From a virus, in the IMG/VR virus record IMGVR_UViG_3300025892_000077, positions 1-32,907 of that record: DNA of 32,907 nucleotides. The stretch is one strand, 5' to 3'. The stretch's first letter is position 1. Each line of letters begins with the position of its first letter. The notes under the pieces were generated by a model. The model did no database searches. It was not told where the DNA came from and was given only the letters and a program-made list of their open reading frames with translations. This document shows positions 1 to 32,907 of this stretch, piece after piece. Position numbers and translations under genes: made by a program.

Positions 1-105
1 TTTTAAACAACCCTTTGTTATTTATCCATTGTTTAGCAAAGTAAAAAGGTATTTTAGAGCTAGACATATAAGAGTAGGGAGTATTCCTTTTCTTGTCTGT
101 TCCAC
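1..105. repeat. Left copy of the 105-bp terminal direct repeat
   Basis: Bases 1-105 match bases 32803-32907 at every position except 23 (T here, C at 32825). The repeat marks the point where a circular or terminally redundant genome was opened. It lies inside a coding sequence, so it is not an intergenic cos-type feature. The substitution changes one codon of that gene (ATA here, ATG in the right copy). Confidence 0.95.
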
Positions 106-328
106 TTACTCCCTTATTCACGTAGTCGTAATAGTCTTTTAACCTAAGCGAGAATACAAAGCCTTCGCCATTGATTACAGATGTAAACTCTATTTGCTCT
201 GCTAAGTTCCCTGAAACATAAGCCTTGTCCTTAACAAGCTGCGCCCTCAAGTCTATTATCATCTCATTACCAAAGTCCTCTAGTACCTGAGTTATTGTGC
301 TATGCTTTGTTACTAGTCCTTCGCTCAT
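1..328 (-). CDS. HK97 gp10-like tail-completion/minor capsid protein, 5' part (continues at 32802)
   Basis: The gene starts at ATG 328-326 and is cut by the window edge. Joined across the terminal repeat (1 continues at 32802) it encodes 186 aa. The ATG overlaps the upstream stop as ATGA, which supports this start. Residues 39-46 (SGNLAEQI) and 66-73 (YYDYVNKG) resemble the conserved blocks of HK97 gp10-like proteins (TGxLxxSI, then YAxYVExGT), and the C-terminal FYDNVV-helix resembles the family ending. In that family the protein sits at the head-tail joint or tail terminus. Its position just before the large tail genes fits. Family assignment is from motif pattern only. Confidence 0.6.
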   Translation of the reverse strand, partial: MSEGLVTKHSTITQVLEDFGNEMIIDLRAQLVKDKAYVSGNLAEQIEFTSVINGEGFVFSLRLKDYYDYVNKGVSGTDKKRNTPYSYMSSSKIPFYFAKQWINNKGLFK

Positions 329-423
329 CTTCTTTTTAGTTCCTCCATTCTACGCTGTGCTGCTTCTGCTTTTTGTTTCTCTTTTACAAAGCTGCAAATA
401 TTTAAAAACTCTATCACGTTCAT
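325..423 (-). CDS. 32-residue coupled ORF after the putative tail chaperone; possible -1 frameshift extension
   Basis: This ORF encodes 32 aa, is rich in Lys/Glu/Gln/Arg and is predicted helical (ending EAAQRRMEELKRR). Its ATG overlaps the stop of the 226-aa gene as ATGA, and its own stop overlaps the next ATG as ATGA, so it is tightly coupled on both sides. It lies in the -1 frame of the upstream gene, and that frame stays open back to base 624. A run of six A precedes the upstream stop (428-423). A -1 slip there would add these residues to the 226-aa protein, recalling lambda G/G-T. The heptamer G-AAA-AAA is not a canonical slippery site, so re-initiation is equally possible. Confidence 0.55.
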   Translation of the reverse strand: MNVIEFLNICSFVKEKQKAEAAQRRMEELKRR

Positions 424-1100
424 TTTTTCGTAATATGGTCTTTTTGTAAAGTCTCCATTGCAGAGGTTATCGAGGGTGGCAATCCAACCCCATCTTTCTC
501 CAAATCCTTCGCTACCTCCAAAATCGCTTCCCTGCTCTCCTCCGTCATGCTCTCTAGTTTCGTGTTCAAAAAGTCCTGAGTAGTTTGACGTAAGTTCGCT
601 GACAGCAGACAAAAAAAAACACAAATCGGGAAAGCATCTTCTATCGACATTGTGTTACGTATGTCATCTGCTAGGTTACGAAAGTAACTAGGTTCTATTG
701 CCATTACCTTATTATTCTTGTCTACTGGAAAGATAACACTAGCTAGAATGTCAGGCATCTGCTCAATATGTACGTTAGGGTTATCTGCAAACCCTTTTAA
801 ATAAGTTGTGAAGCTCATGTATTGCCCTGCTTCCAAATCGTTAATATGGTTAACTATTCCGTACCGTTTACCGTTAATAGTGAAATACTGTTTTAGAGTT
901 CTACTAGGCTCTACTAATAAGTGGTTAAGGTCAATAGCTAACTCAGATGGTTTGCACTTTAAAACATCCTTTCTGTCATTGAAAATACACAATAGGTCTA
1001 TAGTCCTAGTAAAAGGGTTATCGTATTCTGCGCTACGAATTTTGTTTATCTGTATGTAGTCCTTAACTAAAACTTCTTTAAGGCTTTTAGGTATTCTCAT
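420..1100 (-). CDS. Structural-region protein, candidate tail-assembly chaperone (226 aa)
   Basis: This 226-aa soluble protein has no signal peptide or membrane segment. It begins MRIPKSLKEVLVKDY and ends in an acidic/helical tail (about residues 180-226). It lies 35 bp downstream of TerL. I cannot assign a family from motifs. The chaperone idea rests on three things: overall mixed alpha/beta character, the following short -1-frame ORF, and its place at the head of the tail genes. The tape measure gene is far away at 25.6-27.6 kb, which weakens the idea because lambda-type chaperones normally precede it directly. Its start codon carries the bipartite TACAACTA-N12-ACAATAGA motif, suggesting a late transcription or translation start point. 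Confidence 0.75.
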   Translation of the reverse strand: MRIPKSLKEVLVKDYIQINKIRSAEYDNPFTRTIDLLCIFNDRKDVLKCKPSELAIDLNHLLVEPSRTLKQYFTINGKRYGIVNHINDLEAGQYMSFTTYLKGFADNPNVHIEQMPDILASVIFPVDKNNKVMAIEPSYFRNLADDIRNTMSIEDAFPICVFFCLLSANLRQTTQDFLNTKLESMTEESREAILEVAKDLEKDGVGLPPSITSAMETLQKDHITKK

Positions 1101-1133
1101 AATAGTCTATTGTAAAAAATTAAATTAGTTGTA
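1098..1133 (-). promoter_or_regulatory. Bipartite start-proximal motif, copy A
   Basis: On the minus strand TACAACTA (1133-1126), 12 nt, ACAATAGA (1113-1106), 5 nt, then the ATG at 1100. Two other copies have both octamers identical and the same 12-nt spacing (22539-22573 and 24993-25027). It may be a phage promoter/leader or a translation-initiation element. Confidence 0.6.
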
Positions 1134-1135
1134 TA

Positions 1136-2344
1136 TTAATATACAAAATACTTTCCTGAGCTTTTCATAGTTTTTAAAGCGTGGTTAGTTATTGCTCTAC
1201 TCATTACATAATCGTCATGTAAGCCTACAGGAGCATTGTATTTTATTGCTCTAGTCTTTACATTGTATTCGTAAGTAAATACTTCTAGCTCATTAATCTG
1301 CCAATCGTGTCCAATTATTCCGATCTCCATAGATTCAAACTTTACGATTAAGTCCTCTATTATATTCTGCTTGCTTTTGGATGTGGTAACGAATGGTTGT
1401 ATTGAGTTCTTATTGTAGCTTACCTTGTTTCTTATCTGTTCGAAGATAGCGTCTTGCGCTCCGTTACTTTCTACTAAGGTATTAGGTCTGTACTTATTTA
1501 ACTGGGTTACTATGTTATTAATTATTGCACTCCATTCCATGTGCCTCCACCTTTCAGAGTAGACTTCTATATTGTTTGAATCTACAATAGTTAAAACTGT
1601 ATAATCGTCAGACCTACCTAAATCTATTCCTGCATAAAGGCTAGACGTGTTTACAGACGTTTTAATGCACTCTTGTATATTTCTGAATACACTACTCCCA
1701 TTATCTAAAAACTCTGCTAGGTACTCCTGCTTAAATACGTGGTCTGGTAAGTTCCTTTCTGCTTCCTTTATTTCAGCAGGGTCTATAAATGGGTTATCGT
1801 ATGAGCTACCTCTAAATGAAATATAGTTGCTATTGTGTTCTGCTAGGTTAAACAAATTATAAAATTGGTTTTTCCCTTTCGGAGTGGATAAGATAAGTAC
1901 CTTTTTGCCTCGCACTAATACAGTAGCTTTAAGTACTTCGTTCCATGCTTCGGGTTTAAAGAATGCGAACTCATCACATATTAAAGCGTCAAATGTCTCC
2001 CCTCTAATACTATCATAGGCATCTGCTGAGTAGAACTGTATAGAGCTATCTGTAGCAAATTCTAGTATTAAGTCTCCTTTGTTTACGTTGGTAATAAATG
2101 GGCAGCCTATTACAGCTTTCTCTATGTCCTTAAAAACTTTCTTAGCTTGTTTGTATATTGGACTAACCCATCCTATTTTCCAATGGCTATTTTCTAATGC
2201 CCATTTAATAGATTGATTCTCCCCTAGTGTAGACTTCCCAAACTGCCTACCAATAGAAACTATACAATACTTTATATCTGTGTCTAGTGCCTTATGTATC
2301 TCCCTTTGTTTAGGATGTGGTCTATATAAGTCTACCTCCTCCAA
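1136..2344 (-). CDS. terL: Terminase large subunit (TerL)
   Basis: The packaging motor cuts the concatemer and pumps DNA through the portal using ATP. The 402-aa protein has a Walker A motif at residues 31-39 (IGRQFGKST), Walker B with catalytic Glu at 120-125 (ALICDE), and the coupling motif LILSTPKG at about 150-157. The C-terminal RNase H-like nuclease shows D241 in GIDLGRSDDYT, a candidate second acid E292, and HDD at 376-378. The length is slightly short of the usual 420-500 aa but all motifs are present. The start at 2344 is directly adjacent to the TerS stop at 2345. TerS lies immediately upstream, as is usual. Confidence 0.95.
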   Translation of the reverse strand: MEEVDLYRPHPKQREIHKALDTDIKYCIVSIGRQFGKSTLGENQSIKWALENSHWKIGWVSPIYKQAKKVFKDIEKAVIGCPFITNVNKGDLILEFATDSSIQFYSADAYDSIRGETFDALICDEFAFFKPEAWNEVLKATVLVRGKKVLILSTPKGKNQFYNLFNLAEHNSNYISFRGSSYDNPFIDPAEIKEAERNLPDHVFKQEYLAEFLDNGSSVFRNIQECIKTSVNTSSLYAGIDLGRSDDYTVLTIVDSNNIEVYSERWRHMEWSAIINNIVTQLNKYRPNTLVESNGAQDAIFEQIRNKVSYNKNSIQPFVTTSKSKQNIIEDLIVKFESMEIGIIGHDWQINELEVFTYEYNVKTRAIKYNAPVGLHDDYVMSRAITNHALKTMKSSGKYFVY

Positions 2345-2800
2345 TTATCCCCAGTTTGTTTTATAAGTTTTGACTGTATGCTTATGCTCTATTACTTCTG
2401 GCTCATTCAATCCCATCATTTTAGATATTGCTTCTAAGGCTCTTATTTTGTCGGTGTTCTTAGTTTGATTCATGATCCTATAAAAGGCTTGCTTATCTTC
2501 CTTAGTTAGCGTATTGTCTGCTCCTAACTGGAATGTGTAGTCTGCATCTGAAATGATTTGCAAGTAACCTTGTAAGATAAAAGCTCTATCTATTCCATGT
2601 GTTTCAGATAGCTCTCCCTTTAGTTTGTTGATAGTTAACCTTACGTTATCCTTACTTGCTATCTGTGATGCCTTTACTTTTATCCATTCAGCATCTTTAT
2701 TAGAGACGTTATAAGCCTGTCTGTACGCTTCTGTTTGATTACCTAGTGTTACACATAGCTCTGCAAATTTCTGCTCCTTAGGCGTTAGCTCTTTATTCAT
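2345..2800 (-). CDS. terS: Terminase small subunit (TerS)
   Basis: This DNA-recognition subunit of the packaging terminase has 151 aa. The N-terminus (LTPKEQKFAELCVTLGNQTE, then AYRQAY) has the helix-turn-helix pattern of the terminase_2 small-subunit family. The middle and C-terminus are helical and would form the oligomerization and TerL-binding parts. It abuts TerL with no gap. The ATG at 2800 follows an A-rich leader (AAATAAACTAAACA) rather than a Shine-Dalgarno sequence, as in flavobacterial genes. The recognition site is not identifiable; small terminases often bind in or near their own gene. Confidence 0.9.
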   Translation of the reverse strand: MNKELTPKEQKFAELCVTLGNQTEAYRQAYNVSNKDAEWIKVKASQIASKDNVRLTINKLKGELSETHGIDRAFILQGYLQIISDADYTFQLGADNTLTKEDKQAFYRIMNQTKNTDKIRALEAISKMMGLNEPEVIEHKHTVKTYKTNWG

Positions 2801-2812
2801 TGTTTAGTTTAT

Positions 2813-3058
2813 TTAAAAAATTAAGTCATCAATATGTATTTCATGTGCATCAAACTCCTCATTGATACATTCCCACACTTTGTCTAGTAAGTCGTATTCA
2901 GCATCCGTTGCATTATATGCATCAAGCATGTGAACCATCTTCTTCTTCATGTTGATTTGTATCTCAAATAATACACATGCCATATCAGTTGACTTAATAG
3001 CTCTTTTCAATGCCATTTGGTCATCTTCCGAATCTGTGTACTCAATTATTGTTTTCAT
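2813..3058 (-). CDS. Small conserved phage protein, unknown function (81 aa)
   Basis: This acidic 81-aa protein starts MKTIIEYTDSEDDQMALKRA and ends with a long acidic helix (WECINEEFDAHEIHIDDLIF). The layout, with a short beta strand, an acidic E/D cluster and then an alanine-rich helix, recalls small phage proteins beginning MKAILEFxLPED that sit in early or middle operons. No catalytic motif is visible. It overlaps the upstream gene by 17 bases and precedes TerS by 12 bases. Function is not assignable. Confidence 0.75.
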   Translation of the reverse strand: MKTIIEYTDSEDDQMALKRAIKSTDMACVLFEIQINMKKKMVHMLDAYNATDAEYDLLDKVWECINEEFDAHEIHIDDLIF

Positions 3059-3338
3059 CTAGTATTAGTTTTTCTGTTGTATTTATCCAGTCCTCGCTTT
3101 TGTTTGGGTACTTAACATGGAGCAGCTCATGTATTATATCCGCTTCTGTTAATTCTCTGTCGTGGTAGATAGTGCCTGCTTTATTTTCTTTGTCTATTTC
3201 TATCCCTATAAAGTACCTATCTTTTTGGGGGACATAACCCCCATAAGTAACTTGCTCAGGTTGTATCTCCTCTGTAGTAAAGCTCCACTCTTTTAACCCT
3301 AGTTTACTTTGCCATTTATTCACTAAGGCATTACCCAT
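3042..3338 (-). CDS. HExxH mini-metallopeptidase-like protein (98 aa)
   Basis: Residues 70-74 are HELLH, the zinc-binding HExxH signature, in an amphipathic helix (ADIIHELLHVKYP). Before it are short beta-like segments (YFIGIEID, AGTIYHD), the order seen in small zincin-like proteins. No clear third zinc ligand can be picked; the acidic stretch after the motif (SEDW) could supply one. There is no signal peptide, so it would act in the cytoplasm. It overlaps both neighbours (8 bases upstream, 17 downstream). It could be an anti-host protease or only a structural relic of the fold. Confidence 0.7.
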   Translation of the reverse strand: MGNALVNKWQSKLGLKEWSFTTEEIQPEQVTYGGYVPQKDRYFIGIEIDKENKAGTIYHDRELTEADIIHELLHVKYPNKSEDWINTTEKLILDENNN

Positions 3339-3489
3339 AGAACTCTGTTTTATCTAGCTTAAACTTTCCTACTCCGTTCTCGTTAAAAGAACAGATAATA
3401 TACTTCTTAGTCTCATGACTTATGTATATCTTTTTATCTTTATATGTGTATTCTTTACTCCAATCCATTTCTTCAAATTCTTTTACCAT
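3331..3489 (-). CDS. Small hypothetical protein (52 aa)
   Basis: This 52-aa lysine-rich protein (MVKEFEEMDWSKEY…) has predicted beta strands (KKIYISHE, KYIICSF). The ATG at 3489 lies within the end of the upstream gene (17-base overlap), and its stop overlaps the next ATG by 8 bases. That packing, and the lack of another ORF filling the gap, supports it as a gene. No recognizable domain. Confidence 0.6.
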   Translation of the reverse strand: MVKEFEEMDWSKEYTYKDKKIYISHETKKYIICSFNENGVGKFKLDKTEFYG

Positions 3490-3637
3490 TCTGCTCTATT
3501 CTATTTCTGTTTAACATCTGTTCGTTTACCTCGCTATTGTTTACCACTTCAAATATAAAGTTTCTGGGTAAGTATTTCCACCTCTGAATTAAAGAGGCGT
3601 ACTGTAGAGCTTTGTAGTGTTTACGTTTAATCTTCAT
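3473..3637 (-). CDS. Small basic hypothetical protein (54 aa)
   Basis: This 54-aa protein is strongly basic at the N-terminus (MKIKRKHYKALQYASLIQRW) and Asn/Arg-rich at the end. It overlaps the lipoprotein gene by 11 bases and the 52-aa gene by 17 bases, continuing the chain of overlapping small ORFs. It could bind nucleic acid given its charge, but no motif shows this. Confidence 0.55.
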   Translation of the reverse strand: MKIKRKHYKALQYASLIQRWKYLPRNFIFEVVNNSEVNEQMLNRNRIEQNGKRI

Positions 3638-3959
3638 AAAACTTATCTGTATTATCGTTATTCACTTCTATTTTAAAGTCAGGATACTTAGAATGTAGGA
3701 ATTTTATCATATCTATAATGTCTTTGTCTTTCATATGGTTCTTAGTTGTTACCGATACCTCCCTTACTAGCTTGCCCTTAAAATATTCCCATTCGATAGA
3801 TGTTACATGAGCTATTACCACATCATTTAATGTTACATCGAATAAATTGGTGTTAAACTTATTCAGAGAGTAACCATTTTTAAAAATACCGTTCTCTAGG
3901 TCTTTGCTTGTAGAACAGCTACAAATAAAAATAAGTAATATTATTAGTTTAGTCTTCAT
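3627..3959 (-). CDS. Phage-encoded lipoprotein (110 aa)
   Basis: I place the start at the internal ATG 3959-3957 (MKTKLIILLIFICSC) rather than the farther upstream ATG at 3986, because this gives a classic lipoprotein signal peptide: two lysines, a hydrophobic core, then ICS-C with the modified cysteine at about residue 15. The mature part (about 95 aa) is soluble and mixed alpha/beta. It would be anchored in the inner or outer membrane. Phage lipoproteins outside lysis cassettes often act in superinfection exclusion; here that is only an inference. It overlaps the upstream 55-aa gene by 11 bases. Confidence 0.75.
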   Translation of the reverse strand: MKTKLIILLIFICSCSTSKDLENGIFKNGYSLNKFNTNLFDVTLNDVVIAHVTSIEWEYFKGKLVREVSVTTKNHMKDKDIIDMIKFLHSKYPDFKIEVNNDNTDKFYED

Positions 3960-4116
3960 ATAAGTTAATAAAATATACTTCTCCATCTGCTTCTATTGTA
4001 GCATTCGCTGCCCAAATAGTTATGTATCCATTCATATACTCAGTTACCATGTAGAGGTTTCCATCCTCGTGGACTTCTAAACAGTAGCTATATACGTTCT
4101 CCTCCTCCATACTCAT
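3949..4116 (-). CDS. Small acidic hypothetical protein (55 aa)
   Basis: This acidic 55-aa protein (MSMEEENVYSYCLEVHEDGN…) has alternating hydrophobic/polar residues suggesting a small beta sheet. Two start codons are possible (4116 or 4110). It overlaps the end of the upstream gene by 29 bases and the lipoprotein start by 11 bases. No family recognized. Confidence 0.55.
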   Translation of the reverse strand: MSMEEENVYSYCLEVHEDGNLYMVTEYMNGYITIWAANATIEADGEVYFINLYED

Positions 4117-4501
4117 CTACTAACCTATTATATCCTGCTATCATTCTCTCATAATATCTCTGCTTGCATATTCCACAGCCTAAATTTAACCTAATGTTTT
4201 TATCCTCCTCTATGTATTTTAAGAATAATGCAGCTATTGCTTTGTTCACTTCTGGTACTGGACTAATTGCATGGAGCTTTTTATATGCTTTCAAATATGG
4301 TAAGTAGTCTTTTATCTCCTCAAATAATGGATGCTCTTGCTTAATACCTGTAAAAGGTGTTAGCTCCTCTATTCCATGTGCTACGTCTGGCATAGCATCT
4401 AACCACTCTAATAGAATAACTTTAGTCATTCCTTTGGTGTTTATCCCTAGCTTAGTTGCATAGCTCTTTAAAGCTCCCCATTTAAGTTTTCTGTAATCCA
4501 T
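4088..4501 (-). CDS. SAP-like domain protein with CxxC (137 aa)
   Basis: The start is set at ATG 4501, which overlaps the stop of the upstream gene as TAATG; a longer reading would run through the membrane-protein gene. Residues 1-36 (LKWGALKSYATKLGI, then KGMTKVILLEWLDA) fit the two-helix SAP/HeH nucleic-acid-binding pattern. The rest is helical, with a GCGICKQRYYERM segment containing a CxxC pair near the C-terminus. It could be a small DNA-binding regulator or accessory protein. Catalytic residues are not evident. Confidence 0.7.
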   Translation of the reverse strand: MDYRKLKWGALKSYATKLGINTKGMTKVILLEWLDAMPDVAHGIEELTPFTGIKQEHPLFEEIKDYLPYLKAYKKLHAISPVPEVNKAIAALFLKYIEEDKNIRLNLGCGICKQRYYERMIAGYNRLVDEYGGGERI

Positions 4502-4746
4502 TAGTCTTGTTTTGCAAAGTATAAAAATATAACCATATAACTTAAATCTAGTGAAACAATAGTAAAAACTAGACCTATCCAGAAAGACAAACAATAAGCA
4601 CAGCTCACAGGCTTAAAGTCTAATGTATAAAGTATCTTACTTATCGGCTCATAAACATATTTAAACCCCTCTTTAGTTGTAAAGGTTTGTTTGAATATGC
4701 TAGTCCATCCTAGTATCGCCAGTATTGAAATTACTATTATGCTCAT
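4501..4746 (-). CDS. Small membrane protein with CxxC (81 aa, DUF1360-like pattern)
   Basis: There are two hydrophobic segments, residues 1-15 (MSIIVISILAILGWT) and about 53-77 (FWIGLVFTIVSLDLSYMVIFLYF). Between them is a short soluble loop ending in SCAYCLSFWIG. A Cys-x-x-Cys followed by a Trp-Gly transmembrane start resembles DUF1360-like membrane proteins. It is coupled upstream to the sigma-like gene by ATGA and downstream by TAATG. Role unknown; it may alter the host envelope. Confidence 0.7.
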   Translation of the reverse strand: MSIIVISILAILGWTSIFKQTFTTKEGFKYVYEPISKILYTLDFKPVSCAYCLSFWIGLVFTIVSLDLSYMVIFLYFAKQD

Positions 4747-5219
4747 TTGTTATTATTTCTTATTTTGTTGTATATACTTTCCATTCGTTCCTTTGCTGTG
4801 GTTCTATGTATCCCTGTGTGGTCTGAGAATAGTTTTATAGATAGGTTTCTTTTAACTATCTCCTCTACCCAAATACGTTCCATTTCGTCTAACTGTTTCA
4901 CTTGCTCTAAATACTCCTTGTAAACATTGTTACTAATATACGGAATATCTTTTAATTTTAAGTAGTCAAGTTCTGTAGATTCTTGTAAAACATTATCAAA
5001 ATGCAAACGGTTAAACTCGCTACCTGACAAGTGAAACATTTTATAAGCTACTACAAATATAAACCCATCTATCTTATTGAGGTTGCTAGGTAACTCATTC
5101 GTTAGAAAATATATGTTTACCTCCTGCGCTAAGTCTTTCCAGATGTCAGAATGTTTGCAAATATTCTTACAAGCAGTTTCTATTACTTGCTGTTTCTCTT
5201 TTAAAAATGCTTCGTTCAC
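4743..5219 (-). CDS. RNA polymerase sigma-factor-like protein (158 aa)
   Basis: The N-terminal part (DIWKDLAQEVNIYFL, then FVVAYKMFHLSGSEF) resembles sigma region 2 as found in small flavobacterial-phage sigma-like proteins. The C-terminal part (about 112-153: MERIWVEEIVKRNLSIKLFS, then DHTGIHRTTAKERM) is a region-4-like helix-turn-helix. The start is GTG, supported because GTGA overlaps the stop of the 39-aa ORF upstream. The family would redirect host RNA polymerase to phage promoters. The gene lies just before the terminase and structural genes, the natural place for a late activator. Region 2 is short and diverged, so it might bind polymerase without full sigma function. Confidence 0.7.
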   Translation of the reverse strand: MNEAFLKEKQQVIETACKNICKHSDIWKDLAQEVNIYFLTNELPSNLNKIDGFIFVVAYKMFHLSGSEFNRLHFDNVLQESTELDYLKLKDIPYISNNVYKEYLEQVKQLDEMERIWVEEIVKRNLSIKLFSDHTGIHRTTAKERMESIYNKIRNNNK

Positions 5220-5335
5220 GTTTGTAAATATAATACTTTTTTTAATACAATATTTTTAAGAATATATTTACTTGGTTTTTTCTTTTTAGGTGGGTTTATT
5301 TTATCGATATGGGTTAACATATTTAATTGCTTCAT
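5216..5335 (-). CDS. 39-residue basic protein, coupled on both sides
   Basis: This 39-aa protein is very basic (INPPKKKKPSKYILKNIVLK). Its ATG overlaps the nuclease stop as ATGA (5335-5332), and its TGA overlaps the GTG start of the sigma-like gene as GTGA (5219-5216). Two such overlaps at both ends of one short frame are unlikely by chance. It may serve mainly to couple translation of the sigma-like gene, or be a small regulator of it. Confidence 0.65.
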   Translation of the reverse strand: MKQLNMLTHIDKINPPKKKKPSKYILKNIVLKKVLYLQT

Positions 5336-5748
5336 ATATCTAATACATTTTGCTGTAGATCTTTCGCCCATATAAAACTATTATTATATTTAAAGCTTTG
5401 ATTTATATTTTGTTTTATATACTCTTTATTGTAAAAGGTTTCAATATAGGCAACTTTATTTTTTATTTGTATCAATACATATACGTCACTTGCTAAATGC
5501 TCCTCAATATCTTCTAATATACAATTAAACGTATAAGTCTTTTCTCTTGTAGCTTTCACTTGATACTTATAGCCCTTGTCATCTACAAAATCAATCTGCT
5601 GGTAATCTCTATCAGCGTTTTGTTTAAATAGTTGTTCTCCTTGAAAGTTGTTCATAAACCATTGTTCAAATACTTTCTCTCCTATATACCCTGTGCTCTC
5701 TTTTAAAAGCGCTTCTGTTATATTTATTTTTGCTATATATTTCCTCAT
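5332..5748 (-). CDS. Predicted PD-(D/E)XK-type nuclease (138 aa)
   Basis: A helix with GEKVFEQWF (about 23-31) is followed by D53 in QIDFVDDKG and by Q63-V-K65 in YKYQVKATRE. That spacing (Glu in a helix, Asp, beta hairpin, Q/E-x-K) is the PD-(D/E)XK nuclease core, with Gln replacing the usual Glu. The gene follows the MazG-like gene after 1 bp, which follows the TS-fold gene by 9 bp. If the phage DNA is modified, a nuclease here could cut unmodified host DNA (inference). Other options are an RNase-like or defence-type enzyme. Confidence 0.6.
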   Translation of the reverse strand: MRKYIAKINITEALLKESTGYIGEKVFEQWFMNNFQGEQLFKQNADRDYQQIDFVDDKGYKYQVKATREKTYTFNCILEDIEEHLASDVYVLIQIKNKVAYIETFYNKEYIKQNINQSFKYNNSFIWAKDLQQNVLDI

Positions 5749-5749
5749 A

Positions 5750-6079
5750 TCAATTATCTTTTACAAAAGTTCCATTAATCATTTTACCTGTTCTTTTATT
5801 TATAACATTATAAGCTGTATCAATACACTCTTCAATAGTTAATTGCTTGTCAAAAGGCTGAATATTAAAATGCTTATTTCCTAACTCAGCTATACTTGTT
5901 AAAACAACAACACAATCTCCTATAGCATCTACAAACTCTTCATAATTATCTTTCATTATAGCTTTTGCTAATTCCCCTGCTTCTTCTTGAAGTTTTACAT
6001 ATTGAGTCTTTACATCTCCTTTCTCATAGATTCCTTTTGACTCTGCCCATTCTCTAATTAATTCAAATTGGTTTTTCAT
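5750..6079 (-). CDS. MazG-like NTP pyrophosphohydrolase (109 aa)
   Basis: This all-alpha NTP pyrophosphohydrolase has metal-binding motifs: EEAGELAKA (E32, E33, E36) and EEFVDAIGD (E48, D51, D55), the EExxE...ExxD signature. Such enzymes hydrolyse a (d)NTP to (d)NMP and pyrophosphate. The superfamily includes MazG, dCTPase and dUTPase-like members; substrate cannot be read from the sequence. It lies directly downstream of the TS-fold enzyme that may use dCMP, so a dCTPase role that feeds dCMP to it, as T4 gp56 does for gp42, is attractive but unproven. Confidence 0.88.
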   Translation of the reverse strand: MKNQFELIREWAESKGIYEKGDVKTQYVKLQEEAGELAKAIMKDNYEEFVDAIGDCVVVLTSIAELGNKHFNIQPFDKQLTIEECIDTAYNVINKRTGKMINGTFVKDN

Positions 6080-6088
6080 AATTTTTGT

Positions 6089-6850
6089 TTATTTATTTAG
6101 TTTTGCTTTAATATATTTGCCGTGAGTATAATTATCTAACTCGTATTTTTCAATGCCTCCTGTCAAAGAGGGTAGTACATGTGTTTCTGTTCTATTGTAT
6201 TCTATTACTTGCTCTTTATGATTTTCATAAATATGTGCATCTTTTAAATTTATACCCAGCTTGCTCGGCGTAAGTTCACACTCTTTTGCTATAGTAGTTA
6301 ATAGTAAAGCTCCTACAATTATATCATAAGGCAACCCTAAAAACATATCTGAGCTTCTAAAGTCCATTGACATATTTAAGTTATTCCCAGCTCTAACAAA
6401 GTTAAAATGAGTATAACAACATGGCAAGGCTTGCTCTTTTAAATCGTTTGGGTTCCATAAACTTATAACAGCTCTTCTGGAGTTGTTTTTTATTTCATTA
6501 ATAACATAGTCTACTTGGTCAAAACTGCCCCCAAACTTTCTTAACTGATAGCCGTATACTTTACCTAGCTTTCCATTTTTGGCAAACCCATTCCACCATT
6601 TTATACCATGCTCGTTTAAATAAGCTAAGTCTGTTCTGCCATTGAATATCCATAAAAACTCGTGTAACCCAAAGCTAAAGTTTATTTTTTTTGCTGTTAC
6701 AATTGGAAAACCTTTCTGTAGGTCTATATTAAATGTCTTGTTAAAAAGCTTGTATGTTTTTACGCCTGTCCTATTATTTGTCAGTTCTCCATTTATTAAG
6801 CACTCCATTAAAAGATGCTTGTAGTCTCGTTCAAATCTGTTGTTAATCAT
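6089..6850 (-). CDS. Thymidylate synthase-fold enzyme, candidate dCMP hydroxymethylase/methylase
   Basis: The 253-aa ThyA-fold enzyme has the catalytic Cys at 145 in ALPCCYTHFNF, the Arg pair in NSRRAVISLWN, folate-side GFPIVTAKK, HEFLWIFNG with E64, R165-SSD168, and DAHIYENH (H206, Y208). At the position of E. coli ThyA Asn177 (LGLPFNI) it has Asp176 (LGLPYDI). In established TS/dCMP-hydroxymethylase work this Asn selects dUMP, and Asp is the residue in T4 gp42 that selects dCMP. So substrate could be dCMP, giving 5-hydroxymethyl- or 5-methyl-dCMP. The residue before the usual His (PCH) is Tyr here (CCY). It overlaps the upstream DUF6378-like gene by 8 bases. Plain thymidylate synthase remains the alternative. 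Confidence 0.9.
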   Translation of the reverse strand: MINNRFERDYKHLLMECLINGELTNNRTGVKTYKLFNKTFNIDLQKGFPIVTAKKINFSFGLHEFLWIFNGRTDLAYLNEHGIKWWNGFAKNGKLGKVYGYQLRKFGGSFDQVDYVINEIKNNSRRAVISLWNPNDLKEQALPCCYTHFNFVRAGNNLNMSMDFRSSDMFLGLPYDIIVGALLLTTIAKECELTPSKLGINLKDAHIYENHKEQVIEYNRTETHVLPSLTGGIEKYELDNYTHGKYIKAKLNK

Positions 6851-7103
6851 TTTTGTAGTTATTTAGCGCACCAACATAAGCTACACAATCTAGCAATGTA
6901 TCTTCTTTCAAATTATATGCCATACGGCTCATCTTAAGAGCTATCATGCACTTATAGAAGTCTTCTGTAGTTATGTGCTTATTACATAATTCCGATGCAA
7001 TAGAGGCGGCTTTTGTCATTGAATCTTCAAATGGTCCATAAGCTCTTTCTTTTTCTTCTGCTCTTTCGTTTATTATTTTATCTGCTTCTTTTAAAATATT
7101 CAT
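6843..7103 (-). CDS. DUF6378-like phage protein (86 aa)
   Basis: This helical 86-aa protein has the pattern ILKEADKIINER…AYGPFEDSMTKAA…ITTEDFYKCMIALKMSRM. That matches the small phage family with ILxEAxxIVxxxRxxxYGxP, then ITxxDVxxxMxxLKxAR. The family is common next to nucleotide-metabolism genes, though its activity is unknown to me. The next gene, the TS-fold enzyme, overlaps it by 8 bases, which suggests co-expression in a nucleotide operon. Confidence 0.75.
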   Translation of the reverse strand: MNILKEADKIINERAEEKERAYGPFEDSMTKAASIASELCNKHITTEDFYKCMIALKMSRMAYNLKEDTLLDCVAYVGALNNYKND

Positions 7104-7113
7104 ATTTTTTTGT

Positions 7114-7299
7114 TTAAAATATTAGTCTATCTAAATCGCAAAGTGATTGATAAACATTACCTTTATCAATTAACTTTTTATGAGGTACTATTGTAAGCAT
7201 TATTAATTCCTTCGCTTCTTTAACAGAAAAACCTCTTTTTAATAACTGTTTTGTGATTATAGTTACTTTTAATAATAATGCTTTATGATTCTTTTCCAT
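7114..7299 (-). CDS. Small hypothetical protein (61 aa)
   Basis: This 61-aa lysine/leucine-rich helical protein (MEKNHKALLLKVTIITKQLL…) has no recognizable motif. It is the first gene after a 66-bp gap that carries a promoter-like bipartite element, so it likely leads the nucleotide-metabolism operon (7299 down to 5332 and beyond). The leader AAATAAACTAAACACT-ATG resembles the TerS leader. Confidence 0.6.
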   Translation of the reverse strand: MEKNHKALLLKVTIITKQLLKRGFSVKEAKELIMLTIVPHKKLIDKGNVYQSLCDLDRLIF

Positions 7300-7326
7300 A
7301 GTGTTTAGTTTATTTAGTTAATTTTA

Positions 7327-7364
7327 AACAATAGTAAAAAAGATATTCCGAATAAAAAAATTTT
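7327..7364 (-). promoter_or_regulatory. Shared bipartite promoter-like element (copy 1)
   Basis: The minus strand reads AAAATTTTTTTATTC, 11 nt, TTTACTATTGTT. The gap upstream of the 14070 operon carries AAAATTTTTTTATTC, 11 nt, TTTAATATTGTT. Both sit before the first gene of an operon. The fixed spacing suggests one class of early promoter; the exact -7 box is unclear. Confidence 0.45.
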
Positions 7365-7365
7365 A

Positions 7366-7884
7366 TTACAACTTTTTTGTTTTGTCCTTATAAATTACTT
7401 TTAATTCTACCAGGTCAGGGATTGAATACTTCTTTGCTACTCCCCTTAGTTTCTTTAGTTCTGCAAATCTACACAACCCTATTCTATTTGGTAGCCTTTC
7501 AGTATAATCTAATAAAGCTCCATGTCGATGTTGATTGCAGTAAACACATTGCCCATGAATGTTGTCTATGTTAAATCTTAATTCTGGGTTACCTCCTGCT
7601 GAGTAGTAATGTCCTGCATCGTACTTTCCTAGTAATGGAGCATCGCAGCTTATACATCCTTTGTCTTTATCTCTTAGTCTTACATATTTGTTTACTATTA
7701 CTTGCAGCTCTTTAACATGGTCGCTGTAAGTTTTTAGCTTATCCTTTAATACTTTCTTTTCTGCTTTCCATTCTTTGGCTTTTACTTTGTTTTTCCATTC
7801 CAAAATACAGCTAGGCTCAAAGCAAGTTTTCTGGAGAAAGTACTTAGGCTCAAATTTATCTTTACAAACTTTACAGCGTGGCAT
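7366..7884 (-). CDS. ninG: NinG-like zinc-binding recombination protein (172 aa)
   Basis: The N-terminal zinc-binding cluster is C4, C7, C21, C26. It is followed by a coiled, lysine-rich helix (30-70). A second cluster is C77xxC80 and C113xxC116 with nearby His (CNQHRHG), plus DAGHYYSAGG. This is the architecture of lambda NinG (Rap), a Holliday-junction/branched-DNA endonuclease that assists recombination. The full family length is about 200 aa, so this is near complete. Together with ERF and the exonuclease it forms a recombination set. Confidence 0.88.
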   Translation of the reverse strand: MPRCKVCKDKFEPKYFLQKTCFEPSCILEWKNKVKAKEWKAEKKVLKDKLKTYSDHVKELQVIVNKYVRLRDKDKGCISCDAPLLGKYDAGHYYSAGGNPELRFNIDNIHGQCVYCNQHRHGALLDYTERLPNRIGLCRFAELKKLRGVAKKYSIPDLVELKVIYKDKTKKL

Positions 7885-8253
7885 TTAGTTTAACTGGTCT
7901 TTAATATATTGGATATACTTCTCTGTGTACTTTTGGTAGAACTCAGCAAACTGCTCTTTAGTTGGCTCTTTGCTCATCTTCTGTTTACAGTATAAATATA
8001 ATACATTTCTAAGTCTTTCGCTCTGGGTCTTTCCGTTTGGTTTGTCAAGTACAACCTTATCAATTTGGTTTATTTCATCTGTAGAAAGTCCTTCACTATC
8101 TTTAAAGTATAGTATTCCGTTTGAGTCTAGTAGCTTGTCGACTTCCATTAATTCTGTACTGCTTTGCTCTAGGTTTGTAATAAAAGAAATTTTTAAGCTC
8201 TTGTCTTTTCGTCTTGTCACTCCATCGAGTGTGCATTGTTTTAGTAGTTTCAT
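7885..8253 (-). CDS. Conserved phage protein of the replication region (122 aa)
   Basis: This 122-aa protein has an N-terminal beta region (DKSLKISFITNLEQ…) and a C-terminal helical region with KTQSERLRNVLYLYCKQKM then FAEFYQKYTEKYIQYIKDQL. The pattern (KSxSxRLRNVLY…FxxFYxxxMExxIxxxKxxL) recurs in small phage proteins near recombination genes, but I know no function for it. It is coupled to the upstream coiled-coil gene by ATGA and abuts NinG. Confidence 0.75.
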   Translation of the reverse strand: MKLLKQCTLDGVTRRKDKSLKISFITNLEQSSTELMEVDKLLDSNGILYFKDSEGLSTDEINQIDKVVLDKPNGKTQSERLRNVLYLYCKQKMSKEPTKEQFAEFYQKYTEKYIQYIKDQLN

Positions 8254-8600
8254 GTCGTTTTGTTTTTATGTAGTTCAATATAATCTGTTATGTTGTTTGT
8301 TCTTTGGTCTGCTAAATTAGCTCTAGTCCTTAGTTTACTGTTTTCTACAGATAGTTTGTATATCTGTGAATCTTTGTTTTTCAATTCTTTACTGTACATG
8401 ATGCTTAGGTCATACAGTTTGTTAATCTGTTCTAAGGCACTTTTAAGCGTGTTTAAGGTACTTTTAGCGTCTTCTGATAGGGTAAGACCTTTTAGAGCTT
8501 CTTCTTTGCTTAGAGGCTGTTTATAAGCTCCGTTCTTTTCTAGTACCCTTTCAATAAGAATATTCAATTCTAGTTTTGTAGTTAGTTGTTCTAGTGTCAT
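8250..8600 (-). CDS. Coiled-coil hypothetical protein (116 aa)
   Basis: This highly helical 116-aa protein has heptad-like spacing from about residue 50 to 100 (STLNTLKSALEQINKLYDLS, then KDSQIYKLSVENSKL). It has no enzymatic motif. It follows the methyltransferase after 2 bp and overlaps the next gene as ATGA. It may be an oligomeric accessory of replication or recombination; the neighbourhood is the only clue. Confidence 0.65.
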   Translation of the reverse strand: MTLEQLTTKLELNILIERVLEKNGAYKQPLSKEEALKGLTLSEDAKSTLNTLKSALEQINKLYDLSIMYSKELKNKDSQIYKLSVENSKLRTRANLADQRTNNITDYIELHKNKTT

Positions 8601-8602
8601 AA

Positions 8603-9244
8603 TTAAAACATTGTTTGTTGTGCTGTCTGTTGTTTAAATCTCTTAATACTTGCTTCGTAATACTCTTTATCTAATTCGCACGCTGTTAACTCAAAGCCTC
8701 TGTTATGGCAAGCAATAGCTATACTTCCACTTCCTAAATGTGTATCAAGTATTTTATCGTTTTTTTTTGCGTAGTTCATTAATAACCATTCGTAAAGTTG
8801 TATCGGTTTTTCTGTTGGGTGTATTCTTGGAGTGCCATTATTAGCATTAGCACCAACCCAAGAAACTTTATATTTTCGTAATGCCCTATTAAAACTTGTA
8901 TATGCAAGTTCGCCATCTGAAAAATCATTTGCACCTGTTCCTTTATCCCAAAACACCCAACCCATACTTGGAGGTAAAAATGTTGTCATATAATTTGCTC
9001 CCCATACTATTTGATTTTTAGAAACTCTAAACAATTCATTCCAATATTTTAAAGTAGGTATACTACTATCCCAATTTGATAAACCCCTATTAATTTTTTT
9101 CTTTCCATTCCCAAGTGTCATTTTAGTAACATCAATACCATAAGGAGGGTCTACAATAGCTAAATCAAAATAGTTGTCTGGATAGCGTGCCATTAACTGC
9201 ATATTATCCTCATTCGTTATTGTTATTTTATCTGTTACTTTCAT
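8603..9244 (-). CDS. Orphan DNA methyltransferase, N6-adenine/N4-cytosine type (213 aa)
   Basis: The catalytic motif IV is DPPY at 32-35 (LAIVDPPYGID). The AdoMet-binding motif lies near the C-terminus (KILDTHLGSGSIAIA, then TACELDKEYY). Motif IV before motif I is the beta-class order. HPTEKP precedes motif I, as in other phage adenine methyltransferases. At 213 aa it has a short target-recognition region between motifs. No cognate restriction gene is adjacent, so it probably protects phage DNA from host restriction or marks replication. The ATG overlaps the helicase stop as ATGA. Target base and site cannot be read here. Confidence 0.92.
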   Translation of the reverse strand: MKVTDKITITNEDNMQLMARYPDNYFDLAIVDPPYGIDVTKMTLGNGKKKINRGLSNWDSSIPTLKYWNELFRVSKNQIVWGANYMTTFLPPSMGWVFWDKGTGANDFSDGELAYTSFNRALRKYKVSWVGANANNGTPRIHPTEKPIQLYEWLLMNYAKKNDKILDTHLGSGSIAIACHNRGFELTACELDKEYYEASIKRFKQQTAQQTMF

Positions 9245-10302
9245 ATCTTAAATTCTTCCTCTTCCATGTAACCACTTAGCCAGTCCTCGTCTTTAGTTGG
9301 CTTTGGTTCTATGGTATGGTTTATATCAAATGCTTTATTTGGTTTTAATTCCGTTTGTTTAGGTTCTACTACTGGCATATCGCTTAATGGGTTTTTTGCA
9401 TTAGGTGGCAATATACTATAATCTTTTTGACGAATGTAACAATTAAAACTTAATCCTCCTTTGTCCATGTGAAAAATAACTGGCGATTCCATAAAGGTTG
9501 GTGTGCCTCCAGTTTCTACTTCTTTAATTTTGCGGATGTGTACCTCTGTTTTCATCCATTCACTTTCGTGCTGAGTTAGTCTATGTATTACGATAAAGTC
9601 ATCTGCTCTGTTTACCCACTTACCGCCTCCCTCAATATCGGATGCCATTAACGGAATAGGGTGTCCGTAAAAATCATGTCCTTTTGTAAAAGTTTTACGT
9701 AGAGCTTCTGTATTTCCATGAGCAAGTAAGTAAATACTTTTATTATTTTGTTTGCAGAACATTCTAAACTCACTAGCTACTGCATAATCTCTTTCGTGGC
9801 TATTGCCTTTTATATCTTCGCAGGTTGCTAAACTATTGTAAGGGTCTATAACCAAAGCATCAAAGTACTCGCAGTCATCTAAAGCTGCTTTAAACACATC
9901 TCTAAAGTTCATAAACCTTTTGTTAATTCTGTAGAACTGTTCAAAGTCTATAAATTTAAAGTGTTCGCCTACCCAGTTAAAATGATATTCATACTGCTGC
10001 TCGTCAAGTTCTTTTAGTTGTTTACCTGCATGGAGTTGTATTAAATCTCTTTTAATTCCTCCTGTGCTATTCTCAGCACTAAAGATTAAAAACTTTTTAG
10101 AGTGCTTTACAGCTAAACAAAGATAATAATAAAGTATAAATTTAGTCTTTCCTACGTTGGCGTGTCCAGCCATAACATTAAATGTACCTTGCTTGTAGCG
10201 CAGATGTGAATCCAGAGGGCATCCAATTTCTAATCCTAGTTTAAAGCTACCATCCCTAATAGAATCTAAATACTTTTTGCCTGAGTTGTTTTCTAATATC
10301 AT
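9241..10302 (-). CDS. DnaB-like replicative helicase (RecA-fold ATPase, 353 aa)
   Basis: The hexameric-helicase ATPase core has Walker A AGHANVGKT (45-53), Walker B DALVIDP (about 148-154), a sensor His in YLLAHG, and an Arg/Gly-rich motif GGGKWVNRADD typical of DnaB motif 4. It lacks the N-terminal primase-binding domain of full DnaB (about 450 aa), and has an acidic Pro-rich tail (about 300-353). It would unwind phage DNA at the origin. It follows the initiator-like gene with an ATGA-type overlap (10302/10299), the lambda O-P or DnaC/D-helicase order. A RecA/RAD51-type or RepA-like helicase is the alternative. Confidence 0.85.
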   Translation of the reverse strand: MILENNSGKKYLDSIRDGSFKLGLEIGCPLDSHLRYKQGTFNVMAGHANVGKTKFILYYYLCLAVKHSKKFLIFSAENSTGGIKRDLIQLHAGKQLKELDEQQYEYHFNWVGEHFKFIDFEQFYRINKRFMNFRDVFKAALDDCEYFDALVIDPYNSLATCEDIKGNSHERDYAVASEFRMFCKQNNKSIYLLAHGNTEALRKTFTKGHDFYGHPIPLMASDIEGGGKWVNRADDFIVIHRLTQHESEWMKTEVHIRKIKEVETGGTPTFMESPVIFHMDKGGLSFNCYIRQKDYSILPPNAKNPLSDMPVVEPKQTELKPNKAFDINHTIEPKPTKDEDWLSGYMEEEEFKI

Positions 10303-10916
10303 GCTAGGTAGTCTTTAGGGTGAATAACTATTTTTTCTTTTGGCTTAGGGTATTCTTTAGCGAGCCATTTCTTAGCTGTAAGATATAAAGATGTATAGCT
10401 TTTATTCTTAGCATAGTTTTCTATAGCATCTAAAATATAATCTATTTGTTTCTTTGTGTATTCCTTGTCTAGTTTTCTTACGTCCTCAACAGTTATACTT
10501 AGGTGTTTAAAACTGCGATACACTAACTTCTTTTCTTTCTTTACATTCTTGTTAGTGGTTAGTTGTTGGTTGCTATCTGGTTGCTTGTTGGTTACTATGT
10601 TGGTTACTATTTGGTATTCTTCATACTTAACTATTTGAATAACAGAGCCTTGTTTGTTGGTTTTAATGGTTATTTCGTTGGTTGATTTTAGCTTGTTTAT
10701 TGCTGTCCTTATTTGCTGAATACTTAACCCTGTCTCTTTAGCTAGTAAATCTCTACCAGTTAAAAGCGTACCTTTTTTTATTACTGTACCTCTATAGCTT
10801 TTGTCTTTGTGATTAGCTTTTAAAAGCAAGTGTAAAAATAACCTCATTACATTTGGCTCATCGTACCACTCCCAATCTAATAATTTTCTATGTATTTTAA
10901 TCCATCCGTTACTCAT
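10299..10916 (-). CDS. Replication initiator / replisome organizer (205 aa)
   Basis: The N-terminus (about 1-100: WIKIHRKLLDWEWYDEPNVM, then TGLSIQQIRTAINKLKS) is the winged-helix pattern of phage O/DnaD-type initiators. Residues about 78-118 are Asn/Gln/Thr-rich and encoded by short repeats (see 10565-10683). The C-terminal helical part (YTKKQIDYILDAIENYAKNK) is typical of the helicase-loading side. It precedes the helicase, as lambda O precedes P. It would bind the origin inside its own gene and recruit the helicase. The start at 10916 lies only about 10 nt downstream of a hairpin/T-run. Confidence 0.8.
   Translation of the reverse strand: MSNGWIKIHRKLLDWEWYDEPNVMRLFLHLLLKANHKDKSYRGTVIKKGTLLTGRDLLAKETGLSIQQIRTAINKLKSTNEITIKTNKQGSVIQIVKYEEYQIVTNIVTNKQPDSNQQLTTNKNVKKEKKLVYRSFKHLSITVEDVRKLDKEYTKKQIDYILDAIENYAKNKSYTSLYLTAKKWLAKEYPKPKEKIVIHPKDYLA
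10565..10683. repeat. Iteron-like repeats inside the initiator gene (candidate origin)
   Basis: On the plus strand GTTGGTTACTAT occurs in tandem at 10587-10598 and 10599-10610, with GTTGGTTGCTAT at 10565-10576. GTTGGTT also recurs at 10656-10662 and 10677-10683. That gives five GTTGGTT cores within 119 bp, in the linker part of the initiator gene. Lambda and many phages place the origin iterons in the same spot. Confidence 0.6.
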
Positions 10917-10926
10917 GTGCTTGCAT

Positions 10927-10981
10927 AAAAAAACCCTTTAACAGCGTTCGAGGGTACAACTCTACTAACCGTTAAAGGGTT
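10927..10981 (-). terminator. Hairpin with T-run just upstream of the initiator gene (terminator or attenuator)
   Basis: On the minus strand AACCCTTTAAC (10981-10971) pairs perfectly with GTTAAAGGGTT (10942-10932), followed by a run of seven T (10933-10927). The loop is 28 nt. The initiator ATG follows about 10 nt later, leaving no room for another promoter, so replication genes need read-through. It may end the SSB operon or act as an attenuator. Confidence 0.8.
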
Positions 10982-10996
10982 CAATTTATTAATATA

Positions 10997-11026
10997 TTAC
11001 TGTAGACCTTTTGTACCTGCCCACAT
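10997..11026 (-). CDS. Possible 9-residue leader peptide ahead of the replication operon
   Basis: The frame ATG...TAA encodes MWAGTKGLQ. It begins 3 nt after ACAATAGA, itself 12 nt after TACAAGTT and a TATATTTG box, and ends 16 nt before the 11-bp hairpin. The context looks like a translated leader in an attenuation system. The frame is too short to be supported by coding statistics, so this is a suggestion only. Confidence 0.3.
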   Translation of the reverse strand: MWAGTKGLQ

Positions 11027-11029
11027 ATA

Positions 11030-11065
11030 TCTATTGTAATTATTTTTTTAACTTGTACAAATATA
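11030..11065 (-). promoter_or_regulatory. Promoter with -7 box TATATTTG and partial bipartite motif (copy D)
   Basis: TATATTTG (11065-11058) fits the Bacteroidetes -7 consensus TAnnTTTG. It is followed directly by TACAAGTT (11057-11050), 12 nt, and ACAATAGA (11037-11030). The second octamer and the spacing are identical to copies A-C; the first octamer matches 5 of 8. A clear -33 TTG was not found. It would drive the leader and replication genes. Confidence 0.5.
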
Positions 11066-11112
11066 GCTATTTTATTTTATATCCGTTGCTTAAAAATAAT
11101 TGTATTACCTTC

Positions 11113-11454
11113 CTAAAAGGGTAAATCATCCTCTGTCTCAGCCTGTACAGTTTCTTTCTCTGTAGTCTGTACATCGTCTTTTGTGCATCTCCAAGACTGT
11201 AGAGTCGTGTAGTATTTGCCTTTCCACTCATTGGTGTTTACATTAAATTTTACGCTAACCTTATCACCTACTTTGTTAAACTTTCTAAACATTGTACTAG
11301 CATCCTTTCCTAATACTTCAAACGCATAAAAATTATTATACTGTTCGTCTGTGGTTAATGTATAGGTTAACTTTTGCCAGTCGTGTCCTGCCTTGTTAAC
11401 TCCTTCTACTGTTTCTCCTATTGTTTTAATAGTTCCTTTTACTTCTAGTTCCAT
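11113..11454 (-). CDS. SSB-like OB-fold protein (DUF3127-like, 113 aa)
   Basis: The protein has the beta-rich pattern MELEVKGTIKTIGETVEGVN, then AGHDWQKLTYTLTTDEQY, VGDKVSVKFNVNTNEWKGKYY and WRC. It matches the DUF3127 OB-fold family of Bacteroidetes and their phages. It ends TEDDLPF, the acidic/Pro-Phe tip that in SSB proteins docks partner enzymes. It probably binds single-stranded DNA during replication and recombination. It follows the DnaA-like gene after a 39-bp gap with its own TATATTTG box, so it may be expressed separately and more strongly. Confidence 0.85.
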   Translation of the reverse strand: MELEVKGTIKTIGETVEGVNKAGHDWQKLTYTLTTDEQYNNFYAFEVLGKDASTMFRKFNKVGDKVSVKFNVNTNEWKGKYYTTLQSWRCTKDDVQTTEKETVQAETEDDLPF

Positions 11455-11478
11455 AATTTATTAATTTTTAATTGGTTA

Positions 11479-11486
11479 CAAATATA
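11479..11486 (-). promoter_or_regulatory. -7 box TATATTTG upstream of the SSB-like gene
   Basis: TATATTTG lies 24 nt upstream of the ATG at 11454 in a 39-bp intergenic gap, within AAAATTTAGTATATTTG. The same AAAATTTAGTATATTT string occurs before the phosphoesterase gene (15460-15475). No convincing -33 box was found. Confidence 0.45.
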
Positions 11487-11493
11487 CTAAATT

Positions 11494-11892
11494 TTATCTA
11501 TATAAGTCCATTAGTTTAGTACATAGTTCATTGTGATACTCTCTATATTCTTTGTCTATTTCTATTAGTCCTTTTATTTTGCTAATAGAATGCAAAGCTG
11601 TTGCATGGTCTAGGTCGAATACTTGGCCTATCTCGGTCAAGGTTATTCTACGAACTTCTCGCCTAAGAAAATAAGCAGTAAATTGTTTAGCTCTTATGAT
11701 CTGAGCTTGTCTGTTCTTTACTTTTATCTTTTCTAGTGGCACATCAAAATATGCAAATATTATCCTGCAAATATTGTCTATGTGTTTATCGTGATTCAAA
11801 TACATTTGTTTATGTTTTCTGTAGACCTCCTCGTCTACTGTTCTTAAATAGGCTTTAATTCCTTTGTCTGTTAAATAGTGCGCTTGGTACAT
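11494..11892 (-). CDS. Stand-alone DnaA domain IV-like DNA-binding protein (132 aa)
   Basis: Residues about 60-106 (RQAQIIRAKQFTAYFLRREV, then ITLTEIGQVFDLDHATALHS) match the DnaA C-terminal domain: a basic helix, then the helix-turn-helix and the D-H-A/T-T signature that reads the DnaA box. The AAA+ domain is absent. The N-terminal 55 aa are unassigned. It could bind the phage or host origin, either to recruit DnaA-type machinery or to block host initiation. It overlaps the upstream 76-aa gene by 38 bases. No classic DnaA box was found near the candidate origin. Confidence 0.85.
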   Translation of the reverse strand: MYQAHYLTDKGIKAYLRTVDEEVYRKHKQMYLNHDKHIDNICRIIFAYFDVPLEKIKVKNRQAQIIRAKQFTAYFLRREVRRITLTEIGQVFDLDHATALHSISKIKGLIEIDKEYREYHNELCTKLMDLYR

Positions 11893-12085
11893 AAGTAAAT
11901 AAGTTTATATCTGTGTCGATTAATATTAGTTTTCTGTTAAAGTGTTTCTCTAACCATTTGCCATGAGTATTGTACCAGTCTACAGCTTCTCGTTTAGTTC
12001 TGTAATACCTACTGTACTCCTCTAAGTTTCCCCTACTATTATAGACTTTATAAATGTAGGGTTTATCTCTGTCCTCCTTTCTCAT
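11855..12085 (-). CDS. Small basic hypothetical protein (76 aa)
   Basis: This 76-aa Tyr/Arg/Lys-rich protein (YRTKREAVDWYNTHGKWLEK) has a helix-rich centre and a beta-like start (IYKVYNSRGNLEEYS). Its ATG overlaps the exonuclease stop as TAATG, and it overlaps the DnaA-like gene by 38 bases. No family recognized; its charge would fit nucleic-acid binding. Confidence 0.6.
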   Translation of the reverse strand: MRKEDRDKPYIYKVYNSRGNLEEYSRYYRTKREAVDWYNTHGKWLEKHFNRKLILIDTDINLFTYVPSALFNRQRN

Positions 12086-12720
12086 TAGCTTAGTATTAGT
12101 TGTTTGTTTAGTATCGAATCTCTATACTCAATATAGAACTTACCGCATTCAATTACTCGCTCCATTATCTCCTGCTCTTTATCTGTGTCTCTTTCAAAAC
12201 TAATACAGGTAACTCTTAAAAAAGGGTCGTGTTTATCTACTTTGTGTATATCCCAATTATCCCAGTCTTTAAGTAAGTAGTCTGGAGTTGAAACCATGCA
12301 GTAAGCTAGTTCTGCTTTAGGTTTATTGTAAAGCCACATATAAGCTCTAAGTTGCCATTCATAATCTTTGTTATTTACATCGTCAGGAGATGCAGGAAAT
12401 GTCTCTAAACTCCATGAGCTTTTTATGTCGATTATCTTATCCTCTGCGTTAATGTCGCATTCGCCAGTTATAAACTCATTAGAGAGGCGTTCTGTATTCT
12501 TTAGGTATAAAGTACCATGTACCTCATTATAAAGGTCTATACTCGTATCTTCTAAGTCTATTCCTTTGGTTAGGTATTTACTATCTATTGTAGACTTATA
12601 ACCGAATAAGTCCTCTTTTACAAGTTCCTTTATGTAAGTTTTACAACCTGCTGACAATGTTTCACTTTTCTTACGTGGGTTTGTCATAATCTTTCCTAGT
12701 GCGCTGCTTCTAATTTTCAT
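12085..12720 (-). CDS. YqaJ/lambda-exo-like recombination exonuclease (211 aa)
   Basis: The PD-(D/E)XK core is visible: E57 in GIDLEDTSIDLY, D89 in GECDINAED, D98-I-K100 in IIDIKSSW, and Q123 in YEWQLRAYMWL. That order and spacing match the YqaJ/lambda-exonuclease family, which digests one strand of a double-strand end so that an annealing protein can pair homologous DNA. The ERF annealing gene lies upstream in the same operon, the usual two-component partner. At 211 aa it is close to the family's usual 200-230 aa. It could otherwise be a Cas4-like nuclease, but the 4-Cys cluster is absent. Confidence 0.85.
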   Translation of the reverse strand: MKIRSSALGKIMTNPRKKSETLSAGCKTYIKELVKEDLFGYKSTIDSKYLTKGIDLEDTSIDLYNEVHGTLYLKNTERLSNEFITGECDINAEDKIIDIKSSWSLETFPASPDDVNNKDYEWQLRAYMWLYNKPKAELAYCMVSTPDYLLKDWDNWDIHKVDKHDPFLRVTCISFERDTDKEQEIMERVIECGKFYIEYRDSILNKQLILS

Positions 12721-12722
12721 AG

Positions 12723-12881
12723 TTATTTTTTTATGTAATAGTTTTTAATTTCTAGTTTATGGTTTTGTTTTAGTAGTTCTATTCGTTCTTCAAGAGCTTG
12801 TATAATTTTCTCTTGTACTTTAATAGTTGACTTCAACAAAGTTATTCTACTTTCGTCTGGTATGCTTTCTAGTGTTTCCAT
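12723..12881 (-). CDS. Small coiled-coil protein between ERF and exonuclease (52 aa)
   Basis: This 52-aa, almost wholly helical protein (STIKVQEKIIQALEERIELL) starts METLESIPDES. The ATG at 12881 lies 2 bp after the ERF stop (12884), and its stop is 2 bp before the exonuclease ATG (12720). Such packing supports it as a gene. It might bridge the exonuclease and annealing protein, an inference from position alone. Confidence 0.65.
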   Translation of the reverse strand: METLESIPDESRITLLKSTIKVQEKIIQALEERIELLKQNHKLEIKNYYIKK

Positions 12882-12883
12882 AG

Positions 12884-13420
12884 TTATTTAGCTTTTAGTT
12901 TTTTACCCATTTCTGCTACTTTATTGTGCTGCTCTTTTGTTAAGGTAAAGTCTTTTATTATAGTTCTTAAATCTCCTATACTAGCTTTTAACATCATTCC
13001 TGAGAGGTTGCCATCTGTTATCTTTTCTTTTTGCTTAGGCTGTGGCGCTTCTGTATCTGCATCCTTTGTATCGTCTATTAAAAACAAACCATTAAGGGCG
13101 TACTTTCTAGCATAACTGGAGGAGCTTCCAAAAGACTGTGCTATATCCATTCCTTTCTTATTTGGGTTTATTCCTGCCTGTGCAGATACTGCTACCTCTT
13201 GGTCTTTCTCATTCTTTATAGTTGCTATTGCTTCTACAAATACTAAGCCTCCGACCTCTAGTATATTGTCTGAGATATACAAAGTGCATTTGTTCTTTTT
13301 TAAGAGTGGTTTAAGAGCCTCTAAGACATCTTCACAGTTTCTGTATTTATACTTACCAAAACTATTGTATTGGCTCTTAGGCGCTTTTAATTCGCTTTGA
13401 ATGTTTAGTAGTTCTTTCAT
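12884..13420 (-). CDS. erf: ERF-family single-strand annealing protein (178 aa)
   Basis: It has the ERF signature: YKYRNCEDVLEALKPLL (24-40), a beta core, then FGSSSSYARKYALNGLFLID (97-116). It is the phage annealing protein that pairs complementary single strands, used for repair, circularization or concatemer formation. The C-terminal tail (about 120-178) is lysine-rich. It is coupled upstream by ATGA to a 61-aa ORF and followed by the coiled-coil ORF and exonuclease, giving a Red-like pathway without integrase. Confidence 0.92.
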   Translation of the reverse strand: MKELLNIQSELKAPKSQYNSFGKYKYRNCEDVLEALKPLLKKNKCTLYISDNILEVGGLVFVEAIATIKNEKDQEVAVSAQAGINPNKKGMDIAQSFGSSSSYARKYALNGLFLIDDTKDADTEAPQPKQKEKITDGNLSGMMLKASIGDLRTIIKDFTLTKEQHNKVAEMGKKLKAK

Positions 13421-13602
13421 TTGTTTTCGTTTTTATGTTTGTTAATTAATTTCTGTTCTATTGCTTCCTGCTCTGTTGAGTGGTGTGAGATGTCTTTAAT
13501 TGTATAAGTTCCGTTATCCCAAAAGTCAGTAGTAAATACTTCATAAAGGTCTTTGTTTACTTTTTGCATCTCGCAAAGTGAATGGGTTAGTTTTCTTTTC
13601 AT
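13417..13602 (-). CDS. Small hypothetical protein (61 aa)
   Basis: This 61-aa hydrophilic protein (MKRKLTHSLCEMQKVNKDLY, ending KLINKHKNENK) has a short beta part in the middle (WDNGTYTIKDISHHS). It overlaps ERF by ATGA and the upstream ORF by TAATG. No domain recognized. Confidence 0.6.
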   Translation of the reverse strand: MKRKLTHSLCEMQKVNKDLYEVFTTDFWDNGTYTIKDISHHSTEQEAIEQKLINKHKNENK

Positions 13603-13781
13603 TAGTTAAATTTTATTTGTTTAGCCATTAATAAAGCTCCTACCAATATGTAAGAATACTCGTGTCCTTCTCTTTGATACTTTTCTTTGAAGGTTTTAAT
13701 CATTGCCTCAATAGATTCACATTGAGACTCTGTTTTAAGCGTTGCAATACTTTTGCAGATTTTATTGAATGATGTTTCCAT
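13602..13781 (-). CDS. Small hypothetical protein (59 aa)
   Basis: This 59-aa helical protein (METSFNKICKSIATLKTESQ, then EYSYILVGALLMAKQIKFN) has a mildly hydrophobic C-terminal segment. Its stop and the next ATG overlap as TAATG, and its ATG lies 13 bp after the upstream stop. The segment ILVGALLMA is too short for a confident membrane helix. Confidence 0.6.
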   Translation of the reverse strand: METSFNKICKSIATLKTESQCESIEAMIKTFKEKYQREGHEYSYILVGALLMAKQIKFN

Positions 13782-13794
13782 AGTGTTATAGTTT

Positions 13795-14070
13795 TTAGTT
13801 AAAGTAAATAATATAGCAATCTTCGTTATATATAAAATGATGATATTCTTGCTCTGTTTTCCTTTCTTGATTTAATTGGTGACTGCCTAAAACAGGTATT
13901 AAGTTATCTTGCTCAATAGCTCTAATAAAGCCATCTGAATAAATACAATCGCAAAAATCTATTTCATTGTTACATACTTCTGGCATTCCGTAATAATCAG
14001 CCAGTAAGTCAAATACTCCCTCAGTTTTGTTGCCTTGCATGAATCGTGTATTAATTTTTTGTATTTCCAT
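13795..14070 (-). CDS. First gene of the recombination/replication operon, unknown function (91 aa)
   Basis: This acidic 91-aa protein has several cysteines (NNEIDFCDCIYSDGF) and an N-terminal helix. The leader region contains a terminator-like hairpin, then a bipartite promoter-like element, so this gene likely opens the operon that runs to the SSB-like gene. No motif is recognizable; early-operon position leaves a host-takeover role open. Confidence 0.65.
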   Translation of the reverse strand: MEIQKINTRFMQGNKTEGVFDLLADYYGMPEVCNNEIDFCDCIYSDGFIRAIEQDNLIPVLGSHQLNQERKTEQEYHHFIYNEDCYIIYFN

Positions 14071-14085
14071 AGTTTAAAAGTTTTC

Positions 14086-14123
14086 AACAATATTAAATAT
14101 AAGTTTTGGAATAAAAAAATTTT
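14086..14123 (-). promoter_or_regulatory. Shared bipartite promoter-like element (copy 2)
   Basis: The minus strand reads AAAATTTTTTTATTC (14123-14109), 11 nt, TTTAATATTGTT (14097-14086). It matches the element at 7327-7364 with the same spacing. The ATG follows 15 nt later at 14070. Both copies stand at the head of operons in the DNA-metabolism half. Confidence 0.45.
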
Positions 14124-14148
14124 GCAGGTAGTTTTTTTAATTAGGCAC

Positions 14149-14181
14149 AAAAAAAAGAGCTAACAAATGAATGTTAACTCT
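14149..14181 (-). terminator. Rho-independent terminator or leader hairpin
   Basis: On the minus strand AGAGTTAACA pairs with TGTTAGCTCT (one mismatch) around a 6-nt loop, followed by eight T. It ends the lysis/phosphoesterase transcript. A -7 box lies just upstream (14219-14212), so a short RNA of roughly 60 nt could also start and stop here. Confidence 0.8.
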
Positions 14182-14211
14182 CTTTCCAAACTAAACTAAA
14201 CCACGAAAGGA

Positions 14212-14219
14212 CAAATATA
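14212..14219 (-). promoter_or_regulatory. -7 box TATATTTG before the 14.15-kb hairpin
   Basis: TATATTTG is preceded by AAAAGTAT and lies 11 bp after the stop of the 60-aa gene (14231). It matches TAnnTTTG. No -33 TTG is obvious. A transcript from here would meet the hairpin at 14181-14149 within about 30 nt. Confidence 0.35.
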
Positions 14220-14230
14220 ATACTTTTATT

Positions 14231-14413
14231 TTAGTTACTGTTTTTTATACTTATTTCTTTTGCACGTTCTATTATATAGTTATCAACTTCAATGTCTGCT
14301 TTAGTGTACATTCTAACCATCTCCTCAAAGCTGTACATTATATCGTGTGGGTCTGGAATAGGGAAGTAAGTACTATACTCTATTTCATTATCAGAAAGTT
14401 CTATCCTTGTCAT
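14231..14413 (-). CDS. Small acidic hypothetical protein (60 aa)
   Basis: This 60-aa acidic, Tyr/Met-rich protein (MTRIELSDNEIEYSTYFPIP) has a C-terminal helix. It is coupled to the phosphoesterase by ATGA and is the last gene before a strong terminator. No domain recognized. Confidence 0.6.
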   Translation of the reverse strand: MTRIELSDNEIEYSTYFPIPDPHDIMYSFEEMVRMYTKADIEVDNYIIERAKEISIKNSN

Positions 14414-15444
14414 TTAAAGTAATGTGTTAGTCGTGCTATTTGTCCATTCTCTTTGTGATGTATAAATCCTTCTATAGCTTGTTTAGATACATAACCGTTT
14501 CTATCGTGCCAACTATCCGCAGGACTTGGACTTCTCAAACTTTCTACAGTAACCCCTATGTAGTCCTTTGCGTTTTTATGATGAACATGATGTGTATATA
14601 CATATCTGTAGTCTGTTTCACTCCAGAGAATAGGTCTTTCTGTAGCCATTAATAAGGGTAGGTCTTGGTTCTTTGCTCCATCGCCATGAGTAGTGCCTAT
14701 TAAGTTCTTGTGGTATTTAAAGTATTTACGGTGTGCTATACTACAGTCGAAAGTTATATTTTTACAATGTCTGAAATGTGTTTTAATTACATCAGCTAAA
14801 AAGAACCCTGTCATGTAATCGTGGTTACTAGGGTTAAAAGTAAAGTGTACATCTGCAATCTGAATAAGCTGCTCTATAACCTCAACGTATAACCTCTTAG
14901 CATTTAAGAAATTCTCGTACCACATTCCATCTGTATCCTGCGGAGTTCCACTTGTAGTATTTCTTTTCGGTGTATCGGTGTGTAGTATGTCATTACCTGC
15001 AATAAAGTTTATCTTATCTATATTAAATCCGCTAGACTTATCTAAGATGCCTTGTACGCCCTCCTTTACTTGTCTAACTGCTATCTGTTGATTATACTCT
15101 TTGCCAGTTTCTAATATAGAACAAAGTTTACCTACATGAATGTCTGCAGGGTCTATTACTAATAAATGCCCATCCTTTGACTTGCTCCGTTTTATAGTAG
15201 GATACTTTGGCGAGTATTGTTCTAGCTCTTTAATTAAGTCCTCTGCAAACTTATTTTTTGCCTCAGTCTTAAAGTTTGGGTTTTTAAAGAATAGACTACT
15301 GTTGTCAGTCTTGAGCCATCCATGTTTTACGTCATCGGGATTAACTCCTGCTGCTATGCTTTCCTCTTTTATCCTTCTGTATTTTTGGATAAGGTCGAAC
15401 TCGTCTTGTTTTAATCTTAGTCGCTTAGTATTTCTGTGCTGCAT
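14410..15444 (-). CDS. Calcineurin-like metallophosphoesterase (344 aa)
   Basis: The dimetal phosphoesterase motifs appear in order: DPADIHVGK (D-x-H), GNDILH (GD/GN), NPSNHD (the GNH[D/E] motif), GTTHGDG (H), and YTHHVHHK (GHxH-like). The N-terminal 90 aa are helical and lysine-rich. The family includes Mre11/SbcD-type nucleases, lambda phosphatase and phage enzymes; substrate is not readable. Its place between lysis genes and recombination genes, with its own promoter-like box, suggests a DNA-processing role rather than lysis. Confidence 0.85.
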   Translation of the reverse strand: MQHRNTKRLRLKQDEFDLIQKYRRIKEESIAAGVNPDDVKHGWLKTDNSSLFFKNPNFKTEAKNKFAEDLIKELEQYSPKYPTIKRSKSKDGHLLVIDPADIHVGKLCSILETGKEYNQQIAVRQVKEGVQGILDKSSGFNIDKINFIAGNDILHTDTPKRNTTSGTPQDTDGMWYENFLNAKRLYVEVIEQLIQIADVHFTFNPSNHDYMTGFFLADVIKTHFRHCKNITFDCSIAHRKYFKYHKNLIGTTHGDGAKNQDLPLLMATERPILWSETDYRYVYTHHVHHKNAKDYIGVTVESLRSPSPADSWHDRNGYVSKQAIEGFIHHKENGQIARLTHYFK

Positions 15445-15459
15445 AGTTTTAAATTTGCG

Positions 15460-15467
15460 TAAATATA
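15460..15467 (-). promoter_or_regulatory. -7-like box TATATTTA before the phosphoesterase gene
   Basis: TATATTTA sits in a 30-bp gap and in the context AAAATTTAGTATATTT, which is also found before the SSB-like gene. The ATG is 15 nt downstream. The last base differs from TAnnTTTG. Confidence 0.35.
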
Positions 15468-15474
15468 CTAAATT

Positions 15475-15900
15475 TTAAGCTACATAATTTCTTCTAAGAA
15501 TCACAAAGAACAAAGCAGCTAGTAGTACAATTAGAATAATGTTGAATCGGTTATCCTTTTCAATTACTTTAATCTTATCTACTGGAACTAATACCTCTCT
15601 AATTATAGTGTCTCCTTTACATTCTACCTCGTGGTAAATTTCTTGTCTTAGAGTGTCATAAAAGTACCTTAGAAAGACTTTCTCGTTGTTTACTACAATA
15701 GTGCTATCGTGTCTTATTATCGTGCTTGTAGTGTCGTGTATGTAGTTCTCTACTATTACGGTGTCTACTACCTTTATAGTGTCTTTAATAACTAGCCCAT
15801 GTTTATAGGCGTAGTTCTCTGCTCTCTTTACTTTTCTATTAAGTCTGTTCTGAGGGTTGCAGGAAGTTAAAAATATAAGTATAAGGAGTAAGCCTTTCAC
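15475..15900 (-). CDS. Probable unimolecular spanin (lipoprotein with C-terminal TM, 141 aa)
   Basis: The N-terminal lipoprotein signal is MKGLLLILIFLTSC with lipobox LTSC (Cys14). A periplasmic middle of about 100 aa is rich in beta-type segments (IKVVDTVIVENYIHDTTST). A C-terminal transmembrane helix lies at about 118-136 (IILIVLLAALFFVIL) with a short basic end. Outer-membrane lipid anchor plus inner-membrane helix is the topology of u-spanins such as T1 gp11 (134 aa), which fuse the two membranes at the end of lysis. The start is GTG, supported by GTGA overlap with the preceding small TM gene. It closes the lysis cassette. Confidence 0.8.
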   Translation of the reverse strand: MKGLLLILIFLTSCNPQNRLNRKVKRAENYAYKHGLVIKDTIKVVDTVIVENYIHDTTSTIIRHDSTIVVNNEKVFLRYFYDTLRQEIYHEVECKGDTIIREVLVPVDKIKVIEKDNRFNIILIVLLAALFFVILRRNYVA

Positions 15901-16076
15901 TTTTTAGTAAGACCTATTAAACTATCTTTAGCTCTAAGTAGTAATACTCCTAAAGCAGCTACAGCTCCTGCTTCTGTTTCTGTATGGCTTTTACTTATGT
16001 ATAGAGATACTGCTATACTTAGAATAGTTAAACCCATTAAAGTTGTTACTATTCCATCTTTGAATAATCGTTTCAT
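15897..16076 (-). CDS. Small membrane protein, holin-like (59 aa)
   Basis: MKRLFKDGIVTTLMGLTILS begins a basic N-terminus and a transmembrane helix (about 8-28). A second hydrophobic stretch follows (AGAVAALGVLLLRA, about 37-50), ending AKDSLIGLTKK. Two short hydrophobic segments and placement between endolysin and spanin suggest a holin or holin partner. It overlaps the spanin start as GTGA and lies 9 bp after the endolysin stop. Confidence 0.7.
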   Translation of the reverse strand: MKRLFKDGIVTTLMGLTILSIAVSLYISKSHTETEAGAVAALGVLLLRAKDSLIGLTKK

Positions 16077-16085
16077 AATTTTGTT

Positions 16086-16520
16086 TTAGTCTATTTGAAA
16101 ATGCGCTCCGTCTTTCTTCCAAAGGTCATAACCCCAGTTAAGGATAATGCCATAGTCGGAAGCTGTTTTTATTAAATGTCTAGCGATAGGCTCTAGGTAT
16201 TTCATATCCCACGATGCTTGTTTATCTACATAAGCGTAGATGTCGAATGCGTTGCCAGTCATGTGCATACTTTTAAGAGTCCAAGTTATTCGGCTTTTGT
16301 CAGGTCTACCCTCTATACCTACAATACCCTTTTCGATTAGTTGCTCAGTTGTACGACCTCTAGCATAAAGCTCCTCTTGTCTGCGAAAGGTTCTGAATCC
16401 TCCATCTCGAGGTATACCAAAATCATAAGGCGAGTGCTTAATTCCCTCCTCTAATATCTTTATTAGAATAGGCGAAACATATTCTAACCTGTCTAAACTT
16501 CTATTGCTAAATCTATACAT
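16086..16520 (-). CDS. Endolysin, M15-type peptidase (144 aa)
   Basis: The zinc peptidase of the VanY/L-alanyl-D-glutamate endopeptidase group shows GGFRTFRRQEELYARGRT (about 40-57), SMHMTGNAFDI with H86 and D93, and DGAHFQID with H140. These are the three zinc ligands of the M15 fold. It cuts the peptide stem of peptidoglycan. There is no signal peptide, so a holin must release it. The upstream TM/coiled-coil gene overlaps it by 8 bases and the small holin-like gene follows. Confidence 0.93.
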   Translation of the reverse strand: MYRFSNRSLDRLEYVSPILIKILEEGIKHSPYDFGIPRDGGFRTFRRQEELYARGRTTEQLIEKGIVGIEGRPDKSRITWTLKSMHMTGNAFDIYAYVDKQASWDMKYLEPIARHLIKTASDYGIILNWGYDLWKKDGAHFQID

Positions 16521-16833
16521 TGTTTTTTATTAAAATGTCTAACTTTCCGTTAATAGTAGAGATACCTATTTTAACTTCGCTTAGTTCTTTGTTAATAGTG
16601 TCTAGCTCTGTTTTGTTTTTCTCCTCGCTTTTCTCCATTCGGGTATGCATACCTGAGAACTTTTTAAACATTATAGATTCGTTTTTTTGTATATCTTTTT
16701 GCATCTGTCTTATTTTATCCTCTTGGCTTCTGTCTGACATTACCATCTTCCAGTAAAAGCCTAAAGCACTTCCTACACCAACTACAATGTATATAACATC
16801 TTTTAAAATAAAAGTCGCCTCCATTCCCTCCAT
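16513..16833 (-). CDS. N-terminal TM plus coiled-coil protein, lysis-associated (106 aa)
   Basis: The membrane helix at about 11-30 (DVIYIVVGVGSALGFYWKMV) is followed by a long charged coiled coil (about 33-100: DKIRQMQKDIQKNESIMFKK and a second heptad stretch). Small one-TM coiled-coil proteins next to endolysins often act as holins or holin accessories (BhlA/XhlA-like idea), though XhlA has its TM at the other end. It overlaps the endolysin by 8 bases. A second ATG at codon 4 could be the true start. Confidence 0.7.
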   Translation of the reverse strand: MEGMEATFILKDVIYIVVGVGSALGFYWKMVMSDRSQEDKIRQMQKDIQKNESIMFKKFSGMHTRMEKSEEKNKTELDTINKELSEVKIGISTINGKLDILIKNNV

Positions 16834-16845
16834 TCTCTGCCTTGT

Positions 16846-17100
16846 TTAAATTTCTATTGGTTCACTCCATTTGTCTGTAGCCATTAATTCCAAAATTGCG
16901 TGATGGTCGTATGTTCCTATTGGAACAACCGAACCATCAGTTATAAAAGTTGGTGTATATCCATCTTCCCATTTAATGACAAACTGCGTGTCATCTAATG
17001 ACTTTCTAATAGTAGATGCTGAACTTTGCGCTACTTGTGTAAAATCAATTAGTGAAATATCTATTAAGTTAATTACAGCGTATGTTTTATTGTTGTGCAT
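16846..17100 (-). CDS. Hypothetical protein next to the LamG gene (84 aa)
   Basis: This 84-aa soluble protein has IDFTQVAQSSASTIRKSLDD followed by TQFVIKWEDGYTPTFI and a C-terminal TYDHHAILELMATDKWSEP. I have the impression of a recurring small protein in flavobacterial phages near tail-fibre genes, with the same S/T-R-x-SLD-x-T and KW blocks, but no function is known to me. It sits 10 bp after the LamG gene and 12 bp before the lysis genes. Confidence 0.7.
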   Translation of the reverse strand: MHNNKTYAVINLIDISLIDFTQVAQSSASTIRKSLDDTQFVIKWEDGYTPTFITDGSVVPIGTYDHHAILELMATDKWSEPIEI

Positions 17101-17110
17101 TTTTATATTT

Positions 17111-18562
17111 TTAAGGTGTGTCTGTTACTCTATCTACTTCGTCCATATTAATACTTACCGCATTGTTCTCTGAACTTGGTGCAGTTCCTACTCTATCTTC
17201 TATTGTCATTGCATTAGATGTACCATCGTTAGTTCCTACTGCATCTGGTACTGTCCAAACTCCTCCGCTAAAAGTAGCTTCTTCGCCCATTTTATACCAA
17301 GCTACTGGAGGAGTTGGTAAAAGGCTTAGGTCTGTTGGTTGACCGCTACCATCCCATAAATCACCAATAGGAATAACAGAATCAAAAATTGCTACTTCGT
17401 CAATATTTCCATTGAATAAATAACTCGGCAATGATGTTGGTTCTGAAAAACATCCGATAGTTAAAGTGCCACTCCCATAACTTAAAACAGATGTGCCAGC
17501 CGAAGGACTACCAACCGCAATCCCGTCAACGTACAAGATAACTTCACTACCATCATAAGTACCTACTAAATGATGCCAGTTATTATCTAACACCACCCCA
17601 CTCGTTGCACTTGTAACTGTTCCGGTTGTGTTTGTTTTTATTGCGAATACTATTTTATTTGTTGCAGTAGTTACGTAAAAACCGTATGCATCAGCTCCTC
17701 CCGTTGGTCCGTCTTGACTTATTATCCTAGTGAAAGCAGAGTTAGCAGAGCCTTTTATCCAACAACTCACCGTTATAATGTTTGGTTTTAATGCCGCACT
17801 ATTTCCGCAATCAACATAATCATCCATCCCATCAAACTCAAAACTATAATTTGAAACTTTGTCTTTGTTCTCATTATTAGGTATAAGCCATTGTGGAGAC
17901 TTGTAAGAACCGTTATCTCCGTTTCTATACCAAGCTATTGGATTAAGACTTGTAAGATTTTCAGTTGGTGCAGTTGATAGTGTTACTATTTCTGATGGAG
18001 TTACTACCCTATCAAAAATACTTACTTCATCTATGTTGCCTTCTAACCCCCAAAAATTAAAACCAGTACTTGCACCTAACCACATTGTTTGAATAAGCAT
18101 TGTACCCGTTTGAGTTGGAACAGTTCCCGTAAAAGTTAAACTAATTGGATTACCGTTAATATACAATTTTAATCTGTCTGCATTAGTTGCACCGCTACCA
18201 TCAAAAACCACAAGTGCATTGTACCAAGTGTCAGCAGAAACAAGACCAGTAGCACTTAACCCATAAGCAGTAGAGGTTCTATTATTATAAACAATAAATG
18301 AACCGTCTGAAATTAACAACAACTGTAAGTAACCATCAGCTCCATCATCCCAAGAGTATATCACTTGATATAAATTGTTGAAAGGTGTTTTGAACCAACT
18401 AGAAATAGAGTACTCTGTTGCATTTTGTAAATGTGATATGCTACCAAGCTCTATGTAATCATCAATCCCATCAAAAAGTAGGCTCTTAGTATTAGCGAAA
18501 GGTGCGCCTCCTCCTGCGCCTAATACTAGACCGCTGTTATATCTATATCCGTATCCGTACAT
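17111..18562 (-). CDS. Double LamG/concanavalin-like adhesin, putative receptor-binding protein (483 aa)
   Basis: Two LamG-type jelly-roll domains lie at about 27-190 and 240-392. Each opens with the same block (LLFDGIDDYIELG and FEFDGMDDYVDCG) and ends with GNIDEVxIFD. Each is followed by a linker of the form PxAWYxxGD/E then W-x-x-P (about 208-238 and 419-440). The repeat structure points to internal duplication. These domains bind carbohydrate, so it may be a tail fibre or capsid surface adhesin. It sits downstream of the head-tail connector genes and upstream of lysis, a usual place for host-range genes. The N-terminal Tyr/Gly-rich 20 aa may be the anchor. Confidence 0.85.
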   Translation of the reverse strand: MYGYGYRYNSGLVLGAGGGAPFANTKSLLFDGIDDYIELGSISHLQNATEYSISSWFKTPFNNLYQVIYSWDDGADGYLQLLLISDGSFIVYNNRTSTAYGLSATGLVSADTWYNALVVFDGSGATNADRLKLYINGNPISLTFTGTVPTQTGTMLIQTMWLGASTGFNFWGLEGNIDEVSIFDRVVTPSEIVTLSTAPTENLTSLNPIAWYRNGDNGSYKSPQWLIPNNENKDKVSNYSFEFDGMDDYVDCGNSAALKPNIITVSCWIKGSANSAFTRIISQDGPTGGADAYGFYVTTATNKIVFAIKTNTTGTVTSATSGVVLDNNWHHLVGTYDGSEVILYVDGIAVGSPSAGTSVLSYGSGTLTIGCFSEPTSLPSYLFNGNIDEVAIFDSVIPIGDLWDGSGQPTDLSLLPTPPVAWYKMGEEATFSGGVWTVPDAVGTNDGTSNAMTIEDRVGTAPSSENNAVSINMDEVDRVTDTP

Positions 18563-18566
18563 ACGA

Positions 18567-18839
18567 CTACTTTAAGATAGCTACTACTGAGCCACTAGTT
18601 AAAGTTATAGCGCTAAAGTAATCGCCTTTCTGTGGTGTTATTAATACTCCATTCTTTACTCCTGTAGCAGGTGTAGTAAAATAGTCAGCTAGTACATTTG
18701 TAGCTGCTCCGTTTACTTTGATGCTTGATATTACTGTATCTTCTGAAATATAGTAACTGTCTGCATTTAATACTTTCTCTGCTGTGTCGTTAATAATTAC
18801 TACGCCATTTATAGCGATTAGTTCTCCTGAGTTTGTCAT
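18567..18839 (-). CDS. Small beta-rich structural-type protein (90 aa)
   Basis: This 90-aa beta-rich protein starts MTNSGELIAINGVVIINDTA, with alternating Val/Ile and Gly/Thr and no charged helices, and ends ITLTSGSVVAILK. It looks like a small capsid or tail decoration domain. It lies 4 bp before the LamG gene and 12 bp after the 150-aa gene. No family assigned. Confidence 0.65.
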   Translation of the reverse strand: MTNSGELIAINGVVIINDTAEKVLNADSYYISEDTVISSIKVNGAATNVLADYFTTPATGVKNGVLITPQKGDYFSAITLTSGSVVAILK

Positions 18840-18851
18840 TTTATTTATTTA

Positions 18852-19304
18852 TTAATTTTGTGGTATTTGGCACTCGTTATATTCTAAAGGTTGTTTAAGT
18901 TGCATACTCATAGTCCAACCTGTTAAGGTATCGTCGAATCGTTCTGTAAAACTGCTTATACTTCCAGTCTTTTCTATCTTTACAAACTTCCAGTTATCTG
19001 TATATAGCTTTTCAAAATATGCAATAGTATCTAATAAGATTAATAGTGTATCGCTTTTAACTTCTGTTTCTACCGTTCCCTCGTTAGCTTTGTCCATTAC
19101 TAGTATGTTAAAACCGTTTGTAATAAAGCCATCTCCAATACTTGCAGGACTATCTTGTAAAAACAACATTGGATAATTTAATTCTGCTAAAGACTCTTTC
19201 TGGACAATTTCCCAGAGGTCTCCTGATTTGAATTCATTTATCTGTCTGTGAGCTGTTGCGAAGTCCTCGAATTGTTTTATTATTTGGTTGTAGGTTATTT
19301 TCAT
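18852..19304 (-). CDS. Putative tail terminator/completion protein (150 aa)
   Basis: The N-terminal helix (MKITYNQIIKQFEDFATAHR) leads to a mixed alpha/beta body containing ELNYPMLFLQ and a C-terminal beta part. Following the portal and connector, a protein of this size is usually a head-tail stopper or tail terminator. Family motifs are weak, so position is the main support. A 66-bp gap separates it from the connector gene. Confidence 0.6.
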   Translation of the reverse strand: MKITYNQIIKQFEDFATAHRQINEFKSGDLWEIVQKESLAELNYPMLFLQDSPASIGDGFITNGFNILVMDKANEGTVETEVKSDTLLILLDTIAYFEKLYTDNWKFVKIEKTGSISSFTERFDDTLTGWTMSMQLKQPLEYNECQIPQN

Positions 19305-19370
19305 TTCTAAACTTTCTTAGCTTCTTATCAACTATACTAAACTTTTTTACTTTATTCTTTGCCATATATC

Positions 19371-19925
19371 TTAATCGCAGCAGTCTCTTAAATAATCAAA
19401 TCCTCCTCTGCTCTTTTCATTACCTAAAAACAACCCACCAGTAAAAGCAGAGTTACTAGGAAATATGTCATCGCTATCTGAGTTACTTGTATATAAAGGA
19501 AATAATGTATGGTTAGCAATAAGATAACGTACTATGTCCTCTGCAAACATCTCCGCTTTATCTCTCCATCTATTCAATAAATGGTTAAGGTCATCGAAAG
19601 AGGTAGCTTGGCTATTCTCTGAGGTCTGCTGTACTACTCCCTTGTTTCTGTACTTGTATGCTAGTATTGGTGTCATCTCAAATACTAAGTATTTTAATAA
19701 GCAAGGTGCTATATAAGTATTAACTAATATTAAGTCATTTCCTGCTAGTGTTCCTGCTGCTGCTTTAGTTACAATGTCGTCGAATAAATCAGTACCTAGA
19801 ATCGGTTTAATGTATTCTCTTTGAGCAGTCCAGAGCGCATCCACCATGAGCCTTTCGTCTACATTGTCATCTAGGATACTATTAGACTTTATGTAGTCCA
19901 TGTCTATTAATAAAGTTCTAGCCAT
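19371..19925 (-). CDS. Head-tail connector/adaptor protein (DUF6712-like, 184 aa)
   Basis: It begins MARTLLIDMDYIKSNSILDD and is helical, with ALWTAQREYIKPILGTDLFD, a pattern shared with the Bacteroidetes-phage DUF6712 connectors that dock under the portal. The middle is helical (RWRDKAEMFAEDIVRYLIAN) and the end is Ser/Gly-rich with two cysteines. It follows the portal, separated only by a 51-aa ORF, as adaptor proteins normally do. Confidence 0.75.
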   Translation of the reverse strand: MARTLLIDMDYIKSNSILDDNVDERLMVDALWTAQREYIKPILGTDLFDDIVTKAAAGTLAGNDLILVNTYIAPCLLKYLVFEMTPILAYKYRNKGVVQQTSENSQATSFDDLNHLLNRWRDKAEMFAEDIVRYLIANHTLFPLYTSNSDSDDIFPSNSAFTGGLFLGNEKSRGGFDYLRDCCD

Positions 19926-20073
19926 TGTTTTTCTCTTTTACTTCCCTTCTTATTGCTTTTGCTCTTTTACTGTGTGGTCGCATTATAATAAATTCTATAT
20001 CTTCTTTTAATTCGTCAGCTACTTTAACCGCTAAGTCCTTTTTAAATTTTAACCTTTGGTAACTACTAAGCAT
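19918..20073 (-). CDS. 51-residue basic protein between portal and connector
   Basis: This 51-aa strongly basic protein (RLKFKKDLAVKVADELKEDI, then RPHSKRAKAIRREVKEKNNG) is helical. Its ATG overlaps the portal stop by 8 bases, and its stop overlaps the connector ATG by 8 bases. No family recognized. High charge would allow DNA or capsid-interior binding. Confidence 0.6.
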   Translation of the reverse strand: MLSSYQRLKFKKDLAVKVADELKEDIEFIIMRPHSKRAKAIRREVKEKNNG

Positions 20074-21985
20074 CTTTCTTAAGTCTTACCGTACGTGCAG
20101 ACCATACGTGTCTACAGTAATTGGTTCTAGTTTTTGTTACTGGGTTATTATACCAACCTCCACGATGAGCGAATACATTAGAGCCTTGTTTATTATTCAT
20201 TGCTAAAATATCTTTAAGCTCATAGCTTCTATTCTCTTTCATTAGCTTTCTACAAAAATCTCTACTTCTGCCACCTCTTAAAGATGGTGCGTCGTGTCTT
20301 AACTTGTATTTGTAAACTGTAATTAACTCAGATGTTTCTCGCTCCCCTTCGTCTGTTACTTTTATCTTTGTTTTCGTCAAGTCTAATAAACCGTTCTTAA
20401 CTAGTCTATCTATCCTTTCTTGTACTTCGCTAGGTGTTTCCCCTACTTGCTGCCCTATCTCCTCTACTGTTACTTTAGGAGTAGCTTTAACGATGTCTAT
20501 TATTTGGCTGTCTATACTTCCTATGTCTGCAAAATCGAAAGGGTTATAGTCTAACTCCTTTTCGCTTATTACTTCTAGCTCATCTTCTGCATATCCAAAC
20601 TCTGACAAATCAAATTTAAACTCCTCATCCTCGCTAAACTTAGATTCTGTTCTAGTTATAGTTGGCGAGCCTTTCAAACCTACTAAGCCTCTTATCTCCT
20701 CAGCAGTCATATTATCTAGTACCTTAGTAGCAACCAATGGAGATAATGTAGCTAGTGCGTCTGCTGCTCCTCCTGATTGCTCCTCTGCTTTTAATGGAGG
20801 TAGTCCTGCCATTTCTCTTATTTCAGCTGTAGTCATTACAGCAGTCAAAGCATTTTCGCTAAGTGGTGTAGATATTGGTGCAATCTTTTCAATCTTTAAA
20901 CCGCTAGGCATTCCTAACAAAACAACAAAGTCATTAAATAACTTTTCGTACATGATTTGGTTAGGCTCAATGTAACTGCTATTCATTGCCTCAATAGCTA
21001 CTCTTAACTCGTCTGCGTTATTGCTAAAGCCTGTGTCTATTGTTTTAATAAATACAGAAGCATCTACTCCATGCGCTGTAAAAATTTCGTCTTGTATCTG
21101 TTGGTTAAGATTAATAAACTTGTCGTCTTGTCCGTTAGGGTTAGTAGATATTATCTCTACTCCTTTGTCCTTTCCATCGTCGAAAATAATAACTGGTTCG
21201 CCTGCATTATTAGAGCCATGATGTTTATTTTTAATCTGTTTTTTTATGTATGCTTGAGCTTCTTGAGTAGGTTGCCCATTGTGAAAGTTCCAAATCGTAC
21301 CGCCACTGTAACCATTTGATATTGAGTTCAATACATAATTAGATACTTCATAATCACTCTTTATGTAATTTATCCCGCTTATGTAATTTGGCAAGGGATA
21401 CTCTTTGAGATTTGGTCTATAACTCTTGTAATAACAAATGTATCTTTCACCTTTAATTGCAGAACCATCAAAAGGAAATGATGTTAATGTTTCAAAGTCC
21501 TCGTTGCTTGTTGGTTTTCTACTTGCCCAGTCGCTTGTATAGAAATAAGTATCCTCCTCAACTCCGACTCTTATGTCTCCAAAGTCAATATGATTAATAA
21601 TTAAACCTTTGCCATCTTTAGTAACTATTACTTCTAAAGCATAACCGCCAAAAAGCTCATTGTCTTTTACAATCTTTTTTGTAAGTTCAAATAAAGAGTC
21701 ATTACCTACGTGATTAATAAAGTTTTCTAGTTTAACTTTGTCCTCTAAAGTTCTAACTGTTTGGTCTACTTTCCAACCTCGACCACTTATGTAATTAGTC
21801 TTTCCGTTTACTATACTATTATGTTTTCCTGAGGTATTGTAAAGCTCTACTAAATAGTCTGGGTATAAATTCTTGTAAGGTGCTTCTGTACCATATACGA
21901 TATAGTCTTTCCCTCTTTCCTCTTTAAATACTGGAGGCTTATTAGCTTCAAAATTAAAGATTAAAATATTTTCTTTGTTCATCAT
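20066..21985 (-). CDS. Portal protein with C-terminal winged-helix and Cys/His domain (639 aa)
   Basis: Residues about 1-400 have the portal organization: N-terminal clip/stem region (YLVELYNTSGKHNSIVNGKT), DIRV beta core, and the conserved IFTAHGVDASVF and ADELRVAIEAM segments. The stretch 490-550 (IDIVKATPKVTVEEIGQQVG, then SEVQERIDRLVKNGLL) is a winged-helix-like domain. The end (RDFCRKLM at 576-583, NYCRHVW at 622-628) resembles the CRH-W ending of phage head-morphogenesis domains. The ATG overlaps the upstream stop (ATGA). It lies downstream of the capsid gene, an inverted order. The accessory C-terminus is unusual for a portal. Confidence 0.8.
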   Translation of the reverse strand: MMNKENILIFNFEANKPPVFKEERGKDYIVYGTEAPYKNLYPDYLVELYNTSGKHNSIVNGKTNYISGRGWKVDQTVRTLEDKVKLENFINHVGNDSLFELTKKIVKDNELFGGYALEVIVTKDGKGLIINHIDFGDIRVGVEEDTYFYTSDWASRKPTSNEDFETLTSFPFDGSAIKGERYICYYKSYRPNLKEYPLPNYISGINYIKSDYEVSNYVLNSISNGYSGGTIWNFHNGQPTQEAQAYIKKQIKNKHHGSNNAGEPVIIFDDGKDKGVEIISTNPNGQDDKFINLNQQIQDEIFTAHGVDASVFIKTIDTGFSNNADELRVAIEAMNSSYIEPNQIMYEKLFNDFVVLLGMPSGLKIEKIAPISTPLSENALTAVMTTAEIREMAGLPPLKAEEQSGGAADALATLSPLVATKVLDNMTAEEIRGLVGLKGSPTITRTESKFSEDEEFKFDLSEFGYAEDELEVISEKELDYNPFDFADIGSIDSQIIDIVKATPKVTVEEIGQQVGETPSEVQERIDRLVKNGLLDLTKTKIKVTDEGERETSELITVYKYKLRHDAPSLRGGRSRDFCRKLMKENRSYELKDILAMNNKQGSNVFAHRGGWYNNPVTKTRTNYCRHVWSARTVRLKKDA

Positions 21986-22377
21986 GTTACTTGATGTGTT
22001 TTGTAGGTTACATCTATGTCGTGCTGATTATAGGTAGTACTTGCACGTTCTAAGTCCATTAAGCCACTTTCCACTAAGCCAGTTGCTAAGGTAGGGTCTA
22101 GGTTAGTTGTTGAGGTTTGCTCATAAACAAAATACTCATATTGACCGCCTGCTCCTAATATAAGCTCTCCTGCTAATGGTAGGTCTGTTCCTTCTGTAAA
22201 TACAAATTCGTTGTATCTGTCTTTGTATAAGCTAGTGTCTGACATTATACAATAGTAGCTAACTTTCTCGGTTACATTTCTAAACTGAAATAAATAAACG
22301 GGAGTAGATAATGTAGTCTTTTCCTTTAGTGTTAAAGTTAGATTGCTTGTAGTATTTTCGTTTATCAAAATTGGCAT
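21982..22377 (-). CDS. Structural protein of the portal operon (131 aa)
   Basis: This beta-rich 131-aa protein (MPILINENTTSNLTLTLKEK, then KDRYNEFVFTEGTDLPL, GGQYEYFVYEQTS and LVESGLMDL) has blocks that recur in small structural proteins of Bacteroidetes phages. I do not know a proven function; a head-closure or baseplate role is possible. It is linked to the upstream 54-aa ORF by TAATG and to the portal by ATGA. Confidence 0.7.
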   Translation of the reverse strand: MPILINENTTSNLTLTLKEKTTLSTPVYLFQFRNVTEKVSYYCIMSDTSLYKDRYNEFVFTEGTDLPLAGELILGAGGQYEYFVYEQTSTTNLDPTLATGLVESGLMDLERASTTYNQHDIDVTYKTHQVT

Positions 22378-22541
22378 TATTCAGAATCTTTCTTTTCCTT
22401 CTTTTTTTTCTCCACTTTGAAAACATCTAGTCCTAGTTTTTTGTATTTAGCAAACTCATTTTTATCGTTTACTATGGTAACGTGTCCGACTACTTTATGG
22501 TAGACAGAACCGCCTCTTTTATATTCATCTTTTAACTCCAT
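22377..22541 (-). CDS. 54-residue first gene of the portal operon
   Basis: MELKDEYKRGGSVYHKVVGH begins a short beta-like domain, followed by a Lys/Glu-rich tail (VEKKKKEKKDSE). The stop overlaps the next ATG as TAATG. Its start carries the bipartite TACAACTA-N12-ACAATAGA motif (copy B), supporting it as the leading gene of the operon. No family known to me. Confidence 0.65.
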   Translation of the reverse strand: MELKDEYKRGGSVYHKVVGHVTIVNDKNEFAKYKKLGLDVFKVEKKKKEKKDSE

Positions 22542-22573
22542 ATTATCTATTGTAAAAAAAATTAATAGTTGTA
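22539..22573 (-). promoter_or_regulatory. Bipartite start-proximal motif, copy B
   Basis: On the minus strand TACAACTA (22573-22566), 12 nt, ACAATAGA (22553-22546), 4 nt, ATG (22541). Octamers and spacing are identical to copies A and C. It heads the portal operon after a 300-bp gene-free stretch. Confidence 0.6.
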
Positions 22574-22841
22574 TAAAATAAATGCCTTTAATAAAAATAT
22601 TTTAATAAACCTAATTTTTAACTAATTATTTTTAGCTCTACAGCCCAATAAAAATGGGCTTTTAACGAACTATTTTTTTTAATAGTAGCATACTAGCGAA
22701 AGGCGAAAGTGTCTTAAAACGCTTTAAAATGGCTCTAAGCAATTATTGACAAAACCAAACTTTTTTGTAAGTATTTTATTTTTGAGCATAAAAAAAGGGT
22801 AACAAATTAATGCTACCCTCTCCTTAATTAGTTGTTTAAAA
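22542..22841. other. Gene-free stretch between tail-tube gene and portal operon
   Basis: This 300-bp region has no supported gene. It holds the terminator of the upstream gene (22790-22819); a tandem heptamer GCGAAAG-GCGAAAG at 22696-22709; a plus-strand hairpin AGCCCA/TGGGCT (22642-22660) followed by T; and the bipartite motif next to the portal operon. A regulatory or small-RNA role is possible. Its local base composition (GC patches) differs from neighbours. Confidence 0.6.
22790..22819 (-). terminator. Rho-independent terminator after the tail-tube-like gene
   Basis: On the minus strand AGGGTAGCA pairs with TGTTACCCT (one mismatch) around a 6-nt loop, followed by seven T (22796-22790). 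It lies 23 bp after the stop at 22842. Confidence 0.85.
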
Positions 22842-23357
22842 CTATGCTATTGTTAAACCTTCAATTACTGTAATATCAACTTCTAGCATCCGCTTTGCTT
22901 CCTTAGAGCTTATGCTATACGTGTAGCCATTATGGTCGCCCATAGCTGCGCCTGTAACTGATGTACCGCTTAATTTATCTGCTGCATGATAAGCTCCTAC
23001 TGTCCAGTATTTATCGTTCATGTCTTTTACAATTACGAATAACTGAGCTTGGTCTAAAAGTGTTAACTCCTCGTTTTCTGATGCTGTTAAATTCTTAGTG
23101 TTAAAGTCTAAAACAGAATCGTAGAAATTAGTTCCATTCTCTAAAGAACCTGTGTGAGTTTCTATTAAAGAACCGTTTTCCTTTTCTAAAGAGTAACGGT
23201 AAAAGTTAGTAGCTCCTGCTTGAGTTAATGCTGTAATTACTCCTGATGCTACTGTGTCTATTGTTATATCTCCAAAGTTAGCAATTAAAATTTCTGAGAT
23301 TCCTCCTGTGGAGTTTCTGCAGTCAATAGCTCTACCTTGTGTTAATGCACATGCCAT
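22842..23357 (-). CDS. Probable major tail (tube) protein (171 aa)
   Basis: This 171-aa beta-rich protein begins MACALTQGRAIDCRNSTGGI and contains VKDMNDKYWTVGAYHAADKL. The pattern recurs in abundant structural proteins of Bacteroidetes siphophages. It has its own strong terminator and a leader (ATAAACATTAAAAAAAA) shared with the capsid gene, as expected for a highly expressed product. There is a terminator directly upstream, so it depends on read-through or a promoter I cannot see. Tail tube is the best fit; a capsid decoration protein is the alternative. Confidence 0.7.
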   Translation of the reverse strand: MACALTQGRAIDCRNSTGGISEILIANFGDITIDTVASGVITALTQAGATNFYRYSLEKENGSLIETHTGSLENGTNFYDSVLDFNTKNLTASENEELTLLDQAQLFVIVKDMNDKYWTVGAYHAADKLSGTSVTGAAMGDHNGYTYSISSKEAKRMLEVDITVIEGLTIA

Positions 23358-23366
23358 AATTTTATA

Positions 23367-23383
23367 TTTTTTTTAATGTTTAT
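23367..23383 (-). promoter_or_regulatory. A-rich leader shared with the capsid gene
   Basis: The 17-mer ATAAACATTAAAAAAAA on the minus strand lies 9 nt before the 171-aa gene's ATG. An identical 17-mer lies 6 nt before the capsid ATG (24405-24389). It probably is the translation-enhancing leader of Bacteroidetes type. Confidence 0.55.
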
Positions 23384-23414
23384 AAAAAAAGGGGTAAGGT
23401 ATTTTACCCACCCC
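23384..23414 (-). terminator. Hairpin with T-run after the major capsid gene
   Basis: GGGTAA pairs with TTACCC around a 6-nt loop, extended by GGGG/CCCC with one bulge, followed by seven T on the minus strand (23390-23384). The next ATG is 26 nt downstream, so this is likely a partial terminator or an mRNA-stabilizing hairpin. Confidence 0.8.
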
Positions 23415-23440
23415 TCTCTTAGTTAATTGTTAAAGTCCTA

Positions 23441-24382
23441 TTAAGGAATTAATGTGAACTGTACACATTCGTCTACAAATCGTACTTGTACGCCACGTTT
23501 GAAGGTAACATCGAAGAAAATGTTCTTTTCAGTAACTGGGTCTAAACGCACTTTCATTGCGTCCTCGTCAGCGTCTCCGTCCATTCCGATAACTACGTTA
23601 GAGTCTCTTGTTAAAATCATTCTCTCGTCTCCTGCTGCTCCCGGTAGTCCTACTGTGCTTCTTAAAGCTACGTTAGTTCCGTAAAGGTTTACTTGCTCGC
23701 CATCTCCAGAATAGTGGAATAAGTTAGCGTTTTTAAGTGCTACTACATATTTTTTGTAAACTGATGTCGGCACCCATAATGAAAGGTCGTCTGCTTCAGA
23801 GATATTATCAGGGATGCTTTCCCACATACCATCTAAGATGTCTAGTACGTTAGAGCTTGAGATTCCAGTTGCTACTGTTACAGCTCCTGTGTTACCATCT
23901 ACTGGCGCACCTGCATCTACAATTTTCAAAAGACCGTCATAGTAAGACAAGTTATTTGTTGCACTTGCTGTGTCTCCTTGAAAGTCAGAGATAGTAAGTT
24001 GATTCTGCATTGCATTCATCTTCTTTTCCATGTAAACCGCTTCGATTTCTGCTGGCATTTCTTCCTCTCCTGCTGCTCCTTTCTTCACTAGAACTTGCGC
24101 CCAGTATCCGTTAAGGTCTTTTACGCATAAATCTTCTGACACAGCGATTGCTCCGACAGTTAAAGTTTTTTGTGTGATGTCCGTATCTGCGTTTCCTGTT
24201 CTTGTGCAGCCATCTGCTCCAAAAATAACATCAGTTGATAAAAACTGTAAATGTGAACTCCCTTTAATTCCTGTTTGAATATCTGCTACTGCTGCTAATC
24301 CTCCTGTTGCTTGCATCTGTGCAATCAATGGAAAGTCTTGGTCTTCTATGTATGCTGATAATGTTCCTAATTCAAAACCCAT
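23441..24382 (-). CDS. Major capsid protein (HK97 fold, 313 aa)
   Basis: The 313-aa protein has a helical N-terminus (ATGGLAAVADIQTGIKGSSH), a central DLNGYWAQVLVKKG helix, the domain SYYDGLLKIVDAG, and a C-terminal beta sheet (ITVTFKRG-like block, FFDVTFKRGVQVRFVDECVQ). This and its place directly after the protease/scaffold gene fit the HK97-type capsid fold. Strong A-rich leader and downstream hairpin fit high expression. No long N-terminal delta domain is present, so the separate scaffold is probably needed. Confidence 0.85.
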   Translation of the reverse strand: MGFELGTLSAYIEDQDFPLIAQMQATGGLAAVADIQTGIKGSSHLQFLSTDVIFGADGCTRTGNADTDITQKTLTVGAIAVSEDLCVKDLNGYWAQVLVKKGAAGEEEMPAEIEAVYMEKKMNAMQNQLTISDFQGDTASATNNLSYYDGLLKIVDAGAPVDGNTGAVTVATGISSSNVLDILDGMWESIPDNISEADDLSLWVPTSVYKKYVVALKNANLFHYSGDGEQVNLYGTNVALRSTVGLPGAAGDERMILTRDSNVVIGMDGDADEDAMKVRLDPVTEKNIFFDVTFKRGVQVRFVDECVQFTLIP

Positions 24383-24388
24383 AATAAT

Positions 24389-24405
24389 TTTTTTTTAATG
24401 TTTAT
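24389..24405 (-). promoter_or_regulatory. A-rich leader of the capsid gene
   Basis: The minus-strand 17-mer ATAAACATTAAAAAAAA lies 6 nt before the ATG at 24382 and is identical to the one before the tail-tube-like gene. No Shine-Dalgarno sequence is present. Confidence 0.55.
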
Positions 24406-24995
24406 TTATTTACTGTAAAAATTGATTTCTTTTTTGGTGAAATTACACCGCTTCTTTTTTTCTTAATTGGTGCTACGCTAGATTCGTTAGCTAATTCCTC
24501 TACTGCTGAAAACATAGCTTTCTCTTTTGTATCTGCTTCTTCTTTGTATTTAGCAAATTCTGCTTTAACAGTTTCTAACTCCTCTGTAAGTTTTGCAAAT
24601 TGCTCATTGAATACAGTTTCAGTTGATTCAATAATTTTACGAATCTTTGCTTCTGTTACTGTTTCAGCTTTTGGAGTTGCTTCTGTTTCCATTGCTTCCT
24701 CCTCCTCTGCTTCTACTTCTTTAATGTCAGAAATTGCTCCCTCCATTACAGTTACTACTGTTCCGTCTGCTAGTGGATAATCTCCGTTTGGCATTGGAGC
24801 TACTTCGCCCTCTACTTCAACAGTTACTACTGCACCAACTTCTAAAGCTGGGTCGATGTTAACCATTGTTCCATCTGCTAATTCAGCAGCCATCAACTTA
24901 ACTTCGGTTACTTCTGGAGTTGCCTCTACAGCTACCTCTGTTGTTTCTTCGCCAAAAATTAAGCTCTTTACTTTGTCTAAAGTTTCTTTACTCAT
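24402..24995 (-). CDS. Internal in-frame start: scaffold protein alone (197 aa)
   Basis: ATG 24995-24993 (residue 213 of the protease gene) is preceded by copy C of the bipartite motif, at the same distance as in front of two other gene starts. The product (MSKETLDKVKSLIFGEE…) would contain the whole acidic coiled-coil scaffold without the protease, as lambda Nu3 is nested in C. Whether the internal start is used is inference. Confidence 0.55.
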   Translation of the reverse strand: MSKETLDKVKSLIFGEETTEVAVEATPEVTEVKLMAAELADGTMVNIDPALEVGAVVTVEVEGEVAPMPNGDYPLADGTVVTVMEGAISDIKEVEAEEEEAMETEATPKAETVTEAKIRKIIESTETVFNEQFAKLTEELETVKAEFAKYKEEADTKEKAMFSAVEELANESSVAPIKKKRSGVISPKKKSIFTVNK

Positions 24996-25631
24996 ATTAT
25001 CTATTGTTTGTTTGTTACTTAGTTGTACATTGTCATCTATACTTTTTTCAAAATCTTGTATAGTTTTGATTATTTTGTTTATTGTTTCCTCGTCCATTGT
25101 TACAGGTTCAAGTTGTTTAAACATACCTTCTACACTAAATCCCGAGAACTCCCCTGCCTTTACTTGCTCCCATATTTCGTCATTGTCAACTTTTGCAGAA
25201 CCCCACAAACTACCGTTAGGAACTTTCTCAAATTCTTTTGGAGCTACCTTACCTCTTTCATTGTCTATAATAAGGTTATCTAACATATAAACCCCTTCTG
25301 CTATTTGTCTAGGGTCATGCATTAAATTAAAGTTATTGTTTAAACCTAACCTACTTTGTTTTTCTCTTATCTGTTCTATTGTCTTAGCTGAGAACTTTAC
25401 AAAGAACTTTTCGCCTTGCTCTCCTATTCTAGGGATAAGTAAATCAGCAACCATAAAGTAGCCTTCTATTATTCGCTTCTCCTCGTCTTTAATGTTAAAC
25501 TTGTACTCTGTCTGCTGACTAAATGCCATCCAATTTGAGTCTATTGCAGGTTGGTCTACTAAAGCTATAGCTGTTACTCCGCTTTCATCGTCGGTGTCTA
25601 TTACCAGTTCAAATACTTCTATTTTTTCCAT
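24402..25631 (-). CDS. Prohead protease (XkdF-like) fused to scaffold (409 aa)
   Basis: The N-terminal part (about 1-180) has the XkdF/prohead-protease pattern: ALVDQPAIDSNWMAF, FNLMHDPRQIAEGVYMLDNL with the His, SLWGSAKVDND, and GEFSGFSVEGMFKQ with the candidate Ser. The C-terminal part (about 213-409) is acidic, repetitive in Glu/Val/Ala, with a coiled coil at about 325-385 and a basic end (KKKRSGVISPKKKS), typical of a capsid scaffold. An internal in-frame ATG at codon 213 with the bipartite motif may yield the scaffold alone. It precedes the capsid gene and follows the tape measure gene. Confidence 0.85.
   Translation of the reverse strand: MEKIEVFELVIDTDDESGVTAIALVDQPAIDSNWMAFSQQTEYKFNIKDEEKRIIEGYFMVADLLIPRIGEQGEKFFVKFSAKTIEQIREKQSRLGLNNNFNLMHDPRQIAEGVYMLDNLIIDNERGKVAPKEFEKVPNGSLWGSAKVDNDEIWEQVKAGEFSGFSVEGMFKQLEPVTMDEETINKIIKTIQDFEKSIDDNVQLSNKQTIDNMSKETLDKVKSLIFGEETTEVAVEATPEVTEVKLMAAELADGTMVNIDPALEVGAVVTVEVEGEVAPMPNGDYPLADGTVVTVMEGAISDIKEVEAEEEEAMETEATPKAETVTEAKIRKIIESTETVFNEQFAKLTEELETVKAEFAKYKEEADTKEKAMFSAVEELANESSVAPIKKKRSGVISPKKKSIFTVNK
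24993..25027 (-). promoter_or_regulatory. Bipartite motif inside the protease gene, copy C
   Basis: On the minus strand TACAACTA (25027-25020), 12 nt, ACAATAGA (25007-25000), 4 nt, ATG (24995). It is identical in both octamers and spacing to copies A and B even though it lies in coding DNA. It marks a probable internal start of the scaffold. Confidence 0.6.
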
Positions 25632-25641
25632 ATCTATTATT

Positions 25642-27579
25642 TTAAAAAGTTGCGCTTTCTTCTATTACGCTTACATTATTTTGTGTTTCTGTTATGTCTG
25701 TTTCAGTTACATATACTTGTTGATTACCTAGTATAGTGCTAGTGTTACTTACTGGACTTATGGCTGCTCCTCCACCTGCTGCTCCTGCTCCTCCTGCACT
25801 TGGTGCTGTACTTGTTTCAGGGCTTGCAGGACTACCGCCACCTTGATAAGATGTGGCTTTAATTGCTGCTATCTGTGCTATAGTTGTAACTGCTGCTGCT
25901 GCCATTGCTATAGCTGTGGCGATTCCAAAATCTGCTTTGGGTGTTTGCGCTAGTATAGACATTTGAGCCTGTGCGCCATTTACCAAAGCCATTGCTATGT
26001 TTAGTTTCTTTTCACGTTCAAAACTAGCCTTTCTTAACTTCTCTTTTAGTGCTTCATTATTGCCTGCATTCTTTAGGTCATTTGCTAATGCTGCACTATT
26101 TAAGCTACCTATTGCTCCGATTACTTGAGATGCGCTTTCTAGTCTTTCTTGGTTAGCTGCTAGTCTTGCCTGTCTTTCCTCCTCTATCTTTATTAACTGC
26201 GCATCTGAAAACTGAATCATTGCATCTCTTAGAGCTTGCTCGTTAGATATTAACCCCTCTATATGTATTGAGTGCCTATCTAGCTCCTCAGTCTGCATGG
26301 TCTTATCTATCTCTACCCTTTCGATGTCCTCCATTAAAGCATCCTTCTTAGCTTGCTGTTCTTTAGACCTAGCCATAGCTCTATCTGCTGCTCCTGCTTC
26401 CCATGCCTTTTGTCTTGCTGCTTCTGCCTCTGCTGCTGCTTTTTTATCCGCTTCTGCTTCTGCTTCTCTGTCCTCTTTTCTTTGTCTTTTACGGTTAGCA
26501 AAAAATATAGTCTGGTCTCTTGTGGCATCTGTGTAAGCGTCTCTAGTAGCGTGTACGTTATCAACTAAAGCATTAAGAGCTTGAATGTCCTCGTCTGTTA
26601 CCTCTTTATTTTGCGCCCTTCTTAGGTCTATTAATTTCTTAGAGTTGTTATATTCGTCCTGTGCTATTTTTTTAGCTTCTTTTGCTGCTTTCTTTTTTTG
26701 GTTTACTATATCCCATTCTGCTTCTGCTGTATCTTCTCCTTTAGCTTTTAGTAATTCTAGTTCATATTCCAAATCGCCTAATACCTTTTCAGATAATCTC
26801 TCATGTGCCTCTCTTAGTTTTTCTAGTTCTTTTGCTTGCTTCCGATAGCTTTCTATTTTCTTTTCTGCTGCTTTCTCTTGAGCTATAGCTTCATCACTTG
26901 CCATAATACCCATAGCTTGTAAGCCATCAATGAGAATGTCTATAATCCATTGAAATGGTTTTAAAGCTGTATCTATTAAGCTCATTATAGAATCCTTAAA
27001 ATATACTACCCCAGCTACTACTAAACCTAGAGCAGTAACTATTAATCCGATAGGGTTAGCTTTTAAAGTAATGTTCAATGCCTTGTTAGCTGCATTAAGT
27101 AACCATGTTCCTGCTGCTGCTGCTTTCTCTACTACTGTCTTAGCAATAAGCGCGACTTTACCTTGTTTTAGTAAGTTATTATAAAGTTTATTTGCAGAGC
27201 TTAACCCTTCTATAGCTCCTTTGAACCCCATAGAAATAGCCATAGCTTTTTCAATACTTGCGCCTATCTGCTCCATTGTTTCAGATTCTCCACCCATTAA
27301 GACTAGACTAGCTGTTACATCTCCTACAGCTCCTGCAACACTTCCGAGTTCACTAGCTACCTGCTCTCTGTCCAAACCTTCAAAGCCTAGCTCTATATTC
27401 TTGATTTCTTTGGAGGTGTTAGCCATTGCCGTAGAAAGGGTTTTAAATTCCTCGCTACCTCTACCTACTTCTTTAAGTCTTTCCTTCATAGAATCAAAGC
27501 CTGCCTCTAAATCTCCTAAAGACATTTGAGCTTTGTCTGCTTCTATAAATATTTCTAATGCTACCTTATCGTCTGCCAT
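25642..27579 (-). CDS. Tape measure protein (645 aa)
   Basis: This long helical protein has an N-terminal coiled region (LKEVGRGSEEFKTLSTAMAN), a hydrophobic segment at about 168-195 (NPIGLIVTALGLVVAGVVYF), a long charged coiled coil (about 240-450), and an Ala/Gly-rich hydrophobic C-terminus (IATAIAMAAAAVTTIAQIAA) followed by a Gly/Ser/Pro tail. That is the standard tape-measure layout. By the family rule of about 0.15 nm per residue it would set a tail near 97 nm (inference). It lies 2 bp after the 217-aa structural gene and directly before the protease gene, not next to the chaperone candidate. Confidence 0.88.
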   Translation of the reverse strand: MADDKVALEIFIEADKAQMSLGDLEAGFDSMKERLKEVGRGSEEFKTLSTAMANTSKEIKNIELGFEGLDREQVASELGSVAGAVGDVTASLVLMGGESETMEQIGASIEKAMAISMGFKGAIEGLSSANKLYNNLLKQGKVALIAKTVVEKAAAAGTWLLNAANKALNITLKANPIGLIVTALGLVVAGVVYFKDSIMSLIDTALKPFQWIIDILIDGLQAMGIMASDEAIAQEKAAEKKIESYRKQAKELEKLREAHERLSEKVLGDLEYELELLKAKGEDTAEAEWDIVNQKKKAAKEAKKIAQDEYNNSKKLIDLRRAQNKEVTDEDIQALNALVDNVHATRDAYTDATRDQTIFFANRKRQRKEDREAEAEADKKAAAEAEAARQKAWEAGAADRAMARSKEQQAKKDALMEDIERVEIDKTMQTEELDRHSIHIEGLISNEQALRDAMIQFSDAQLIKIEEERQARLAANQERLESASQVIGAIGSLNSAALANDLKNAGNNEALKEKLRKASFEREKKLNIAMALVNGAQAQMSILAQTPKADFGIATAIAMAAAAVTTIAQIAAIKATSYQGGGSPASPETSTAPSAGGAGAAGGGAAISPVSNTSTILGNQQVYVTETDITETQNNVSVIEESATF

Positions 27580-27581
27580 TC

Positions 27582-28235
27582 TTAGTAAGTTTTATATAGT
27601 ACAAAGTTTGCGCTGTATATTTGGTCTTGAGCTTTAGCTTGCCCCCATTCTACGGTTATGTCTAGTGTATTACTCGCAGTAGTGTCTATTGCTTGTACGT
27701 CCTGAAATACAAAACCCTCTAAACTTCCTGTGTCTCTATTATATGCAAAGTTTCCATTGGTGCAAATAGTTCCAGTTGCTCCTATTGCTGCTATTGTAAA
27801 GTCTAGCTCTAGCTCCCATCCTAAACCAGTTACTGGACTTAAAGATATTGCTCCTGTACTTGCTAATACTGTTGTTCCTGTTTTAATTCTTAAAGTTACA
27901 TCGTCTCCATTTTGAGCAGAAATAACTCCTCCTATTTTTCCATGATAAGAATCGCCTACGGTAAAAAAGTCAGCAGGTACAGTCAAGCTACCTACTCCAG
28001 TTCCCACAATACTTGTTTCTGTTACTGTATTTGTAATAGTTGCGCTTTGTACAGTTTGCGAATAAAGACCGTATAAGGTTGCAGGGTTTGCGCTTCCTAG
28101 TATTGTATCTGTTCCTGAGCTATCTCTTAAAGTGTAGGCGTTCACATTATCACTATCTATAAAGATGTAAAAGTCTCCGCTTGGTGGGTTGCCTAAAGTA
28201 GTTCCTGCTGCTGCGCCTATTTGTATATTTGCCAT
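27582..28235 (-). CDS. Tail/fibre structural protein (217 aa)
   Basis: This beta-rich protein has a Gly/Asp-rich start (NPPSGDFYIFIDSDN), then TETSIVGTGVGSLTVPADFF, KIGGVISAQNGDDVTLRIKT and a C-terminal NTLDITVEWGQAKAQDQIYS. I recognise these blocks from fibre or decoration proteins of environmental tailed phages. Jelly-roll-like composition supports a surface role. It lies between the tail-tip genes and the tape measure gene. Exact role not proven. Confidence 0.7.
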   Translation of the reverse strand: MANIQIGAAAGTTLGNPPSGDFYIFIDSDNVNAYTLRDSSGTDTILGSANPATLYGLYSQTVQSATITNTVTETSIVGTGVGSLTVPADFFTVGDSYHGKIGGVISAQNGDDVTLRIKTGTTVLASTGAISLSPVTGLGWELELDFTIAAIGATGTICTNGNFAYNRDTGSLEGFVFQDVQAIDTTASNTLDITVEWGQAKAQDQIYSANFVLYKTY

Positions 28236-28242
28236 TGTATTT

Positions 28243-28392
28243 TTATTTTAATATTAAATCTCCTTGTATAACTAAAACCCCTTGTATGTTTAAACCTCCG
28301 TAGTTAATCATTTGACTATTAAATGTAATCATTAATGTAGTATTTATAGGTACTGATATAACTCCGCTGTATATGTCTGGGATGTATGTCAT
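28243..28392 (-). CDS. Small hypothetical protein (49 aa)
   Basis: This 49-aa, uncharged, beta-like protein (MTYIPDIYSGVISVPINTTL, then NIQGVLVIQGDLILK) starts 1 bp after the stop of the 990-aa gene. The GGLNIQGVLVIQGDL stretch looks like one turn of a beta solenoid. It may be a small tail-fibre cap or linker. Confidence 0.6.
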   Translation of the reverse strand: MTYIPDIYSGVISVPINTTLMITFNSQMINYGGLNIQGVLVIQGDLILK

Positions 28393-28393
28393 G

Positions 28394-31366
28394 TTATATT
28401 ATTTTATAGTTTATTCCGTCAAATTGAACAGAGTATGAATTATTGTAGCCAGTAACTCGTATATCTGCTAAACCGTCTATAGTGGTTGCAGAACCAAGAG
28501 GAGTTCTTATTATCATTACAAAATTTACAGCTATCTTTTTAAAGTTCCAAACCTTTCCTACTGTTGGAAACTCAGGCAGGGTAACAGTAATTTTGTTGCT
28601 TGAGGTATCGCATAAATAAGTAGTAATACTTTCGTCCGCTGTAGTACTAGTATCTATTGTTAATACGCTTCCTGCTCCTTTAATCTCGCCATTTACATAA
28701 GCTACATTAGACTCTGTTATAGTTACTCCACTTGTATTAATTAGGCTTACATTCTCTAAATCTGGATAGATAATATTATTGTCTCCTGATATAGTTATGT
28801 TTTTAGCATTAGTAGATACCTTATTTGAATCTCCTTTTATATCTACAAACATTGCAGTTCTGTCTATAAAGTTGTTTAAGCCATCTACATGGTTAGACTT
28901 AGTATTTAATACATTGTTTCCTGATAGAGTATTTTTATAAATGTTTGGTGCTTCCTCGTCGCCTATAAAAGCTCTACCTGCCGATACCAATGCCGATGTT
29001 GATGTTGGTATAGGAACTGACTTTAATTTTAAGAACTCGCATTTACTAGGTTGATAAATCGAGCTACTGTACATAACCTTATGTAGTGTCCAGTATTCAT
29101 TATCAAAAAAGTAACTAGGTCTAAATGATAGGTTAGCAATATCTGTAGGGTTTAACAAAAAGTAACCTTTAAATATCTTACTGTCTTTATTTGTAAGCTG
29201 CTCAAATTCTTTTCTGTGATATGTTTCATAAAGGTTTGCATTAGTTATCGTAATACTCGACCAAGTATTATCCCAGTATATTTCTCTTGGTAGTCCGAAA
29301 TTAATATCTATAGTCGGAGTATATGGGTCATCGAAATGTGCAGCATAAGGATAGCGAGTCTGTATAACATCTCCAGATATAGCTTCATGAGTCCAGTTAA
29401 TTATACTATCTTTTAAACCTGAATAGTAAAGTATTCTAATATTTGACTTAATAGTCTTTTGCTGTAGCGTCTCATCCACATCTATTATTGTGCTTACTAC
29501 TCTATCATTTGTTAGCTGCCCTACCATTGGAGTAGGCGAAAAGATAAGCTCTGTTTTGTGGTCTGTTTTATTAAAGTCATTTTCGAGATACACGTTTCTA
29601 CTTCCGTATATATCTAGCCAACTAGATTCATATTTCTTATTGTAATAGTCAGCATCTTGCTTGTAAGTGTATATGTATTTTTGCTTATTAGTTACAGCAG
29701 TTGGTGTAAGATTATGCTCTTTAGAATAGTCTAGCTTTTGACTCCAGTCTATTACATCTGTAGTATAAAAATCCTCTCTAGGTTCTATTATAATATTCTT
29801 AGGGTTATTCTCGTCGGGTATCATATAGAGGTTAAACATCTTTATAATAGACGTTAGAAAATCTCTTTGTTTTACCTTGTCAGGGATAGCGCTAGCCATG
29901 TCTACTGTGTCGCCCTCTAAATAAGGAGAGTCTAATATGTTTAAAGAAAGATTCGCGCTAGACAATATTATTTTAAAATCTGCATCGTACTCGTCTTTAA
30001 TTTGTACAGGTGGCGAAGGTGTACTATTAACATCATAGTAAGGTTTAAATTGAGAAAGAGGTAGAAATGGATATCCATTTACAGAAGAATTGAACACCCT
30101 AAGATTCCAAGCACTAGCTATTTTAATAGTTACTACATCTCCAGAATTTAATTGTATGTCTGTATTTACTTGATATTGGTTTGGCGGGTTGTAGTTTCTG
30201 GAAACAAGTCCATTTCCTGGAGGATTTAAAAAGTTGTTATCTGGGTATAATGTAGGGTTAGCTGTTTGATAAGTTACAGCAGGAGTTAAATTATTTGCAA
30301 AAGTGTAAGAGGTTACAGCGTTTTGAAATACCCCATTCACATAAACTCCAAAATTATTCAAAAAATTAGCGTTTCCATTTGCTATTAAATCCCCTGCTGC
30401 TGCTGCGCCTGCTTGTGGAGTTGTTTCCATTTGTATAATTGCATCAAATGAAATTCTATACAAACCAGTTGCTCCTATTGTTAGCTCCCCTGTAGTTGAG
30501 TTGTATTGGTTATTTGCGTCTACAACCTCATTAGAAAGTCTTACTGTATTTTCTACGAAGCTATTGCTTGAGTAAATAGATGAATCTAAAGTAAAGTTAT
30601 TACTTCCACTAGATACAAATAAAGGTGTATTTGCCTCTACCCTTCTAGGACTTAAATCTGTTTGAGTACTTTTAAATTCTTTGCCATTAAAAGGGATGAT
30701 TAAACGCTTAAATAGTAGACTGTTTAAAAATGTCGATGTATAGGTATAGCCTGAATCCGCAAACATTCTATCTATGTATTCCTTAGCATAAACAGCAGGA
30801 AACATCTCATCAACATTGTACACGCTTATATCTGTATCGTTCCCGTAGTTAATCATTGGATAAACATATCCGCTTCCAAGTTGAAACGGTGTAACTACTC
30901 CATTTTCTATGTATGAGGTCTGCCAACTATTTTCTTGTATTACTCTTGTATAGTCATGGTCTAACTCATTCCATAACATACCTGAGTCATTCAGAAACTT
31001 GTTACCTAGCTCTCTAAAGATATTAGCAGTTTCTCCAAATAGCACTACGCTATATTCAACTTGGTTATAGTCTTTTTTGTGAATGTCTTTTAACTGTATA
31101 AAACCACTAAATACTGCTATGTCATTTTGATAGTAAACCGCATCTAGTTTCAAGTTAGGGTTAAATGTAGAATCGCTATTTACCTCAAAGATAAAATTTA
31201 GCTTATCATTTATTGCTTTACTTCCCGGTAGCTTAATTGTCTTACTAAAACTAGACTTTACCTTATCGGGTTGTTGAATATCTTTGATGCTAAAAGTTAG
31301 CACAGTAGAAATACCCTTGTCTATCGGTATAGTAACTCCCTCTATTATAAGTTTCTCTGTAACCAT
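28394..31366 (-). CDS. Large tail tip/fibre-associated protein (990 aa)
   Basis: The N-terminal part (about 1-130: KLIIEGVTIPIDKGISTVLT, then SSFSKTIKLPGSKAINDKLN) resembles tail-hub proteins of Bacteroidetes siphophages. A large central beta-rich region follows. The C-terminal 170 aa hold short Asn/Ser/Thr repeats (about 860-900: KNITISGDNNIIYPDLENVS), typical of a beta-helix, and a compact end domain (from about 915). At 990 aa it is the largest gene and probably carries the central tail tip. The stop is followed after 1 bp by the next gene. Confidence 0.75.
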   Translation of the reverse strand: MVTEKLIIEGVTIPIDKGISTVLTFSIKDIQQPDKVKSSFSKTIKLPGSKAINDKLNFIFEVNSDSTFNPNLKLDAVYYQNDIAVFSGFIQLKDIHKKDYNQVEYSVVLFGETANIFRELGNKFLNDSGMLWNELDHDYTRVIQENSWQTSYIENGVVTPFQLGSGYVYPMINYGNDTDISVYNVDEMFPAVYAKEYIDRMFADSGYTYTSTFLNSLLFKRLIIPFNGKEFKSTQTDLSPRRVEANTPLFVSSGSNNFTLDSSIYSSNSFVENTVRLSNEVVDANNQYNSTTGELTIGATGLYRISFDAIIQMETTPQAGAAAAGDLIANGNANFLNNFGVYVNGVFQNAVTSYTFANNLTPAVTYQTANPTLYPDNNFLNPPGNGLVSRNYNPPNQYQVNTDIQLNSGDVVTIKIASAWNLRVFNSSVNGYPFLPLSQFKPYYDVNSTPSPPVQIKDEYDADFKIILSSANLSLNILDSPYLEGDTVDMASAIPDKVKQRDFLTSIIKMFNLYMIPDENNPKNIIIEPREDFYTTDVIDWSQKLDYSKEHNLTPTAVTNKQKYIYTYKQDADYYNKKYESSWLDIYGSRNVYLENDFNKTDHKTELIFSPTPMVGQLTNDRVVSTIIDVDETLQQKTIKSNIRILYYSGLKDSIINWTHEAISGDVIQTRYPYAAHFDDPYTPTIDINFGLPREIYWDNTWSSITITNANLYETYHRKEFEQLTNKDSKIFKGYFLLNPTDIANLSFRPSYFFDNEYWTLHKVMYSSSIYQPSKCEFLKLKSVPIPTSTSALVSAGRAFIGDEEAPNIYKNTLSGNNVLNTKSNHVDGLNNFIDRTAMFVDIKGDSNKVSTNAKNITISGDNNIIYPDLENVSLINTSGVTITESNVAYVNGEIKGAGSVLTIDTSTTADESITTYLCDTSSNKITVTLPEFPTVGKVWNFKKIAVNFVMIIRTPLGSATTIDGLADIRVTGYNNSYSVQFDGINYKII

Positions 31367-32569
31367 TTATATACGTTGTCTGTAATCGTCATAACCTAGC
31401 TCAAGCTCTACATCTATTTTGAATAGCTTATCCCTTACTACTTTTTTCTTAGTGTAGTTGGTTGCTTTAATCTTAGCTACTGCTGTAAGTTCATCTCCAT
31501 TCTGTAGGTATATCTCAGGACTTGAAATTAATTCTAGTAGCCAGTTGCTTTCTGCTTCTGTTATCCAATCTGACATTAATTTTATAGTCTCGCTTTTTTT
31601 AGTGTAGTATGTTACCTTTTCGCGCTCATTCATTGAGTACACTATATCGTTTCCTACTACATTGTCTACGTTTACCTTCATGTCCTTTCTCTCAATATCT
31701 GTCATAGACATATCGCCTAAATAGAATGTAAAGTTATCGAACCCTCCTAGATTGTTCTGAAATATTAAGGTATTAGTATTGTACTTGCAAGCCTCCTGTA
31801 GTGTAAAGTGTTTTTGTTCAGAAACAACATTGCCACCACTATCTAAAGCTATCATGTAATATCGCTCTGTGTCGGATGTAATTATAGGCTGTGCGCCTGC
31901 TGTAAAATTAGAATTATCTATATTGTTTAAAGTGGCAGGAGCAGATGGCACAAATCTTATATTTGCAGCAGAAGCAGCAGCATCTATCTGTACGCTCTGG
32001 ACTGCTCCACCTGTTAAAAACCTTACAATAACAAAATCAGTAATAAAAGGAAACCCTCTGTAGTAAAGCCATCCATGAGAGTCTAAAGACACCTTATTAT
32101 CATTAGGCATATTAGTCATAAACTTTTTGGTAGCTCCGTCTAGCTCGTATTCTGTGTCATCCCAATTAACAAAAGGTCTTTTTTCTAAGCTACCGTTAAA
32201 GGTCTTTCTAATAGTATCTATAGTAAGGTCTGGATATTGTACTATTGTTGTACCGTATTCCTCTCCGAATTTAATAACATAAGTTAGAAAACTATTAGTA
32301 GCATCATATACTGAGTCAGTTCCTAGTGGGTTACCTATGTCTGATGTAAGAGCAGATTCTAATACTCTATGGATATCTACCTTTCCCTTATTGTCCGATG
32401 GTCTTGCAGGTATTCTTAAACGTGCTGTCTTTGTTACTGCAAAATTAATATAGATATCTACTAAATAAGCAAAGTTTGGTTGTGCTACATTAGTGGATTC
32501 TATAAGATACTCCATTTTATTGTAAACAGGAGCAAAGTCTTTAGGAGTTGCATTTATAGTTATTGCCAT
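31367..32569 (-). CDS. Tail protein upstream of the tail-tip gene (400 aa)
   Basis: This 400-aa beta-rich protein (MAITINATPKDFAPVYNKME, then RLRIPARPSDNKGKVDIHRV) has no catalytic motif. The C-terminal 90 aa include TIKLMSDWITEAESNWLLEL and a beta-rich end (KLFKIDVELELGYDD). It abuts the gp10-like gene upstream (32570) and the tail-tip gene downstream (31366), with no gap, and so is most likely a distal-tail or baseplate component. Family not identified. Confidence 0.7.
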   Translation of the reverse strand: MAITINATPKDFAPVYNKMEYLIESTNVAQPNFAYLVDIYINFAVTKTARLRIPARPSDNKGKVDIHRVLESALTSDIGNPLGTDSVYDATNSFLTYVIKFGEEYGTTIVQYPDLTIDTIRKTFNGSLEKRPFVNWDDTEYELDGATKKFMTNMPNDNKVSLDSHGWLYYRGFPFITDFVIVRFLTGGAVQSVQIDAAASAANIRFVPSAPATLNNIDNSNFTAGAQPIITSDTERYYMIALDSGGNVVSEQKHFTLQEACKYNTNTLIFQNNLGGFDNFTFYLGDMSMTDIERKDMKVNVDNVVGNDIVYSMNEREKVTYYTKKSETIKLMSDWITEAESNWLLELISSPEIYLQNGDELTAVAKIKATNYTKKKVVRDKLFKIDVELELGYDDYRQRI

Positions 32570-32907
32570 TTATTTAAGTCTTTTGAATGTGTCCGTTATT
32601 ACTGTTTTTAAGTCTCCTGCTGCTGCACTTGCTAAGTCCTTTTTAAGTTTGTCGAGCCTTGCCTCTGTTACTACATTGTCATAAAAGTGGTTACCCTTAG
32701 TTCCTTTCTCTTTCCAACTTCTAGCCATTGCGAATGCTTGAGAATCTTTAGAGCCTACCTTGTACTGTTTACCTGCTAAACTTGTTATAGTGCTTCCTTT
32801 AGTTTTAAACAACCCTTTGTTATTCATCCATTGTTTAGCAAAGTAAAAAGGTATTTTAGAGCTAGACATATAAGAGTAGGGAGTATTCCTTTTCTTGTCT
32901 GTTCCAC
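32570..32907 (-). CDS. HK97 gp10-like protein, 3' part (continues from base 1)
   Basis: This is the C-terminal part of the 186-aa protein that begins at 328; the right terminal repeat repeats residues 75-109. The internal ATG at 32869 (MSSSKIPFYF) is codon 88, not the real start. The downstream part (KQYKVGSKDSQAFAMARSWK, then NHFYDNVVTEARLDKLKKDL) ends with a helix as in gp10-like proteins. In this copy residue 102 is Met; in the left copy it is Ile. Confidence 0.6.
   Translation of the reverse strand, partial: GTDKKRNTPYSYMSSSKIPFYFAKQWMNNKGLFKTKGSTITSLAGKQYKVGSKDSQAFAMARSWKEKGTKGNHFYDNVVTEARLDKLKKDLASAAAGDLKTVITDTFKRLK
32803..32907. repeat. Right copy of the 105-bp terminal direct repeat
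   Basis: It is the same sequence as bases 1-105 except position 32825 (C here, T at 23). Unique genome length is therefore 32802 bp if the repeat is only an assembly overlap. Confidence 0.95.

Follow-up and report, generated by a model that had tools for sequence, protein, structure and literature searches.

A bipartite motif abutting late gene starts as a putative late promoter in a family of uncultivated phages, with a sigma-like protein as its candidate reader

Results

Motif copies in the window

The window, which is the whole stretch of viral DNA analysed (32,907 nt), has nearly identical ends (1-100 and 32808-32907), and is thus probably a complete circular sequence (or a terminally redundant one). 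GC skew gave no origin signal in the window. No host or prophage relatives of the sigma-like protein or the portal were found in 84,980 species genomes, searches of the phage collection by DNA and by sigma protein gave no relatives, and no cultured relative was found. The host of the phage family is probably a member of the Bacteroidota, because of the TAnnTTTG-type boxes described below; the window also encodes a DUF3127 single-strand binding protein, which presumably points to the same host group.

The bipartite motif TACAACTA-N12-ACAATAGA occurs in the window as three exact copies (A, B and C) and one copy with two mismatches (D), all on the coding (minus) strand (Table 1). About 1e-4 exact matches were expected and three were observed; with up to 3 mismatches allowed the window gave 8 matches, whereas 100 shuffled versions averaged 1.7 and never exceeded 5. 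Apart from the motif, no 8+8 word (spacers 5-25) reached three occurrences on the minus strand. The first base of box 1, a conserved 8-mer, lies 32 nt from the ATG.

Table 1. Positions of the motif copies and associated features in the window
Feature	Position	Strand	Details
Copy A	1106-1133	-	Box 1 TACAACTA 1126-1133; box 2 ACAATAGA 1106-1113
Copy A target	420-1100	-	ATG of 226-aa gene; box 2 to ATG, 5 nt
Copy B	22546-22573	-	Box 1 22566-22573; box 2 22546-22553
Copy B target	22539-22541	-	ATG of the small gene that opens the portal operon; gap 4 nt
Copy C	25000-25027	-	Within 409-aa protease gene (24402-25631, PF14550)
Copy C target	24993-24995	-	In-frame internal ATG of predicted 197-aa scaffold; gap 4 nt
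Copy D	11030-11057	-	TACAAGTT-N12-ACAATAGA (two mismatches); followed by a structured RNA instead of a gene
Host-type -7 box	11058-11065	-	TATATTTG (TAnnTTTG); directly upstream of copy D
Predicted small RNA (~100 nt)	10927-11026	-	5' hairpin P1, linker, terminator hairpin P2 and T-tract
Sigma-like protein gene	4743-5219	-	158 aa; candidate reader; 34%-identical homologue similar to ECF sigma factors
Host-type -7-like box	5225-5232	-	TATATTTA; 5 nt before GTG of the sigma-like gene
Intrinsic terminator-like hairpin	22791-22822	-	After gene 22842-23357, upstream of copy B

The three exact copies with a gap of 4 to 5 nt to an ATG, as an earlier note on this DNA had described them, were all recovered. 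Copy A, however, does not straddle the TerL stop as that note had it: the stop is at 1136-1138 and the motif begins 2 nt after it. The description of the downstream genes as structural is fair for B and C (and also for E, below), but gene A has no recognised function. The weaker fourth copy is present, but it precedes a terminator-ended structured RNA and does not stand directly before a gene start. The scaffold is nested in frame in the protease gene, and copy C resembles an internal promoter of its own.

Conservation among relatives

A scan of IMG/VR for the exact pattern returned 115 stretches, many of which came from a single group of relatives, where homologous starts had the motif 4-5 nt upstream; the rest look like unrelated chance matches. 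Further relatives were gathered without use of the motif, through the sigma-like, SSB and portal proteins. Fifty gene starts of the window were compared on the pooled loci, counting unique sequences and taking up to 2 mismatches as a match.

Absence of the motif from the same starts in related phages had been named beforehand as evidence against it. The motif was present at the start of the post-TerL gene A in 24/24 unique IMG/VR sequences, at the start of portal-operon gene B in 23/23 and at the internal scaffold start C in 21/21, fractions that are not wholly free of ascertainment since the pool includes motif-retrieved loci. A fifth copy (E), absent from the window, was found at the tape-measure start in 2 of 18 unique relatives. 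None of the other starts among the 50 carried the motif (two isolated matches with 3 mismatches only), and this absence is unaffected by the ascertainment. The bipartite motif is thus found at fixed spacing before several late units in the window phage and its relatives, always 4-7 nt from the ATG in the mRNA copies.

That spacing would also be expected if the motif were a translation-start or 5'-leader RNA element, bound in the mRNA by the ribosome or a phage protein and setting late translation. Initiation in flavobacteria is tuned by adenines at -3, -6, -12 and -13 (PMC6847099), and box 2 overlaps this adenine zone. Against such an element, box 1 is conserved with its first base 32 nt from the ATG, and the motif stands at no other phage gene start.

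Changes in box 2 and constraint in coding sequence

The distant relatives L232 and L234 alter box 2 together across their sites. Box 2 in L232 reads ACAATTAA at both B and C, with ACAATTAT at E; in L234, B and C both have ACAATAAA. This would fit recognition of the sites in trans. An RNA-binding protein would suit this coordinated change as well.

At site C, inside the protease gene, the codons GTA, CAA, ACA and ATA each kept one synonymous form in 24-25 of 25 sequences, unlike most codons 20-40 upstream, which vary. The first scaffold codons are also constrained.

Terminators near copies A and B

A hairpin equivalent to that at 22791-22822 lies 16-20 nt before the motif in some relatives, and a terminator T-tract lies 49-59 nt before the copy B start in 11 of 30. 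Copy A has a terminator T-tract closely upstream in 2 of 25 relatives. In some relatives the segment of about 200 nt between the terminator and copy B is cleanly missing, with the motif intact. Where copies follow terminators so closely, an element acting on translation is harder to reconcile with the arrangement than a promoter. A terminator is also found directly upstream of gene 22842-23357 in 29/30 relatives, yet no motif is present there. This implies that read-through takes place or does no harm, and it lessens the weight of the terminator argument, which was nevertheless kept.

Two features of this region stand apart from the motif. The terminator between the capsid gene and 22842-23357 perhaps sets the product ratio by read-through. 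The conserved non-coding sequence at 22574-22790 (about 200 nt, from terminator to copy B) is cleanly present or absent among relatives, and may be another RNA or a mobile segment.

Copy D and the small RNA

Copy D precedes a predicted RNA whose P1 loop GGTACAA (11011-11017) is complementary to the P2 loop TTGTACC (10953-10959). The 5' hairpin and the terminator hairpin are shared by 17 aligned variants, and the z-scores of the six variants folded with shuffles were -3.4 to -5.6. The loops of this predicted RNA covary as kissing loops: the observed complementarity was reached in 0 of 10,000 re-pairings of 11 distinct loop pairs. The RNA matched no Rfam family at gathering score.

Among loci retrieved with SSB at 58% identity or above, 13/15 have D; in the other two (L164 and L165) the same slot downstream of SSB is taken by a different RNA, which follows a TATATTTG box and also has two hairpins with kissing loops. 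The genes flanking D differ among relatives, which suggests an RNA gene of its own. In L170, L171, L172 and L143 about 200 nt of inserted sequence lie between SSB and the putative D promoter, and the D module is undisturbed.

In several relatives copy D is followed by no ATG, or by an immediate stop after the start, so that a start codon is not found downstream of every copy. A translation element would hardly be expected at the head of a non-coding RNA. The start predicted about 5 nt past box 2 lies a few nt at most from the beginning of the 5' hairpin of the D RNA. The host-type box directly upstream of copy D would form with it a tandem arrangement with an early promoter, and could drive the D RNA alone.

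The motif might also be no core promoter but an operator to which a phage repressor or activator binds. Copy D follows closely on a host-type -7 box, where a bound repressor could block it, and the two similar ACAA elements, 19 bp apart, resemble a direct-repeat site. No host-type -7 box was found in the 60 nt upstream of the A, B, C and E starts, however, and the copies that closely follow terminators leave little room for another promoter, which makes an operator a very improbable account of the motif.

Predicted start sites

The sigma-A box of Flavobacterium psychrophilum is TAnnTTTG at -12 to -5 (PMC9723704). The sigma-like gene has a box of this type 5 nt before its start, and TATATTT(G/A) was found 4-5 nt before that start among the upstream sequences listed, which came from 37 unique relatives, so the sigma-like mRNA should begin at about the start codon. 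The spacing of box 2 to the ATG is nearly the same as that of the -7 box; the late mRNAs are thus predicted to be leaderless or nearly so, with their start at or next to the start codon. Box 2 (ACAATAGA) does not itself fit TAnnTTTG, and no TAnnTTTG was found in the 60 nt upstream of the A, B, C or E starts. Leaderless mRNAs account for 5.5% in F. psychrophilum (PMC9723704).

The sigma-like protein

The sigma-like gene sits between the replication and packaging genes. Its product matched no Pfam, PHROG or sigma NCBIfam model, and a sequence search of the PDB gave one unrelated weak match. Its homologue in L160 (34% identity) has a weak match to sigma-70 region 2, and matched TIGR02937 (sigma70-ECF) with 3.4e-5, below the curated cut-off. 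AlphaFold models of the protein and its homologue were of low confidence and had no significant PDB match with Foldseek; ECF sigmas were among the top of the non-significant list. An alignment-based search for remoter sigma homologues gave the same 47 loci again.

Gene A, with the motif always at its start, is present in all 20 sigma loci that extend far enough downstream, and the sigma gene in 19 of the 20 gene A loci that extend 4.8 kb upstream; both occur within one related group, so this co-occurrence is not independent. L160 has a possible site of its own (a single match, with 3 mismatches, 20 nt from the ATG).

Discussion

The reading favoured here is that the motif is the late promoter of this phage family, with the sigma-like protein as candidate reader and transcription starting at or near start codons (probability about 0.7). 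As a core promoter of late transcription units, the motif would use TACAASTW as an upstream (-35-like) element and ACAATAGA as a -10-like element, and transcription would begin about 5 nt past box 2. This would put the start at the start codon or a few nt from it and give late mRNAs with no leader or almost none. The post-TerL, portal and scaffold units would be transcribed from copies A, B and C, and in some relatives the tape-measure unit from copy E. The kissing-loop RNA of about 100 nt that ends at the terminator would start from copy D, which forms a tandem with the host-type -7 box. Comparison among relatives supports the proposed promoter through site-specific conservation, the coordinated change in box 2, constraint in coding sequence and RNA covariation; from these we infer promoter activity, start site, timing and the identity of the sigma.

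The earlier note had left the choice between a late promoter and a translation element. The promoter is favoured mainly on three grounds: copy D heads a non-coding RNA and often has no ATG, a terminator precedes some of the copies, and box 2 in distant relatives changes in step at the different sites. An element acting on late translation is accordingly improbable.

The promoter would most likely be read by the ECF-like sigma that the phage itself encodes and would express early, from a host-type promoter. The protein is the best candidate because its 34%-identical homologue resembles ECF sigmas, and its role as reader is plausible. The same promoter might instead be read by a host alternative sigma, or by host polymerase with a phage activator. 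That the window protein matches no family directly, and that sigma and motif were seen linked in one related group only, would agree with another reader; but the likeness of the homologue to ECF sigmas, the position of the sigma gene between replication and packaging genes and its host-type promoter suit an early-to-late switch, and a reader other than this protein seems unlikely.

The closest validated analogue is Salmonella phage 7-11, in which the sigma SaPh711_gp47 reads bipartite late promoters GTAAtg-(16)-aCTA (PMC8948821). Both have a bipartite late promoter at several late clusters and a phage sigma with host core polymerase, shown for 7-11 and proposed for the present phages. They differ in sequences and host group, and in the window the element directly adjoins start codons and stands at the head of a structured RNA as well. 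In phiEco32, phi32_gp36 reads a single element, tAATGTAtA, at middle and late promoters (PMC8948821). It has a phage sigma, motif-defined later promoters and a start 6-8 bp downstream of the element, much as proposed for the present phages; unlike the window motif, that of phiEco32 is a single element with no -35 box.

Flavobacterial sigma-A promoters (PMC9723704) are alike in that box 2 stands about as far from its predicted start as their -7 box does, and boxes of the TATATTTG/A type precede the sigma-like gene and the D RNA; they are unlike the present motif in that ACAATAGA does not match TAnnTTTG. Phage AR9 has tandem early and late promoters, but it has its own multisubunit polymerases, a late consensus AACA-(6N)-TA/G and leaders of at least 26 nt (PMC5312081). 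Novel in the present phages are the sequence of the motif, its probable Bacteroidota setting, its fusion with start codons and the fact that a structured RNA shares it.

It is possible, at somewhat less than even odds, that one late promoter fused to start codons gives both leaderless structural mRNAs and an undescribed family of kissing-loop small RNAs in the replication region. The analysis predicts an early-to-late switch for widespread uncultivated phages of probable Bacteroidota, down to the factor, the sites and the start nucleotides, and with it a dedicated internal promoter for the scaffold nested in the protease gene. The promoter also exposes a structured RNA that had not been described. 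If the late genes are leaderless, this would be a notable use of such mRNAs, since they are a minority in flavobacteria.
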